Positions 1-64,000 of a DNA stretch of 64,000 nucleotides are shown in pieces; position 1 is the stretch's first letter; each line of letters begins with the position of its first letter. Source of the DNA: Marinomonas profundi. GTDB lineage: Bacteria > Pseudomonadota > Gammaproteobacteria > Pseudomonadales > Marinomonadaceae. The notes under the pieces are model-generated. The model did no database searches and was not told where the DNA came from. It saw only the letters and a program-made list of their open reading frames with translations. The stretch spans positions 3,482,578 through 3,546,577 of the forward strand of contig NZ_CP073013.1 in the NCBI RefSeq assembly GCF_020694005.1. Direction: 5' to 3'. A program made the translations under genes and the position numbers.

Positions 1-1
1 C

Positions 2-259
2 TCAGGCCTAATTGAAACCCTAGACGAATCAATTAAGTACCCTATTCATGTCGACAAAGGTGGCGAACTAGAAGAAGTGATCATCGCGGGGCCAACCTGT
101 GACAGCGCCGATATTATGTACGAAAACTACAAATACGGCTTGCCACTGAATTTAGCCATTGGCGACCGCATGTACTGGCTTTCAACGGGGGCTTATACAA
201 CCACTTACAGCGCCGTAGAATTTAACGGCTTCCCACCGTTGGCGTCTTACTACTTGTAA
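2..259 (+). CDS. PLP-dependent ornithine/lysine-type decarboxylase, C-terminal fragment
   Basis: Only the last 85 codons are in the window; the reading frame is open from base 2. The fragment carries GPTCDSADIMYE, the conserved cysteine-containing motif of fold-type III (alanine-racemase fold) basic amino acid decarboxylases, in which the Cys/Asp pair acts across the dimer interface. The ending FNGFPPLASYYL resembles bacterial ornithine and ornithine/lysine decarboxylases. Such enzymes make putrescine or cadaverine in the cytoplasm as the entry to polyamine synthesis. Diaminopimelate decarboxylase is a relative, but this C-terminus fits the ornithine group better. Substrate cannot be fixed from the tail alone. 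A strong terminator follows 25 bp after the stop. Confidence 0.8.
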   Translation, partial: SGLIETLDESIKYPIHVDKGGELEEVIIAGPTCDSADIMYENYKYGLPLNLAIGDRMYWLSTGAYTTTYSAVEFNGFPPLASYYL

Positions 260-283
260 TCAACAAACTGACAGCAACACTCA

Positions 284-316
284 AGCCTCAGAAGGTCAAA
301 TTTCTGAGGCTTTTTT
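284..316 (+). terminator. Rho-independent terminator of the decarboxylase gene
   Basis: A perfect 10-bp stem (AGCCTCAGAA at 284-293 with TTCTGAGGCT at 302-311) with an 8-nt loop is followed by a run of T to 316. It lies just after the decarboxylase stop at 259. Confidence 0.9.
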
Positions 317-413
317 ATTGGAATGACCGACGCTCTAAGTAATAATAATATTTCTCTAAGTAACAATGTCTCTAAAGAAAAATCATGCCTCATGTAAGAA
401 AGGAAGTTGCAAC

Positions 414-1250
414 GTGTATACCCTCAGCGAACTGGCCATCTACCCTATAAAATCCATCCAAGGTATTCCTTTGCAACGTAGTCAGGTTGGCTATGCTGGC
501 CTGACTGATGACCGACGGTACATGCTAGTGAAGCCCGATGGCCTCTTTATCACCGGCAGAGAACATCCTAAATTAACGCTCGTCACCGCCAAATCTATTG
601 GCAAGAGCCAGTGGCAGCTCGCTCACCCCAGCATGTCAAATAATCTTATTCTCGATACGGCGCAGTTTAATGAAGATCATCAAGACGTCGTGGTTTGGGA
701 AAGTACGGTTAAGGGACAGAGAACGCATCAAGAAGCCGATGTCTGGTTTAGTCATCTGCTAGGCGAACCCGTTCAGCTTGTTTATTTTAGCGATGAATCT
801 GAACGCTACACAAGTCGTCGACCAGACACGCCCATCACCTTTGCCGATGGCTATCCCTATTTACTCACCACCCACGCATCACTTGCAGAACTGAATCGAA
901 CCTGTCCGCAAGTCATTCAGATGGCACAGTTTCGTCCTAATCTCGTTATTCAGGGCAATCAAGCATTTGCAGAAGACAGCTGGAAACGCATTCGCATCGG
1001 TAATGTGGAATTTGAAAATGTTAAGCCTTGTGTGCGCTGTATTTTTACGACACTACACCCACAAACAGCGGAACGAATCCCCAAAGGCGAACCGTTAAAA
1101 ACCTTAGGGAAATTTCGTCTTCTTGATAATAAAGGCATTACTTTCGGGGTCAATTTAATCGCCCTAAATACGGGCATCATAAATATTGGTGATGACGTTG
1201 AGGTGCTCGAATACCAGCAAGCTGATGCCTATGTTGATAGGCGTAAATAG
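414..1250 (+). CDS. MOSC-domain protein, YcbX-like without ferredoxin domain
   Basis: The protein has an N-terminal MOSC beta-barrel domain (LSELAIYPIKSIQG near the start) and a C-terminal MOSC domain with the conserved cysteine motif VKPCVRC. MOSC proteins of the YcbX/mARC family bind molybdenum cofactor and reduce N-hydroxylated bases. E. coli YcbX is about 369 residues and ends in a 2Fe-2S ferredoxin domain; this protein, about 280 residues, stops after the MOSC domain, so electrons must come from elsewhere. Start: an ATG at 366 opens the frame but has no ribosome binding site, whereas GTG at 414 has AAAGGAAG seven bases upstream and places the family motif at the N-terminus. Molybdopterin genes moaCDE lie 41 kb away. 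Confidence 0.8.
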   Translation: MYTLSELAIYPIKSIQGIPLQRSQVGYAGLTDDRRYMLVKPDGLFITGREHPKLTLVTAKSIGKSQWQLAHPSMSNNLILDTAQFNEDHQDVVVWESTVKGQRTHQEADVWFSHLLGEPVQLVYFSDESERYTSRRPDTPITFADGYPYLLTTHASLAELNRTCPQVIQMAQFRPNLVIQGNQAFAEDSWKRIRIGNVEFENVKPCVRCIFTTLHPQTAERIPKGEPLKTLGKFRLLDNKGITFGVNLIALNTGIINIGDDVEVLEYQQADAYVDRRK

Positions 1251-1271
1251 TGCTATTAAGTCCGTTTAATT

Positions 1272-1305
1272 AAAAAAGGAAGACCTGCTACCGTCTTCCT
1301 TTTTT
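1272..1305. terminator. Bidirectional terminator between MOSC gene and ybiT
   Basis: A-tract, stem AAGGAAGAC ending at 1284, 8-nt loop, stem GTCTTCCTT from 1293 and T-tract to about 1307. The A and T tracts on either side let it serve both convergent genes. Confidence 0.9.
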
Positions 1306-1342
1306 TTATTGCTATTTCTGGGACAAAAGCCCTTGGTCTACA

Positions 1343-2929
1343 TTAAGCTTCTTGCTTCGCTAGATACTCGTCATAGGTACCATGGAAATCAACAATGCCA
1401 GCGCTGGTCACTTCAACAATGCGAGTCGCCAAAGAAGACACGAATTCACGGTCATGACTGACAAAAATCAAAGTGCCAGGATAGTTTTCAAGCGCCAAGT
1501 TTAACGACTCAATGGATTCCATATCCATGTGGTTAGTTGGCTCATCCATCACCAGAACGTTAGGCTTTTGCAGCATTAACTTACCAAACAGCATGCGACC
1601 TTGTTCACCACCAGACAACACTTTAACCGATTTCTTAATGTCATTTTGAGAGAACAACAAACGCCCCAAGGTGCCACGAATAATTTGCTCATCGTCACCT
1701 TCTTGCCCCCATTGCGACATCCATTCAATCAAATCTACATCTTGCTCAAATTCATGGTGATGGTCTTGAGCATAATAGCCAATATTGGCATTTTCCGACC
1801 ACTTCACATGGCCTTTAGTTAATTCAGTGTCACCAACCAGACATTTCAGCAAGGTGGTTTTACCGATACCATTTGGCCCGATAACCGCGATACGCTCACC
1901 GACTTCCACCATCATATTCAGACCACTGAACAATGGCTCATCATAAGACTTTGCAACATTTTCAATTTGTACCGCCATGCGATGCAATTTCTTTTCTTGC
2001 TCGAAACGAATAAAAGGGTTTTGGCGACTAGAAGGTTTAACTTCTTCAAGCTGGATTTTATCAATTTGCTTCGCGCGCGACGTCGCTTGTTTGGATTTCG
2101 ATGCGTTGGCAGAAAAACGACTGACGAACGATTTTAGTTCGTTGATTTGCGCTTTTTTCTTCGCGTTATCGGACAGTAGACGTTCACGGGCTTGCGTCGC
2201 CGCGGTCATGTACTCATCATAATTACCAGAGAACAAACGCAACTCACCGTAATCCAAATCCGCCATATTGGTACACACAGAGTTTAGAAAGTGACGGTCA
2301 TGGGAAATAATAATCATGGTGCAATTACGTTCTACCAAGACGCCTTCTAACCAACGGATGGTGTTGATATCCAAGTTGTTGGTCGGCTCATCCAATAGCA
2401 AAATTTCCGGATCAGAAAACAACGCTTGTGCCAATAACACTCGAAGCTTCAAGCCTGGAGCCACTTCGCTCATCAAACCATAATGCTGCTCTGTTGGAAT
2501 GCCGACACCTAGTAACAATTCCCCCGCACGGGCATCAGAGGTATAACCATCCATTTCAGCAAATTCAGCCTCCAAATCACCCGCCCGCAAACCGTCGGCT
2601 TCTGTCATTTCTGGATTGGCATAAATCGCATCTTTTTCAGACTTAATCGCCCAAAGCTCAGTGTGCCCCATAATCACGGTATCAATAACGGAATATTCTT
2701 CGAAGGCAAACTGATCCTGCTTTAATTTACCAAGGCGTTCATTCGGATCTTTAGAAACGTTACCTGAACTGGGCTCTAAATCGCCACCCAGAATTTTCAT
2801 GAAAGTGGACTTACCACAGCCATTGGCACCGATTAGACCATAACGTTTGCCTTCTCCAAATTTTACAGAGACGTTTTCAAAAAGAGGTTTTGCACCAAAT
2901 TGCATGGTGATATTAGCCGTCGTTAACAA
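1343..2929 (-). CDS. ybiT: ABC-F family ATPase YbiT
   Basis: Soluble twin-ATPase ABC-F protein of 528 residues, acting at the ribosomal E site rather than in transport. The first cassette has Walker [10 protein letters not shown] and Walker B followed by DEPTNNLD; its signature is the atypical APGLKLRV found in YbiT proteins in place of LSGG. The linker ([19 protein letters not shown] and after) is the P-site tRNA interaction motif. The second cassette has [17 protein letters not shown] and DEPTNHMD. Length and sequence match E. coli YbiT (about 530 residues) throughout. Start: the codon at 2929 is TTG, with GGAAG seven bases upstream, and the resulting N-terminus [12 protein letters not shown] aligns with YbiT. 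The 280-bp gap upstream is shared with the divergent gene at 3252 and holds a hairpin in the presumed leader. Confidence 0.92.
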
Positions 2930-2963
2930 AGTATTCTTCCGTTTATCATGAGGTAAATTGTTG

Positions 2964-2992
2964 TGCTCTCAACGAGGGAAATCGTTAGAGCA
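2964..2992 (-). promoter_or_regulatory. Hairpin in the presumed ybiT leader
   Basis: TGCTCT (2964-2969), a bulged C, AACGA, loop GGGAAA, then TCGTT and AGAGCA (2987-2992): an 11-bp stem with one bulge, 35-63 bases upstream of the ybiT start. No T-tract follows on either strand, so it does not look like a terminator. It may be a leader structure or a protein-binding palindrome; function is not shown. Confidence 0.4.
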
Positions 2993-3251
2993 AAGATGAT
3001 GTGGCGCATTATCGCACAGATTGGGCTGACTCTTTAAGGAAGAAAACACCTATTTTAAAAGAGAAAGCGCCGATTCCATAAAAAAGCAGGAACTTACTGT
3101 TACATAGACGCTCATAAGTATTAATAAGGAATACAAAATAGCGCTATTATTTTTAACCAAATGCACCTAAAACGATAATTAATGGCCAGACTGTTTAGAA
3201 ATACGCGACATGGCCGATGACATAAAAGAACCCATAGCGACGGAGATAAAA

Positions 3252-3746
3252 ATGAAAACCGTCATAGCAAAAGAGTCAACCTACGATATATCGCCAGAGC
3301 ACTTAAAAACAGGCTCTATCTTTGGCGCGCTATCTAATATTTCTATCCAATATTTACTGGATCAGGGTGTTTTACACAAGGTCAACAAAGGCGATGAGAT
3401 TTTTTCTTATGGCAGTAAAGGCAACAGTTTCCACGCCGTACTGCATGGCAAACTGGATTTCTACAAACAGCATGGCGAAAAGAAAATACGCACCCGAACC
3501 ATTAGCTTTGGCGAGGCGATTGGCTTTGTCTCTATGATTGCACTGCATGAACGTGTCGGTAGTCTGTCTGCGTTGGAGGATTCTTTATTACTGGAAATAT
3601 CCTGCCAATTATTTAGTGATTTTCACGACCAATATCCGTTTGATTTTGGTATTTTGTTAATGAATTTATCAAGAGACATGGCAAGAACTATTCGCGTCTT
3701 AAGCAATGCATTAGTTGAGAACGATGTGACAATAAAAAGAAACTAG
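3252..3746 (+). CDS. Cyclic nucleotide-binding domain-like protein
   Basis: About 164 residues forming a single CRP/CAP-type cupin-like effector domain: FGALSNISIQYLLDQGVL, then a GDEIFSYGSKGNSFHAVLHGKLDFYK stretch (described in pieces: GDEIF, then the LHGKLDFY strand), and GEAIGFVSMIALHERVGSLSA in the phosphate-cassette region. The canonical cAMP-binding Arg-Ser pair is not clearly present, so ligand is uncertain. There is no helix-turn-helix or kinase domain, so it may act by protein contact. Start: ATG 3252 has GGAG six bases upstream; the ATG at 3210 in the same frame has none. It is divergent from ybiT and ends just before the ridA-family gene. Confidence 0.6.
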   Translation: MKTVIAKESTYDISPEHLKTGSIFGALSNISIQYLLDQGVLHKVNKGDEIFSYGSKGNSFHAVLHGKLDFYKQHGEKKIRTRTISFGEAIGFVSMIALHERVGSLSALEDSLLLEISCQLFSDFHDQYPFDFGILLMNLSRDMARTIRVLSNALVENDVTIKRN

Positions 3747-3753
3747 CAAAAAA

Positions 3754-3827
3754 AGCAAGCTGGCGGCAATGACAATTCATTCAAACAATGGAGAGTCCAT
3801 TCAAACAACACCAGCCAGCTGCTTGCT
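3754..3827. repeat. Imperfect inverted repeat enclosing an 11-bp direct repeat
   Basis: AGCAAGCTGGC (3754-3764) pairs with GCCAGCT plus GCTTGCT (3814-3827) with a 3-base insertion. Inside, CATTCAAACAA occurs at 3778-3788 and 3798-3808 (period 20). It sits between the convergent cyclic-nucleotide-binding-like and RidA genes, and its right arm reaches the RidA gene end, so it may be a poorly formed terminator. Confidence 0.4.
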
Positions 3828-3829
3828 AA

Positions 3830-4186
3830 TTATTGGATAACAGCGGCAACAACTGAAACTTCGACAAGTAACTCAGGTCTGGCAAGTCTTGCCTCAACAC
3901 AAGCACGCGCTGGCGCATGCCCTTCTGGTATCCAAGCATCCCAAACAGCATTCATAGCCGCAAAGTCTTTCATATCACGAATGTATACCGTCGCCGACAA
4001 AATATAGGATTTATCCGACCCTGCTTGCTCCAACAAGACATCCACCTTGTCTAACATGGTACGAGTCTGCTCGCTTATGTCGGTATTTGCATCTGCACCA
4101 ACTTGGCCACAAAGATAAACCGTTTCATTATGCTTAACGATACGACTCATACGTTGATTTACTTCCATGCGCTCAATGGTTGCCAT
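3830..4186 (-). CDS. RidA-family (YjgF/YER057c/UK114) protein
   Basis: A 118-residue single-domain protein of the Rid family, cytosolic trimers that hydrolyse reactive enamine/imine intermediates to ketoacids plus ammonia. Family features: YLCGQVGAD near residue 25, [16 protein letters not shown] in the middle, and the end [16 protein letters not shown], which retains the conserved Arg that binds the substrate carboxylate (VARLP in RidA). The N-terminus [17 protein letters not shown] is typical of Rid subfamilies other than archetypal RidA, so the exact substrate is uncertain. It is followed, with about 60 bp between, by cobO on the same strand upstream. Confidence 0.85.
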
Positions 4187-4249
4187 AAAGACCTCTGTTG
4201 GTTTAAAAAATCGCTATAAAAAACGCCTCTAATATAAAACAAGGCCGAC

Positions 4250-4858
4250 CTAAAACTCCAGCCCTTTTTGCGCTTTAATGCCTCGCTTAAAGGCATGTTT
4301 TACTTCTTTTATCTCACTCACTGTATCGGCTAACTCAATCAACGCATCAGAAGCGCCTCGCCCCGTTACGACGAGATGCTGACTTTCTGGCCGCGCCATC
4401 AAGGCTTGCAGCACATCATCCTCAAGCAAATACTCGTAATGCAATAAATAGGTCAATTCATCGAGCACCACCAAATCGATACTGGCATCTGACAACATAG
4501 CCGCGGCTTTTTCCCACGCCTGCTCTGATGACGCGATGTCCGATTCGCGGTTTTGTGTTTCCCACGTAAAGCCTGCTGGCATAATTTCCCATTGCACGTT
4601 TTTCTGTTGCTTAAAGAAATCAATCTCGCCGGTGTTCCACTCACCTTTTAAAAACTGCACCACGCCCACCTTCATGCCATGGCCCAGCGCCCGTGCCACC
4701 ATCCCCAATGCCGAGCTGGATTTGCCTTTACCATTCCCCGTCAGCAATACAAAGGTGCCCTTGTCTTCTTGCGCTTTCGCAATGCGTTTGTCCACATGAG
4801 ACTTGATCGCTTGCATGCGCTTTTTGTGTTGTGCTGGATCTTTTATGGTTTTTGACAT
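4250..4858 (-). CDS. cobO: Cob(I)yrinic acid a,c-diamide adenosyltransferase (corrinoid adenosyltransferase)
   Basis: About 202 residues of the CobO/BtuR/CobA family, which transfers the adenosyl group of ATP to the cobalt of reduced corrinoids in the cytoplasm. It has the P-loop TGNGKGKSSSALG, VVQFLKGEWNTGE, a DLVVLDELTY Walker B-like segment, and VVTGRGAS near the end, all family hallmarks. Start: the frame opens at 4894, but ATG 4858 (MSKTIKDP) has AAAGGG seven bases upstream and falls after the metH terminator, so I place the start there. No other cobalamin genes are adjacent, so the role may be salvage. Position next to B12-dependent metH ties both to corrinoid metabolism, though a terminator separates them. 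Confidence 0.9.
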   Translation of the reverse strand: MSKTIKDPAQHKKRMQAIKSHVDKRIAKAQEDKGTFVLLTGNGKGKSSSALGMVARALGHGMKVGVVQFLKGEWNTGEIDFFKQQKNVQWEIMPAGFTWETQNRESDIASSEQAWEKAAAMLSDASIDLVVLDELTYLLHYEYLLEDDVLQALMARPESQHLVVTGRGASDALIELADTVSEIKEVKHAFKRGIKAQKGLEF

Positions 4859-4875
4859 GTCAATACCCTTTAAAA

Positions 4876-4918
4876 TAAAAAACCTAATCGGCACTTATTC
4901 CCCGCACCGATTAGGTTT
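4876..4918 (-). terminator. Terminator after metH, before cobO
   Basis: AAACCTAATCGG (4880-4891) and CCGATTAGGTTT (4907-4918) form a perfect 12-bp stem with a 15-nt loop. Read on the minus strand it is followed by TTTTTTATTTT, so it ends metH transcription; the cobO ribosome binding site begins immediately afterwards. Confidence 0.9.
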
Positions 4919-4945
4919 ACTTGAACAAAAGCACGACAAAGAGAA

Positions 4946-7900
4946 TTAAATGCGGTCGTCTTCTGGATCATAACCCAAGTTAGGTGCTAACCAACGCTCG
5001 GCGTCGTCCTTGCTCATACCTTTACGTTCAGCGTAATCGTCTACTTGATCTGGGCCTATTTTCCCCACACCAAAATAGGTGGCGTCTGGATGGGCAAAAT
5101 ACCAACCACTCACCGCCGCTGTTGGTAGCATGGCAAAGCTTTCGGTAATCTCCATATCAATCTTTTCTTTCACATCCAACAAGGTCCAAAGCTTGGCTTT
5201 TTCGGTGTGATCAGGGCAAGCCGGATAACCTGGTGCTGGGCGAATACCTTGGTATTTTTCTTTAATCAATTGTTCATTGGTTAATTCTTCGTCGTGCGCA
5301 TAGCCCCAGAATTCCTTACGCACTTTTTCGTGCAAATACTCCGCCGTCGCTTCGGCTAAGCGATCCGCAATCGCCTTGATCATGATGGAATTATAATCGT
5401 CATAGTCGGCTTCATATTTTGCCACCAAAGGATCAATGCCAAAGCCTGCCGCACAGGCAAATGCGCCGATATAGTCCGCCACACCACTGTCTTTTGGTGC
5501 AATAAAATCGGCAAGACTATGATTGTACTTACCCGGCGCGGTTAATTCGTTCTGAATTCTAAGGAAAGACAAGCGTTCAATCACCTGGCTACGAGAGTCA
5601 TCCGCATAGATTTCAATATCATCATGATTCACTTGGTTTGCTGGAAACAAGCCAACCACAGCCCGCGCTTGCAAGCATTTTGTTGCAATAACCTCATCCA
5701 ACATGGCCAAGGCATCGTGGTAAACACGTGTCGCCTCAACCCCGACCACGTCATCAGTAAGAATACGCGGGTAAGCGCCGGCCAGTTCCCATGTTTGGAA
5801 AAATGGCGTCCAGTCGATGTAGTCTTTGACCTTGTTAAAGTCGATATCCTGTTCCGTTAGCACCGTGATGCCCAGTTTTTTAGGCTGAACCACGTTACCA
5901 TCAAACGCCATTGGACCTTTGTTTTGGCGCGCTTTGTCCAAAGACACTCGACGCCCCGCTTTTACGCGGTCTTTGTAGCGAATACGCGTTTTTTCATAAT
6001 CGGCTTTGATTTCATCAACAAACTTCTGGTAGCGCACCTTGTCTTTACTCAACAAGGCGCTCGCCACTCCCACACTGCGAGACGCATTGGTGACATGCAC
6101 TACTTGGTTGCGTTTGTAGTTTTGTTCAATTTTGACCGCAGTATGTGCCTTCGATGTGGTCGCACCACCAATCATTACCGGCAAATCAAAGCCTTGGCGC
6201 TCCATTTCTTTCGCCACATGCACCATTTCATCCAATGATGGTGTGATCAAACCAGATAGGCCAATCATGTCGGCGCCGACTTCTTTTGCTGTACGTAAAA
6301 TCTTTTCGGCGGGCACCATGACGCCAAGGTCAACCACTTCGAAGTTGTTGCACTGCAGCACCACACCGACAATGTTTTTGCCAATATCGTGTACATCGCC
6401 TTTTACGGTCGCCATCACTATCTTGCCATTACTAGAAGAAGCCGTATCCATGTTAAGGCGTTTTTCTTCCTCAATATAAGGCATCAAATAGGCAACGGCT
6501 TTTTTCATCACGCGGGCGGATTTCACCACTTGAGGTAAGAACATCTTACCGGCGCCAAATAAGTCACCGACTATGCTCATGCCATCCATTAATGGCCCTT
6601 CAATCACTTCCAGCGGTCGAGCATAAGCATGACGCGCCTCTTCGGTATCGTCCTCAATAAATTCCGTAATGCCCTTAACCAATGCGTGACTAAGGCGCTC
6701 AGACACAGGCAGGCCACGCCATTCTTGCGTTTCTTTTTCGGCCACTTCGCCCGTCCCAGCAAACTCACCAGCTATCGCCAATAAGTTATCGGTTGCATCT
6801 GGCGTGCGGTTCAGCACCGCGTCTTCTACCGCATTACGCAGTTTTGTTGGGATGTCTTCATACAAGGCGAGCTGCCCAGCGTTAACAATCCCCATTGTCA
6901 TGCCTTGCTTGATCGCATGATATAAGAACACCGCATGGATCGCTTCACGTACAGGATTGTTACCACGGAACGAGAAAGAGACGTTAGAAACCCCACCCGA
7001 AATTTTGGCATAAGGCAATTCGCGCGTAATGTCGCCTGTGGCTTCGATAAAGTCCAAGGCGTAGCGGTTGTGTTCTTCAATCCCTGTGGCGATGGCAAAA
7101 ATGTTCGGGTCAAAAATAATGTCTTCTGGCGGAAAGCCAACTTCATCAACCAAAATATGATAAGAACGGCGGCAAATTTCAACTTTGCGCGCACGAGTAT
7201 CCGCCTGACCCACTTCGTCAAACGCCATCACGATGACCGCAGCGCCGTATTTCATCAATTTACGGGCTTGCTCACGGAATTTGTCTTCGCCCTCTTTCAT
7301 GCTGATGGAGTTAACAACGCCTTTGCCTTGAATCCATTTTAAACCGGCTTCTAATATTTCCCATTTAGAAGAATCGAGCATGATAGGCACACGAGAAATA
7401 TCCGGCTCAGACGCGATCAGCTTGAGGAATCGTTCCATCGCCGCTTGCGAGTCCAACATGCCTTCATCCATGTTGATGTCAATGATTTGCGCACCGTTTT
7501 CAACTTGCTGACGCGCTACATCTAGTGCAGTGTCGAAGTCACCTTCTTTAATCAGACGCTTGAACATCGCGGAACCGGTAACATTGGTTCTTTCGCCAAC
7601 GTTAACAAACAGATTATTGCCATCAATGTTAAATGGCTCAAGTCCAGACAAACGACAGGCTTTCTCGATTGTAGGAATAACCCGTGGCGTTGCATCGGCG
7701 AACGCTTTCGCGAAAGTGGCTATGTGCTCTGGCGCGGTACCGCAACAACCACCGATAATATTCAAAAAGCCAGCCTCCACCCAACCCTGGATCTCTTCTA
7801 ACATTTCTTGTGGCGATTCGTCGTATTCGCCAAAGGCATTAGGTAAACCAGCATTCGGGTGAGCCGAAACATGGGTGTCAGCAATGCGCGACAGCTCTTC

Positions 7901-8680
7901 CACATATTGACGCAATTCTTTTGGCCCAAGGGCACAGTTCAAACCAACCGAAATCGGCTTAGCATGAGAGATGGAATTCCAAAAGGCTTCCGTCGTCTGG
8001 CCAGACAAAGTACGACCAGAGGCATCCGTAATGGTGCCCGAAATCATAATGGGGTAACGAACGCCGTTTTTCTCAAAATAGTCCAATACCGCGTAAATAG
8101 CGGCTTTTGCGTTCAAGGTATCAAAAATAGTTTCGATTAATAGAATATCGACCCCGCCCTTGATTAAACCATCAACTGCCGTGGTATAAGCAGAAACTAG
8201 CTCGTCAAAGTGGACGTTACGAAAACCTGGATCGTTAACATCAGGGGAAATCGTACAAGTACGGCTGGTTGGGCCAACCGCGCCGGCAACAAAACGTGGC
8301 TTATTGGGGTTTTGCTTAGTAAATTCATCGGCGGCTTCACGCGCCAAGCGAGCGGATTCAAAGTTTAACTCATAGCTAAGGTCTTCCATGTGGTAATCAA
8401 GCATGGAAATATAATTAGCATTAAAGGTGTTGGTTTCGATGATATCTGCCCCAGCGGCAAGATAGCTGGAGTATATGTCTTTAATGATCTTTGGCTGAGT
8501 CAAAGAAAGAAGGTCATTGTTGCCTTTTAAGTCACTGTTCCAATCAGCAAAACGTTCGCCACGATAATCCTGTTCTTCTAATTTATACCCTTGAATCATG
8601 GTGCCCATAGCACCATCCAGAATTAATACATTTTCAGCTAGTCGTTTCTCAATAATAGAATACGAATCGGACTTTACCAC
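4946..8680 (-). CDS. metH: Cobalamin-dependent methionine synthase
   Basis: Full-length MetH (about 1244 residues; E. coli 1227). It moves the methyl group of methyltetrahydrofolate via cob(I)alamin to homocysteine, in the cytoplasm. Domain order: homocysteine-binding with [10 protein letters not shown] and the zinc cysteines in GLNCALG and GGCCGT; folate-binding ([11 protein letters not shown]); helical cap; B12-binding with the lower-ligand motif DVHDIGKN; activation domain with [12 protein letters not shown] for S-adenosylmethionine. Start: the frame opens with GTG at 8689, but GTG 8680 has GAGG eight bases upstream and gives [14 protein letters not shown], which I prefer. No cobalamin riboswitch was recognised in the 160-bp upstream gap. 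A strong terminator follows. Confidence 0.97.
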
Positions 8681-8719
8681 GCTCACCACCTCAAAAAAGA
8701 ATATGCGAGCCTACTATAC

Positions 8720-8738
8720 CGAAAAGCGCGGCTTTTCG
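8720..8738. other. Short perfect hairpin upstream of metH
   Basis: CGAAAAGC (8720-8727), loop GCG, GCTTTTCG (8731-8738). On the minus strand it is about 40 bases before the metH start and directly upstream of TATAGT, a possible -10 box. No T-tract follows, so it is not a good terminator for the upstream lipoprotein gene. Operator or leader hairpin are both possible. Confidence 0.35.
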
Positions 8739-8851
8739 CGTTGAAAAATAGTAATGAGGAGTTGAATGATTCGAGGGTGGAAATAGTCGCGCGCTAATCC
8801 TTTGCAATTAGCACGCTGCCTATCAAGTTATCAAATAGATGAACCGAGCCA

Positions 8852-10453
8852 TCAAATGTTGTTTTTAGCTTTATTGACTCGCCCTATCAAGAAACCGCCC
8901 AGTAATCCTAATAGGATAGCGACGCCCCAATAACCGTATTTTTCAAGCCAATTTGTATTCACTAAAGAGAGCGTTTCTTCTCCTCGGTGAATTTGTCTTT
9001 GTATTATCTGATCTTGTACATTGACTTGCTGACTAACAAATAAATTCAATTGCGCTTCTGGTCGTTCATTTAAGCCAGACACACGCCAGCGCCATTGTAG
9101 TCGACCATCCTCAGCAACCACGCTCACGACAGGATCGCTCATCATTTGAATAGCGCTATCGGTGACCAATTCTGCCAAGTAAGTTTGCCCTGACGACGCC
9201 GGTTGCACGGTGGCCGAGACAAGAATTTCAAAGGTATTATGCAGTGCCATTTCATTCGGTAATTGCCACTGTACATTTTGCAACCTTGCACTGAATTGAG
9301 ACTCCAATGACGCCATGACAGCGGCCATAGAAATACTGTTATTTTCTTTTGCCTCAAGCGCCTGCTGTGTGTTGCTTAGCTTCGCAGAAAGCGTATTCAA
9401 CTCAGTTTGACTGGAGTTTAATCGCGTTTGGGCGATACTCAACTGCTCAGATAAAAGCAGGTTATTCTGCTGAGCTTGAGCCAGCTTAGTGTCTAGCGCT
9501 TGCCAACGAGATTCGTAATTGGCAGTTTCATCCAATGCTGCTTCTAATTTTAAAATATCATTACGATATTCATCAATGAGATATTTTTGGTTCTCTACTT
9601 GTTCCTGAAGGCTCGCAATGTCCATGCGCATGCTGCTATTTTCAGTGTCATAATCTGCTGCACCGACGTCAAAAGAAGCCTCTTGCGACTCAGTGTCAGT
9701 AACGGTCTGCGGTTCAGATATTGGCGACTCATGAGTCGATAGGTCGCTTTCTTGAGCCACCTTTTCACCACTCAAATGGCGTATTCTATCCCACAACACT
9801 TGGTGCTGAGCTCTTGCTTCAGACAATGCACCACCTAACATCAAGTTTTCTTTTTTTAACGCGGCCAGACGCCTTTGATTACGTTGATTGTCGGATTCAA
9901 GGTTGGCGTATTTCTGCTGCAGTCGGGTATTTTCTCTTAGTAAGCTAAAATAGCGCTGCTGAAAATTGTCTTCCGCGGTTGGCGCTTGCTCTAAACGGCT
10001 CACTTGCTGCGTGAGAGACGTGTTTTCATTTTCCAGTTGATTGATACGGCGATTAAGCAAATCATTATCAAGCTTCAGGGCCGCATAGCGTGACTCCAAG
10101 GCTTGGCGTAGATTTTTTTGCTCTTCTAAGGCGGCGAGTGTTTCCGCATTGGTGGCGTTTTTTTGCAATTCAGCGATTGTTGCGTCTTTTTCATCTAGTG
10201 ACTGATTTAACGTCAATAAGCGCTGTTGATTATCCGCTAACTGCTGCTTGAGAGAATCAATCTGGGACAACTTAGCCTGCAACGTTTCATTCAACTCTGT
10301 GTCTTTGTTAGTCGCTGATCCTTGTTGCTGAGGCTCGATTGAAGTGGCTTCTGATCCAATAACGCTATCGGTCTGTTGACGAGAAGACGTACTGCAAGCC
10401 GATATCATCAGCCCTAAAGTAATAGGAATCAAAATCGTCGTACGTGCTTTCAT
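8852..10453 (-). CDS. Lipoprotein with long coiled coil and C-terminal transmembrane anchor
   Basis: I do not recognise a named family. About 533 residues. The N-terminus MKARTTILIPITLGLMISAC is a lipoprotein signal with Cys20; the next residue is Ser, not Asp, which by the Lol sorting rule favours the outer membrane. Residues of roughly 50-400 are Leu/Gln/Glu-rich heptads (LQAKLSQIDSLKQQLADNQQ and onward) predicting a long coiled coil. A beta-rich region near 410-490 follows, then one hydrophobic segment at about 508-524 (YWGVAILLGLLGGFLIG) ending in basic residues. Both ends thus look membrane-attached. Start: the frame opens at 10486, but ATG 10453 has AAGGAG six bases upstream. It reads toward metH with a 170-bp gap. 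Some SH3/coiled-coil envelope proteins share the C-terminal layout. Confidence 0.75.
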   Translation of the reverse strand: MKARTTILIPITLGLMISACSTSSRQQTDSVIGSEATSIEPQQQGSATNKDTELNETLQAKLSQIDSLKQQLADNQQRLLTLNQSLDEKDATIAELQKNATNAETLAALEEQKNLRQALESRYAALKLDNDLLNRRINQLENENTSLTQQVSRLEQAPTAEDNFQQRYFSLLRENTRLQQKYANLESDNQRNQRRLAALKKENLMLGGALSEARAQHQVLWDRIRHLSGEKVAQESDLSTHESPISEPQTVTDTESQEASFDVGAADYDTENSSMRMDIASLQEQVENQKYLIDEYRNDILKLEAALDETANYESRWQALDTKLAQAQQNNLLLSEQLSIAQTRLNSSQTELNTLSAKLSNTQQALEAKENNSISMAAVMASLESQFSARLQNVQWQLPNEMALHNTFEILVSATVQPASSGQTYLAELVTDSAIQMMSDPVVSVVAEDGRLQWRWRVSGLNERPEAQLNLFVSQQVNVQDQIIQRQIHRGEETLSLVNTNWLEKYGYWGVAILLGLLGGFLIGRVNKAKNNI

Positions 10454-10565
10454 TTTTCGCTCCTTAAATAAACTCAAGGTCGACAATAAGTTACCTCTCT
10501 TATGCCAGATTTACGTATAAAATGCAAAGAACCAGTAAAGATTATCAAGCCATGTTAAGTAAAGC

Positions 10566-10599
10566 ATAAAAAGCCCCCAAGGAAAAACACCAAGGGGGC
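10566..10599 (-). terminator. Terminator after pepN
   Basis: GCCCCC (10573-10578) pairs with GGGGGC (10594-10599); inner CC/GG pairs extend the stem past a TT mismatch. On the minus strand it is followed by TTTTTAT, placing it 55 bases after the pepN stop. Confidence 0.85.
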
Positions 10600-10653
10600 G
10601 ATTGTTAGATCAACGAAAGAAGATTAGGTCAAGACAAAAACGAACCAAACCTA

Positions 10654-13317
10654 TTACGCCAAACTTTTAGAAACCACTTCATAAACGTCTTTAGACAAAT
10701 CCTCTGCCAAAATGCGCTCCAGTTCTGCTTTCATTTTTGCACTTAATTCCGGCTGTAGTTTTTTCCAGCGAGTTAATGGCGTACAGAGTCTAGACGCAAT
10801 TTGTGGATTACGTTTGTTTAGCAAAATGATTTGATCAGCCAAGAATTGATAGCCACTGCCGTCGGCTTTATGAAAGCCCGACACACTCTGCCCAAAGCCA
10901 CCCAGCACAGACCGTACCTTATTAGGATTTTTCAGATCGAAAGCAGGATGCTCCATCAAAGTTTTTACCGTTGCCAATGCATTGTCGTTCTCTTGGCTCG
11001 CGCTTAACATCAGCCATTTGTTCACGACTAATGGCTCAGACTGCCATTGTTCATAGAAGGCCGCTAACAATTCAGCCGCCTTAGAATGCTGTGTATTGAC
11101 CGCAATCGAGTTCACAGAAATAGAGTTCACATAAATAGAAAGCGCAGCAAACTGATCCGTCATATTGTCTGCGGATTCGAATTGCGTTATCACCGTTTGC
11201 TGAGCAAGCTCACTGCCTGACTCTAGCCAATAAGATAAGGCCATGTTCTTCAATGAACGATGCGCAATGTCTTGCGCCGTTGCCTGATAAGCGCCTTGGA
11301 TTTTATGCTCATGGTAAACCCGCTCAAAGTCCGTCGACAATGCACCGGCTAGCTGAGTTTTTAAATATTGGCGTGCTTGTTTGATCGCGGCAGGGTAAAT
11401 AGGATTGGCCAATTCAGACAAGTAGGCTTGGCTTGGCAAAGCAAGAATCAAGGCAACCATGGCAGGGTCTAAACTGGCGTCGTTTAATAAGGTTTTGTAG
11501 CCATGAATTAATTGCGAGTCGATGGATAAATCGTCCCCTTTAATCGCTTGGTCAATCAAGCTTGTTAATTCATTGACTGCCAATTGCTGTGCAGCACTCC
11601 AACGATTAAATCCATCAGAATCCGCTGACATCAATAACAATAAATCGGCAGCAGAATAATCATAACGTAATTTCACTGGCGCGGAAAAACCACGTAACAA
11701 AGAAGGCACTGGACGAGACGTTAAACCGGTAAACTCAAACACCTGTTCGCTGTCCGTTAAATGCAAAACATGATCGTCTGCAGCAATACCATTAACGGTT
11801 GCAGACAAAGCCGCGCCCTGCTCATCAAGCAAGCCGACACGCACTGGAATATGCAGCGGTAACTTAGTCGGTTGCGCTGGCGTGGCAGCGGTGTCTTGTT
11901 TCATCGTTAAACGGTAGGTTCCAGATTCTTCATCAAAAGCATCGGTGACGATGACGACCGGTGTGCCCGCTTGGGAATACCAGCGCTTAAATTGAGACAA
12001 ATCCACCCCAGAGGCGTCTTGCATGGCCGCTAAAAAGTCGTCACAAGTGACAGCCTGTCCATCATGGCGGTCAAAGTACAAATCCGAACCAGCGCGGAAT
12101 TTCTCGGCGCCTAACAGCGTATGAATCATGCGGACAATTTCCGCGCCTTTTTCATACACGGTTAAGGTGTAAAAATTGGATATCTCAATAAATGAAGAAG
12201 GACGCACAGGGTGCGCCATTGGGCCAGCATCTTCTGCGAATTGAGCCGTTTTTAGGAAGGACACATCTTCCACACGTTTCACCGTTGCAGAATGCATGTC
12301 AGCCGAAAAAGTCTGATCGCGAAATACAGTGAAGCCTTCTTTTAAGCTCAGCTGAAACCAGTCACGACAGGTGACACGGTTACCGGACCAGTTATGGAAA
12401 TATTCATGGGCAACAATGGCTTCTACGCGTAAATAGGTATCATCTGTGGTGGTTTCTGGGCTAGCCAACAAGCATGACGAGTTGAAAATATTCAGCCCCT
12501 TGTTTTCCATCGCGCCCATATTGAAATCATCCACGGCAACGATCATAAAAACATCCAGATCGTATTCGCGCCCGTAAGCCTCTTCATCCCAACGCATGGA
12601 GCGTTTCAGCGCTTCCATCGCGTAATCGACTTTATCGATATTGTGCGACTCGGTGAAAATTTGCAGTGTAATATCGCGCTGACTTTGTGTGGTAAACACA
12701 TCGTTTTTCACCGCCAAGTCACCGGCAACCAAGGCAAAAAGATAGGCCGGTTTTGGGAATGGGTCGTGCCACACTACAAGCGTTTTGCCTTCATCGGTTT
12801 TGCCCCGCTCTACTTCGTTGCCGTTCGATAACATAACCGGATAACGAGATTCATCGGCGATGATGGTGGTAGTAAACACCGACATCACATCGGGACGATC
12901 TAAATAATAGGTAATGTGGCGAAAGCCTTCCGCTTCGCACTGAGTACAAAACATCGAAGATGAACGGTATAAACCTTCAAGACGCGTATTATTTTGCGGC
13001 TCAATCAAGGTTTCACACGTTAGAATAAATTCATCCGCGGTCGCCGTGATAATCAGTTTGTCTTCACTGATGCGATACTCTTCTGCTGGTAAGGGGTAAT
13101 CGTCCATGGCGACACCGATCAGTTTCACGTCTTCGCCGCCATCCAGAATCAATGGCGCTGTTGATTTTCCAAAGGCAGGATTACGACGCATATGCAGGCG
13201 CGAAGTCACAATCGTTGTCGCTTCATCCAAATCAAAAGTGAGCTCTGTTTTATCAATCAGAAAAGGAGGAACTTTATAATCTTTTAAATAAATCGCGGAA
13301 GGTTGGCTCTCTTTCAT
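10654..13317 (-). CDS. pepN: Aminopeptidase N (M1 family)
   Basis: 887 residues, close to E. coli PepN (870). A cytoplasmic zinc metallopeptidase that removes N-terminal residues from peptides. GAMENKG at 268-274 binds the substrate N-terminus; HEYFH at 304-308 and Glu327 in LKEG form the HEXXH-E zinc site. The following DUF3458 Ig-like domain and the C-terminal helical bowl (ending DVYEVVSKSLA) give the full PepN domain set. The start MKESQPSAIYLKDYKVPPF matches the family N-terminus. Ten bases upstream lies the DUF2797 gene on the same strand, so pepN is probably co-transcribed with it and the DUF1315 gene. Confidence 0.97.
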   Translation of the reverse strand: MKESQPSAIYLKDYKVPPFLIDKTELTFDLDEATTIVTSRLHMRRNPAFGKSTAPLILDGGEDVKLIGVAMDDYPLPAEEYRISEDKLIITATADEFILTCETLIEPQNNTRLEGLYRSSSMFCTQCEAEGFRHITYYLDRPDVMSVFTTTIIADESRYPVMLSNGNEVERGKTDEGKTLVVWHDPFPKPAYLFALVAGDLAVKNDVFTTQSQRDITLQIFTESHNIDKVDYAMEALKRSMRWDEEAYGREYDLDVFMIVAVDDFNMGAMENKGLNIFNSSCLLASPETTTDDTYLRVEAIVAHEYFHNWSGNRVTCRDWFQLSLKEGFTVFRDQTFSADMHSATVKRVEDVSFLKTAQFAEDAGPMAHPVRPSSFIEISNFYTLTVYEKGAEIVRMIHTLLGAEKFRAGSDLYFDRHDGQAVTCDDFLAAMQDASGVDLSQFKRWYSQAGTPVVIVTDAFDEESGTYRLTMKQDTAATPAQPTKLPLHIPVRVGLLDEQGAALSATVNGIAADDHVLHLTDSEQVFEFTGLTSRPVPSLLRGFSAPVKLRYDYSAADLLLLMSADSDGFNRWSAAQQLAVNELTSLIDQAIKGDDLSIDSQLIHGYKTLLNDASLDPAMVALILALPSQAYLSELANPIYPAAIKQARQYLKTQLAGALSTDFERVYHEHKIQGAYQATAQDIAHRSLKNMALSYWLESGSELAQQTVITQFESADNMTDQFAALSIYVNSISVNSIAVNTQHSKAAELLAAFYEQWQSEPLVVNKWLMLSASQENDNALATVKTLMEHPAFDLKNPNKVRSVLGGFGQSVSGFHKADGSGYQFLADQIILLNKRNPQIASRLCTPLTRWKKLQPELSAKMKAELERILAEDLSKDVYEVVSKSLA

Positions 13318-13327
13318 GTGCTCTCTC

Positions 13328-14152
13328 CTAAAAGTTCAATGTCGCTTGATAACCTGTGTATTTACGAATGTTGATCACACCTGTATCTAGTATCCAATAT
13401 TGGCCTTTTATGCCCATCAAGGTACCTTCAATAAGTGGTGTTTTTTCTGCGTTAAGGCTGGTGATTTTGGTTGGGTATTCTAAAACAGGATAAATAAACT
13501 CGTGCGTTTCATTTTCATCGGATAAATCAGTGATGGACTGCAAGCCAAACTCATGTTGTAACGAGTCCAAACCTTCATACAATTGGTCAATCAAACGCTC
13601 TTGCTCATGCTCAAGGTCCATCTCAATAGAAGCCCCCTTGAGCATATTGCGCCAATTGGTTTTATCCGCCACTTGGGTTTTAAATAAAGTTTCGACTAAA
13701 CCAGACATCCGGCGGTTTTGTACTCGAAACAACGGTCGGGCCTGTGTCGCCCCCTGATCGATCCATCGTGTCGGCAGTTGGTCGCCGCGAGTAATGCCCA
13801 CTTTCAACGCCGACGAATTGGCCAAATAGACATAATGGCTTTGCATGCAATACTGCTCAGCCCATTCGGGTTCACGACAAGTCCCTAAGTGAAAATGGCA
13901 TTTTTCTGGGCTCATAATGCAAGTGTCACAGGCCGCTAGCTTGCGAAAGCAATTGAAACAAAAACCTTGGCTAAAGGATTTTTTGGTTACCTTGCCACAA
14001 TTAACGCAATGAATGACGCCATCAAGATGCAAAGACACTTTTTGGCCTAACAAATCGTTAACCGTCACGCGCTCATGACCAAGGTTAAGATGATAATAGA
14101 CTTTACCGTCGCGAACTTCCGTCGACATTTTTTTGAGATTGCCCTGTAACAT
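13328..14152 (-). CDS. DUF2797 protein: zinc-ribbon plus GIY-YIG-like segment
   Basis: Function unknown. 274 residues. A cysteine cluster at about 47-92 (CVNCGK, CFNCFRK, CDTCIMSPEKC, HLGTC) predicts zinc binding. It is followed by HYVYLANSSALKVGIT and RWIDQGATQARPL, which recall the GIY-YIG nuclease core; the family DUF2797 shows the same layout. Whether catalytic residues are complete cannot be judged here. Start: the ATG at 14152 overlaps the stop of the upstream DUF1315 gene as TGATG, indicating translational coupling; an in-frame TTG three bases earlier is less likely. The gene lies between the DUF1315 gene and pepN, a grouping I recall in other gammaproteobacteria. Confidence 0.8.
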   Translation of the reverse strand: MLQGNLKKMSTEVRDGKVYYHLNLGHERVTVNDLLGQKVSLHLDGVIHCVNCGKVTKKSFSQGFCFNCFRKLAACDTCIMSPEKCHFHLGTCREPEWAEQYCMQSHYVYLANSSALKVGITRGDQLPTRWIDQGATQARPLFRVQNRRMSGLVETLFKTQVADKTNWRNMLKGASIEMDLEHEQERLIDQLYEGLDSLQHEFGLQSITDLSDENETHEFIYPVLEYPTKITSLNAEKTPLIEGTLMGIKGQYWILDTGVINIRKYTGYQATLNF

Positions 14153-14433
14153 CAAACTTGACCCTCAGGACCGTCACCAACCCACTTAATCGTATCTTGC
14201 TCTTCGGTAGATTCTTTTTTGCCCAAACTTTTATGCCCAGCGGTATCAATATAACCGACTCGATCTTTTTCTTCTTTGTTGCTGTAATCGTAGGTAATCA
14301 CGGCTTGTAGACACAGCTCTGTTTGCTCTGGTGTCAATCGCACGCCATTAGGCCATTTGCCAAGCTCTACCGCTTGCTTCAACTTGACATATACTTCCGG
14401 TGACATATTGTCGATCATTTCTTTAAAATTCAT
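14152..14433 (-). CDS. DUF1315 (YeaC-like) protein
   Basis: 93 residues, cytosolic, no signal or membrane segment. MIDNMSPEVYVKLKQAVELG and KWPNGVRLTPEQTELCLQAV match the DUF1315 family represented by E. coli YeaC, whose biochemical role is not known to me. The C-terminal third is hydrophilic and low in conservation (GKKESTEEQDTIKWVGDGPE). Its TGA stop overlaps the next start by one base (TGATG), so it is translationally coupled to the DUF2797 gene. Confidence 0.8.
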   Translation of the reverse strand: MNFKEMIDNMSPEVYVKLKQAVELGKWPNGVRLTPEQTELCLQAVITYDYSNKEEKDRVGYIDTAGHKSLGKKESTEEQDTIKWVGDGPEGQV

Positions 14434-14496
14434 TTATCTTATCTCCCTGCGTTTAAACAGGCTGTTATGATTAAAATATAAGGCGGCATTGTAGAT

Positions 14497-15366
14497 TTAA
14501 CTCTGTCGATGTTTGGTCGCAAGCCAGTAAACAACACCCAGCACTAAGCCTGACAGCAAACCAATGCTGTGGGCCGTGTTTGCTATGCTGCCTAGACCTA
14601 GCATTTCTGGGAACGGCGTATAGCCTATGGCTAACCAGACCGTAAAAAAGACCATTAATGGTTTACTGATAATAGTGGGCCAACGTTTGCTCAAAATCGG
14701 CAATAGCCAAGCAAAGCCGATTAGGCCGTATACCACACCGGATAAACCACCAAACAAGGGATAAGCACTTATTTGATACTGCAAAACATTGCTCAGCACG
14801 GCAATAATGACAACGCCGATGCTCCACCACATTGAGCCCAAAAGACCTTCAAGCTTTCTACCGATATCCCACACCCATAAGGTATTAAAGATAAGGTGAA
14901 GCACACTAAAGTGCAGTAAGGCGGGCGTGAAAAAACGCCAATATTCACCTTTAGAAAAGACCTCTGCCAAATCATAAAAATAAATATGGCCGTTTCTTAT
15001 ATCAAACGGACTAATGGCAAAATAACCCACGGTTTTGATGTCGGCACCAAGCTGAGTAATCAGCGCGACCAACAACGTGAGCAACAAAAGTAGGCTGGTG
15101 ACAGGCGCTATTTTGAGCTGAGAAAAGAGCTTATTTCGAGACGACACCCCAGTAACGGCAGCAGGTTGAGCTTGCTGCAGTAAAGCAGGGTCATCTTGCC
15201 AAATGCTGATCAATTGCTCGGCCGCTGGCAACTGACCTGGATCTAAGACCCACAACTCAGCACTCCCCTGCTTGGCGATAATTTGGTGCGCCACCTTGTG
15301 CCGCCATAATGCTTCGCTTAACCCTTTAGGGTCTTCTGTTTCTTTGAACTGATAAACAAAATACAT
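14497..15366 (-). CDS. Rhomboid family intramembrane serine protease (GlpG-like)
   Basis: 289 residues. An N-terminal cytosolic domain of about 85 residues (MYFVYQFKETEDPKGLSEAL) resembles the GlpG N-terminal domain. Six hydrophobic segments follow. The catalytic pair is visible: Ser209 in GGLSGVVYG and His266 in ANTAHSIGL; Asn161 in HFSVLHLIFN supports the oxyanion hole. WRFFTPALLH is the loop-1 signature. The protein therefore looks catalytically complete and should cleave transmembrane helices in the inner membrane. GlpG in E. coli sits beside glpE/glpR; here the upstream neighbour is nadK, 60 bp away on the same strand, so that context gives no substrate hint. Confidence 0.9.
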   Translation of the reverse strand: MYFVYQFKETEDPKGLSEALWRHKVAHQIIAKQGSAELWVLDPGQLPAAEQLISIWQDDPALLQQAQPAAVTGVSSRNKLFSQLKIAPVTSLLLLLTLLVALITQLGADIKTVGYFAISPFDIRNGHIYFYDLAEVFSKGEYWRFFTPALLHFSVLHLIFNTLWVWDIGRKLEGLLGSMWWSIGVVIIAVLSNVLQYQISAYPLFGGLSGVVYGLIGFAWLLPILSKRWPTIISKPLMVFFTVWLAIGYTPFPEMLGLGSIANTAHSIGLLSGLVLGVVYWLATKHRQS

Positions 15367-15427
15367 AAGACTCTAAAGAAAATTCCTCTGCCAAATAATA
15401 AGAAAATGTCGGCCACAACACGGCAAA

Positions 15428-16309
15428 TCAAGGGCGATAACTGGTCTGCCATCCTAATTTATCGCGACAGACATTATAAAAATCATGATTTTTGGGATGA
15501 ATAAGTCGAATATTGCCCGCCTTTTTGGTGATATAAATTTCATCACCCGGCGCCGCCGTAATATTCAGCTGACCATCACAACTAACACTCGGGTAAGTCA
15601 GGTTGGACTCACTAACCACAATACGAATGCGCGCATTCGCATCAATCACAATCGGACGATTACTTAAGGTATGCGGATGCATAGGAACCAAAACCAACGC
15701 ATCTAACTTAGGCAGCATAATGGGCCCACCAGCCGACAAGGCATAAGCCGTTGATCCGGTCGGTGTGGCCACGATCAGACCATCGGATTTTTGGTTCATC
15801 ACAAACTGATCGTCGATAAACAAGTCAAAACGTATCATTCGAGCGGATTTACCAGGATGAAGTACCAGATCATTCAGCGCGATGCCTTCACCGCTGGGGC
15901 GATTTTGGCGCTTAATTTTCGCCTCTATCATGAAGCGCTTTTCTTCGTGATATTCACCTCGAAAAATCGGATCCAATTCTTCTTGCAGATTGTGAGGCGA
16001 GATATCCGTTAAGAAACCCAAGGTGCCTCGGTTGATCCCCAATACCGGAATGTCATAATTGCATATCGCTCTGGCGGCGCCTAAAAAGCTACCATCCCCC
16101 CCCACAACCATCACCATATCGCAATGATCACCCAGCTCTTTTAAAGGCGCTGACGCCACTTTTACGCCGGGCATCATGGTCGCCAACTGATCTTCAAGTA
16201 CTGGCGCGATGCTTTTTTCTTGCAGGTATTCCATCAGTTTCTTAACCGTGTCAAGAACCTGTGGTTTATCTAACCGAGCTATAATACCAACACGTCTAAA
16301 AAGACTCAT
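15428..16309 (-). CDS. nadK: NAD kinase
   Basis: 293 residues, same length as E. coli NadK. Phosphorylates NAD to NADP in the cytoplasm. Conserved motifs: VVGGDGSFLGAAR (the GGDG ATP/NAD site), GINRGTLGFLTD, and the glycine-rich LIVATPTGSTAYALSAGGP. The N-terminus FRRVGIIARLDKPQVLDTVK is standard. It precedes the rhomboid gene on the same strand with a 61-bp gap containing no clear terminator. Confidence 0.97.
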   Translation of the reverse strand: MSLFRRVGIIARLDKPQVLDTVKKLMEYLQEKSIAPVLEDQLATMMPGVKVASAPLKELGDHCDMVMVVGGDGSFLGAARAICNYDIPVLGINRGTLGFLTDISPHNLQEELDPIFRGEYHEEKRFMIEAKIKRQNRPSGEGIALNDLVLHPGKSARMIRFDLFIDDQFVMNQKSDGLIVATPTGSTAYALSAGGPIMLPKLDALVLVPMHPHTLSNRPIVIDANARIRIVVSESNLTYPSVSCDGQLNITAAPGDEIYITKKAGNIRLIHPKNHDFYNVCRDKLGWQTSYRP

Positions 16310-16439
16310 GTGTCATTCTCTTCCCGTCTGTCGATGTAAACAAAGCAACCCATCGTATTGTTATAGCGGTTTTTTTATTGTTCAGCGTGGGTTTTATTGA
16401 CGCCACTTTAACATGAAGAAGCCAACTCTCGCCATCTCG

Positions 16440-17411
16440 TTAAGAACGCACAAATGGATTACTGTCTGATGAATAACCTCGCCAACCTTGTAAACCGCCA
16501 GTATGAATAAATAAGGTACGCCGATACGGCCATGCGCCCGCTTGCATCGCCTTAAAAATAGCGAGCATACTTTTGCAAGTGTAAACTGGGTCTAGCGTTT
16601 GATTTGGGTTCGCCTCGGCAAATTCTCGTAAAAATGTCATAAGCGCCGAACTGTGTTTCGCATAGCCACCTTCATGGCAATCCGCATGAAAAAATAACTT
16701 TTTATCGAGCCTTGTTGACGTTTTATCGGCAGCGTCCCTAGGGCGTGGCTTGGCCGTTAATGTATTCGCCATCTCTAAAATCAAGGCTCTTTGGCTCGGC
16801 TCACCTTTTAACGCGCTGAAAACATGCAAATCGGGAGTATGTTGATAAGACAATAAACCCGCCGCGGTGGTACCCGTACCAGACGACACCACCCAAGCAT
16901 CGTATTTGTCATCCATACGGCTTATGTCTTTCGCCCAATCCTGACAGCCCAAGGCGCCAAGCTCCCCGCCTCCCCCTTCGGGAATCCAGTAGACATTAGC
17001 GTAGCGCTCATTTATTTCATTCACTATTTGTGAACCCATGCCAAGTCGATAGTCCGACCGCGAGGCTGGCCACAATTCCACCCCATCCTTCACCATATCT
17101 TTTAATGTGGGTGTCAGCATGGGGTGTAATTCACCTCGAACCACCGCCACCGCGTTAAAAGGCAAGCAGTTGAGCGTCTTGCCAAAGGCATGAAGATGAT
17201 TTGAAAACGGCCCACCAAAGGTCGCAATCACGGAGGCATTCTGCTGTTCGGCGACGTTAAGATGATGCTGCAGCTTATGCCATTTATTACCCGGCGCATT
17301 CGCATGTTCAAGATCACCACGATAAATGTCTAACTCATATTGAGCACCGGACGATTGCTGGCAAGCTGGTGGTAAGATGATTGGCTGAATAAAAGACACA
17401 ATTAAACCCAA
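16440..17411 (-). CDS. PLP-dependent ACC deaminase / D-cysteine desulfhydrase family protein
   Basis: 323 residues of tryptophan-synthase-beta (fold type II) type. GNKWHKLQHHL holds the PLP-lysine (Lys46) and GGPFSNHLHA is the substrate-binding serine loop of the D-cysteine desulfhydrase/ACC deaminase family; SSGTGTTAAGLL binds the PLP phosphate. The family deaminates 1-aminocyclopropane-1-carboxylate or cleaves D-cysteine; the sequence seen does not decide which. The C-terminus HTGGLQGWRGY is the family ending. Start is uncertain: TTG at 17411 opens the frame, and GTG at 17399 has GGG seven bases upstream. It is divergent from the ydiJ gene. Confidence 0.82.
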   Translation of the reverse strand: MGLIVSFIQPIILPPACQQSSGAQYELDIYRGDLEHANAPGNKWHKLQHHLNVAEQQNASVIATFGGPFSNHLHAFGKTLNCLPFNAVAVVRGELHPMLTPTLKDMVKDGVELWPASRSDYRLGMGSQIVNEINERYANVYWIPEGGGGELGALGCQDWAKDISRMDDKYDAWVVSSGTGTTAAGLLSYQHTPDLHVFSALKGEPSQRALILEMANTLTAKPRPRDAADKTSTRLDKKLFFHADCHEGGYAKHSSALMTFLREFAEANPNQTLDPVYTCKSMLAIFKAMQAGAWPYRRTLFIHTGGLQGWRGYSSDSNPFVRS

Positions 17412-17549
17412 TGACAGAAAAAGTAGATACCTTGCATAATAACATGAGTTTTTAGCGTCTTATCACACACTTTTTTCCACGCATAAAAATCGCTCTAGTG
17501 GACATTTCTTTGTTAAAATCGGCGCACTCATCATTTGTGGAGATGAAAT

Positions 17550-20500
17550 ATGATTCCAACGCTTCCTGAAGTCTCGCCCATTCAGGCCAAATACCTTTCG
17601 TTTATCGAGCGCCTGAAAGCGTCAGGATTCTCAGGAGACAGTCATCCGGATTATGCCAACCGTGTGGTGCTGTCAACCGACAACTCTATTTATCAAGTGT
17701 TACCGCAAGGGGTCATTTACCCAAAGAATGCGCAAGATATTCAGCTATTGGTGCGGTTATCTAATCAAGCAGAATTTAACGACATCGTATTAAGCCCACG
17801 TGGCGGCGGCACTGGCACCAACGGCCAATCACTTACCGATGGCTTGGTGGTAGATTTGTCCAAGCACATGAATCGCATTTTGGAAATCAACCAAGAGGAA
17901 GGTTGGGCTCGTGTAGAAGCCGGTGTGGTCAAAGATCAGCTTAATAAAGCCATCGAGCCCCACGGTTTGTTCTTTGCGCCGGAACTGTCTACCAGTAACC
18001 GAGCAACGATTGGCGGCATGATCAATACCGACGCCAGCGGCCAAGGTTCGGTAATGTACGGCAAAACCCGCGATCATCTGCTGTCACTCAAGACCGTGTT
18101 GTTAGATGGTTTTTTACTAGAATCTTCTCCTATCGATGATGAAACGCTTGCTAGCATACAAAGCGGTAGCGATTATTCCGCGCATGCTCACCGTGTTGTC
18201 GATAGCATTCAAAAGAACAAAACCCAAGCAATCAAAGACACCTTCCCAGAACTTAACCGTTGCTTGACCGGATACGATTTAGCGCACATTCGTAGCGAAG
18301 ATGGTCGATTCAATATGAACTCGATACTCTGTGGATCAGAGGGAACATTAGGTTTTATTGTTGAAGCCAAAGTAAACCTTTTGACCATTCCGACGTATGC
18401 GGCTCTCGTCAATATTCGTTATGACAGCTTTGAAGGCTCGTTACGCCATGCCCAAGAATTATTAGCCGCTAAACCCACCTCTATTGAAACCGTCGATTCC
18501 AAAGTACTGGGGCTCGCTAAAGGCGACATCATCTGGAATTCTGTTGCCGAGTTTTTCCCCGAAAAAGCCGGAGAAAACATTCAAGGGATCAACCTAGTCG
18601 AATACACCGGCTTTGATGAACAAGAAGTCGCCGATAAAATTAAAATCCTCACCGACAAATTAGACACTTTAGTAAAGAAAAACGGCAGCAGTGCTTTGGG
18701 CTACACCATCGCCATGGGACACGACAAGGTCAATACATTGTGGGCCATGCGCAAAAAATCCGTTGGCTTGTTGGGCAATGCCAAAGGCGAAAAACGCCCT
18801 ATTCCCTTCGTTGAAGACACCGCCGTACCGCCAGAAAACTTGGCGGACTATATTATGGAGTTTCGTGCGGTTTTAGACAGTTATCATCTGCAATATGGCA
18901 TGTTTGGTCACGTTGACGCAGGCGTCTTACATGTACGTCCAGCGCTTGATCTGAAAGACGAATCCCAAGAGCCAATGATCCGTGAAATTACTGACAAGGT
19001 GGTTGCACTGACGCAAAAATACCATGGTCTGTTATGGGGCGAACATGGCAAAGGGGTACGTTCTGAATACGCCCCCGCATTTTTTGGTGAACTCTACCCT
19101 AGCATTCAACAAATAAAAGGCGCTTTCGACCCCAGAAACCAATTGAATCCGGGTAAAATCGCCACGCCGTTTGAACTCGGTGCGGATTTATTAAAAATCG
19201 ATGCGGTGCCATTGCGTGGTCAATTTGATCGCCAGATTCCAATTCAGAACCGTGATCAGTTTCAAGCAGGCCTGTATTGCAACGGCAACGGTGCCTGCTA
19301 CAACTTCGACCCAAATGATGCCATGTGTCCTTCTTGGAAAGGCACGCGAGATCGCCGTCATTCGCCAAAAGGCCGAGCTTCTTTAATGCGCGAATGGCTG
19401 CGTGACATGAGTCAGCAAGGTGTCGATACGGTTCAAGCGAGCAAAGACGCCAAAGACAGTCACTTTCTATTTAGCTTTTTGCCCAAACTGAAAAACACCT
19501 TGGCGAAACGTCGTGGTGACTATGATTTTTCACACGAGGTTCACGATTCCATGATGGGCTGTTTAGCCTGTAAATCTTGCGTGGGTCAATGCCCCATCAA
19601 AGTCGATGTACCAGAGTTCAGAGCAAAATTTTTAGAACTTTACTACAGCCGCTATTTGCGACCAGCCAAAGATTATCTTATTGGCTCGTTAGAATTTATG
19701 CTGCCAACCTTGGCAATATTTCCGCAGCCTTATAATTGGTTAGTCAGCCGCCGTTGGCTGAATCACTTTAGCAGCAAATACCTTGGCTTAGCGGATAACC
19801 CAAAACTGAGCACGCTCAACCTTAAAAAAGAAATGTCTCGTCGTGGTATCCGCTTGGCCACGCCATTGGCAATTGAAGCCTTAAGCCCAAAAGACAGAGC
19901 CCGCGCCGTTATTGTCGTGCAAGATGCTTTTACCAGTTATTTTGAAACCGAGCTGGTGCTAGATACCATGGAAATGCTGAGCCGTCTTGGTTTTCAAGCT
20001 TATCTCGCGCCTTACATGCCGAACGGCAAACCCTTGCATGTACATGGTTTCATGAAAGCCTTTAACAAAACGGCGCGTAAAAATCTCGACATGCTACAAA
20101 GTTTGGCTTTCTATGGTTTGCCTTTTATTGGTATTGATCCTTCTATGACACTGACGTATCGGGCGGAATACACCAAGGAATTCAGCAACAGTCGGCAAAT
20201 CCCTAACATCCAATTAATGCAAGAATGGCTAATGAAAAAAAGCGAACACCTGATTAAACAGCCATTAATGTGCGACCACTCAACGTACCATTTGATGACG
20301 CATTGTACCGAAAAAACCAATGCGGCTGCGTCTATTCAGGATTGGCAAAAAATCTACAGCATTTTAGGTCTTGAACTAAAGGTCGAAAACGTCGGTTGTT
20401 GTGGTATGGCGGGCACTTATGGTCATGAGACTGCCAATAAAGCAACTTCTCAAACAATTTATGATTTGTCTTGGAAAGAAAAAGTGGCCGCCCCAGGTTT

Positions 20501-20639
20501 ACTCGGAAAATTAGTTGCTACCGGCTATTCTTGTCGTAGCCAAGTAAAACGCTTTGATCATGTGGCGATTCCCCACCCAGCACAAGCTATCTTGAAGCAC
20601 CTAAGGGAAGCAACGGCGGCGGTTAACAAGCAACGTTAA
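17550..20639 (+). CDS. ydiJ: FAD/4Fe-4S oxidoreductase, YdiJ-type D-2-hydroxyglutarate dehydrogenase
   Basis: 1029 residues (E. coli YdiJ about 1018). N-terminal FAD-binding type 4 (PCMH) domain with SPRGGGTGTNGQSLTDGLVV and GGMINTDASGQGS; FAD-linked oxidase C-terminal domain with GHVDAGVLHVRP and GEHGKGVRSEY; a cysteine-containing linker (CNGNGACYNF, MCPSWKGTRDRRHSPKGRA); a 4Fe-4S cluster site CLACKSCVGQCP; and a CCG domain (VGCCGMAGTYGHE). This architecture belongs to YdiJ proteins that oxidise D-2-hydroxyglutarate, a by-product of serine synthesis, passing electrons to the respiratory chain. ATG 17550 follows GGAG at a normal distance. Its own terminator follows at 20675. Confidence 0.9.
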   Translation: MIPTLPEVSPIQAKYLSFIERLKASGFSGDSHPDYANRVVLSTDNSIYQVLPQGVIYPKNAQDIQLLVRLSNQAEFNDIVLSPRGGGTGTNGQSLTDGLVVDLSKHMNRILEINQEEGWARVEAGVVKDQLNKAIEPHGLFFAPELSTSNRATIGGMINTDASGQGSVMYGKTRDHLLSLKTVLLDGFLLESSPIDDETLASIQSGSDYSAHAHRVVDSIQKNKTQAIKDTFPELNRCLTGYDLAHIRSEDGRFNMNSILCGSEGTLGFIVEAKVNLLTIPTYAALVNIRYDSFEGSLRHAQELLAAKPTSIETVDSKVLGLAKGDIIWNSVAEFFPEKAGENIQGINLVEYTGFDEQEVADKIKILTDKLDTLVKKNGSSALGYTIAMGHDKVNTLWAMRKKSVGLLGNAKGEKRPIPFVEDTAVPPENLADYIMEFRAVLDSYHLQYGMFGHVDAGVLHVRPALDLKDESQEPMIREITDKVVALTQKYHGLLWGEHGKGVRSEYAPAFFGELYPSIQQIKGAFDPRNQLNPGKIATPFELGADLLKIDAVPLRGQFDRQIPIQNRDQFQAGLYCNGNGACYNFDPNDAMCPSWKGTRDRRHSPKGRASLMREWLRDMSQQGVDTVQASKDAKDSHFLFSFLPKLKNTLAKRRGDYDFSHEVHDSMMGCLACKSCVGQCPIKVDVPEFRAKFLELYYSRYLRPAKDYLIGSLEFMLPTLAIFPQPYNWLVSRRWLNHFSSKYLGLADNPKLSTLNLKKEMSRRGIRLATPLAIEALSPKDRARAVIVVQDAFTSYFETELVLDTMEMLSRLGFQAYLAPYMPNGKPLHVHGFMKAFNKTARKNLDMLQSLAFYGLPFIGIDPSMTLTYRAEYTKEFSNSRQIPNIQLMQEWLMKKSEHLIKQPLMCDHSTYHLMTHCTEKTNAAASIQDWQKIYSILGLELKVENVGCCGMAGTYGHETANKATSQTIYDLSWKEKVAAPGLLGKLVATGYSCRSQVKRFDHVAIPHPAQAILKHLREATAAVNKQR

Positions 20640-20674
20640 CCCTAAACATTTTAACTCTAAAAACTTTGACCCTA

Positions 20675-20700
20675 AAAAGGCTCGGACTGTCGAGCCTTTT
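20675..20700 (+). terminator. Terminator after ydiJ
   Basis: AAAAGGCTCG (20675-20684), 6-nt loop, CGAGCCTTTT (20691-20700), followed by CTATTATTTT. The next gene starts 22 bases later on the same strand, so some read-through is possible. Confidence 0.88.
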
Positions 20701-20721
20701 CTATTATTTTGAAGGAAACCC

Positions 20722-21462
20722 ATGAGTCACCAAAACCTACTACATGACAGCGCCGATGAATTGGGCCCTATTCGCGTTTTTGATGATGGCCAATATCGCA
20801 TCTTGTCGTTTGCTGAGGGTGACGAGCAAAGCCGAATTCGGCTATCAACACCGCATATTTTGCAACACGAATACACCCAAGCCATGATGTTGCCTCTGCT
20901 GTTTTGCGAACCGAAACGCGTGTGTATTTTAGGGCTTGGCGGTGGCACCTTGCTTCACGCGCTTCACCATACCGTGCCTGCCATTCATATTACGGCGGTG
21001 GAATTACGTCAAGAAGTGATGGACGCCGCGGAAATGTATTTCAAGCTCCCCAAAGGCAAACGCATCACTTTGGACGTCGCCAATGCCATCGACTACATAG
21101 CAGCAGGTTTGCCTAAAAAAGTCGATATTCTAATGACAGACCTTTACAACACTGAAGGAATGGACCGATCTGTTCTGCAAGCAAGCTTTATTGAACACTG
21201 CGCGAACAACATCAAAGAAGAGGGTTGGTTAGCACTCAACTGCTGGGTTGATCATAAAAACAATCAAGCCCTAATAGACATCATCAAACAACACTTTAAT
21301 GATGTCCGAGCATTAGATACTGGCAGTGGCAACTGGGTGATCATCGCAGGCAAACGCATGAACCATGACAATGCCAAAGAGCTAAAAGCTTCAGCACAAA
21401 AGCTCAGCGATAAAATGGGGTTTCAATTGACTAAATGGCTGCTACGTTGCAAGTCTCTTTGA
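20722..21462 (+). CDS. Spermidine synthase-like methyltransferase-fold protein
   Basis: 246 residues, cytosolic. CILGLGGGTLLHAL is the nucleotide-binding glycine loop and ITAVELRQEVMDAA holds the acidic residue that binds ribose; DILMTDLYNTEGMD occupies the polyamine-synthase active-site strand. The usual aminopropyltransferase N-terminal domain is short and the tail is atypical, so it belongs to the broad spermidine-synthase-like group rather than to proven SpeE. Substrate unknown. ATG 20722 has GAAGGAAA upstream. It is 82 bp after ydiJ. Confidence 0.7.
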   Translation: MSHQNLLHDSADELGPIRVFDDGQYRILSFAEGDEQSRIRLSTPHILQHEYTQAMMLPLLFCEPKRVCILGLGGGTLLHALHHTVPAIHITAVELRQEVMDAAEMYFKLPKGKRITLDVANAIDYIAAGLPKKVDILMTDLYNTEGMDRSVLQASFIEHCANNIKEEGWLALNCWVDHKNNQALIDIIKQHFNDVRALDTGSGNWVIIAGKRMNHDNAKELKASAQKLSDKMGFQLTKWLLRCKSL

Positions 21463-21494
21463 GCCATCTTGCATGTGTCACAGCACAGCTCGCT

Positions 21495-21821
21495 TTATGG
21501 TCTTTGATTTCTCTTAGACAGTAGCTCTCTTACCCACACTGTTTCTTCTGCATTGCGGGAACGATTAAATTCAATATTGCGGTTGTGCAGCATGGCAACC
21601 GCACGGAAAAAGGCGTTATTGACAATCACCGGACTGAGTTGAACACCATAAGACTGCCACCAATGCTGCTGCACTTTTGTCGTTAACAGCTGATACAAAA
21701 AATCGAGCTCTAGAGAGCCCTTGTACATCACATCAAGATCCACTACGGGGTCCACTTTTGCAATTTCTAAGGCTAGCCAATAAGTAACATCTGGAAGTGT
21801 TTCACTTTTATGCATCCCCAT
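21495..21821 (-). CDS. Conserved-looking small protein of unknown function
   Basis: Not recognised. About 108 residues, no signal peptide or membrane segment. Features: TLPDVTYWLALEIAKVDPVV, a Trp-rich centre (KVQQHWWQSYGVQLSP), and a basic tail (RELLSKRNQRP). The frame opens at 21842, but ATG 21821 has GGAG at seven bases, better than ATG 21824 or 21815. It ends 32 bp from the convergent spermidine-synthase-like gene and lies 100 bp downstream of miaE on the same strand, so it may be expressed with miaE. Confidence 0.6.
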   Translation of the reverse strand: MGMHKSETLPDVTYWLALEIAKVDPVVDLDVMYKGSLELDFLYQLLTTKVQQHWWQSYGVQLSPVIVNNAFFRAVAMLHNRNIEFNRSRNAEETVWVRELLSKRNQRP

Positions 21822-21920
21822 CATTATTCTCCAGAATAGCAAGTTTATACAATGAGTGTAGCAGTCCGATTAAAAGTCTCCATGTTGAATATCAAATGCT
21901 TTGTGGCATTTTGTAATGTA

Positions 21921-22532
21921 TTACGCGCTCGCTGGTGGTCCACTGTGCACTCGAAATTCAACATCCGGTTCAATAATTAGCTGGCGTTCTAATTCACCAA
22001 AAAAAGCCACTCGCTCATCAATCGATTCATTCGCGTACTCTTGTGCAAGCTCTAGGTAATCTTCAAAATGACGTGCTTCTGATTTAAGCAATGAAATATA
22101 GAATTTAGACAGCTCTTCGTCTAAATGCGGTGCTAAGATAGCAAAGCGTTCGCAAGAGCGCGCCTCAACAAATGCACCAATAATTAGGGTGTCAACAAGG
22201 CGCGCGGGCTCATGAGTCCGAATATGTTTACGCATTCCGTCAGCATAGCGTGAGGCGGTTAAATGCTCATAAGCTATGCCACGTTTTCGCATCAACTTGT
22301 GCACTTGTTCGAAGTGCAGCAACTCTTCACGCGCTAAACGAGACATTTTATGCAGCAAGTTATCGCGATCAACATAGCGATACATTAAGCTCATGGCGGT
22401 TGAGGCCGCTTTTTTTTCACAATGAGCATGATCATTTAATAGCAAGGTTTGATTCTCAATCGCCCAATTCACCCATGCTTCAGGAGATTGGCACGGAAGA
22501 AATTCAACAAGCTCAGGATACGCAGATAACAT
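21921..22532 (-). CDS. miaE: tRNA 2-methylthio-N6-isopentenyl adenosine hydroxylase MiaE
   Basis: 203 residues. Ferritin-like di-iron monooxygenase that hydroxylates the isopentenyl group of ms2i6A37 in tRNA. Iron ligands are visible as paired helices: HCEKKAAS, REELLHFEQV (ExxH), EARSCERF, and SEARHFEDY (ExxH). The order and spacing match MiaE. In Salmonella this modification responds to oxygen. Start ATG 22532 gives MLSAYPELVEFLPC, the family start. It is divergent from the pseudokinase gene at 22621 with an 88-bp gap that must contain both promoters. Confidence 0.93.
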   Translation of the reverse strand: MLSAYPELVEFLPCQSPEAWVNWAIENQTLLLNDHAHCEKKAASTAMSLMYRYVDRDNLLHKMSRLAREELLHFEQVHKLMRKRGIAYEHLTASRYADGMRKHIRTHEPARLVDTLIIGAFVEARSCERFAILAPHLDEELSKFYISLLKSEARHFEDYLELAQEYANESIDERVAFFGELERQLIIEPDVEFRVHSGPPASA

Positions 22533-22620
22533 TACTCTACCTTTTTGTGTTAAAAAACGTGATTATACGCATTATTAACCACTTAGGCAGCAACGTCTTG
22601 ATTTGGATATCAAATTCGTA

Positions 22621-24375
22621 ATGAATGATTTTTATGACCCTAAAAAATTAAAGATTGGCCAACATGTTGGTGTCGAACTAGACCCTTATGTTTTGAACTA
22701 TCCCATGGATGGTGACAAAACCACATGGGTAGTCGACCAAGGTGGACGCCCTTTCGTGCTGCGTTTTTTCCAGTCGAACAAGGGCAAGGTGGAAGACTTT
22801 CTACAAAATGCGAGAAAGTACGCAAGCGTCAAACACCCCGCCATCACGCCCAACTATCCGCCGTTTTATTCTAACTTATGGGTATTTTCATGCTCGGCGG
22901 TGTGTGGTGGCGAGAACCTTTATAGCTTTTTAGGCAAATACCCTGATGGCGCACCGCTGAATGTTGTCATTAGCCTGTTTGACAATATTGCCAAAGCATT
23001 GGATCAAGTTCATCGTAACGGCTTGTTACATGGGCACTTAGATTTAAGTGCCATTCATGTCGTCAATGGCTTGGGCTTGATGACGGGGTTTGGCGCACAT
23101 AACTGGATGAGCCGAATTGATGACAGCGTCATGGACGCTCGCCTGCTTCCGCCGGAGTATTTAAAGAAAGAGCAAAAGCGCACAACATCATCGGACCGTT
23201 TCGCCTTTATGAAACTGCTAATGGCGGCCTTGTTGGGTGAATCCATTTTAGACAAAGACTTCAGTACAAGCTTACCAGACAGTCACCCCAACTTAAGCGA
23301 CGCCACATGGAATCGGTTACTAAAATGGAGTCGTGAAAGCGAGCGCTATAGGCCAAAATCCTTAACCGAAGTCATTCGAATGCTTCGTGCGAACCTCTAC
23401 AAGCCAGAAGTCAGCGACCGTTCGACAACCAAGCGAGCGATTAAACGCTACGTTCGTAATACACCTCGAAAAACGGTTGCTATTGGCGCCGTACTGATCA
23501 CGGGATTAGTGGCCGCAGCGATATTATGGCCTGAGAGCAAAACTGAACAAAACCTCGTCACGCCACTGCCTGCTATTCCAGAAGCAAAGCCACCAACGTC
23601 ATTCGAAGCGCTACCACAAACATTAGAGGAGCCTCTTCTATCCGGTGGCACTGCGCCCAAGATAGAAAAAATTCCGCCAGCAACCTTTATGATGGGCGAT
23701 CAAAATAGAATGGGAGACGACAACGAAAAGCCCGTTCATGAAGTGGATATCCCTAAAGGCTTCTATATTAGCAAATACGAAGTCACCTTTGATCAATATG
23801 ACAAGTTTGCCAAAGCCACTGGACGAGAATTACCGCCTGATAATGATTGGGGCCGAGGACAGCGCCCCGTCATCAATGTCAGCTGGTACGATGCCAAAGC
23901 CTATGCCGTCTGGCTATCCGATCAAACACAAGAAGAATATCGCCTGCCGACCGAAATAGAATGGGAATATTCTGCCCGCGCCGATTCAAACACCGCTTTC
24001 TGGTACGGTAATACCGTTAAGCCGGGCTACAGTGTTTGTGACAGCTGCGGCAGTCAATGGGACGGTGTTTCTACTGCGCCTGTTGGCAGCCAAGCCAGTA
24101 ATCCACTAGGCTTGTTTGACATGCACGGAAACGTCGCTGAATGGGTGGAAGATTGTTATCACGACTCCTACGAGGGCGCGCCGAGTAAAAATCAAGTCTG
24201 GCTTGCTAACCAATGTGACAACAGAGTATTGCGCGGTGGGTCTTGGTTTGACATCCCTCGAGTGGGTAGAAGCGCCACACGTTATCGAGCGGAACCCAAT
24301 CTCCAAGCCAGCAATTGGGGCTTTAGAGTGGTGCGGATTATTCAGCAAGCTGATGATTTAGCTAAATCAGAATAA
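22621..24375 (+). CDS. Membrane protein: pseudokinase, TM helix, FGE/SUMF1-like domain
   Basis: 584 residues from ATG 22621 (an in-frame TTG at 22603 is less likely; no strong ribosome binding site for either). Residues of about 5-265 have protein-kinase fold traits (GLLHGHLDLSAIHVV, then GLMTGFGAHNW), but the HRD aspartate is replaced by His and DFG by GFG, and no VAIK lysine is evident: a predicted pseudokinase. A basic stretch precedes one TM helix at about 285-303, so the N-terminal part should be cytosolic and the rest periplasmic. Residues 349-574 are an FGE-sulfatase/C-type-lectin-like domain (MGDQNRMGDDNEKPVHEV, INVSWYDAKAYAVWLS, RLPTEIEWEYSAR, GNVAEWVEDCY, RVLRGGSWFD). The copper-binding cysteines after GGSW in true FGE are absent, so formylglycine generation is unlikely. 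Probably a sensor or scaffold; function unknown. Confidence 0.8.
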   Translation: MNDFYDPKKLKIGQHVGVELDPYVLNYPMDGDKTTWVVDQGGRPFVLRFFQSNKGKVEDFLQNARKYASVKHPAITPNYPPFYSNLWVFSCSAVCGGENLYSFLGKYPDGAPLNVVISLFDNIAKALDQVHRNGLLHGHLDLSAIHVVNGLGLMTGFGAHNWMSRIDDSVMDARLLPPEYLKKEQKRTTSSDRFAFMKLLMAALLGESILDKDFSTSLPDSHPNLSDATWNRLLKWSRESERYRPKSLTEVIRMLRANLYKPEVSDRSTTKRAIKRYVRNTPRKTVAIGAVLITGLVAAAILWPESKTEQNLVTPLPAIPEAKPPTSFEALPQTLEEPLLSGGTAPKIEKIPPATFMMGDQNRMGDDNEKPVHEVDIPKGFYISKYEVTFDQYDKFAKATGRELPPDNDWGRGQRPVINVSWYDAKAYAVWLSDQTQEEYRLPTEIEWEYSARADSNTAFWYGNTVKPGYSVCDSCGSQWDGVSTAPVGSQASNPLGLFDMHGNVAEWVEDCYHDSYEGAPSKNQVWLANQCDNRVLRGGSWFDIPRVGRSATRYRAEPNLQASNWGFRVVRIIQQADDLAKSE

Positions 24376-24539
24376 TTCCGCTAAATGTCACCTATTCGAA
24401 ATTGTTATGGTGCATCATCACTTCTTGAGGCTTTTTTTCTGTAACATGAGATGTACTAAATAGAATGAAATGCAGCAACCTGGTTTCAGGTTCTCTTTTA
24501 ACGCACGGTATTATTATCATAAATTATTCAGAGGTGAGA

Positions 24540-27341
24540 ATGAGCCTATATACAGAGTACTTACAAGAAATCGAAAATCGAAAAGGTCAAGGACTGCATC
24601 CTAAGCCCATTGATAGCGATGCGTTATTATCAGAAATCATTGCTCAAATTAAAGATACTAACCACGAACACCACAAAGACTCCCTTAACTTTTTTATCTA
24701 TAACACCATCCCTGGCACAACCAGCGCGGCGGTCGTAAAAGCTAAATATCTAAAAGAAATCATTCTTGGCGAATCAGCTGTTGCTGAAATCCCTCCCGCT
24801 TTTGCCTTTGAACTACTGTCTCATATGAAAGGCGGCCCTTCTATTAAAGTGCTTCTTGATCTGGCTTTGTCTGATGATACGTCAGTCGCAGCGCCTGCAG
24901 CAGAAGTACTTAAGACTCAAGTATTCTTGTATGAAGCGGACATGGAGCGCCTTGAATCAGCTTATAAAGCGGGCAACACCATCGCTAAAGATATCCTACA
25001 GAGCTACGCGGCAGCGGATTTCTTCACCAAGCTGCCTGACATTGCCGAAACCGTTGATGTGGTCACCTACATCGCGGCAGAAGGTGATATTTCTACCGAT
25101 CTACTTTCTCCAGGCAATCAAGCTCACTCTCGTTCAGATCGAGAGTTGCACGGCAAGTGCATGATTTCTCCAGAAGCACAAGCTGAAATCCAAGCGCTTC
25201 AAAAGCAGTATCCTGGCAAAAAAGTCATGTTGATCGCTGAAAAAGGCACCATGGGCGTAGGTTCTTCACGCATGTCTGGCGTTAACAACGTGGCACTTTG
25301 GGCCGGCGAGCAAGCAAGCCCTTATATTCCATTTGTGAACTTTGCTCCTATTGTGGCAGGCACAAACGGCATTTCCCCTATTTTTATGACGACAGTGGGT
25401 GTGACAGGCGGTATTGGTCTAGACCTTAAAAACTGGGTTAAGAAATTAGATGCCAATGGCAAACCCGTTCTTGATGCTAATGGCGACACTACCCTTGAAC
25501 AAGCCTACTCAGTAGAAACTGGCACAGTGTTAACTATCAACACTAAGGAAAAGAAACTCTACAGCGGCGACAAAGTATTGGTTGATGTTGCTTCCGCTTT
25601 CACACCTCAACAAGTTGAGTTTATGAAAGCCGGTAGTTCATACGCGGTTGTCTTCGGGAAAAAACTACAAACATTTGCCGCTGAAACACTTGGTATCCCA
25701 ACGCCAACAGTCTACGCCCCAGCACAAGAAATATCTAACGATGACCAAGGCCTTACAGCGGTTGAAAAAATCTTCAACAAAAACGCAGTGGGCGTAAAAT
25801 CTAAAAAAGCCTTGCACGCTGGCTCTGATGTTCGCGTCAAAGTAAACATCGTCGGCTCGCAGGACACCACGGGCTTGATGACGGCTCAAGAACTGGAATC
25901 TATGGCTGCGACGGTCATTTCTCCAAGTGTTGATGGCGCTTACCAATCGGGTTGTCACACCGCGTCTGTTTGGGACTCAAAAGCACAAGCCAACATTCCA
26001 AAATTGATGTCTTTCATGAATAAGTTTGGATTAATCACAGGTCGTGATCCCAAAGGCGTTTACCCTCCAATGACAGACGTTATTCATAAAGTATTAAATG
26101 ACATTACGGTTGATGACACAGCGATTATCATCGGCGGTGACTCACATACACGTATGTCTAAAGGCGTTGCTTTTGGTGCCGACTCAGGAACCGTCGCGTT
26201 AGCATTAGCAACAGGCGAAGCGACTATGCCAATTCCGGAGTCCGTCAAAGTAACCTTTAAAGGTAAAATGAAAAGCTACATGGATTTCCGTGATGTGGTA
26301 CACGCTACGCAAGCTCAAATGCTTAAACAGTTTGGCGGCGAAAACGTATTCCAAGGTCGTATTATTGAAGTTCATATCGGCACCTTGCTAGCGGACCAAG
26401 CCTTCACCTTTACGGACTGGACAGCAGAGATGAAAGCCAAAGCTTCCATCTGTATTTCTCAAGACAACACCTTGATTCAATCTCTTGAGTTAGCTAAAAA
26501 GCGTATTCAGATCATGATTGATAAAGGCATGGAGAATGAAGCACAAACTCTGCACGGTCTAATCGAATTAGCTGACAAACGCATCGCTGGCATCCAGTCA
26601 GGCACGCAGCCTGCCCTAGTGCCAGACAACAATGCTAAGTACTATGCTGATGTTGTTGTTGATCTTGACGAAATCATTGAGCCAATGATTGCCGATCCAG
26701 ATGTGAACAATGATGATGTGTCTAAGCGTTACACTCATGATGTCATTCGCCAAGTTTCTTTCTATAAAGATAAGCCTGTCGATCTAGGTTTTGTTGGGTC
26801 TTGCATGGTCCACAAAGGAGACATGCAAATCATCGCTCAAATGTTGCGCAATATTGAAAAACAAAATGGCAGCGTATCGTTCAAAGTGCCACTCGTTGTT
26901 GCGCCACCAACCTATAACATTGTTGATGAATTAAAAGCTGAGGGTGACTGGGACATTCTGAAGAAATATGCAGGTTTCGAATTTGACGATGCTAAACCAA
27001 AAGGTGAAGCACGTACTAAATACGAAAACATCATGTACTTGGAACGCCCAGGATGTAACTTGTGCATGGGTAACCAAGAGAAAGCAGAGCCAGGCGATAC
27101 AGTTATTGCCACCTCTACTCGCTTGTTCCAAGGTCGTGTTGTAGCAGACTCTACCGAGAAGAAAGGTGAATCTTTGCTTGGTTCAACGCCAATCGTTGTA
27201 CTTTCTACTATATTGGGTCGTTTCCCAACATTAGAGGAATACAAAGCAGCGGTAGCGGGCATTACCTTGACGGACTTCGCTCCACCACTCGATCCAATGA
27301 CAATGGCGCCAGTAGAGTTTATTCCTGTTAGTAACGTCTAA
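24540..27341 (+). CDS. acnB: Aconitate hydratase 2 / 2-methylisocitrate dehydratase (AcnB), long form
   Basis: 933 residues from ATG 24540 (GAGGTGAG upstream; the frame opens at 24465 without one). Interconverts citrate and isocitrate in the TCA cycle. The N-terminal HEAT-like domain begins SLYTEYLQEIENRKGQGLHP. The 4Fe-4S ligands are in VGSCMVHKGD and PGCNLCMGNQ; GGDSHTRMSKG is the substrate site. It is about 68 residues longer than E. coli AcnB, mainly through a segment after GGIGLDLKNWVKKLD, and the C-terminal part differs markedly from the E. coli form as I recall it. It resembles a longer AcnB clade. Single gene with its own terminator at 27383. Confidence 0.93.
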   Translation: MSLYTEYLQEIENRKGQGLHPKPIDSDALLSEIIAQIKDTNHEHHKDSLNFFIYNTIPGTTSAAVVKAKYLKEIILGESAVAEIPPAFAFELLSHMKGGPSIKVLLDLALSDDTSVAAPAAEVLKTQVFLYEADMERLESAYKAGNTIAKDILQSYAAADFFTKLPDIAETVDVVTYIAAEGDISTDLLSPGNQAHSRSDRELHGKCMISPEAQAEIQALQKQYPGKKVMLIAEKGTMGVGSSRMSGVNNVALWAGEQASPYIPFVNFAPIVAGTNGISPIFMTTVGVTGGIGLDLKNWVKKLDANGKPVLDANGDTTLEQAYSVETGTVLTINTKEKKLYSGDKVLVDVASAFTPQQVEFMKAGSSYAVVFGKKLQTFAAETLGIPTPTVYAPAQEISNDDQGLTAVEKIFNKNAVGVKSKKALHAGSDVRVKVNIVGSQDTTGLMTAQELESMAATVISPSVDGAYQSGCHTASVWDSKAQANIPKLMSFMNKFGLITGRDPKGVYPPMTDVIHKVLNDITVDDTAIIIGGDSHTRMSKGVAFGADSGTVALALATGEATMPIPESVKVTFKGKMKSYMDFRDVVHATQAQMLKQFGGENVFQGRIIEVHIGTLLADQAFTFTDWTAEMKAKASICISQDNTLIQSLELAKKRIQIMIDKGMENEAQTLHGLIELADKRIAGIQSGTQPALVPDNNAKYYADVVVDLDEIIEPMIADPDVNNDDVSKRYTHDVIRQVSFYKDKPVDLGFVGSCMVHKGDMQIIAQMLRNIEKQNGSVSFKVPLVVAPPTYNIVDELKAEGDWDILKKYAGFEFDDAKPKGEARTKYENIMYLERPGCNLCMGNQEKAEPGDTVIATSTRLFQGRVVADSTEKKGESLLGSTPIVVLSTILGRFPTLEEYKAAVAGITLTDFAPPLDPMTMAPVEFIPVSNV

Positions 27342-27382
27342 CGTAAAAAGCGTCTAACTCAAAACGCAGATTAAAAAATTGC

Positions 27383-27416
27383 AAAAAAGCCTACAGAGTT
27401 ATCTGTAGGCTTTTTT
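27383..27416 (+). terminator. Terminator after acnB
   Basis: A-tract with GCCTACAGA (27389-27397), loop GTTA, TCTGTAGGC (27402-27410) and seven T. Strong stem-loop. Confidence 0.92.
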
Positions 27417-27458
27417 TGTTGTCTTTTTTATCGTCTTTTATATTTTTAACACTGGCAT

Positions 27459-27481
27459 TAAAAAGCCCCGCTATGCGAGGC
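27459..27481 (-). terminator. Terminator after hpf
   Basis: GCCCCGC (27465-27471) pairs with GCGAGGC (27475-27481) with one G-T wobble and a 3-nt loop; on the minus strand the stem is followed by TTTTT. It lies 29 bases past the hpf stop. Confidence 0.82.
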
Positions 27482-27509
27482 TTATGCTAAAAGGGTTAGA
27501 AGGCTCTAG

Positions 27510-27905
27510 TTACTGAATAACTTCTCGCTCCACAAGTTCGTCAAATTCGGCTTGTAACTGACGTTCAATCGGACTTTCTACATCCTTAGCGTTAATATGG
27601 TGCTGTCTGCCAGCATGTTTGGCTTTGTGTTTAATTAGCTGCTTTTCTAACTTACCAACTAACATGTCGAGGGCTGGTTTAAGTTGTTTTTCCGTTTGAA
27701 CCATTGCAAAAAGGTCATGACCAGGAATATGCACACTGGCTTCTACTATTAACTCATGAGTCCCATGCTTCTCTGTATTTAAGGTCACATTAATAGTGGT
27801 TATCTGATTATTGATACGAGCCAAGTGATCCATTTTTTCTTTTACGACTTCTTGAACTTCTTCACCAGATTGGACGTGGTGACCGCTAATATTCAATGTA
27901 TACAT
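27510..27905 (-). CDS. hpf: Ribosome hibernation factor HPF/RaiA family
   Basis: 131 residues. N-terminal S30AE domain (MYTLNISGHHVQSGEEVQEV, INVTLNTEKHGTHELIVEAS, VHIPGHDLFA) binds the 30S decoding region to silence idle ribosomes. About 30 residues extend past the usual 95-residue short HPF, acidic at the end, but it is far shorter than long HPF with its dimerisation domain. It could equally be called RaiA-like; the two are hard to separate by eye. ATG 27905 has AAGGAA about eight bases upstream. In many relatives hpf sits by rpoN; here it is a single gene with its own terminator. Confidence 0.85.
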   Translation of the reverse strand: MYTLNISGHHVQSGEEVQEVVKEKMDHLARINNQITTINVTLNTEKHGTHELIVEASVHIPGHDLFAMVQTEKQLKPALDMLVGKLEKQLIKHKAKHAGRQHHINAKDVESPIERQLQAEFDELVEREVIQ

Positions 27906-28049
27906 AGAGAGTTTCCTTCTGTTTTAGTCAGGTTTTTATTAACTTAGATCTTGCTCCTCCTTTGTTGCCCCTTAGTTATAATCTAGGGATGATATGACCT
28001 AATTTCAATAGCTATAATGTAAATACTTGCTCAAAATCATGAATAAAAC

Positions 28050-28093
28050 AAAGTGTTTCCGAATGCGCTCGCAACACCGCCTTTAAACACTTT
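28050..28093. repeat. Inverted repeat downstream of a gene-free region
   Basis: AAAGTGTTT (28050-28058) and AAACACTTT (28085-28093) with flanking ATAAA/TTTAT pairing, loop 26 nt that is GC-rich (CGAATGCGCTCGCAACACCG). No gene starts or ends within 140 bp. Could be a relic terminator or a structured RNA element. Confidence 0.4.
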
Positions 28094-28219
28094 ATTTATC
28101 AATATCATAACGCTAAAAATCTAGCAAACATTTCAGTCTAACTTTCCGCCAACCGGCTATTTTTATTGCACCTATGAACCACAAAACACGCTAAATACAT
28201 CAAAAAATGCAGCCTACTC

Positions 28220-28278
28220 TTTTTAACTCATTTTTTAACTCATTTTTTAACTCATTTTTTAACTCATTTTTTAACTCA
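28220..28278. repeat. 12-bp tandem repeat, about five copies
   Basis: Unit TTTTTTAACTCA. Four exact copies at 28231-28278 preceded by an 11-base copy at 28220-28230. Because 12 is a multiple of 3, copy change would not shift a frame; on the minus strand one frame reads ELKN repeatedly. Confidence 0.95.
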
Positions 28279-28515
28279 CTAGCCATTTTGCACCTGAGGG
28301 CCGGTACAGTCGATACACTCTGGCAAAACACAGCATAGAACAAGCCTCGCCTCCATGAGGTTACCGTCAACACCAAACCCGAAACCACCGAGCCCATACC
28401 AAAACTTAGTAGAATTCCCATCAAATGCAACCATGCTTCGAGCATAGAGCTCAGCAGAACAGCGCGTATTTCTGCGATGGATAACATCACCAAATACGCG
28501 AGCAAGCTAGCCTAC

Positions 28516-28550
28516 AAAAAAAGCGCCAATCTCAACAGACTGGCGCTTTT
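28516..28550 (-). terminator. Terminator after asd
   Basis: GCGCCA-A-TCT (28523-28532) and AGA-C-TGGCGC (28537-28546 region) form a stem with one mismatch and loop CAAC; A-tract on the left and T-tract on the right, so it could act on both strands. It ends the leuCDB-asd transcript. Confidence 0.85.
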
Positions 28551-28592
28551 CGGAAGATGTTTTTGCGGTCACCCACTAAACACTAAAATAGT

Positions 28593-29711
28593 TTAGTCAT
28601 TCAGTAGAATGCGTAGCATGCGACGCAATGGCTCTGCGGCACCCCACAACAATTGGTCACCAACAGAAAAAGCACTGATGTACTCAGGCCCCATATTCAA
28701 CTTACGAATACGACCTACTGGGATACCAAGCGTGCCAGTGGCTGCAGTAGGCGTTAGACGCTGCATTGTTGCTTCTTTATCATTCGGCACAACATCAACC
28801 CACTGGTTGTGCTCAGCAAGCAAACCTTCGATATCCGCCACTGGGATGTCTTTATTCAGCTTGATGGTGTATGCCTGACTATGGCAACGCATTGCACCGA
28901 TACGAACACATAAGCCATCAACTGGAATTGGGTTGCCGTCGATACCTAGGATCTTGTTCGCTTCTGCTTGTGCTTTCCACTCTTCACGGCTCTGACCGTT
29001 ATCAAGCTGGCTATCGATATAAGGAATCAAAGAACCCGCTAACGGCACACCAAACTGGTCTGTTGGAAGCGAACCAGAACGCATTGTTTCTGCGACCTTA
29101 CGATCGATCTCAAGAATCGCACTGGCTGGATCAGCAAGCTCACTAGCAACCGAACCTTGCAGCATGCCCATTTGATTGATGAGTTCGCGCATATGACGTG
29201 CGCCGCCGCCAGAAGCGGCTTGGTATGTCATCGACGTCATCCATTCAATATGACCTTTCTCAAACAACCCACCCAGCGCCAACAGCATCAAGCTAACCGT
29301 ACAATTACCGCCAACAAAGGTTTTTACACCATTGCTCAAACCTTGCTTAATAACGTTTGAGTTAACCGGATCAAGCACGATAATGGCGTCTTTTTCCATA
29401 CGCAAAGAAGACGCCGCATCAATCCAGTAACCTTTCCAACCAGCATTACGCAACTGAGGGTAAATAGCCTTGGTATAATCCCCGCCTTGGCAGGTAATAA
29501 TAATATCCATCTTTTTCAATGCTTCAATGTCGTTCGCATCTTGAAGTAATGGAATATCTTTACCAATTTCTGGACCTTTCTGCCCCGTTTGAGACGTCGT
29601 GAAAAACACTGGATCAATATGATCAAAGTCTTTTTCTTCCATCATTCGTTGCATCAACACGGAACCGACCATTCCGCGCCATCCGACTAAACCTACAGTG
29701 TGTTTTGACAT
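28593..29711 (-). CDS. asd: Aspartate-semialdehyde dehydrogenase
   Basis: 372 residues, Gram-negative type. Reduces aspartyl phosphate to aspartate semialdehyde for lysine, methionine, threonine and diaminopimelate synthesis. [13 protein letters not shown] is the NADP-binding loop, Cys137 in GGNCTVSLM is the nucleophile, and [16 protein letters not shown] is the family core; the histidine region [11 protein letters not shown] is intact. It lies 78 bp after leuB on the same strand, the order leuC-leuD-leuB-asd also found in Pseudomonas. An AT-rich palindrome in the gap may modulate read-through into asd. Confidence 0.97.
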
Positions 29712-29771
29712 GGTTAACGTTACCTTTTTTTGTGGGGCCGCTCATACCAAGAGCAGTATCCCTAATGAATA

Positions 29772-29794
29772 CTTAATATCGTTATGATATTAAG
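29772..29794 (-). other. AT-rich perfect palindrome spanning the leuB stop codon
   Basis: CTTAATATC (29772-29780), loop GTTAT, GATATTAAG (29786-29794). The leuB TAA stop is within the right arm. No T-tract follows on the minus strand, so it is a weak terminator at best; mRNA processing or stability between leuB and asd is possible. Confidence 0.45.
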
Positions 29795-30869
29795 CTTTAA
29801 GTGCGGCTAGAACCGCATCGCCCATGGCTTGCGTACTAACCGTTTCGCACCCTTTTGATGCTATATCGGCGGTTCTTAACCCAAGATCCAGCACCTGGCT
29901 GACAGCCGCTTCAATCGCATCCGCCGCCTCTTTAGCGTCTAAAGAATAACGCAACATCATAGCAACAGACAAAATAGTTGCCAATGGGTTGGCGATTCCT
30001 TTGCCCGCAATGTCTGGCGCAGAACCGTGGCATGGCTCATACATACCGCGACCTTCCGCATTAAGTGATGCAGAAGGTAACATACCAATAGAACCTGTCA
30101 ACATAGCCGCTGCATCGGATAGGATATCACCAAACATATTGCCAGTAACCATGACATCAAACTGTTTTGGGGCACGAACCAACTGCATTGCCGCATTATC
30201 GACCAGCATATGAGTCAATTCGACGTCAGGGTACTCTTTCGCCACTTCTTCCATGACGTCTTTCCACAGTACGGTTACTTCCAATACGTTGGACTTATCA
30301 ATTGAGCAGACGCGCTTGCCACGTTGACGGGCGGCTTCAAAAGCAGATCGACCAATACGACGAATTTCTGATTCATTATAAACGTAAGTGTTAAAACCTT
30401 CACGTTCACCGTTTTCTAAGATCCGAATACCACGCGGTTGACCAAAGTAAATGCCGCCGGTTAATTCACGAACAATCAAAATATCCAAGCCCGCCACGAT
30501 TTCTGGCTTCAAGCTAGAGGCATCCGCCAACTGCGGATACAAAATCGCCGGACGAAGGTTCGAAAACAACTCAAGGTTAGAACGCAAGCCAAGTAAGCCT
30601 TTTTCAGGGCGAACCGACATATCTAGCTTATCCCACTTAGGGCCGCCCACTGCTCCCAACAAAATCGCATCGGCCGCTTTCGCTTTCGCCAGTGTGGTTT
30701 CTGGCAATGGCGAACCCGTTTCATCGTAAGCAGAACCACCAACCAAGGCGCTTTCATGCTGAATATTTAATGAAAACTGCTCATTCACCGCATCCAACAC
30801 GCGAACCGCTTGTGCAACGATTTCTGGACCAATACCGTCACCCGGCAATACCAATACATTTTTAGTCAT
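29790..30869 (-). CDS. leuB: 3-isopropylmalate dehydrogenase
   Basis: 359 residues, typical length. NAD-dependent oxidative decarboxylation of 3-isopropylmalate, third leucine step. GDGIGPEIV at the N-terminus, the arginines in [16 protein letters not shown] and [10 protein letters not shown] bind substrate, and [14 protein letters not shown] binds NAD. Third gene of the leucine operon, 29 bp after leuD. leuA is not in the window. Confidence 0.97.
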
Positions 30870-30898
30870 TTTAAACCCTTAAAAGCTATGTCTTTTAT

Positions 30899-31549
30899 TT
30901 ATTGACCGCGTGGCAAAAAAAGCCACGGCGCGTCCTTCATACGTTTTTCTTCATAGCGATGAATCGCCAAATCTTGCTGCAATGTTAAACCAATATCATC
31001 CAAACCATTCAACAAACAATGTTTGCGAAAATTGTCGACATTGAATTCGAATTGAGCGCCAGATGGTGACGTCACCGTTAGGTTCTCAAGATCAATCGTT
31101 ATTTGAGCACCTTCACGTAATGCCACTTCAGCGAATAATTGATCCACTTCTTCAGCCTGCAAAACGATTGGCAACAAGCCATTTTTAAAACAGTTATTGT
31201 AAAAAATATCCGCAAAACTGGGCGCAATAATGCAACGAAAACCGTAATCATCCAACGCCCAAGGCGCGTGTTCACGGCTAGAGCCACAACCAAAGTTTTG
31301 ACGCGCCAAAAGTACGCTCGCGCCTTTGTAGCGATCTTGATTCAATACAAAGTCTTTGCGTATTGGGCGACCATCGCACTCTTGATCAGGCTGACCTTCG
31401 TCTTCATAACGCAGTTCATCGAATAAATTTTTACCAAAGCCAGTGCGCTTGATCGATTTCAAGAACTGCTTTGGAATAATCATGTCAGTATCAACGTTTG
31501 CCAAATCCAAAGGAGCGGCTAAACCTGTGTGTTTAGTAAAAGGACGCAT
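30899..31549 (-). CDS. leuD: 3-isopropylmalate dehydratase small subunit
   Basis: 216 residues. Partner of LeuC, forming the swivel domain of the isopropylmalate isomerase. [19 protein letters not shown] and [20 protein letters not shown] are the family signatures. 34 bp after leuC and 29 bp before leuB, all minus strand. Confidence 0.97.
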
Positions 31550-31583
31550 AATGTCTCCTCAATAACTCTTCTAGAGAGCTCTC

Positions 31584-33011
31584 CTAGTGTTTAACAAACT
31601 CGTTCACATCAACAAAGTGACCCGCAATCGCCGCAGCCGCTGCCATCGCAGGGCTGACCAAATGCGTACGACCACCAAAGCCTTGGCGACCTTCAAAGTT
31701 ACGATTCGAGGTGGATGCACAATGTTCGCCAGCACCCAATTTGTCAGCATTCATCGCCAAGCACATAGAACAACCCGGCTCGCGCCACTCTAAACCTGCG
31801 GCTTCAAAGATTTCATGTAAGCCTTCTTTTTCCGCTTGGGCTTTCACCAAACCAGAGCCTGGCACTACAATCGCTTGCTTCAAAGTCGACGCCACTTTAC
31901 GACCTTTCACCACTTGCGCGGCAATGCGCAAATCTTCAATACGAGAATTGGTACAAGAGCCAATAAAGACACGATCAAGCGTCACATCAGCCAACATGGT
32001 TTTGCCTTCTAAGCCCATGTATTTCCAAGCACGGGCATAACCTTCTTTTTTCACCGGATCTTTTTGATCTTCAGGACGCGGAATCGGCTGATCAATGGCG
32101 ATCACCATTTCTGGCGAGGTTCCCCAAGTAACCTGCGGCTTAATGTCTTCCGCTTTTAACACAACCACTTCGTCAAATTGCGCGTCTTTATCAGAAACCA
32201 AGTCTTTCCATGCTTCCACTGCCATGTCCCAATGCTCGCCTTTTGGCGCATAGGGACGGCCTTTCACGTACTCAATCGTGGTATCGTCCACAGCGATCAA
32301 GCCAACACGAGCGCCCGCTTCTATCGCCATGTTGCAGACCGTCATCCGGCCTTCCATAGACAAAGACTGGATGCCAGTGCCACCAAACTCAATCGCAAAT
32401 CCCGTACCACCAGCGGTACCAATGGCACCAATAATCGCCAACACCACGTCTTTCGCAGATACCCACGGTGACAATTCACCATCAACCCGTACCAGCATGT
32501 TGCGACTTTTCTTTTGCACAAGGCACTGGGTCGCTAAGACATGTTCCACTTCAGAGGTGCCAATGCCATGCGCCAAGGCGCCAAATGCACCGTGTGTAGA
32601 AGTATGAGAATCGCCACACACCACCGTCATACCGGGAAGCGTCGCGCCTTGCTCTGGCCCAACAACGTGCACGATACCTTGGCGAATGTCTTTCATATTG
32701 AATTCAGTAATACCAAATTCGTTACAGTTGTCGTCCAGCGTCATGACTTGGATTTTAGAAACGGGGTCTTCAATACCATCCACACCGGAAATACGCTCTT
32801 GCTTTGTCGTTGGTACGTTATGATCTGGCGTCGCCAAGCTTGACGACACACGCCAAGGCTTGCGCCCAGCCAATCTAAGCCCTTCAAATGCTTGCGGTGA
32901 TGTCACTTCATGAAGCAACTGTAAATCGATATAAATCAACGCACTGCCGTCATCTCGTTGTTGCACAAGGTGGCTATCCCACAACTTGTCATACAGGGTT
33001 TTAGCTGACAT
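31584..33011 (-). CDS. leuC: 3-isopropylmalate dehydratase large subunit
   Basis: 475 residues. Converts 2-isopropylmalate to 3-isopropylmalate with LeuD. The 4Fe-4S cysteines are in [14 protein letters not shown] and [24 protein letters not shown] is the aconitase-family motif. ATG 33011 has a GAGGAGAG-type ribosome binding site immediately upstream. First gene of leuCDB-asd; it shares a 93-bp promoter gap with a divergent LysR regulator, and that gap holds an inverted repeat. Confidence 0.97.
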
Positions 33012-33039
33012 AAATTCTCTCCTCAGAAATCTATTGCGC

Positions 33040-33094
33040 TATCCTAAAACTTTGGCTTAAATTACTCAAATTCATATTTTTCATGTTTTGGATA
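33040..33094. promoter_or_regulatory. Inverted repeat in the leuC/LysR divergent promoter region
   Basis: TATCCTAAAAC (33040-33050) and GTTTTGGATA (33085-33094) are matching arms apart from one extra base, 34 bp apart, in a gap of only 93 bp. LysR regulators commonly bind two sites in such gaps and control the divergent gene. That the adjacent LysR binds here is inference. Confidence 0.4.
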
Positions 33095-33104
33095 ATTTTT
33101 TGGA

Positions 33105-33983
33105 ATGATAGACATTGCCGAACTGCTGACTTTTATAAAAGTCGCCGAAACCCGCTCTTTTTCAGAAGCGGGCGCACAACTTTTTGTGACTCAACCTGCG
33201 GTTAGCAAACGCGTTGCTGCGCTCGAAAGCAGCCTAGGTGTTCGGCTGTTTGACCGTATTGGACGCCAAGTGCAATTAACCGAAGCGGGTATTCGTCTAT
33301 TGCCCAAAGCACGAAAAATGGCCGAAGACCTGCAAGACATAAAACGCAGCATGACCTTACAGATGCAGGATGTCAGTGGGGAGTTACGCATTTCCACCGG
33401 CCATCATATTGGCTTACACCGTTTGCCTAAGTTTTTAAAACGCTTCCAAGAGGACTTCCCCTGCGCACACTTAGAAATTGAATTTTCTCAATCCGAAGAA
33501 GCCTATCAAGATGTTTTAAAAGGCCGTGCAGAACTGGGGATTATTACATTATCTAATAAAGAGAACCCACTTATAGAGTCGCTGCCAATTTGGTCTGACC
33601 CACTTGCCTGTGTGGTCAGTAAAGACCACCCCTTGGCAGGTTCGAAAAATCTAAGCTTAATTGAACTCGCGCAACATGCTTGCGTACTCCCCAACAAAAA
33701 CACCTTTACTAGACAAATTGCTGAGCAAGTTTTTGGCAAACAAGGGTTAAAACCACAAGTACGCATGAACACCAACAACCTAGAAACACTGGCAATGCTG
33801 GTTAACATTGGCTGGGGCTGGTCGTTGCTGCCTTCGACCTTAGTGGATGAAAAACTGGTCGTACTGAATTTGCCGGATTTGAACGTAGAAAGAAAACTGG
33901 GGGTTATTCATCACAAACAAAGAACACTCAGTCGAGCCGCCATCGCTTTTATTGAACTGCTAAAAAGCGACAGCACAGACTGA
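33105..33983 (+). CDS. LysR-family transcriptional regulator beside leuCDB
   Basis: 292 residues. N-terminal helix-turn-helix (ETRSFSEAGAQLFVTQPAVS, LGVRLFDRIGRQVQLTEAG) and a periplasmic-binding-like effector domain (DVSGELRISTGHHIGLHRLP onward). Divergent from leuC, as PA3122 is in Pseudomonas, which suggests regulation of the leucine operon; the ligand is not known to me. No good ribosome binding site precedes ATG 33105, and I see no better start. Its end is 8 bp from the convergent MFS gene. Confidence 0.9.
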   Translation: MIDIAELLTFIKVAETRSFSEAGAQLFVTQPAVSKRVAALESSLGVRLFDRIGRQVQLTEAGIRLLPKARKMAEDLQDIKRSMTLQMQDVSGELRISTGHHIGLHRLPKFLKRFQEDFPCAHLEIEFSQSEEAYQDVLKGRAELGIITLSNKENPLIESLPIWSDPLACVVSKDHPLAGSKNLSLIELAQHACVLPNKNTFTRQIAEQVFGKQGLKPQVRMNTNNLETLAMLVNIGWGWSLLPSTLVDEKLVVLNLPDLNVERKLGVIHHKQRTLSRAAIAFIELLKSDSTD

Positions 33984-33991
33984 AAGATTGA

Positions 33992-35143
33992 CTAACGGCG
34001 CTGACTCAGTAAAAGCATCGTCAGCGCCAACGAGCTAACCAAAGCCGCCAGAGTGAACACCCATGCGCCACCAATCCATTCCCATAAATAGCCAGCAATC
34101 ACCATTCCCAAACCGCCCCCTAATCCTATGGCAAAAGCACTGTACATGGCTTGCCCTTGGCCGGCGAAACGCTCAGGGAAAAGACGTCGAATCTGTTCAA
34201 TAGAGACCATATGAAACAAGGCAAAGGTAATACTATGAAGCAGCTGCGTAAATATAAGCACCCAAACCACAGAAGCGAACCAGCCCACCAACAGCCAACG
34301 CACCATGCCACAAATAAAGCAGAGGGTGATAATGTGCACCACATCAAAGCGCTTAATAGCGTTACCAAAGAATAAAAATAACACTATCTCGATAATCACC
34401 CCTAAAGCCATCAAAAGCCCAATGTGTTCTCCGCTGTACCCTAAATTTGATAAGTGCACCGCAAAAAACACATTAAAAGGCGCATGAGACATAAAGGCCA
34501 AAAATGCCAGTCCGAAAAACAACATGGATTCCGGGGTTCGAACTAAATTGAAAAAAGACGTTGTCGCCTTCTGAGTGTTTACCTCATACGCCTGCTCTTT
34601 AAGAAAAAAAGACGTCACGACCGCAAGCGCCAAAAACACCCCCATGGTCGGAATAACGATGCCAATGCCAAACTGACCAATTAAAAAACCGGCCCCTGTC
34701 ACCGCAAACACGTAGCCAATCGAGCCACCCACTCTTAAACGCGTATAAGGCACATCTAAATGACGAATACTTCTCACCGCCAACGAGTCTGTCATCGGAA
34801 TCAAGGCGGAATAAAATAGCGCCATGGTACAAGTCAGCAACCATAAGGTTTCAAATTGATTGTTCCAGTTGAAGGGAATGACGGCGATAAAACAACCCAA
34901 TATGCCTATTTGCAGGATGCGTTTCGGCAGCCCTACCTTGGCAGTTAACCAGCCCCAAAAATGCGGAATTAAAATACCTGACAAGGTAAAGGTAGACATC
35001 AATCTACCAATTTCTGATGCCGTTAAGCCAATCGATTTATAATACAACGAAATGTAAGGCATCATCACGCCAACAAGAGCACAGAAAAAAAAGTAAAAAA
35101 AGAATAAAGGCCAAGCCACAGGGCGAGCATTTTCAGAAAACAT
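33992..35143 (-). CDS. MFS transporter, PPP/HcaT-like family
   Basis: 383 residues with about twelve hydrophobic segments. N-terminal ARPVAWPLFFFYFFFCALVG and ALVGVMMPYISLYYKSIGLT match the MFS_1-like group that includes E. coli HcaT and YcaD relatives, thought to carry small organic acids such as phenylpropionate; the substrate here is unknown. The inter-domain loop (YEVNTQKATTSFFN) is short. No catabolic gene is adjacent. Inner membrane. Confidence 0.82.
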   Translation of the reverse strand: MFSENARPVAWPLFFFYFFFCALVGVMMPYISLYYKSIGLTASEIGRLMSTFTLSGILIPHFWGWLTAKVGLPKRILQIGILGCFIAVIPFNWNNQFETLWLLTCTMALFYSALIPMTDSLAVRSIRHLDVPYTRLRVGGSIGYVFAVTGAGFLIGQFGIGIVIPTMGVFLALAVVTSFFLKEQAYEVNTQKATTSFFNLVRTPESMLFFGLAFLAFMSHAPFNVFFAVHLSNLGYSGEHIGLLMALGVIIEIVLFLFFGNAIKRFDVVHIITLCFICGMVRWLLVGWFASVVWVLIFTQLLHSITFALFHMVSIEQIRRLFPERFAGQGQAMYSAFAIGLGGGLGMVIAGYLWEWIGGAWVFTLAALVSSLALTMLLLSQRR

Positions 35144-35334
35144 TACGGCTCCAAAGGTAGGGGGCAGTGTCTACGAGGATAAATAAGGCAACAAAAATCA
35201 TGCATTAATCATAATCATTGAGTATGCTGGAAATAGGCTAAAAAAGCACGACAGATCATGAAGCCAACGCCTTATAAATATAACGCATGCTGTTAGCGCT
35301 TGACTCAACAAACCTATTTATAGCGAGAAAGATC

Positions 35335-36957
35335 ATGACTGAGAAACAAGAATGGTGGCGTGGTGCCGTAATTTATCAAGTCTACCCTCGTAGTTTTTTC
35401 GACTCCAACAATGACGGCATTGGCGACCTCCCCGGCGTTACCGCCAAAATGGACTATATTGCCTCGCTTGGCGTTGACGCTATCTGGTTATCGCCTTTTT
35501 TTACCTCTCCGATGAAGGACTTTGGCTACGACGTCAGTGATTATTGTGGCGTCGACCCTATCTTCGGCAATCTCACGGACTTCGACGAACTTATTCAATC
35601 GGCACATCATCATGGTTTAAAAGTCATGATAGATCAGGTGTTAAATCACAGTTCAGACCAACATCCTTGGTTTATCGAATCTCGCCAAAGTCATGACAAC
35701 CCAAAAGCGGATTGGTACATCTGGGCAGACGCCAACCCAGACGGCACGGTTCCTAACAATTGGCTGTCTGTTTTTGGCGGCCCAGCTTGGCACTGGGACA
35801 GTCGTCGCCGACAATATTACCTACACAACTTTTTAGACAGCCAACCCGATTTGAATTTCCACAACCCTGATGTGGTCGACGCCTTGTTGGAAACCGTTGA
35901 GTTTTGGCTAAAACGCGGCGTAGATGGCTTTCGTTTGGATACGGCTAACTATTATTACCACGATAGTGAACTGCGAAATAATCCGCCTAAAAAGGAAATC
36001 GTCGAAGGCAGCATTGGCGTTCGGCTCGACAATCCATACGCCTATCAACTGCATCTGTATGACAAGTCCAGACCTGAAAACATTGGCTTTTTACAACGCT
36101 TACGCAGCTTACTAGATAAATACCCGAACACCACAACCGTGGGGGAAGTAGGCTGTGACTTCGCATTAAACACCATGGCCGCGTATACCCAGGGCAACGA
36201 TAAACTACACATGTGCTACTCATTCGACCTGCTTACCCACGATTCGTCTATGACACACATCCGTCACACCATGGAAACCATAGAGGCGGGATTAGGTGAT
36301 GGCTGGCCATGCTGGTCGATTGGTAATCATGATGTGGAACGCGTTGCCACACGCTGGGGGAAAAATCACGATGCCTTGGCAAAAAGCAAAGTCTATATGA
36401 CCATGCTGCTCTCATTACGCGGCAGCGTATGCTTGTATCAAGGCGAAGAACTGGGTTTGCCGGAAGCGGAGCTGGATTTTGACCAGCTAGTTGACCCTTT
36501 TGGCATTACCTTTTGGCCCGAATTCAAAGGCCGAGACGGTTGCAGAACGCCGATTCCTTGGAAAAATGAAGCGTTAGGTGGCTTTACAAAATCCACTCGA
36601 CCTTGGTTGCCCGTCGCCAAAGAACAGAGCCATCTAGCGGTCAGCGAGCAAGAGGGAAACCGGCACTCTGTCCTACATGCTTACCGTGATTTTTTACACG
36701 TTAGACGTAGTCACCCAGCATTGCGCTTTGGTGACATTACCTTTCTCTATAATGACCAAACGACATTGACATTTTTACGCCGTTATCAAAGCCGCACGCT
36801 CTATGTCGCGCTTAACACTTCGAACCAGGATAAAATTTTACCGGTTGAACATTCTCTCTCCGCGCTCACCCTGCCTGAGGCTGTCAAAAGCGGCTACCTA
36901 GACGGCAACACCGTCATTCTTCCGCCGTTCAGTGTTTTGATTGCCCATGTTCTCTAA
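35335..36957 (+). CDS. GH13 alpha-glucosidase
   Basis: 540 residues from ATG 35335 (GAGAAAG upstream; the frame opens at 35287). Glycoside hydrolase family 13, cutting alpha-glucosidic bonds of small saccharides. Catalytic residues are visible: Asp202 in GFRLDTAN (nucleophile), Glu271 in VGEVGC (acid/base) and Asp333 in GNHDVER (stabiliser), the same positions as in the Halomonas alpha-glucosidase HaG. AVIYQVYPRSFFDSNNDGIG begins the barrel; DQVLNHSSDQHPWF is region I. There is no signal peptide, so it is cytoplasmic. No sugar transporter sits beside it. Its terminator follows. Confidence 0.92.
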   Translation: MTEKQEWWRGAVIYQVYPRSFFDSNNDGIGDLPGVTAKMDYIASLGVDAIWLSPFFTSPMKDFGYDVSDYCGVDPIFGNLTDFDELIQSAHHHGLKVMIDQVLNHSSDQHPWFIESRQSHDNPKADWYIWADANPDGTVPNNWLSVFGGPAWHWDSRRRQYYLHNFLDSQPDLNFHNPDVVDALLETVEFWLKRGVDGFRLDTANYYYHDSELRNNPPKKEIVEGSIGVRLDNPYAYQLHLYDKSRPENIGFLQRLRSLLDKYPNTTTVGEVGCDFALNTMAAYTQGNDKLHMCYSFDLLTHDSSMTHIRHTMETIEAGLGDGWPCWSIGNHDVERVATRWGKNHDALAKSKVYMTMLLSLRGSVCLYQGEELGLPEAELDFDQLVDPFGITFWPEFKGRDGCRTPIPWKNEALGGFTKSTRPWLPVAKEQSHLAVSEQEGNRHSVLHAYRDFLHVRRSHPALRFGDITFLYNDQTTLTFLRRYQSRTLYVALNTSNQDKILPVEHSLSALTLPEAVKSGYLDGNTVILPPFSVLIAHVL

Positions 36958-37009
36958 CGGATTTATGTCTGTAATACAGGTATCTGCAACAGACGACATT
37001 TGCAGCACA

Positions 37010-37056
37010 CCACGCACCCAAGTGTCATCTTGGGCGCGTGGTTCGGTTGTTTTTTT
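37010..37056 (+). terminator. Terminator after the alpha-glucosidase gene
   Basis: CCACGCACCCAAG (37010-37022), 6-nt loop, CTTGGGCGCGTGG (37029-37041), one A-C mismatch, then GTTTTTTT. It reaches the end of the convergent perM gene. Confidence 0.85.
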
Positions 37057-38119
37057 AACGCGGATGTAAGAGCTCTTGATCAGGCCAAGCACTAATAATC
37101 GCCTTCACTAAGGTTGCAAGAGGAATGGCGAAAAATATTCCCCAAAAACCCCAAATACCACCAAAAAACAACACAGCGATGATAATGGCTAACGGGTGCA
37201 AATTTACCGCTTCTGAAAATAATAATGGCACCAAAACATTACCGTCTAATGCTTGAATAATTAAATACGCAACCACCACGTAAATAAACGCGTTTTGAGT
37301 GCCGAATTGATAAAATGCCACCAACACCACGGGGACCGTCACCGCAGCCGCCCCAATATAAGGTATCAATACTGAAAGCCCAACCAACAATGCGAGCAAC
37401 TCTGCGTACCTTAATCCGAAGGCGAGAAAAACAAGATACGTCACCCCCCCGACAACCAACATTTCAATAAACTTGCCTCGAATGTAGTTGGCTATTTGAT
37501 CATTCATTTCATGGGCGATATTCCGCATCATTCGTCTTTCTTTTGGTAACCATGACGTCAAGTAATCCAAGATTTTCTCTTGATCCTTGAGCAGAAAAAA
37601 CATGACTAATGGCACTAAGACCAAGTAGATAATTAATGAAAACAAAGACGGTATACTGGACAAAGAGAAAGACACCAACCACTGTCCCAGATTGGTCGAC
37701 TCATTCGCCAATGAATTAATCACCTCCGCAATGGCAGCTTGACTCACCAGCTCGCTATGCCCCTCGGTAAACTGTTCTATCTCATGACGAATCTCGACAA
37801 ACATTCTAGGCGCATCTTGCACAAGCCGCACGGCTTGGTGCCAAACAATGGGTATCATCACCCCAATAAACACACTGCACGCGGTTAAAAACGTAAAAAA
37901 AACAATGAAAACAGCCGGAACATGCCCTAAGCCCAGTTGCTGTAATCTATCAACCAAGCCTTGAAGCAAAAATGCCAACACAATAGCGATTAATATCGGC
38001 GCTAAAATTCCGCCCCAGAATGCAAAAACACACAGTGTCGCAACCAACAACAACAAAAACACAACGACTTCTTCATTCGAAAAATATCGCTTAATCAGTG
38101 TATCGACAATTTTAAACAT
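37055..38119 (-). CDS. perM: AI-2E family transporter, PerM-like
   Basis: 354 residues with eight predicted membrane segments: hydrophobic pairs at the start (FLLLLVATLCVFAFWGG, ILIAIVLAFLLQGL), then a hydrophilic insert (about 110-170) and the C-terminal set including LALLVGLSVLIPYIGAAAV and FFGGIWGFWGIFFAIPLA, which are the AI-2E/UPF0118 signatures. PerM is a permease of unknown substrate; some AI-2E relatives export the quorum signal, others are Na+/H+ exchangers. 12 bp downstream of tusA on the same strand; bepA is divergent. The grouping bepA/tusA/perM also occurs in Pseudomonas. Confidence 0.87.
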   Translation of the reverse strand: MFKIVDTLIKRYFSNEEVVVFLLLLVATLCVFAFWGGILAPILIAIVLAFLLQGLVDRLQQLGLGHVPAVFIVFFTFLTACSVFIGVMIPIVWHQAVRLVQDAPRMFVEIRHEIEQFTEGHSELVSQAAIAEVINSLANESTNLGQWLVSFSLSSIPSLFSLIIYLVLVPLVMFFLLKDQEKILDYLTSWLPKERRMMRNIAHEMNDQIANYIRGKFIEMLVVGGVTYLVFLAFGLRYAELLALLVGLSVLIPYIGAAAVTVPVVLVAFYQFGTQNAFIYVVVAYLIIQALDGNVLVPLLFSEAVNLHPLAIIIAVLFFGGIWGFWGIFFAIPLATLVKAIISAWPDQELLHPR

Positions 38120-38131
38120 AACGAATCCGTT

Positions 38132-38377
38132 TTAATTTTTTTGAATTACAAAGCGATAAATACGCTCTTCTTCACTCAAAGACAACAAAGAAAAACCAAC
38201 CAGAGCCACATATTGCGGGATGTCCCTTAATGAACCGGAATCACCACTAATCACACACAAACACTCCCCTGCTTGCATCTTACTGAGTGCCATTTTGGCT
38301 TTTAGTAACGGCATAGGGCAACGATCTTCTCTTACATCCAAGATTACGTCATACTGATTGCTTACATCGACCATCAT
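38132..38377 (-). CDS. TusA/SirA family sulfur-carrier protein
   Basis: 81 residues. Small alpha/beta sulfur carrier with Cys20 in RCPMPLLKAK, the persulfide-bearing cysteine. Canonical TusA delivers sulfur for tRNA 2-thiouridine and other pathways, but several paralogues exist, and this one, linked to perM and bepA, is more like the Pseudomonas PA1006-type TusA involved in molybdenum cofactor enzyme maturation; that assignment is inference. Either of two adjacent ATGs (38377, 38374) could start it. Gap to the divergent bepA is 35 bp. Confidence 0.85.
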   Translation of the reverse strand: MMVDVSNQYDVILDVREDRCPMPLLKAKMALSKMQAGECLCVISGDSGSLRDIPQYVALVGFSLLSLSEEERIYRFVIQKN

Positions 38378-38412
38378 TTTTCACTTTATCTAATAACCAC
38401 ACTTGCCACATT

Positions 38413-39828
38413 ATGAGACTATTTTCAAACGTTACAACAGGATTCGCTATCTTAGCCGTTGTTTTTGCCAGTATTTTTGCCAATTCGGCATGGGCAGAAA
38501 TCCCAGATTTAGAAGCTAACAAAGATGAAAGAGCACTGTCCAATCCCTCATACATATTAGGTCAATACTGGTTTAGAAAGCTCAATGGCAGCCGGGCATT
38601 AATCGACTTTCCACCATCCTACGATTACGTAAAAGACACGCTGTCTCAAATTCTCCCACAAACGGACCTTTATAATAAAACCGTCGAGATGACATTTCTG
38701 AACAGTTCGCAGAGCAATGCCTTCGTCATTCCCGGCAGCCACCTTTTTATCTATTCCGATATCATGGAAATAATTAACAGTGAAGACATGCTGCTGGGTC
38801 TATTGTCTCACGAGGTTGCCCATTTAGACTTAAGGCACTACGAACGACAGTCTAAATACGCTGGAGAAGAGCTAAGCAAAACCCTCGTTATGTTAGGAGC
38901 CGGTATCGCTGCAGCACTTGCGGGCGCAGGCGGCGACGCGACCACGGCTCTTTGGCTCGGTGGCATAGCCAATCAAGCGGAAAACACCCTAACCTACAGC
39001 CGTAACCAAGAACAAGAAGCCGATCGACGCGGGCGTCAATATCTGCTTGACGCAGGGCTCGACCCAGATGGCATGACAAAATTATTTCAGGCGTTGTTTA
39101 AACAAGCGTTAGGCAGACCCAAGCTAGAGTTTTTATCAACTCACCCTTCTCCTAACACACGCCTTTCAGACGCTTTTAGCACCGCACCTAAGCAAACAAT
39201 ACTATGGCGCCAACAGGCCAGTGATTTTGAATTTTTTCGGGCGACCTTGCTAGCGTATAGAGCAGGACTAGAAGACAACCCCTACACCTATCTGGATCAA
39301 AATATCTATCACCATAATGCCAAGCTTTTCGCAAAGGGGCTGCTTTCTTATTTAATTCAATCACCAGATCGAGCACTCGGCTTTTTAGAGCAATTAGACA
39401 AGCGCAACTCATTTACAGACTATCTTCAGGCCCTTAGCTACGCCGCAGCCAATGAAAAAGAAAAAGGCATAGCGGTTATCAAACGTCGACTTGAGCTTGA
39501 TCCAAACAATATTCTTTTTGCTATGCTAGACAGCCAATTAAGTCAGTCAAAACCCATTGAGACAACATCAAACTACCTTTATGAACAACGTTTAATTTGG
39601 CGCGCCAACATCCAATACTTTCAGTCTATTGGAAATAAAGCCATGGCGTTGCATTATCGAGCATTGTTAGACTTTAGTCAGGGGAAAGATAAAACGGCCC
39701 AATATTTAATAAAGCGCTCTGAAAATGACGCAAAAGATAATGAAAAAGACATTATAAAAAGCACATCTGATTATTTTAAAATGATCAGATCAGCGGAAAA
39801 ACGAGAAGACCTAGAAGAAGAAAGCTAA
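38413..39828 (+). CDS. bepA: M48 periplasmic metalloprotease with TPR region (BepA-like)
   Basis: 471 residues (E. coli BepA about 487). Signal peptide with cleavage after AWA near residue 28, so periplasmic. M48 zinc site HEVAH at 133-137 and the third ligand in NQEQEADRRG; FVIPGSHLFIYSDIM and LEFLSTHPSPNTRLSD are family motifs. The C-terminal half is helical and repeat-like, as in the TPR domain of BepA, which helps LptD assemble and degrades stalled outer-membrane proteins. Ends before a terminator. Divergent from tusA. Confidence 0.88.
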   Translation: MRLFSNVTTGFAILAVVFASIFANSAWAEIPDLEANKDERALSNPSYILGQYWFRKLNGSRALIDFPPSYDYVKDTLSQILPQTDLYNKTVEMTFLNSSQSNAFVIPGSHLFIYSDIMEIINSEDMLLGLLSHEVAHLDLRHYERQSKYAGEELSKTLVMLGAGIAAALAGAGGDATTALWLGGIANQAENTLTYSRNQEQEADRRGRQYLLDAGLDPDGMTKLFQALFKQALGRPKLEFLSTHPSPNTRLSDAFSTAPKQTILWRQQASDFEFFRATLLAYRAGLEDNPYTYLDQNIYHHNAKLFAKGLLSYLIQSPDRALGFLEQLDKRNSFTDYLQALSYAAANEKEKGIAVIKRRLELDPNNILFAMLDSQLSQSKPIETTSNYLYEQRLIWRANIQYFQSIGNKAMALHYRALLDFSQGKDKTAQYLIKRSENDAKDNEKDIIKSTSDYFKMIRSAEKREDLEEES

Positions 39829-39835
39829 AAAAAAG

Positions 39836-39859
39836 CCAGACATATTGTCTGGATTTTTT
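39836..39859. terminator. Terminator between bepA and the small exported protein gene
   Basis: CCAGACA (39836-39842), loop TAT, TGTCTGG (39846-39852), A-tract before and T-tract after. Short stem but symmetric tracts, so it may serve both convergent genes. Confidence 0.75.
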
Positions 39860-39882
39860 AGGTATTTATAAAACAATCTATA

Positions 39883-40161
39883 TTATTCAGCAGACTGCGC
39901 ACGTAATGCATCAAATTGAGATTGCAAGTCAGCGTGCTTCGCTTGATAAATAGCCGTTTTTTGATTGTAAGTATAAGCACCTTTTAAATTAACTGTAGAA
40001 TCTACCTTCGCGCCCATATTTTCTAATGTAGCCGACAGAGCAAGAACGCTGCCTCTCGCGCTTTGTAAGCGATCAGCGGCATTTTCATCGGCGGCAAAAG
40101 CACTGGTGGCGATAACAGATGCAGTGAAGAAGGTAATTGCTGTTTTTGAGAAAGTGTTCAT
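39883..40161 (-). CDS. Small exported protein of unknown function
   Basis: 92 residues from ATG 40161, chosen because AAGGA lies six bases upstream; ATG 40167 leaves no spacing. A signal peptide (TAITFFTASVIATSAFA) with AFA-A cleavage predicts a periplasmic protein of about 70 residues: ADENAADRLQSARGSVLAL, a helical segment, then KTAIYQAKHADLQSQFDALR. No cysteine. No family recognised. A 6-bp-arm palindrome sits 35 bp upstream of the start. Confidence 0.7.
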   Translation of the reverse strand: MNTFSKTAITFFTASVIATSAFAADENAADRLQSARGSVLALSATLENMGAKVDSTVNLKGAYTYNQKTAIYQAKHADLQSQFDALRAQSAE

Positions 40162-40510
40162 TTTCATTCCTTATCAATATAGTTTCAATGGTTGCCATTA
40201 CTAAGTAATGTTTCGATAAGATAATAATAAACCTTTATTAAAATTAAAAAAGAGCAAGGGCGTCGCTTCCACCGTTATTCCAAATACGAACCAATAAACG
40301 TCAGATTGGATAAAAATCACATAAAAATACAACTAGGCATTCTAAATAAGGTAACAAACCAAGCAAATAAGGAAGCATTAAACAAACTGGCATCTTACCG
40401 CATACCTGCATTGCTTTTTCTGATGGTTTAAGTCGATAGGTTCAAATAAAACGATAGGGATAGATCGGAAAATTTGTTAATATAGATCATCTGTTTGGAT
40501 ATATAAGATT
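40162..40510. other. 349-bp AT-rich intergenic region with a short palindrome
   Basis: Between the small exported protein and the integrase gene. It holds CATTAC-TAA-GTAATG at 40196-40210 and overlapping AATGG-TTG-CCATT at 40187-40199, both upstream of the small exported protein and operator-like. The rest is AT-rich, presumably promoter for the integrase; I see no tRNA, direct-repeat attachment site or small gene. Confidence 0.5.
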
Positions 40511-41758
40511 ATGACGCCGCTTGCTTTAATTGATAACTTAGAACACTTGCCGAATCCGTTCACTCAATTCGAGGGGATCGCTGCTCACCTTAAACAAAAT
40601 ACCCCCCAGCTCAACGACCCAGAGTATCGCCGTGACCTTCAGCTTGCCCTGTGCTTTATTTACAGCTACAACGGCTCCCAAGCGACCTTTAATTCTTATC
40701 GTCGAGAAGTAGAACGACTGCTGCTGTGGTCGTGGCATATCGCCAACTGCCCAACCACCACATTGCGCCGTGATCAGATTGAAGAATTCATCCATTTTTG
40801 TATCTCGCCACCAGAAAGCTGGATAGGCACAAAAAATGTCGCTCGCTTTAAATTGCACATGGGACAAAGAACCGCGAACAAAGAGTGGCGACCCTTTGTC
40901 GCCCATGTCAGTAAATTGGAATTCAAAAATGGCGATGTGCCAAAGACAAAACTGCATTCATTATCCCAATCAGCGATCCGGGCGACGTTTTCAATTTTAT
41001 CGTCTTATTATGGCTTTCTTATGCAAGAGGACGCAGCGCAGCAGAATCCCGTCGCCTTAATTCGACAAAAAAGTAAATTCGTTAAAAAAGAAGTGACACG
41101 CAAACAAGTGCGACGAATTTCTAATCTGCAATGGGATTATGTGATTGAAACCGCAGAAATGCTGGCCGAAGAAGACCCAGCGACTCACGAACGCACTCTT
41201 TTTATCATGAATGCGTTGCTTGGTATGTATTTGCGAATTTCTGAACTCGTCGCCGATGAACGCTCCGCGCCGGTGATGGGCGATTTTATCAAAGACGCCG
41301 ACGGTCATTGGTGGTTCAAAGTGCTTTCAAAAGGCAATAAAGAACGTCTTGTCGCCGTATCAGATGACATGCTCAATGCGCTCATTCGATATCGCCGTTT
41401 TCGAGATTTGCCAACATTGCCAACCATTGCGGAAAATACGCCGCTGGTGCCCAAAAACCGCGGCCAAGGAGCCATGACCAGCTCACGGCAAGTGCGCAAC
41501 ATAGTGCAATTATGTTTTGATCAAGCCTATGAACGTATGTGCGAAGATGGCATGAGAGCAGATGCCGATGATTTACGTGTCGCAACCGTGCATTGGTTGC
41601 GCCATACCGGCATATCCGAAGACGTAAAAACCAGACCCAAGGAACACGTAAGAGAAGACGCGGGGCATGCCAGCATGGCGACCACAGATAAGTACATTGA
41701 TACCGAATATCGAGAACGCCACGCCAGCGGCCGAAAGAAAACCCTTCGACCGCATTAA
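40511..41758 (+). CDS. Tyrosine-family site-specific recombinase/integrase
   Basis: 415 residues with all catalytic residues visible: Arg242 (YLRISELVA), Lys274 (SKGNKERLV), His361-Arg364 (HWLRHTG), His386 (DAGHASMATT) and Tyr395 (KYIDTEY). The N-terminal part (about 25-180) is the core-binding domain, unusually long before the catalytic domain. It is therefore likely active. There is no phage, transposon or tRNA gene nearby; it sits between a small exported protein and moaE. XerC/XerD are shorter, near 300 residues, so this is a different subgroup. Target site unknown. Confidence 0.9.
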   Translation: MTPLALIDNLEHLPNPFTQFEGIAAHLKQNTPQLNDPEYRRDLQLALCFIYSYNGSQATFNSYRREVERLLLWSWHIANCPTTTLRRDQIEEFIHFCISPPESWIGTKNVARFKLHMGQRTANKEWRPFVAHVSKLEFKNGDVPKTKLHSLSQSAIRATFSILSSYYGFLMQEDAAQQNPVALIRQKSKFVKKEVTRKQVRRISNLQWDYVIETAEMLAEEDPATHERTLFIMNALLGMYLRISELVADERSAPVMGDFIKDADGHWWFKVLSKGNKERLVAVSDDMLNALIRYRRFRDLPTLPTIAENTPLVPKNRGQGAMTSSRQVRNIVQLCFDQAYERMCEDGMRADADDLRVATVHWLRHTGISEDVKTRPKEHVREDAGHASMATTDKYIDTEYRERHASGRKKTLRPH

Positions 41759-41811
41759 ATATCAGTGTTAAAAATAAGCAGCACTTCTCTATATTTAGCG
41801 TTGTGCTATTT

Positions 41812-42255
41812 TTACCAGCGCTCTAAGCTTTTTTCGTCATTAGTATTGGCTTCTACCCAATGGCTTTCTGAGCCCTGAGACTCTTTTTTCCAAAACGCCG
41901 CTCGGCTTTTTAAATAATCCATAATAAAGTCACAGGCTTGAAAAGCGTCGGCACGATGCGCAGCGCTGACGCCAACAAAGACGATCTGATCGTCCACCGA
42001 CAAACGACCAACACGGTGCACAACGCAAACATCCAACAAGGGCCAACGAGCATTGGCCTCATCGACAATAGTCTGCAGGTTGCGTTCTGTCATGCCAGGA
42101 TAATGTTCAAGCTCAAAGTGACACGCGCCGTTAGGCAAATCCGAAAACTGCCGCACTAAACCGACAAACATCGCCACAGCGCCCGTTTCATTGGCTTTTA
42201 ATAGACCCTTGTATAAAGCATCCACCTGAAAATCGTCTTCCTGTACAAGAATCAT
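41812..42255 (-). CDS. moaE: Molybdopterin synthase catalytic subunit
   Basis: 147 residues. Joins MoaD to convert precursor Z to molybdopterin. AVAMFVGLVRQFSD, FELEHYPGMTERNLQTI, VVHRVGRLSVDDQIVFVGVS and DYLKSRAAFWKKE (catalytic lysines) are family motifs. Its ATG directly follows the moaD stop codon with no gap (stop 42256-42258, start 42255). Confidence 0.95.
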   Translation of the reverse strand: MILVQEDDFQVDALYKGLLKANETGAVAMFVGLVRQFSDLPNGACHFELEHYPGMTERNLQTIVDEANARWPLLDVCVVHRVGRLSVDDQIVFVGVSAAHRADAFQACDFIMDYLKSRAAFWKKESQGSESHWVEANTNDEKSLERW

Positions 42256-42510
42256 TTAACCTCCCGTAACCGGTGGAAAAAAAGCCACTTCATTAACGCT
42301 TTCTGGCACTAGGTCTGTGTCCCGTGCGAATTCAAAATCGATAGAGGATTGAATGCCTTTCTCAAGCAGCGCCTGCCCGTGAGCCAATTCGTTGGCTAAT
42401 TGCTGTTTTAATTCGCCAATAGTCACCGGTAAGACCACTTCGACCCTGCATTCACCTTGACCAATACGCTCTTTGAGTGAGGCAAAAAACACCACTTTTA
42501 CGCTAGGCAT
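42256..42510 (-). CDS. moaD: Molybdopterin synthase sulfur carrier subunit
   Basis: 84 residues from ATG 42510 ([20 protein letters not shown]), which has GGAG eight bases upstream; an earlier in-frame start at 42540 lies inside moaC. Ubiquitin-fold protein ending FFPPVTGG; the terminal Gly-Gly is thiocarboxylated to donate sulfur. Overlaps moaC by 8 bp and abuts moaE, so the three are translationally linked. Confidence 0.95.
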
Positions 42511-42985
42511 CCCCTTTACTCCAGTCGCCACTTTTACCACCTTTCTTTGCTAACAAAGACACATGTTGAATCACGATACCTTTATCCACCGCTTTGCACA
42601 TATCATAAAGAGTTAATGCCGCAATACTAGCACCGGTTAGCGCCTCCATTTCAACCCCCGTTTTGCCAGACAGAGAACAAGTGCACAACACCTCTAGCTC
42701 ACGATCACTGATGACATTAATGTCCACCGTCACCTTGGTTAGCATTAAAGGGTGACACAAAGGGATTAAATCAGAAGTCTTTTTAGCCGCCTGAATACCC
42801 GCGATGCGAGCCGTCGCCAGCACATCTCCTTTTGGTAGCCCTCCTTCGATGACCTTGGTTAACGTCGTTGGCTGCATCAATAAAATGGCCTGAGCCGTCG
42901 CGGTACGCTTGGTAATGTTTTTGTCTGAAACATCGACCATGTGAGCATGGCCTTGATGGTCTAGGTGGGTCAGTTTATCGCTCAT
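42503..42985 (-). CDS. moaC: Cyclic pyranopterin monophosphate synthase
   Basis: 160 residues. Acts after MoaA to form cyclic pyranopterin monophosphate. [27 protein letters not shown] and DMCKAVDKG are the MoaC signatures with the catalytic lysine and histidine residues. First of moaC-moaD-moaE. moaA and moaB are not nearby. Confidence 0.96.
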
Positions 42986-43067
42986 AAAAATCCTAAACAG
43001 TGTACATATTAAAAATGTCGCCTATATTTTAAGAAAGGCACCAGGATTGCAAGTTAAGTCTTTTTAA

Positions 43068-45617
43068 ATGTCGTCAAAAAAGCATCATGGACTCTTAGGA
43101 ATGACCCCAAAATTCGTTGTATCTTCCTTTATCACCCTAGCCTTATTGTTATGGCAGCCAGCCGTATTGGGTCTAACACTCACAACGCCAATCCCTACTT
43201 TTAAAGAAATACACCCTCTTTCTGCAGAACAAGCCTTGCTGAATGCAGAAAAATTCACGCAACAAGCCTATTCAGAATCGCAAGGTTTTTCAGCGCAGAC
43301 TTATTGGCATAAATTAACTTTCGCAGAATCCGCACTGGAGCAAGAAAACAACTTTCACCTCAAATTAAATTATTACGTTATTGAGCACCTCGATTTTTAC
43401 CTGTTTCATGGCGATCAACTCATTAACCATTGGAAGCGAGGCGCGCTCGATGACTGGCATACCGACACAGAATATTACGATGGCATCTGGATTCCGCTTC
43501 AATTATCGAGTCATCAAAATACGACGTTACTGATACGCAAACAGGGCAACAGCCCTCTTCTAACGCCTTTCGAGTTACTAAATGCAAAAGACACCCTAGA
43601 AAAAAAGCAATACCAGCCGATTTTTTGGAGTGTCATTATCAGCAGCCTACTCATTTTGCTTACCCACAACGTCTTTGTTTTTGCCCTTCTCAGGCAACCC
43701 GGCTTTCTATATTACCTTGCACTCAACATTGTGATTCTTATCGCTTTGTCGGCTATCACAGGGTTTAATCGCTGGATCTTTCCGGAATCCGTTAGCCAAT
43801 GGGTTATAAGGCAACTATTCCTCGTTTTCGGTATTGGCGCGTGGATCCTCTTTCGTTTCAGTGTGCATTTTTTAAAGGAAATTCACATCCCCGCCCCACA
43901 GTCAATTATTCGTCGATACGGTGATTGGATTTTTGTTATTTTCTTGATTTCAACACAGCTACTCTCCGTCAAGACGTCGGCCTTAGGGTTCGCCTTAATT
44001 GAAGTGTTTATGTTTATAATTTGTACTTATTGGGGTGTAAAAGCGTACGCCAAAGGCTTTCTTGCGGTCCGCTTCTATTTGTTTTCATGGTTCTTTTTAA
44101 TAGTCGGCAGCATCCTAAACACCCTTATTTTTTGGAAGGTTTTGCCTATAAACCCCATTACCGAATCGATTTTCCCCGTGGCTTGTCTATTGCAACTGCT
44201 CAGTTTTTCATTTGCCTTTGCTGATAAAGCCAAGCAAATAGAAACCAATCGCCAACAGCAAGCCCTGATTGATCAGCCAACAGGCTTACCTAACAGAACC
44301 TATTATTTTGACCAACTGCCTATTCATTTAGCGAATCTCAATCACTCATACAATCAGCCGCACAATGATCCTGAACTGGCACTTATCATCATAGACATCA
44401 CCAATCATCGAGCATTAAGCCAAGCGTTTGGTCCCGCAAAAGCAGACACTGCCATGGTTGAAATCATCGAACATATCCATCAAAAAACAGCCGAGATGAA
44501 CGGCCTTTTATCTTTTCCTTTGCCAAACAAAACCCTCAAAAAAATCATCCGTATCAGCACGCAAAACATTCTCTTGATTAGCACAACGCCAGCCTTGATA
44601 AAAACACAAATTCAATTCATCCAACACACATTAGACTATTCTACGCTGGTGAATAATATTCACTTTAGACACCAATATAAAATTGGCAGCGCCCTCTATC
44701 CATCACAAGGAGCCAATCTAGACAAGCTCTACCAAAATGCGCTTATCGCAAAAAACTCGGTGACTTACTCATCAGGCAATTGGCTCCCTTTTACTGATAA
44801 CTTAAAAAACAACCATGCCCATCAGCTGCATTTAATTACGCAGCTCACCAATGATATTCAACAGGAAGCACTGTATTTCGATATTCAACCTCAAGTCGAT
44901 TTACTCACCCGCCAAATCATCGGTGGGGAAGTTTTGGTGCGCTGGAATAACGATAAATTAGGGCAAGTTTCACCTGCTGAATTCATACCGCTAGCAGAGC
45001 AAACCGGGCTTATTTATAAACTCACAGACCTGTTACTGGAAAAAGTATTCCAATGGGCACATCAACACCCCCATGCCCTATTGAACAAACGCTTATCCAT
45101 CAACATCTCAGCGCTTGACCTATTACAAGAGGATTTTGCTCATCGCGTCTCACTCTTAATTCAGCGCCACCGTTTATCGCCCCAAACCTTCACCATAGAA
45201 ATCACCGAAACCAGTGTTTTTCAAAATAATGCCATCGTACATGACAACGTAAAGCAGCTTCATCAAGCCGGCTTCAAACTCGCTATCGATGATTTTGGTG
45301 TCGGTTATAGTTCCATGCAGAACCTTGTCGCCTTACAAACTGACGAACTAAAAATAGACCAATTCTTTATTATGAGCTTACTCGAGGATGCACAAAGCCA
45401 GATCTTATGCCGCAATATGATAGACCTGAGTAAGGCGCTTAATATTATCAGTGTCGCTGAAGGCATTGAATCAGAAGGCATACTGCAGTTATTGCAGGAC
45501 TGGCATTGCCAAGTTGGTCAGGGTTATCACCTCTATCGCCCTATGTCACCCGCTGACTACCTGGCGCTGTTGAATAAAAAAGTTCCACCTTTGTCCACGC
45601 CAACAAATCGTGCATAA
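43068..45617 (+). CDS. 7TM-DISM sensor with degenerate GGDEF and intact EAL (c-di-GMP phosphodiesterase)
   Basis: 849 residues. Signal/TM at about 16-36, an extracytoplasmic 7TMR-DISMED2-like domain to about 180, seven membrane segments at about 184-385 (7TM-DISM), a GGDEF-type domain from LIDQPTGLPNRTYYFDQL near 400 to 575, and an EAL domain from about 585. In the GGDEF domain RISTQNILLIS occupies the GGDEF motif position, so cyclase activity is unlikely. The EAL catalytic set is present: Glu621 (GGEVLVRW), Asn679, Glu711, Asp741-Asp742 (DDFGVGYSS), Lys762, Glu798, Gln818. Predicted to hydrolyse c-di-GMP in response to an unknown signal. Confidence 0.88.
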   Translation: MSSKKHHGLLGMTPKFVVSSFITLALLLWQPAVLGLTLTTPIPTFKEIHPLSAEQALLNAEKFTQQAYSESQGFSAQTYWHKLTFAESALEQENNFHLKLNYYVIEHLDFYLFHGDQLINHWKRGALDDWHTDTEYYDGIWIPLQLSSHQNTTLLIRKQGNSPLLTPFELLNAKDTLEKKQYQPIFWSVIISSLLILLTHNVFVFALLRQPGFLYYLALNIVILIALSAITGFNRWIFPESVSQWVIRQLFLVFGIGAWILFRFSVHFLKEIHIPAPQSIIRRYGDWIFVIFLISTQLLSVKTSALGFALIEVFMFIICTYWGVKAYAKGFLAVRFYLFSWFFLIVGSILNTLIFWKVLPINPITESIFPVACLLQLLSFSFAFADKAKQIETNRQQQALIDQPTGLPNRTYYFDQLPIHLANLNHSYNQPHNDPELALIIIDITNHRALSQAFGPAKADTAMVEIIEHIHQKTAEMNGLLSFPLPNKTLKKIIRISTQNILLISTTPALIKTQIQFIQHTLDYSTLVNNIHFRHQYKIGSALYPSQGANLDKLYQNALIAKNSVTYSSGNWLPFTDNLKNNHAHQLHLITQLTNDIQQEALYFDIQPQVDLLTRQIIGGEVLVRWNNDKLGQVSPAEFIPLAEQTGLIYKLTDLLLEKVFQWAHQHPHALLNKRLSINISALDLLQEDFAHRVSLLIQRHRLSPQTFTIEITETSVFQNNAIVHDNVKQLHQAGFKLAIDDFGVGYSSMQNLVALQTDELKIDQFFIMSLLEDAQSQILCRNMIDLSKALNIISVAEGIESEGILQLLQDWHCQVGQGYHLYRPMSPADYLALLNKKVPPLSTPTNRA

Positions 45618-45671
45618 TGCATAACACGTAAATTCATCCACTTGCACCGTGCGGTTAGTAAGCCAAATTAC

Positions 45672-46979
45672 ATGAGCCTAATAGACGATTATCAACTGCT
45701 GGAAATCTCCACCACCGCCAGCGAGCAGGAAGCAAAGACCGCATTTAGACGTTTGGCTAGGCGCTATCACCCTGACAAGAACCCAGACAAAGACACAACC
45801 GAGCTTTTTCAGCGCCTGCAAGCGGCGTATGAAAATGTCACCAATGCGATTCGCCAAGGGGCACAAGTCAACGATTGGAAGCCCTTTACCTTCACCAAAG
45901 AAAATACGCAAAGCTCGGCCGCTAAAAACCGTTACACGCATTTTTCGAGCGCCACCGATAAAGAACAAGAAGCCTTTATAAAAGAGCGACAACGCGCCTA
46001 CGAAGCAATGAAACGCAACAACGCTCATCACGATAAAGTGCGTGATGACGCCATCAAAGCGGCGCGCAACACACTCAATGAAAAACGCGTCAAAGCCTTG
46101 TATGAAGAAGCCTTTAAAGCCTCAAAAGACTTCAACGCTCACGGCTATAGCGACACAGATGATACCGGCAGAAAAGAAAAACATACCGACATACCGCCCT
46201 ATCAATCCTTTATGGATGACGAGGGCGACTACACGCAACCCACGCGCCCATACCACAGCGAAGCCGTTAGCCAACCCATTAGACTAAACGCCGCAAAGGC
46301 CGCGTTTCGAGCGGCGACCTATATCGCATTTTTTGCCGCCGGCATTTACAGCACACTTTATTGGCAATCCTCACAGCAAGAAACGGCCGAGTCTAAAACC
46401 GCCACTTACATCACTGGTTTATATCCGCAGTTCCGCGTTGGAATAAATTACACCTTGGCCGATACTCCGCTTTATGCTGAGCCCGATGTCTCCAGCGCTA
46501 TCTTGCAAACCATCCCAACACAATCTGACCTGCAAAGTATAAAACTACAAGGTAACTGGTTGACGGTTCGCTATAACGGCATAAACGGCTGGGTGCAGGC
46601 CAAAAATATCGGTTTTGGCAGTGTTGAGCAAGCACGTCAAACGGGCTGCTTTGGCCAGCCAGGAATCGCCCCCCAGCATGGTAAATTAATTGGCCAAGCC
46701 GATGGCAACAGTCGGCTGCGTATACTCAATCAACTCCCAGAACACAGTATGCTCACTTTCGAATCTTATGACGGCAAAGCGCCTTTCTCTATTTATCTTT
46801 ATAGAAAGCAAGCTTACGCCGCCAATTACATTCCAAGAGGCAGCTACCGATTGGTGTTGGAGACAGGATCCCTGTATCATCACGCCTGTAATCAATTCCT
46901 CTTTAACGACACAACCAAAGTCATCTTAGACAAGGTCGATTTCGCCAGCACAGAGCAAACACTCACGCTAACGCCATAA
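45672..46979 (+). CDS. J-domain protein with TM helix and SH3-like domain
   Basis: 435 residues from ATG 45672 (the frame opens with TTG at 45642). N-terminal J domain at about 5-70 with the HPD motif (RRYHPDKNPD, His33-Asp35) that stimulates DnaK; a charged linker rich in Lys/Glu; one membrane helix at about 212-231 (AAFRAATYIAFFAAGIYSTL); and a bacterial SH3-like domain at about 260-315 (YTLADTPLYAEPDVSSAI, GNWLTVRYNGINGWVQAKN). The last 110 residues are unassigned, with two cysteines (QTGCFG, HHACNQ). Orientation suggests a cytosolic J domain and a periplasmic SH3 domain. It may recruit DnaK to a membrane site. 54 bp after the EAL gene and 53 bp before trmJ, same strand. Confidence 0.8.
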   Translation: MSLIDDYQLLEISTTASEQEAKTAFRRLARRYHPDKNPDKDTTELFQRLQAAYENVTNAIRQGAQVNDWKPFTFTKENTQSSAAKNRYTHFSSATDKEQEAFIKERQRAYEAMKRNNAHHDKVRDDAIKAARNTLNEKRVKALYEEAFKASKDFNAHGYSDTDDTGRKEKHTDIPPYQSFMDDEGDYTQPTRPYHSEAVSQPIRLNAAKAAFRAATYIAFFAAGIYSTLYWQSSQQETAESKTATYITGLYPQFRVGINYTLADTPLYAEPDVSSAILQTIPTQSDLQSIKLQGNWLTVRYNGINGWVQAKNIGFGSVEQARQTGCFGQPGIAPQHGKLIGQADGNSRLRILNQLPEHSMLTFESYDGKAPFSIYLYRKQAYAANYIPRGSYRLVLETGSLYHHACNQFLFNDTTKVILDKVDFASTEQTLTLTP

Positions 46980-47032
46980 TCAAACCGCTGAACAAAACTA
47001 AGTGACAACTAACCCTGAGTACTTCACCAACC

Positions 47033-47815
47033 ATGCTAAGTAATATCCGAATCGTATTGATCAACACCTTTCACCCTGGCAACGTCGGTGCCATTGCCCG
47101 AGCCATGAAAAATATGGGCTTAACCAAGCTTTATTTGGTTGATCCAAATGACTATCCATCGGAAGAAGCGACCAGCCGAGCAGCCGGCGCTGTTGATCTA
47201 CTTGAAAATGCCACCATAGTGACCACGCTCGAAGAAGCCATCGCAGACTGTAGCCTTGTGATTGGCACCAGCGCGCGCCATCGCACCTTTCAACTGCCGA
47301 TCATGAATGCCAGAGAATGCGCCGAAAGCGTCATCCCAGAAGCGGTTGATCATAACGTGGCGATTGTTTTTGGCCGTGAGACCACAGGCTTATTAAACGA
47401 CGAAATAGCCCAATGCCACCGCCAAGTGTATATCGACGCCAACGATGAATACCCCGTGCTCAATATTTCACAAGCCGTGCAAATCGTTGCTTATGAGATT
47501 TGGATGGCCAATCAGAACAAAGAAAACTATCAAAAAGAAACGCCAGAGTACCCACACAAAAAAGACATGGATCTTTTTTATGCGCATTTAGAAGAAACCC
47601 TTTATGGCATTAACTTCATCATCCGCAGCCATCCTGGTAAAGTCTTAGATAAGTTACATCGTTTCTTTAATCGCTCACGTCCAGAGAAACAAGAATTAGG
47701 CATTTTACGCGGCGTACTGGCCGCAGTACAAAGGGAAGCGGGGCTGACAGAAGCCAACAATCACCCAGAGAAAAAAGCCAAAGACATATTAAAAGAAGCG
47801 GCTAAAAAAGATTAA
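47033..47815 (+). CDS. trmJ: tRNA (cytidine/uridine-2'-O-)-methyltransferase TrmJ
   Basis: 260 residues. SPOUT-fold enzyme methylating the ribose at position 32 of tRNA. IRIVLINTFHPGNVGAIARAM at the start, VIGTSARHR, VFGRETTGL and NISQAVQIVAYEI are the knot motifs for S-adenosylmethionine; the C-terminal extension (HKKDMDLFYAHLEETLYGI) is the TrmJ-specific part. In E. coli it precedes iscR; here it stands alone and ends at a strong terminator. Confidence 0.95.
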   Translation: MLSNIRIVLINTFHPGNVGAIARAMKNMGLTKLYLVDPNDYPSEEATSRAAGAVDLLENATIVTTLEEAIADCSLVIGTSARHRTFQLPIMNARECAESVIPEAVDHNVAIVFGRETTGLLNDEIAQCHRQVYIDANDEYPVLNISQAVQIVAYEIWMANQNKENYQKETPEYPHKKDMDLFYAHLEETLYGINFIIRSHPGKVLDKLHRFFNRSRPEKQELGILRGVLAAVQREAGLTEANNHPEKKAKDILKEAAKKD

Positions 47816-47843
47816 TCCGTCGCCTCTGCCAAATGGCAACGTT

Positions 47844-47875
47844 AAAAAAAATGCAGCCAATTGGCTGCATTTTTT
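47844..47875. terminator. Bidirectional terminator between trmJ and efpL
   Basis: AAAAATGCAGCCAA and TTGGCTGCATTTTT form a perfect palindrome of 28 bases at about 47847-47874 with A and T tracts. Convergent genes on both sides. Confidence 0.92.
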
Positions 47876-47900
47876 ATACGACTCAATCGACGAGAAACGA

Positions 47901-48473
47901 TTACTTCTCAGCGCGGCCCGCAAACTTACGTTCTTCTACATTGACCTTGATACGATCACCCGTAGAAATGTGCTCAGGCACTTGAATCACCGCGCCAGTA
48001 GACAATTTAGCTGGCTTGTTACGCGACGTTGCAGAAGCGCCCTTGATTGAAGGGTCGGTTTCAACGACCTCTAACTCAACGTTGGTCGGTAATTCGATAA
48101 TGACAGGCACGTCGTTAACCAACACCACTTGAATGCCGACTGTGTCTTCATTAACAAACAGAATCTCTTCTTCAATAGCGCTCTTATTCAAACTGTATGG
48201 CGTGTAGTCTTCGCTGTCCATGAAAACATACTCCTCACCATCGGAATAAGAGAACATCGCTTGACGGCGAACGAGATCAGCAAGATCAATCATGTCCGAA
48301 TCTTTAAAGGTTTCATCCAATTTACGCCCTGTCACCACATCATACATACGCATGCGATACAAACTTCCACCGGCACGACCTTGAGGAACCGACCGTTCGA
48401 TATCTTTCACAATATAGGTTTTGTTGTCGTAGCTAATCGCGATATTCTTTTTGATCTCACTTGCCTTAGGCAT
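47901..48473 (-). CDS. efpL: EF-P-like elongation factor EfpL (YeiP)
   Basis: 190 residues, like E. coli YeiP. Three beta-barrel domains typical of EF-P: N-terminal KOW-like ([20 protein letters not shown]), OB ([16 protein letters not shown]) and C-terminal OB ([20 protein letters not shown]). The loop tip carries Arg33 (VPQGRAGGS) where classical EF-P has a modifiable lysine, as in EfpL, which helps ribosomes through stalling motifs without modification. Single gene in a convergent arrangement with trmJ. Confidence 0.93.
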
Positions 48474-48633
48474 TTTTCTTCGTCCTAATATTACGTTCTA
48501 TAAAAATAAACAGGGGCATTAAATTCAGTGCAATTTTGACTGCCAGATGCTAATCCAGTTTAAGAAAGTTCGCCAGATAATAAAGCATAATTTAGCCGAC
48601 AAATAACGGAAAATAACCTAAAACAGGTCAGAA

Positions 48634-49788
48634 TCAATCGTCCGCTCTCATGTGAGAACTCATAATCACCTGATAAATAGGGTACAACACATCGGCCCCC
48701 AAAATTTTAGCGCGCTCTGGCGACCAGCCAACGATTTCGTCTGGCAAGTTTTTGTTGTCTTTGAACGGCATTTCTAAGGTGAAAGACAAACACTGATAGG
48801 TTTCCCCTACCCATTTGGTGGCGACGGTTAAATTCGCCTCACCAAACTGAGATGGCGTGTAGCCGATTTCAGTCTGAAAGTCTGGGCTGACAGCGAGAAA
48901 CATGTCTTTAAACAAAGACTCCATTGCTTCCATACGCGCATCAAACGATGGCACACCTTGGCAACCATCTACAAAGTTCGCCGGAAGTGTCTCATCGCCA
49001 TGAATATCCAAGAATAAATCCACACCCGTTTCAGCCATTTTCTTTTGCACCGCTAACACTTCGGGACTGAATTCTGCGGTTGGGTTTTTCCATTCGCGGT
49101 TCAAATTCACACCTTTGCTGTTGACCCGCAAATTCCCCTGCACAGACCCATCTGGGTTCATGTTTGGCACCACATAAAAACGGCATTGCTTCAGCAACGA
49201 ACGCGCGACCGGGTGGGATTCATCAAACAAACGCTCAAGCAAACCTTCCACAAACCATTCAGCCATGGTCTCACCAGGATGTTGGCGAGCGATGATCCAA
49301 ATATTTTTCGCAAGCCCTTGGGTTTTACTAATTTCCAATAAGGTAATATCACGACCTTCAGCGGTTTCGCCCAAGTGATCCGTAATACAATCGTCATGAC
49401 TGGCCGCCCAAGCGATCATGTCTAAATGACGTTCATAACTGTAAGGCGCAAAATACGCGTAATACACACTGTCTTGCTCGGGCTGGTGAGTAATCACCAA
49501 TTTACCGTCGACATATTCAGTTGGCACGCGGAACCAATACTCACGGTCATAAGACGCTACGGCTTGATAATCTACCCAACCATCTGGGTACGCCGCGTCG
49601 CTGGCGTTTTCGAATTGAATGACACATTGCTCACCCATTCCGCCTTGTAAACGAAAATAAAACCACTGTAAAAATTTAGAGTTTGTATCATTAGGGATCT
49701 TTACTCTAATATTGTCCGGCTCCGAGGCGTCAATAACGGAGATGTTACCGCCATCAAACGCACTACTGATCTTGATTCGGCTGGTCAT
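48634..49788 (-). CDS. M14 zinc carboxypeptidase, cytosolic carboxypeptidase-like
   Basis: 384 residues. An N-terminal beta-rich domain (about 1-120: FDGGNISVIDASEPDNIRVK, WFYFRLQGGMG) precedes an M14 peptidase domain, the layout of cytosolic carboxypeptidases. Zinc ligands and catalytic residues are visible: His170 and Glu173 in RQHPGET, His263 in DIHGDE, Glu339 in TLEMPF, with NLNREW at about 228-233 binding the substrate carboxylate. No signal peptide, so cytosolic. The eukaryotic relatives remove glutamates from tubulin; the bacterial substrate is unknown. ATG 49788 has AAGGAAG upstream. Confidence 0.9.
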   Translation of the reverse strand: MTSRIKISSAFDGGNISVIDASEPDNIRVKIPNDTNSKFLQWFYFRLQGGMGEQCVIQFENASDAAYPDGWVDYQAVASYDREYWFRVPTEYVDGKLVITHQPEQDSVYYAYFAPYSYERHLDMIAWAASHDDCITDHLGETAEGRDITLLEISKTQGLAKNIWIIARQHPGETMAEWFVEGLLERLFDESHPVARSLLKQCRFYVVPNMNPDGSVQGNLRVNSKGVNLNREWKNPTAEFSPEVLAVQKKMAETGVDLFLDIHGDETLPANFVDGCQGVPSFDARMEAMESLFKDMFLAVSPDFQTEIGYTPSQFGEANLTVATKWVGETYQCLSFTLEMPFKDNKNLPDEIVGWSPERAKILGADVLYPIYQVIMSSHMRADD

Positions 49789-49825
49789 TTACTCTTCCTT
49801 AACAATCAAACATTGGTTCTAAATT

Positions 49826-50341
49826 ATGGCAAGTTTACCTATATTCATCACGGCTGTCGCCAACTCTTCCGACGAGCCAGCGTTTCCGCTGCTTTTCACT
49901 TGGTCGACTCACGAAGCACAAATCAAAGAAGTGCTGGTGATTCCCGACGACGAATGGCTCGAAGAACACCGTATCGAACCCAACGCTCTTGACCTTGATG
50001 AGCAACAACTCTACGAATTTGGCTTCGAAGCCAGCGACATATTAGCAGAATGGATCAATGAATTTGATACTGATGTGATTTACGCGCTGGAGCCTGAATT
50101 GTTGAGTCTATTAGTCGAAGCCACGTACGATATAAAAGGCTTAGAGCCAAGCTTTGAAGTGCAAAGCATCCACTCTTGGTTTGAAGAGCGCGATGTCAAC
50201 CTAGACGAGGCTGTCGCAGAACAAGGCCAAACAACGCCTTTACACCTGCTTCCCCCCGATGAACTCATCATTCAGCTACTACAGATCGCCGTCGAACAGG
50301 GTCTAATCGATCAGAACGATATTCCAGCAATAGAACAATAA
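49826..50341 (+). CDS. Acidic protein of unknown function
   Basis: 171 residues, strongly acidic, without signal, membrane segment or cysteine. The N-terminal strand SLPIFITAVANSSDE, then LFTWSTHEAQIKEVLVIPDDE, and a helix-strand DILAEWINEFDTDVIYALEP recall the strand order of a DEDD exonuclease fold, but the catalytic acidic motif is not clear, so this is only a suggestion. Divergent from the carboxypeptidase gene, 37 bp apart. Unrecognised otherwise. Ends in a hairpin shared with the marC-like gene. Confidence 0.55.
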   Translation: MASLPIFITAVANSSDEPAFPLLFTWSTHEAQIKEVLVIPDDEWLEEHRIEPNALDLDEQQLYEFGFEASDILAEWINEFDTDVIYALEPELLSLLVEATYDIKGLEPSFEVQSIHSWFEERDVNLDEAVAEQGQTTPLHLLPPDELIIQLLQIAVEQGLIDQNDIPAIEQ

Positions 50342-50344
50342 ACG

Positions 50345-50394
50345 CACCCAACGAGCCTCTTAATTCGCGCTTAAAAATCAAGAGGCTCTGGGTG
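50345..50394. terminator. Hairpin between convergent genes, weak T-tract
   Basis: CACCCA-AC-GAGCCTCTT (50345-50361) pairs with AAGAGGCTC-TGGGTG (50380-50394), 15 bp with a 2-base bulge, 18-nt loop. No clear T-tract either side, so termination is probable but not certain. Confidence 0.6.
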
Positions 50395-50406
50395 AAATTT
50401 GCTCCG

Positions 50407-51018
50407 CTACAGGCTCGCCGCCATGTGCGTTACCAGCCCCCGAATCCCATTCACCAACATCTGTACCGACATCATTAACAACAGCATTCCCATCAAACGC
50501 TCCAATGCGGCCAAGCCTTTTTCTTTCAACAGTCGATTCAATAACGGTGCCATTGCCAGAATCACCACAGAAATCCCCCATGCGGCAAAGATCGCAATCA
50601 ATAAGCTATCTCGACCGTCAGGGTAACTTTTCACCATCACCAGCAGAGTGGCCAAAGTAGAAGGCCCCGCCAACATAGGAATAGAAATGGGCACAATAAA
50701 AGGCTCCATGACAGGGCCTTTATCCTTCGTCAAAGGGGAAGGGAAAATCATTTTCAAAGCAATCACAAACAGCACCACGCCACCGGCAATGGAAATAGAT
50801 TCCGTTTCCAAATGCAGTAACTGTAAAAACTCAGCGCCAAAAAACAAAAAGCACACCAAGATCAGTAAGCCAATTAGACCATCACGCACCACGATCTGGT
50901 ATTGACGTTTTTGCGGCACGCCCTTCATCACAGACAACAAAATTGGAATATTACCAAATGGATCAATAACGAACAAAAACAGCAAGGTGGCCGATAAAAT
51001 CGAAAATTCTGTACTCAT
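50407..51018 (-). CDS. yhgN: MarC-family integral membrane protein (YhgN-like)
   Basis: 203 residues with six hydrophobic segments. FLFVIDPFGNIPILLSVMKG, SISIAGGVVLFVIALKMIFP, FIVPISIPMLAGPSTLATL and ALERLMGMLLLMMSVQMLVN match MarC proteins and most closely E. coli YhgN as I recall it. Function is not established; early links of MarC to antibiotic resistance were not confirmed. Inner membrane. Confidence 0.85.
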   Translation of the reverse strand: MSTEFSILSATLLFLFVIDPFGNIPILLSVMKGVPQKRQYQIVVRDGLIGLLILVCFLFFGAEFLQLLHLETESISIAGGVVLFVIALKMIFPSPLTKDKGPVMEPFIVPISIPMLAGPSTLATLLVMVKSYPDGRDSLLIAIFAAWGISVVILAMAPLLNRLLKEKGLAALERLMGMLLLMMSVQMLVNGIRGLVTHMAASL

Positions 51019-51091
51019 AATAACTCTTCATTACCTTCATTGAAGACAGGTTAACGCTGCCGTAGCTTACTAAAACGACATGAGTAGAGGC

Positions 51092-52735
51092 TTAATTCCC
51101 TAACACACTGTCGACTAGCGCTTTCGCTTCGCTTTCCAATTTCGCCAGATGCGCTTCTGACACAAAACTTTCTAGATAAATTTTATAAACATTCTCCGTA
51201 CCCGATGGCCTCGCTGCAAACCAGCCATTATCAGTAGAGACTTTTAAACCGCCAATGGCGGCGCCGTTACCTGGCGCATGGGTCAATATCGACGTAATAG
51301 GCTCATCCGCTAGCGTTTTTTGCGTGACGTTTTTGACATCTAACGCACCGAGTAAGGCTTTTTGCGCCGACGTCGCCACCACATCGATGCGCTTGTAAAA
51401 AGGTCGACCAAACTTGCTGACCTGCTCTTCATAAAGCATTTGTGGGTCTTTGCCTGTCACCGCCAATATTTCGGCCGCCAGCAAAGCCATAATGAAACCA
51501 TCTTTGTCAGTGGTCCAAACACGGCCATTTTTGCGTAAAAACGCCGCGCCTGCGCTTTCTTCGCCACCAAATGCCATGGTGCCATTAAACATGCCTTCCA
51601 CATACCATTTAAAACCGACAGGGACTTCACAAAGCTGACGACCCAGCCCATTCACGACACGATCTATCATGCCACTGGAGACCAATGTTTTACCAAATTG
51701 AATGTCTTGCGACCATTGCGGTCTATGCTGTGACAAATACTCTATCGCCACGGCCAGATAAGCATTCGGGTTCATTAACCCAAACTGAGCACAGACAATG
51801 CCGTGTCGGTCGTAATCAGGGTCATTACCAACCGCAATGTCAAATTCGTCTTTGAGTTTTAGCAAACCCTGCATGGAATACGGCGAAGAACAGTCCATGC
51901 GGATACGGCCATCTTTATCAAGCGGCACAAACCGAAACGTCGGGTCGACTTCTTTATTGACAACACTAATGTCCAAGCCATATTTTTTCGCAATAGGCTC
52001 CCAGTAATGTATGCCTGAACCGCCCATAGGATCGACGCCAATGCGGATTTTTGCATCGGCAATGGCTTTCATATCAATGACATTTTCAAGATCATCAACA
52101 TAATGATTAATATAATCAAAAGGCTCTATTAAACCACTGGCTTGCACTTCGTCTAACCCAAGACGTTTAACGCCTTGTAGATTGTTTTCTAATAACGCAT
52201 TCGCTCTTTTCGCCACCCAGTCAGTAATGTCTTTATCTGCTGGGCCGCCTTTGCTTGAATTGTATTTAATACCGCCATCTTCGGGCGGGTTATGCGAAGG
52301 GGTAATGACAATGCCATCACTAATATCAGATTCCGCTTTATTGTGCGTTAACACCGCATGGGAAATAACAGGCGTTGGCGTATAACCGCCATTCAATTGA
52401 GTACGAACCCGCACCCCATTTGCAGTGAGCACGCTCAACGTAGTCTGAAAAGCCGCCTCAGACAAGGCATGCGTGTCTTTGCCTAAGTACAGCGGCCCTG
52501 AAATATTCTGCGTCTGGCGATATTCCGCAATGGCTTGCGCAATGGCAAGAATATGGTCTTCATTAAAACTGCTTAACAAGGCGCTACCACGATGCCCTGA
52601 GGTTCCAAAACTCACACGTTCATCGGCATGAGTTGCTGCACGGGGCTTTTTGACATAATACGCCGTCATGAGCTCAGGAAGATTAACCAGTGAATCATAA
52701 GCAGCAAGCTGCCCTGCTTGAGGATGAATAGCCAT
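51092..52735 (-). CDS. pgm: Phosphoglucomutase
   Basis: 547 residues from ATG 52735 (AAGG upstream; ATG 52744 has no spacing). Interconverts glucose 1- and 6-phosphate. [12 protein letters not shown] binds substrate, [16 protein letters not shown] holds the phosphoserine, [12 protein letters not shown] the metal site, [12 protein letters not shown] the sugar-binding loop, and [12 protein letters not shown] the phosphate-binding loop. Length matches E. coli Pgm (546). Cytosolic. Supplies UDP-glucose for glycans. Confidence 0.96.
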
Positions 52736-52851
52736 ATTAAACATACCTTATTAAGTCTTTGAAACCGATGCAATTAGTCTCCCTCATAATCACATCTGTT
52801 TCAATGACTTAACGAGGCAACTTATTCAAGCAACATAAAAGAATTAAGCTG

Positions 52852-53976
52852 TTAACGTTTACGAAGTATCAGGCTCCCAATGGAGTAACCCGCACCAAAC
52901 GAGCAAATCACCCCAATATCCCCTGCCAGCAAGTCCTCATGGTATTTGGCAAAAGCGATAATAGAACCCGCCGACGCGGTATTAGCGTATTCATCCAGTA
53001 CCACCGGTGCCTCGTCAAGTGTGGCGTCACGGCCTAGCAGCCGTTTGCTAATCAATAAATTCATATTGATGTTAGCCTGATGCAACCACCAGCGTTTTAA
53101 CTCCGCCATTTGAATACCCTGACTCTGCAAATGACTCTCAATATGCTCGGCCGCCATGGGGCAAACCTCTTTGAATACCTTACGACCATTTTGGTGAAAC
53201 AACTTATCGGCTGAATACGGGTCTTCATCTGTTGCACGAGTGGTATAACCAAAATTAGAACGAATATTGTTCGAATAAGCCGTGATGCATTTACTGCTTA
53301 ACACCTCAAAAGAATGGGCTGACTGGCAGGTGTCACTGCTTTCCACCACCACAGCCGTTGCCACATCACCAAAGATAAAATGCGAGTCTCTGTCCATGTA
53401 GTTAACCTGAGGCGACGTCAGTTCTGGGTTGATCACCAACACCCCTTTTGCGGTGCCCGCTTTCACCGCGTCAACCGCTCGCTGCAAACCAAAAGTAGCA
53501 GCAGAACACGCCACCAACATATCAAAGCCAAACCCCTCGATGCCTAATGCCGCTTGTACTTCAATGGCGATTGCAGGATAAGAGCGCTGTGTATAAGCAC
53601 AAGAAACAATCACCATATCGATGTCACTGGCTTTTTTATTGGCGGCTTCTAGTGCTTTATGCGCCGCGGCAATGGCCATTTCAGCTTGATGAGAGACTTG
53701 TTCGTCGTTTCGAACTTCCAGTAGCGGACGCATACGATTAATGTCTAACGCGCCCTCTTTGGCATAAATATAGCGACTTTTGATACCAGAGGCTTTTTCA
53801 ATAAAGGCCGCACTGGAAAGCGGCTTTGCCTCTTGCTCACCTTTTTCAATAGATTGAGCGTGCTCAATATTATATTGCTCAGCCCAAGCATTATAGCTGT
53901 CTACCAACTCTTCATTACTAATGGAATACGCGGGAGTCCAAAGACCCACCCCGCTAATGACGACAGAAGATTTCAT
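52852..53976 (-). CDS. Beta-ketoacyl-ACP synthase III-like protein, long form
   Basis: 374 residues, about 55 more than FabH (317), chiefly an insertion at about 30-90. The thiolase-fold triad is present: Cys157 (LVACSAATFG), His299 (LHQANINMN) and Asn332 (YANTASAGS). It condenses an acyl-CoA with a malonyl carrier. The HQAN motif and the ending FGAGYSIGSLILRKR are KAS III features; whether it starts fatty acid synthesis or works in another pathway is unclear. No other fatty acid gene is adjacent. The upstream region has repeated ATTTAAC. Confidence 0.85.
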   Translation of the reverse strand: MKSSVVISGVGLWTPAYSISNEELVDSYNAWAEQYNIEHAQSIEKGEQEAKPLSSAAFIEKASGIKSRYIYAKEGALDINRMRPLLEVRNDEQVSHQAEMAIAAAHKALEAANKKASDIDMVIVSCAYTQRSYPAIAIEVQAALGIEGFGFDMLVACSAATFGLQRAVDAVKAGTAKGVLVINPELTSPQVNYMDRDSHFIFGDVATAVVVESSDTCQSAHSFEVLSSKCITAYSNNIRSNFGYTTRATDEDPYSADKLFHQNGRKVFKEVCPMAAEHIESHLQSQGIQMAELKRWWLHQANINMNLLISKRLLGRDATLDEAPVVLDEYANTASAGSIIAFAKYHEDLLAGDIGVICSFGAGYSIGSLILRKR

Positions 53977-54290
53977 TGGAATGATCCTTTTTCTTATTAT
54001 TTAACATTTAATATTTAACCTGTTGTTCAACATTTAACGTACTGCTCAAGATTTGAAAACTATCGATGAATTGTGGAACAGATTGCTCGGACAGTCCACC
54101 GTTAGTCATAGCGAAGCCCACCTGTTATGCAAAATACTGATATCAACAGGTGATATGATTGACCGAATTGAGCATAATTCACAGCAGTGTATGATTGTTT
54201 TAATCGATCTGTGTGGTTGTTTTAATAGAAGAAATGCGTTTTTATGAGAGACATGGAATGCTTGAATAAAACCAGACTAAGCGAGTTCTT
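53977..54290. other. 314-bp divergent intergenic region with ATTTAAC repeats
   Basis: Between the KAS III-like gene (minus) and the patatin gene (plus). ATTTAAC occurs at 53999-54005, 54013-54019 and 54032-54038 (spacing 14 and 19), and AACATTTAA at 54003-54011 and 54029-54037: operator-like. A plus-strand frame at 54053-54247 starts with TTG and has no ribosome binding site; I do not call it. Confidence 0.45.
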
Positions 54291-55439
54291 ATGACCAATA
54301 ATAATGCCTTAATTTTATCTGGCGGTGGCGCACGTGCGGCCTATCAAGTTGGCGTATTATCCGCCATGGGAAAAATACTCCCGAAACACACCGCGCTGCC
54401 ATTTTCAATTTTGTGTGGCACCTCTGCTGGCGCACTAAATGCCACCATGTTAGCGTCTCATGCTGGCGACTTTTCCAAAGCCGTATCGACCTTAGCGTTT
54501 GTATGGCGCCATCTAACACCCGATCAAATTTACACAGTGGGTCGTTGGCCTGTCGCCACCTCTTTAACCAAAACCTTACTGTCTCTTTTTCACCTCCATA
54601 ATAGCGAAACCTCAATGGCGCTAATGGACAACACACCATTAAAAGAGCTACTAACCAATCACTTAGACTTTTCTCAAATCAACACGGCCATTGCAAACAA
54701 GCAACTCAAAGCACTGGCCATCACGGCGATGAGTTACAGCACAGGGGAATCAACAACCTTTTTCCAAGGTACACCTGGGCTAGCATCCTGGAAAGGCAAC
54801 CGACGCAAAGGTGTGGAAGCAATCTTGGGGGTAGATCACTTATTAGCATCCAGTGCCATTCCGACCATTTTTCCAGCCCATAAAATTCAAAACCACTATT
54901 ATGGCGATGGTGCTATCCGTCAGAAGTCAGCCATTTATCCAGCCCTCAAACTAGGGGCAGACAAACTATTCATTATTGGTGTCAGCGGAAACCGCAGCGC
55001 GAAAAAGTGGGCAGCGACGGTTGAAGAGGAAGTCGAATCTAGCGCCCCGAGTATGGCGCAAATTCTTGGGCAGTTATTAAACAGTGCTTTTATCGATAAT
55101 CTGGAAGATGATATTTACCAATTAGAGATCATGAATAGCCTTATTCGTGATTTACCCAAGGAAAAACAAGCCCAGCATCAAAATCTTCCCACGGAGACAT
55201 TGATCATTTCCCCGTCAGAAGAGCTTAATGGCATCGCTCATCATTACATTAAAACCTTACCTAAAAACGTCCGTATTTTATTAAAAGCAGCGGGAGGGTC
55301 GACCTCGGAAAGAATCAGTTCCGCGGCGAGCTATTTGCTTTTTACGCCGCAATACTGTCGGGCTTTAATGGATTTGGGGCATCAAGATGCCATGTGGGAA
55401 AAGGATAGAATCATCGCTTTTTTTGACAACAACCTTTAA
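54291..55439 (+). CDS. Patatin-like phospholipase
   Basis: 382 residues. Patatin fold: oxyanion loop [12 protein letters not shown], nucleophile Ser45 in CGTSAG, and the catalytic Asp206 in YYGDGAIR. The dyad is complete, so lipid acyl hydrolase activity is likely. The tail of about 120 residues ([20 protein letters not shown] onward) is less conserved. No signal peptide. Its stop codon overlaps the stop of the convergent murI gene (TTAA). Confidence 0.9.
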
Positions 55440-56245
55440 ATAGAAACGTGTCGTAGGTCTAAAATATCTTCTCTCGCTTCCACCCATGAAACGAGTCTGT
55501 GCATGTTTTTAGACGCCAAAGAGCTGCACAATGTTATCGTCCCTTCAACTTGAGACAGGGGATTTTGTAGCAAGCACATTGCTTCTGGATAAGTGGCTTC
55601 TAAACGGCGAATTAACTGAGCGGTTACCCCTGCACTGGGTTCGACAATGTCACACTCACTTCCCAGTGCTTGCTCAAACAAATGCTTCACCAAAGGATAA
55701 TGAGTACAAGCCAACACCAAGGTATCGATCTGTTGCGCGCGCATTGCTTGACTCAATTGTTGAATGGTCTCGGTCACTTTTGCTTGCGAATCAGGCCAAG
55801 CGTCGATGTCAAATGCTAAGGTTGCGCTGGACATAATAGACACCTCACTATCGGATTTCCACAGTGCAATTAATTGCTTTAAGCGTGGGCTTTGTGCCGT
55901 CACAGGCGTCGCTAACACAGCGACTTTGCGCTGTTTACTGAGTCTAAAGGCGGGTTTTACGGCAGGCTCTACCCCGATAACAGGCAATAAGGTACTGGCG
56001 CGGAGAGCATCAATGGCCGCCACCGTTGCGGTATTACAAGCCACCACAATCGCCGAGACCTTTTCCGTTTCGAAAAAGCGCCCTATCTTTACCAATCTAT
56101 CTTGCAATTGCGCCACACTTTTACTGCCATAAGGCGCGAAAGCATCATCGGCTAGATACAGCAAATCCAGATAAGGTTGTTTTTGGTGTATGGCATTGAG
56201 GATGGTTAAACCGCCAGCGCCTGAGTCCATTACCCCTACTTTCAA
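55436..56245 (-). CDS. murI: Glutamate racemase
   Basis: 269 residues. Makes D-glutamate for peptidoglycan. [13 protein letters not shown], Cys in VVACNTAT and Cys in LACTHYPLV (the two catalytic cysteines) are present; [11 protein letters not shown] carries the loop that is usually PYG. The start overlaps the murB stop by 4 bp (ATGA), so the two are translationally coupled. This neighbour is not usual beside murB, see findings. Confidence 0.95.
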
Positions 56246-57336
56246 CCCTGCGTCTCCATATTGGGCACATCAGCCTGAACCGGCGAGGGTAATTGAACTG
56301 GCTCACGCTCCAACTCAACGCCATAAAGCGTTGCGACAGAGTGTTTTATTTTTGCTTCCAGTTCCAGCAAGGCATCTGCGCTTTGTGTTGAATAATTCAC
56401 CAGCACTAACGCCTGCTTTTCATAGACTCCAACACCTTGATATTGTTTCCCTTTCCAACCGGCTTGATCGATCAGCCAGCCAGCGGCTAACTTAATCCCT
56501 TTTTCAAAGGGAAAAGACACTAAGGAAGGAAAGCGCGCTTTCAGTTGCGCATGTTGCGCGTGACTAATAATTGGGTTTTTGAAAAAACTGCCCGCGTTCG
56601 CCAACTCACTAGGATCTGGCAGCTTCTCCCGTCGCACTTCACACACGGTATCAAAGACCGCTTTAAGGCTTGGCTCACCTTTAACCCGCTCCGATAAACC
56701 ACCGTAGGTTAATAAAAGCGCGGCTTGCTTTTTAAGTGATAATTCCACCGCCGTAATGAATAAAGTGTCTTTCCATTTACCTTTAAAATAGCTGTCTCGA
56801 TAAGCTAAACCACAATCCTGAGCATTGACCCAATAGACATCACCAGACAGCGCATTAATCACTTGAACCCGAACTAAAACGTCTTTTATTTCCACACCGT
56901 AAGCGCCGATATTTTGCACAGGGGCGGCTCCCACCGTGCCGGGAATTAGCGCTAAGTTTTCAATACCAAACCAGCCTTGTGTGACCGTAAAGGCCACTAA
57001 CTGATGCCAGTTTTCCCCTGCAGCAACGGTTAGACCGACCAAATTGCCACCTTGCTCTCTGACGTTTATGCCCGTTAAACGGTTGATAATCACCAACCCC
57101 GACACATCCGCAGCAATAAGCAAATTACTGCCGCCGCCAATCATAGTCACTGGCTGTTTAAACTCTTTGGCCCATGCCAATAACGCCTTTAACGACGCGA
57201 TACTGTCTGCGACCGCAAAGTATTCGGCACGGTAAGCAAAACGAAACGTGTTATAAGCCGCTAAAGAAATGTTTCTCTGAATCGCGTCTTCGACGCTTTG
57301 GGCTAAATAGTCTGTGGTATTAAATCGCATTATCAT
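56242..57336 (-). CDS. murB: UDP-N-acetylenolpyruvoylglucosamine reductase
   Basis: 364 residues. FAD-dependent step of UDP-N-acetylmuramate synthesis. [16 protein letters not shown], the FAD loop [35 protein letters not shown] (substrate), and [22 protein letters not shown] is the catalytic serine motif of the longer type I MurB. ATG at 57336 or 57330 could start it. 60 bp after the Trm112-like gene. Confidence 0.96.
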
Positions 57337-57396
57337 GGGCTAGCTTAATTTTCTCTTTCTGACACATTTTAAACAGCGTCAGCTGCTTTTGCGCTT

Positions 57397-57594
57397 TCAC
57401 TTTGACGAGCCTGACTCTAGGCGCTCATCTGCCGTCAAAGTACGGGCTTCTGTTTCTAATAATACCGGGATACCATCACGGATCGGATACGCCATACCAC
57501 CCACTTTACTGATCAACTCGCTCCCGTCTTTGCTCAAGGTAAGCGTGGCTTTGGTCACTGGGCAAACAAGGATATCTAATAAGGTTTTATTCAT
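57397..57594 (-). CDS. ycaR: Trm112-family protein (YcaR-like)
   Basis: 65 residues. [16 protein letters not shown] and the end of the Trm112 fold match YcaR, a small zinc-ribbon relative, though only one cysteine (CPVTK) is retained in the usual Cys pattern. Function unknown. It starts 1 bp after lpxK ends, its conserved neighbour. Confidence 0.88.
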
Positions 57595-57595
57595 G

Positions 57596-58624
57596 CTAAT
57601 GATCCACTTTTATAAGGTTTAATTTTTCTAGAAAAGCGTGCTGAAAACACTCTGGCAATTGCAAAGACACCGGTAAGTACCAAATATTTTCATTCACTAC
57701 GCTAAGAGATTGACATTTTACCGCGTCTTTTTCCGTCATGATAATGGCCCTGTCAGCAGGTATGTCATTCTTGTCAAACGCATGGTGATCGGCAAACCAT
57801 TGATGAGTCGTATGCTTTTTTTGCAAGCCGAGTTGCTCTAAGGTGTCAATGAAACGTTCAGGGTTACCAATGCCAGCCATAATATGCCATTTTGTATGAG
57901 AGACAAATGCTTGCTGGCAATCTAAACGCCTTGCACCATCCAAAGACATCAACCTGCTTGGAATAAGCGGCGCCAAGGTAATTGGCAACGACAGTTTTTC
58001 AAGGGCGTCTGTCATTTCATGGGACACACTCACCACAAAATCAACTTCTTTGAGTCGCTCAACCGGCTCTCTCAATGGCCCGACTGGCAACAATTGACCA
58101 TTTCCCACACCGCGTTTGGCATCCAACATGGCGACTTCAATATCTCTATTGAGTTGATAATGCTGCATACCATCATCACTGATGACCACATCCACATCGG
58201 TGGTCGCCAGAAGATATTTAACCGCCTCATCTCTTTTTGAAAACACTACCATTGGGCAAGCCGCTCGGCGCACCAACATGACGGGTTCATCCCCCACCGC
58301 CAAGGTTGAGCTTTCTGGATAAACTGGGGTTGGCACGGTTATTTTTGCACCATGTCCTCGTGAAACAATACCGGGGCGATAACCGTGCGCTTTTAAGAGT
58401 TGGCACAGGGCTACTACCATGGGCGACTTCCCCGTCCCTCCAACGCTAATGTTCCCCACTACCACAACGGGAACAGGAGCGCGGTAGGATTTTTTCGACT
58501 GTTCTAAAAAAGCGCGCCTTTTGTTGAGCACCAATCGTCTAATGAGAGGCTGCAGAGGCCGAAAGACATTTGTCCAACCACAACGGCCATACCAAGAACG
58601 TGTAAACAACGACTCAACACTCAC
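57596..58624 (-). CDS. lpxK: Tetraacyldisaccharide 4'-kinase
   Basis: 342 residues. Phosphorylates the lipid A disaccharide 1-phosphate at the 4' position at the inner membrane. Walker A GGTGKSP within [15 protein letters not shown], the hydrophobic N-terminal anchor ([20 protein letters not shown]), and [13 protein letters not shown] with the catalytic Asp. The start is GTG at 58624, overlapping the exbD stop as GTGA. Confidence 0.95.
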
Positions 58625-59043
58625 TGAATAGGCTCTTTCTGTGCGGTGTGAGCAAGCTTGCTGATACCCAGCGAGGCAGCGGCGTCATAAACTCTAAGCA
58701 CCATATCATAAGAAGATTTAGCGTCTGCGGTGATAATTAAAGGACGCGTATAATCCCCTTCCGTAACTTCTTTTAAGCCTTGCACCAGAGTGCTGACTTT
58801 TTCGTTAATCAACGTTTGGCCATTAATCACATATTGACCATCGGCGGTAATAATCAATTCAACGTTTTTTGTACGGTCAGAACTAGGAGCATTAGAGGTT
58901 GCCGTTGGTAAATCTATGGTGAGCTCTGTGCTTTGATTAAATGTGGTACTGACCATAAAGAAAATCAGCAGCAAAAAGACCACGTCGATCAAAGGCGTTA
59001 AATTAATCTGCACGTCATCTATTTTTTGACGTCGAAATTTCAC
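58621..59043 (-). CDS. exbD: ExbD/TolR-family biopolymer transport protein
   Basis: 140 residues. Single N-terminal membrane helix with the conserved aspartate in LTPLIDVVFLLLIFFMVSTT, then a periplasmic domain (TIDLPTATSNAPSSDRTKNV onward). Pairs with ExbB to couple proton motive force to an outer-membrane process. Overlaps exbB by 4 bp (ATGA) and lpxK by 4. No tonB gene is beside it. Confidence 0.92.
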   Translation of the reverse strand: MKFRRQKIDDVQINLTPLIDVVFLLLIFFMVSTTFNQSTELTIDLPTATSNAPSSDRTKNVELIITADGQYVINGQTLINEKVSTLVQGLKEVTEGDYTRPLIITADAKSSYDMVLRVYDAAASLGISKLAHTAQKEPIQ

Positions 59044-59678
59044 TGGGCAGCTCCTGTTTTATCTCGATCACCATGTAAGGAGTCAATCAATTTGGTGGAC
59101 TGCTGCTCCATCGTCACGACTAACTCATCGATACGACGACTAAAAAAACGATGGAAAATTAAAGCCGGAATGGCCACGCCCAATCCAGCTGCCGTGGTTA
59201 ACAAGGCTTCTGATATACCGCCAGCCAATAACGCCGTATTACCCGCCCCACTTTCCATCAACACGGAAAAGACTTTAATCATTCCAACCACAGTACCCAA
59301 CAAGCCTAGCAAGGGTGAGATTGCTGCGATCGTACCAAGAGTATTCATAAAACGTTCTAGTTCATGAATCACATGACTGGCCGCTTCTTGGACACTTTCT
59401 TTCATTGAGTTACGGCCATGTTTAGAGTTCAGAAGACCCGCCGCAAAAATAGACGCCAAGCCGGTTTTGGCTTGCATAGAACGAATATATTCGAGGCTCA
59501 TTCTATCGTCTCGTAATCGTGTCATCACCTCAGACAACAGCCCTTTTGGTGCCACATTTTTTTTGCGCAAGGTCCAAAACCGCTCAAGAATAATCGCCAA
59601 TGTTAGAATCGAACAAGCCATTAATGGCCACATGAAAAAACCACCCGTCTGAATAAAAGCTAACACGTTGCTCTCCAA
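59040..59678 (-). CDS. exbB: ExbB/TolQ-family proton channel protein
   Basis: 212 residues. Three membrane helices (MWPLMACSILTLAIILERFW, a middle pair with PLLGLLGTVVGMIKVFS, and ISEALLTTAAGLGVAIPALI), the MotA/TolQ/ExbB signature. It starts 1 bp after comEC ends. Partner of ExbD next to it. Confidence 0.92.
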   Translation of the reverse strand: MESNVLAFIQTGGFFMWPLMACSILTLAIILERFWTLRKKNVAPKGLLSEVMTRLRDDRMSLEYIRSMQAKTGLASIFAAGLLNSKHGRNSMKESVQEAASHVIHELERFMNTLGTIAAISPLLGLLGTVVGMIKVFSVLMESGAGNTALLAGGISEALLTTAAGLGVAIPALIFHRFFSRRIDELVVTMEQQSTKLIDSLHGDRDKTGAAQ

Positions 59679-59679
59679 A

Positions 59680-61590
59680 TTAAATTTGACTGTAATTTAA
59701 CACACTCTCTAACTTTTCTACACGCTTGCAAGTGTCAGATTTTAAGAGAAAAAACGAATATACGCAGGAAGAGTGACGCAATGAAATTTGGCCATTTGAA
59801 AAATAAAAAAACAAGGATTCACCCTCCGCAACCACCAGCCAATTTATTTGTAAGGCATGCAAAACAGCCAACACACTTGGTGGCTCTTTTTTTTGCAGAA
59901 TCACCCAATCAATATCCGCCTGCAGAAGCGTAGCAGCGGTCAATGCTGAGCTTAAACGGGGCGACAAAATATAACGCCCCTCGTCTTTCACCTTCAAATA
60001 AGACTGAATCATCAGCCGGTCCATTTGATTATCCGCCCAGCCATTTAATAATAAAATCTCCCCCTGTTTTTTTAACACCAGCGTCCGATTAATATTTTCC
60101 AGTGAGATATCCGCTTTGGAAGGGCCAAACAATATGGAATAAAACAACACACACCAGATGCACAAGGCCCCCATCATGCCTCGCTTTAACGGACTCTGGT
60201 ACACCCAATAGCACACCAGAAACAGCATGAGAAAACGCGGTACAGGCGAAGAAAACACATCAAAATGCAGCAAAGGCGCAGAAAAAACCAACCATTCCAA
60301 TGCTCGCATCACATAAACGAGTAAGCCTTCCAGCATCCCATAGCCAAGCGTCGAACCAAACACGAGTGTCTCTAAGCAAGCCAGTAAAACCCATGGAAAC
60401 CAAATAAAAGCCGCCAAGGGAATCAGCACAATGTTAACCAAGATAGCGCTACTGGAAATAGCCTCTTGCCAGCCAAGAATCAACACCATGGATGCGGTAC
60501 TCAACATGACTTGCACCATAACCAAACGAGACCAAGCGGTTGAAATCTGGCAAAAGCCAATTAGCAAATACACCATGCTAAACGAAAGCCAGAGCCCAGG
60601 ACTTAATAACGTTCTAGGAGAAAACAGTAAAACCAACCAGAGCGCAAAAGTGATAATACGGTAAGGAGACACCTTCAACGCCATCATTCGAGCACACAAG
60701 TAGACACTTAACATGATCGACGCCCTAACCACGGGTTCTCCCCAATTCGTAATATAGGCATACCCAAGTAGCAGAGGAATAACAATAATCACATCATAAT
60801 GCCAACGGCTCACCCCCGAGAGCAGTATTGCCCTCGGGCTCAACCACCAAATAAGGCGGCTAATAACACTGCCTATGGCAAACATAAAACCCGTGTGCAA
60901 ACCAGAAACCACAAAAAGGTGCGCCAAGCCTAAGGTACGAACCACCCAAGTATCTCGCTCAGTCCACAAATCATCGCTGCCCAATAAAAGCGCTTTAGAG
61001 AATCGCCAATGATCAAACCCAGAAAAAGCATGATCCAAATAGGCAAACAGCTGATTTCTCAGCGGCATCACGGCAGAGTGCAACTGAGACTCATCGGCAT
61101 CGGCAAAACGTATCCCTAACTGTGCCCGCTGATGCTTGACATAGAGATTTCTCTGCCACCAAGGGCCCTCTTTATCGGCTGGTACAAGACTAACAACCTC
61201 GCCTTCTACCCAGCGCCCTTGTTTAGTCAAAAGCGAGCTTAAGATGAAGTCATCCAACGTGTGGCGAACACCATCAGAAGAAAAGAACTGGACGCTGACA
61301 TAGTTTTTTCTAAACGGCACCGAGCTTAGCGATGACTCAGCAACCACCAGCTGCCGAGCGTCAAAATCAACCGACACCGAGTCACCAATCTGCACACTAA
61401 GTGGTGGGCTTTCTGGAAATTCATGATAGAGAATGGAAATAAAGGATAGAAGTGTCAAAAGCAATGCGATTAAACGCTTTGTACGCATTAGATAGAGACA
61501 CACTAGAATGATGTGCGTAGAATACAGCCAGAAATAGTGGCTCGGCACCAATATGGCGCCCATCAATACGGATAAACTACTTAGTAACAT
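59680..61590 (-). CDS. ComEC/Rec2-family DNA-uptake channel-like protein lacking the MBL motif
   Basis: 636 residues; ComEC proteins are usually 750-800. N-terminal membrane helices (about 1-60), an OB-like domain, then the competence core: RTLGLAHLFVVSGLHTGFMF at about 218-237 and EPVVRASIMLS at 285-295, followed by several helices to about 487. The C-terminal domain (about 488-636) aligns only loosely with a metallo-beta-lactamase: LLNGWADNQMDRL occurs in place of the usual D-x-G strand, and no HxHxDH motif is seen anywhere. ATG 61590 has AAGGAGGT four bases upstream. The exbB start lies one base past its stop, so no room remains for a missing end. Confidence 0.78.
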   Translation of the reverse strand: MLLSSLSVLMGAILVPSHYFWLYSTHIILVCLYLMRTKRLIALLLTLLSFISILYHEFPESPPLSVQIGDSVSVDFDARQLVVAESSLSSVPFRKNYVSVQFFSSDGVRHTLDDFILSSLLTKQGRWVEGEVVSLVPADKEGPWWQRNLYVKHQRAQLGIRFADADESQLHSAVMPLRNQLFAYLDHAFSGFDHWRFSKALLLGSDDLWTERDTWVVRTLGLAHLFVVSGLHTGFMFAIGSVISRLIWWLSPRAILLSGVSRWHYDVIIVIPLLLGYAYITNWGEPVVRASIMLSVYLCARMMALKVSPYRIITFALWLVLLFSPRTLLSPGLWLSFSMVYLLIGFCQISTAWSRLVMVQVMLSTASMVLILGWQEAISSSAILVNIVLIPLAAFIWFPWVLLACLETLVFGSTLGYGMLEGLLVYVMRALEWLVFSAPLLHFDVFSSPVPRFLMLFLVCYWVYQSPLKRGMMGALCIWCVLFYSILFGPSKADISLENINRTLVLKKQGEILLLNGWADNQMDRLMIQSYLKVKDEGRYILSPRLSSALTAATLLQADIDWVILQKKEPPSVLAVLHALQINWLVVAEGESLFFYFSNGQISLRHSSCVYSFFLLKSDTCKRVEKLESVLNYSQI

Positions 61591-61634
61591 AAGACCTCCT
61601 TGTCTTAAATTGCTAAATTATTTTTCACCTAACT

Positions 61635-62147
61635 ATGCCAAAAAATTATCTAAAAAAAATCATACCTAACTCAGAAAAGCTGAGACAAAGTAAAGCGCTA
61701 GGTCTATTAGGGTCTCAAATTTATGAGGCTAATTTATGGCACCTCAACCGCAAATCTGTCGCTCGGGCATTTTTTAATGGCTTGTTTTGGGCCTTTATTC
61801 CCATGCCTTTTCAGATGCTCGCCTCGGCCTTACTCGCTATTCCCTTACGCGCCAACATCCCATTGTCGATTGCATTAGTGTGGATCACAAACCCCCTCAC
61901 TATGCCTTTTGTATTTTATTGCAACTACAAAGTAGGCACCTTAATACTGGGTGCTCAAGACAAAAAAGACTTCCAACTTTCTGTCGAATGGATCTGGGAT
62001 AAATTGGAGCACATTTGGCTGCCGCTCTATGTTGGCTCATTCATCTCTGGTCTCGTCGTTGGTGCTATCAGCTATGTCCTTATTACCATCTTATGGCGAC
62101 TGCATGTGATTAAACGCTGGAAAGAACGCACCCTTCGCAATAAATAA
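61635..62147 (+). CDS. DUF2062 membrane protein
   Basis: 170 residues. AFIPMPFQMLASALLAIPLR and IALVWITNPLTMPFVFYCNY are DUF2062 signatures; three or four hydrophobic segments predict an inner-membrane protein. Function unknown. It is divergent from comEC with a 44-bp gap; the same neighbourhood (lol genes, DUF2062, comEC) is found in Pseudomonas. Confidence 0.85.
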   Translation: MPKNYLKKIIPNSEKLRQSKALGLLGSQIYEANLWHLNRKSVARAFFNGLFWAFIPMPFQMLASALLAIPLRANIPLSIALVWITNPLTMPFVFYCNYKVGTLILGAQDKKDFQLSVEWIWDKLEHIWLPLYVGSFISGLVVGAISYVLITILWRLHVIKRWKERTLRNK

Positions 62148-62221
62148 CACCTCAAAGCATTTAAAAAATGCCGACAAAAAGCCAAAAATATCCGTGAATC
62201 TAGCCTTTAATCTTTTACCGC

Positions 62222-62908
62222 TTACTTTAGCCTATGCAAGGCACCCTGCGATAAGCGATGAGCAGAATCCATCCATCCCAGCATTTTTTCATCATGCGTC
62301 ACCACCAGAAAAGCCATATTGTAAGTCACTTTTAACTCGTTAATCAGGTTCTGAATTTCTAACGACGTGGCTTCATCTAAGTTTCCTGTTGGTTCATCCA
62401 TCAACACGCAAGCCGGACGATTCGCCAGTGCGCGGGCAATCGCCACACGCTGCCGTTCTCCGCCAGAGAGTTGTGAAGGCTTATGATCTAGCCGATCTTT
62501 TAACCCCACCTGTGCCAACAATGTTTCTCCGCGCTGCTTTGCTTCCTGCTTATTCATGCCCGCAATCCACATCGGCATGAGCACGTTTTCTAAGGCGCTA
62601 AATTCCGCTAATAAATGGTGAAACTGATACACAAAGCCCATTTCTTTATTGCGCATTTTAGCGCGTTTTGCATCACTAATACTGGACCAAGAAACCTGCG
62701 CCAACTTAACATCGCCAGTCGTGGCCAAATCCAACCCCGCCAACAAATTCAGCAAGGTGGTTTTACCAGATCCAGAAGCCCCAACAATAGCGCAAGCCTC
62801 GCCTTTGTTTAGTGTTAAATCAATAGAGTGAAATACCTCAATAACCTGCTTACCGTCTTGGTATTGTTTAGACAGCGAATGACACTCTAGAACGATATTA
62901 TTACTCAT
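62222..62908 (-). CDS. lolD: Lipoprotein-releasing ABC ATPase LolD
   Basis: 228 residues. Powers extraction of lipoproteins from the inner membrane. Walker A GASGSGKTT, signature LSGGERQRVAIARAL, Walker B VLMDEPTGNLD, and the LolD-type Q-loop FVYQFHHLLAEFSALENVLM. Its start overlaps the lolC stop by 8 bp. No lolE follows; the next gene is DUF2062 on the other strand. Confidence 0.95.
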   Translation of the reverse strand: MSNNIVLECHSLSKQYQDGKQVIEVFHSIDLTLNKGEACAIVGASGSGKTTLLNLLAGLDLATTGDVKLAQVSWSSISDAKRAKMRNKEMGFVYQFHHLLAEFSALENVLMPMWIAGMNKQEAKQRGETLLAQVGLKDRLDHKPSQLSGGERQRVAIARALANRPACVLMDEPTGNLDEATSLEIQNLINELKVTYNMAFLVVTHDEKMLGWMDSAHRLSQGALHRLK

Positions 62909-64000
62909 AACGTAATGCCTCTGCTGGCTCTACTTTGGAAGCTCGCCAAGCGGGGTAAATCGTCGCGGCAACCGTCATAATAAAGGCTGATATGACAATA
63001 AGCCTCACATCAGACCATTCTAGCTGTGATGGCAAATAATTAATAAAGTACACATCCGCATTCAAAAACTGAACATTTAATAATGTCTGCATGGCGGCAA
63101 TAAGATCGCTCACGTTCAGCGCTAAGGCCACCCCTGAGACGACACCAATCAAGGTGCCCAGCATACCAATAAACACGCCTTGAACAATAAACACCCACAT
63201 CACTTGAGCCGAGGTTAAGCCCATGGTTCGAAGAATCGCAATATCATTACGCTTATCCGTTACCACCATGACCAAGGTCGAGACAATATTAAAAGCCGCC
63301 ACCGCAACAATAAGTAAAAGCAACAAACCTATCATGGTTTTTTCCATCTGAATGGCTTGAAACAAATTTCCGTGAGTACGAGTCCAATCACTCACCCGAT
63401 TTTGACCTGGCACTTCACGGGCGATATCCCAAATACGAGTCGGGGCAACAAACAGATCATCAAACGAAATTCTCAAGGCTTCAGCATCGTCGCCTTTATA
63501 GCGCTTGAGTTTGGCCGCGTCTTTTATATTGATATAAGCCAAGCTACTGTCTAATTCAGCTCCCACCTCAAAGGTACCCACGACAGTGAAACGCTTCAGT
63601 ACTGGCGCAACACCGGCAATAGAGACATTGGCCTTAGGTAAAATGGCCGTGACTTTATCGCCAATCTCCACCCGCAGCATTTTGGCGAGCTGCGCCCCTA
63701 AAACGATACCAAAACGCGTTTCATTGAGCGCATTAAGTGAACCTGAAGCCATGTTGTCATCAATAATAGAAACCTTTTTTTCCATCTCTGGATTGATGCC
63801 ATTCAAGATAGCACCATGAACGCTTTGACCCGATTGAAACATGACCTGCGCTTGAATATGAGGAGCAACCCCAACCACGTTGGGCATTTTTTCAACCAAT
63901 TTGGCGGTACCACGCCAATCGTCTAAAACAGGCGAGCCCCATAAAGTAGCGTGAGGCACCATACCTAAAATTCGTTGTCGTAACTCCCTATCAAAGCCGT
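62901..64000 (-). CDS. lolC: LolC/LolE/LolF-family lipoprotein-releasing permease, 5' truncated
   Basis: The frame runs off the window: codons before the ATG at 63962 read GFDRELRQRILG, which is the family sequence after the first membrane helix, so the start is beyond 64000. Visible: a periplasmic domain (about 250 residues) and three C-terminal helices (LLLLLIVAVAAFNIVSTLVM, VFIVQGVFIGMLGTLIGVVS, VISAFIMTVAATIYPAW), ending KVEPAEALRYE. Forms the membrane part of the Lol exporter with LolD. Whether it is LolC or a homodimeric LolF cannot be decided here. Confidence 0.92.
   Translation of the reverse strand, partial: GFDRELRQRILGMVPHATLWGSPVLDDWRGTAKLVEKMPNVVGVAPHIQAQVMFQSGQSVHGAILNGINPEMEKKVSIIDDNMASGSLNALNETRFGIVLGAQLAKMLRVEIGDKVTAILPKANVSIAGVAPVLKRFTVVGTFEVGAELDSSLAYINIKDAAKLKRYKGDDAEALRISFDDLFVAPTRIWDIAREVPGQNRVSDWTRTHGNLFQAIQMEKTMIGLLLLLIVAVAAFNIVSTLVMVVTDKRNDIAILRTMGLTSAQVMWVFIVQGVFIGMLGTLIGVVSGVALALNVSDLIAAMQTLLNVQFLNADVYFINYLPSQLEWSDVRLIVISAFIMTVAATIYPAWRASKVEPAEALRYE

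Follow-up and report, generated by a model that had tools for sequence, protein, structure and literature searches.

Proteins that join a kinase fold to a domain of the formylglycine-generating enzyme (FGE) type have been described in several forms. Chlamydia Pkn1, which carries a kinase and an FGE domain, has been reported to phosphorylate a substrate (PMC3581485), and kinase-TM-(PEGA)-FGE proteins are found in gammaproteobacteria. Like all of these, the protein described here, which is encoded in a 64,000-nucleotide stretch of Marinomonas profundi DNA (the window), has an N-terminal kinase fold and a C-terminal FGE-like domain, and it shares with the gammaproteobacterial proteins an apparent membrane helix between the domains and, in those examined (L035 and L037), an FGE part without the catalytic cysteines. 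The difference lies in the kinase: L035-L037 keep the HRD and DFG motifs, and L035 has a PEGA domain, whereas the window protein belongs to a clade that is pseudokinase throughout and in which no PEGA match was found. The FGE half also resembles PvdO, which is periplasmic and lacks the FGE cysteines, with a glutamate aligned with D544 and one cysteine pair aligned with C512 and C532; PvdO, unlike the window protein, is a stand-alone enzyme candidate.

The TagR-PpkA pathway of T6SS threonine phosphorylation follows the logic proposed here, in that a periplasmic co-receptor acts on a kinase that spans the membrane; TagR has an FGE-like fold. TagR acts on PpkA from the periplasm (PMC3224232; PMC6657622), and PpkA, unlike the window protein, is active and belongs to the T6SS. 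Kinase folds in a scaffolding role are represented by EssB/YukC and MviN, membrane proteins of bacteria in which a pseudokinase domain on the cytosolic side serves as a scaffold for other proteins (PMC12599244). They come from other bacterial groups and work in the T7SS and in peptidoglycan synthesis, and their description, unlike that of the window protein, includes no FGE domain. In the GLW family (O'Boyle 2025), GLW replaces HRD and a poly-Leu/Trp stretch occupies β3 (PMC12599244). These proteins are proteobacterial, with a membrane helix after the kinase and a leucine-rich β3 replacing the lysine, which resembles the Nitrincolaceae relatives of the window protein, and of the families described theirs is the closest description. 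Assignment to this family was nevertheless rejected: the window protein has HGH and FVLRF, the β3 residue in Marinomonas is arginine and not leucine, and the relatives carry other motifs, with no GLW there. The text of a 2025 review of bacterial pseudokinases names seven families and mentions no FGE or sulfatase domain, also not for ActPs1-3, CP1, DYD and DLHK, which are defined by family-specific sequence constraints (PMC12599244). In the part of the literature covered, no paper on FGE-pseudokinases was found, though a mention elsewhere may exist; the kinase-FGE architecture is known, but an obligate pseudokinase version with a DUF4139-like partner was not found described there.

The gene lies between a putative miaE and a putative acnB at all 39 Marinomonas/Maribrevibacterium loci (Table 1). 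Its start is the ATG at 22621, the aligned start kept across the genus orthologs; an in-frame TTG is present upstream at 22603. Neither promoter nor terminator signals rose above the chance level.

Table 1. Coordinates, in window positions, of the gene, its neighbours and the features of its product.
Feature	Position	Strand	Basis
Likely tRNA hydroxylase MiaE, upstream divergent neighbour (name read from sequence)	21921..22532	-	synteny marker; 39/39 Marinomonas/Maribrevibacterium loci
Pseudokinase-TM-FGE gene	22621..24375	+	ATG start, 584 aa; ortholog in 48/48 other genus genomes
Pseudokinase domain, residues 9-265, predicted cytosolic	22645..23415	+	AF2 model, PknA match, dN/dS 0.022
R48 replacing the ATP-binding β3 lysine (VAIK Lys)	22762..22764	+	R in 48/48 genus sequences aligned
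HGHLD (137-141) replacing HRDLK; catalytic Asp replaced by H139	23029..23043	+	H/T/M in genus
GFG (156-158) replacing DFG	23086..23094	+	G/A at DFG Asp in genus
Transmembrane helix, residues 285-303	23473..23529	+	mean hydropathy 2.28; net +7 before, -1 after; helix 283-302 in model
Variable disordered linker, residues 304-344	23530..23652	+	pLDDT <50 for 303-322
FGE-like domain, residues 345-574, predicted periplasmic	23653..24342	+	PF03781 E=2.5e-56; PvdO match; dN/dS 0.016
C473-D-S-C476, two of four invariant cysteines	24037..24048	+	C in 79/79; likely disulfides, pairing inferred
C512, invariant	24154..24156	+	residue tally over 79 sequences
C532, invariant	24214..24216	+	residue tally over 79 sequences
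D544...G549, at both catalytic Cys positions of true FGE	24250..24267	+	Cys absent in all
Likely aconitase AcnB, downstream neighbour (name read from sequence)	24465..27341	+	synteny marker; 39/39 loci

Both folds are well supported by predicted models matched to solved structures. AlphaFold2, run for the full protein on 79 family members, gave a model with a mean pLDDT of 86, and the kinase part alone reached a pLDDT of about 90 with a pTM of 0.88. Residues from about 9 to 264 superpose on PknA (4ow8; Z 22.8, 2.7 Å, 239 residues), as a protein-kinase-like fold would, while the degeneracy of the domain leaves the Pfam Pkinase match (E=1e-5) below the cut-off of that database. From about residue 327 to 575 the model matches PvdO (5hha; Z 34.9, 1.7 Å, 241 residues, 34% identity), followed by a Treponema variable protein and true FGEs at Z 27-29, and the Pfam FGE-sulfatase profile (PF03781) places this half in its superfamily with 191.6 bits against a gathering score of 23.3. 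The only hydrophobic segment, residues 285-303, has its +7 net charge in the 15 residues before it, and the N side of the helix is richer in K/R in 78/79 sequences; the positive-inside rule applied to this helix predicts a single-pass, N-in topology, with the kinase in the cytosol and the FGE domain in the periplasm. The first-pass annotation had reached the same arrangement from a basic stretch and one helix, and the two folds that it named are both recovered in the comparison with solved structures. The sequence features it relied on, namely HGHLD in place of HRDLK, GFG in place of DFG, and GGSWFDIPRVG (539-549) without the two FGE cysteines, are present as described, and no clade member has HRD, DFG or FGE cysteine residues at shifted positions in the alignment of relatives.

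The catalytic losses of the kinase half extend further. Where an active Hanks-type Ser/Thr kinase has the VAIK lysine, the HRD aspartate and the DFG aspartate, the window protein has R48, H139 and G156; the β3 replacement had not been reported by the first-pass annotation, nor had that of the HRDxxxxN asparagine, which is A144 here and S/A/H across the 48 genus sequences. The alignment comprised 48 Marinomonas/Maribrevibacterium sequences and 40 relatives from Nitrincolaceae and kin, with residue tallies made over 79 sequences. In the relatives the β3 position is mostly L/I, with some Q/E, and lysine only in Balneatrix; the HRD aspartate is absent from all 40 except Balneatrix (HLD), and none has the DFG aspartate, position 156 being G/P/M/N/A/L in the 79 sequences and never D. 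Conservation is high at the structural positions of the fold: His137 in 76/79, the APE Glu179 in 76/79, the αF Asp192 in 79/79 and Arg244 in 78/79. Judged by its catalytic positions, the kinase half is a dead pseudokinase throughout the clade, with Balneatrix as a partial exception. Balneatrix alpica (L113/L199) is the least degenerate member, keeping the VAIK lysine and HxD with NVG for DFG, and is a possible intermediate in kinase loss; it has no DUF4139-like gene.

Synonymous and nonsynonymous counts over nine close Marinomonas pairs gave a dN/dS of 0.145 for residues 266-344 (helix and linker), against the far lower values of the two domains (Table 1); conservation is highest in the FGE domain, and the pseudokinase half comes close to it. 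Selection acts to preserve the fold of the pseudokinase, and a non-catalytic role of the cytosolic half, on which purifying selection is strong, is supported.

A search for proteins of the same domain order, together with their neighbours, brought out a clade-wide distribution and a DUF4139-like partner, neither of which the first-pass annotation had noted. All 49 Marinomonas genomes examined carry the gene; in that of Marinomonas pontica (G011; L056/L093) it appears frameshifted in the assembly, as reading frames of 501 and 129 aa. Genome contigs of Marinobacterium, Nitrincola, Neptunomonas, Amphritea, Pontibacterium, Neptuniibacter and Balneatrix encode the same architecture, and the pseudokinase is found in 80/99 genomes of the sister family, Nitrincolaceae. 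Among 391 sampled genomes of the order, matches above 200 bits to the pseudokinase profile are confined to two families (f1 and f38), the next-best match, at 164 bits, being an active T6SS-type kinase. In each of the two trees, that of the kinase (97/94) and that of the FGE domain (93/83), the whole clade falls to one side of a branch, which is consistent with one origin; deeper placements are unsafe because of long branches. Ranked by profile score, PpkA-type kinases come closest to the kinase half, whereas the FGE half has a lone lipoprotein and proteins of the kinase-PEGA-FGE type as its nearest relatives, so that the histories of the two halves may differ. Kinase-free PEGA-FGE proteins (L048-L050) were set aside as another clade.

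In Nitrincolaceae the pseudokinase gene lies directly upstream of the gene for a secreted DUF4139-like protein of about 470 aa, with a gap below 100 bp in 35/41 loci, and downstream of a kdsA-like gene (name read from sequence) in 37/41 loci by family. The DUF4139-like gene occurs in 73 of the 80 Nitrincolaceae genomes with the pseudokinase and in none of the 19 without it, and the two genes are adjacent in 68/73; these counts, read by hand from two tables, are not phylogenetically independent. In one genus (g149) the DUF4139-like protein was not detected in any of six sampled pseudokinase-bearing genomes (G428, G437, G447, G458, G470, G480), and elsewhere in the order DUF4139-like genes are found without the pseudokinase. 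The Nitrincolaceae gene pair suggests a two-protein extracytoplasmic unit.

All 49 Marinomonas genomes have a diverged DUF4139-like homologue, unlinked to the pseudokinase gene, which was reached through a borderline DUF4139 match in one genome (G043) and a second search. The homology has an hhalign probability of 96.5% (E=1e-9) and is remote: Pfam DUF4139 matches 12 of 22 Marinomonas members, with a best E of 2e-4, and the window genome's own copy is too diverged to give a match in a Pfam DUF4139 search. This copy (L189:4214-5494; G000:C1:147315-148490) is secreted, and its gene, like that of G043, lies upstream of a tolC-like gene (tolC read from sequence). A sequence comparison of the DUF4139-like proteins with solved structures gave no match, and no paper on DUF4139 function was found in the literature searched.

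All together, these observations lead us to propose, with a probability of about 0.55, that the protein is a single-pass inner-membrane pseudokinase receptor or scaffold that acts with the secreted DUF4139-like protein. The periplasmic FGE-like domain would bind a ligand or a protein, most likely the DUF4139-like protein, and the bound state, or oligomerisation, would be transmitted through the one helix to the cytosolic kinase fold which, without phosphorylating, would recruit or allosterically control a cytosolic partner in the manner of EssB/YukC and MviN. We infer the contact with the DUF4139-like protein, the transmembrane signalling, the identity of the cytosolic partner and the persistence of the pairing in Marinomonas. 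A broader version is offered more tentatively, at less than even odds: that Marinomonadaceae and Nitrincolaceae share an unnamed trans-envelope module in which the FGE-like ectodomain of a dedicated pseudokinase receptor reads a secreted protein of the DUF4139 family and receptor signalling of the kinase type proceeds without phosphorylation. Bacterial pseudokinases are described as largely unexplored experimentally (PMC12599244), and a strongly conserved transmembrane pseudokinase with a genetically linked secreted partner makes it feasible to test whether a kinase fold can signal non-catalytically through the Gram-negative envelope, and what FGE domains without cysteines do.

The alternative that survives best, although we consider it unlikely, places the activity in the FGE-like domain, which would be a periplasmic enzyme of the PvdO type performing an oxidation or some other reaction, possibly on the DUF4139 protein, while the pseudokinase would serve as an anchor or regulator on the membrane side. 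From residue 345 on there are exactly four cysteines (473, 476, 512, 532) in 79/79 sequences, most simply read as two likely disulfides in the oxidising periplasm, and none at the two Cu-binding catalytic positions of true FGE/SUMF1 in any of the 79, for which reason a true FGE was rejected. Those cysteines are also absent from related FGE-like domains of the same order, on active kinases and lone lipoproteins (L034, L035, L037, L042, L045), so their lack is ordinary in domains of this kind, is not special to the lineage and does not prove inactivity. Position 544, where the first catalytic cysteine would lie, is D in 76 and E in 3 of the 79 sequences, so that the domain may have a working pocket. 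PvdO, the nearest solved structure and the one whose glutamate aligns with D544, is itself without the FGE cysteines and still required in vivo for an oxidation step, that of dihydropyoverdine (PMC6206403). In this respect the first-pass annotation, which spoke of two enzyme folds without catalytic residues, was right about the cytosolic half, a true pseudokinase with a non-catalytic role, and overstated the case for the FGE half. The high conservation of the FGE domain would also suit an enzyme, but constraint on the pseudokinase half comes close to that on the FGE domain, more than a mere anchor would require. Moreover, purified PvdO is inactive and cofactor-free (PMC6206403), and catalysis by the FGE fold without cysteines is therefore itself unproven. 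The window protein scores 155 bits against the NCBIfam PvdO cut-off of 500 and was rejected as a PvdO equivalog (NF051459), and no pyoverdine genes were seen among the genes read around it.

Less probable still is that the pseudokinase serves as the regulatory heterodimer partner of an active Hanks-type kinase and feeds a normal phosphorylation pathway. A second kinase-profile match in the window genome and the proximity of T6SS PpkA-type kinases by kinase-profile score, PpkA being activated by TagR from the periplasm (PMC3224232), speak for this idea, but several Marinomonas (G008, G013, G025) have only the pseudokinase match at E<=1e-15, and no recurrent kinase or phosphatase gene was seen adjoining the pseudokinase gene in the neighbourhoods of the genus and Nitrincolaceae loci. 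A place in the T6SS, as a component or as PpkA, was rejected: TssK, whose absence the first-pass annotation had not noted, is missing from the window genome and about half of the sampled Marinomonas, and the gene is in all Marinomonas with or without it.

Another ATP-dependent or nucleotide activity of the kinase fold, as in SelO or SidJ, appears very doubtful. It is suggested by R48, H137 and D141, invariant in Marinomonas near the old active site, and by precedents of pseudokinases with new activities (PMC12599244), yet these positions are not conserved in Nitrincolaceae, where residue 48 is L/I and residue 141 is A, C or S while the architecture persists. That the protein is a decaying, functionless relic of an active kinase-FGE protein, as the degenerate kinase motifs and the frameshifted copy in M. 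pontica might suggest, is strongly disfavoured by the dN/dS of 0.02 in both domains, the presence of the gene in every genus genome and its fixed synteny.

An anti-phage kinase was also considered and rejected, PADLOC giving only weak kinase-domain matches and no defence neighbours being noticed. The FGE-sulfatase profile has a second match in the window genome, outside the window (L002; G000:C1:2473950-2474273), in a protein of 410 aa whose sequence resembles the tip of a phage tail fibre and whose gene adjoins a tail-collar-like gene; the FGE fold there is probably a phage binding domain. In another family of the order (L197, genome G255), an active T6SS PpkA-type kinase carries a C-terminal FGE-like domain, its gene lying beside that of a PP2C-like phosphatase, and thus offers another pairing of kinase and FGE folds across the membrane.
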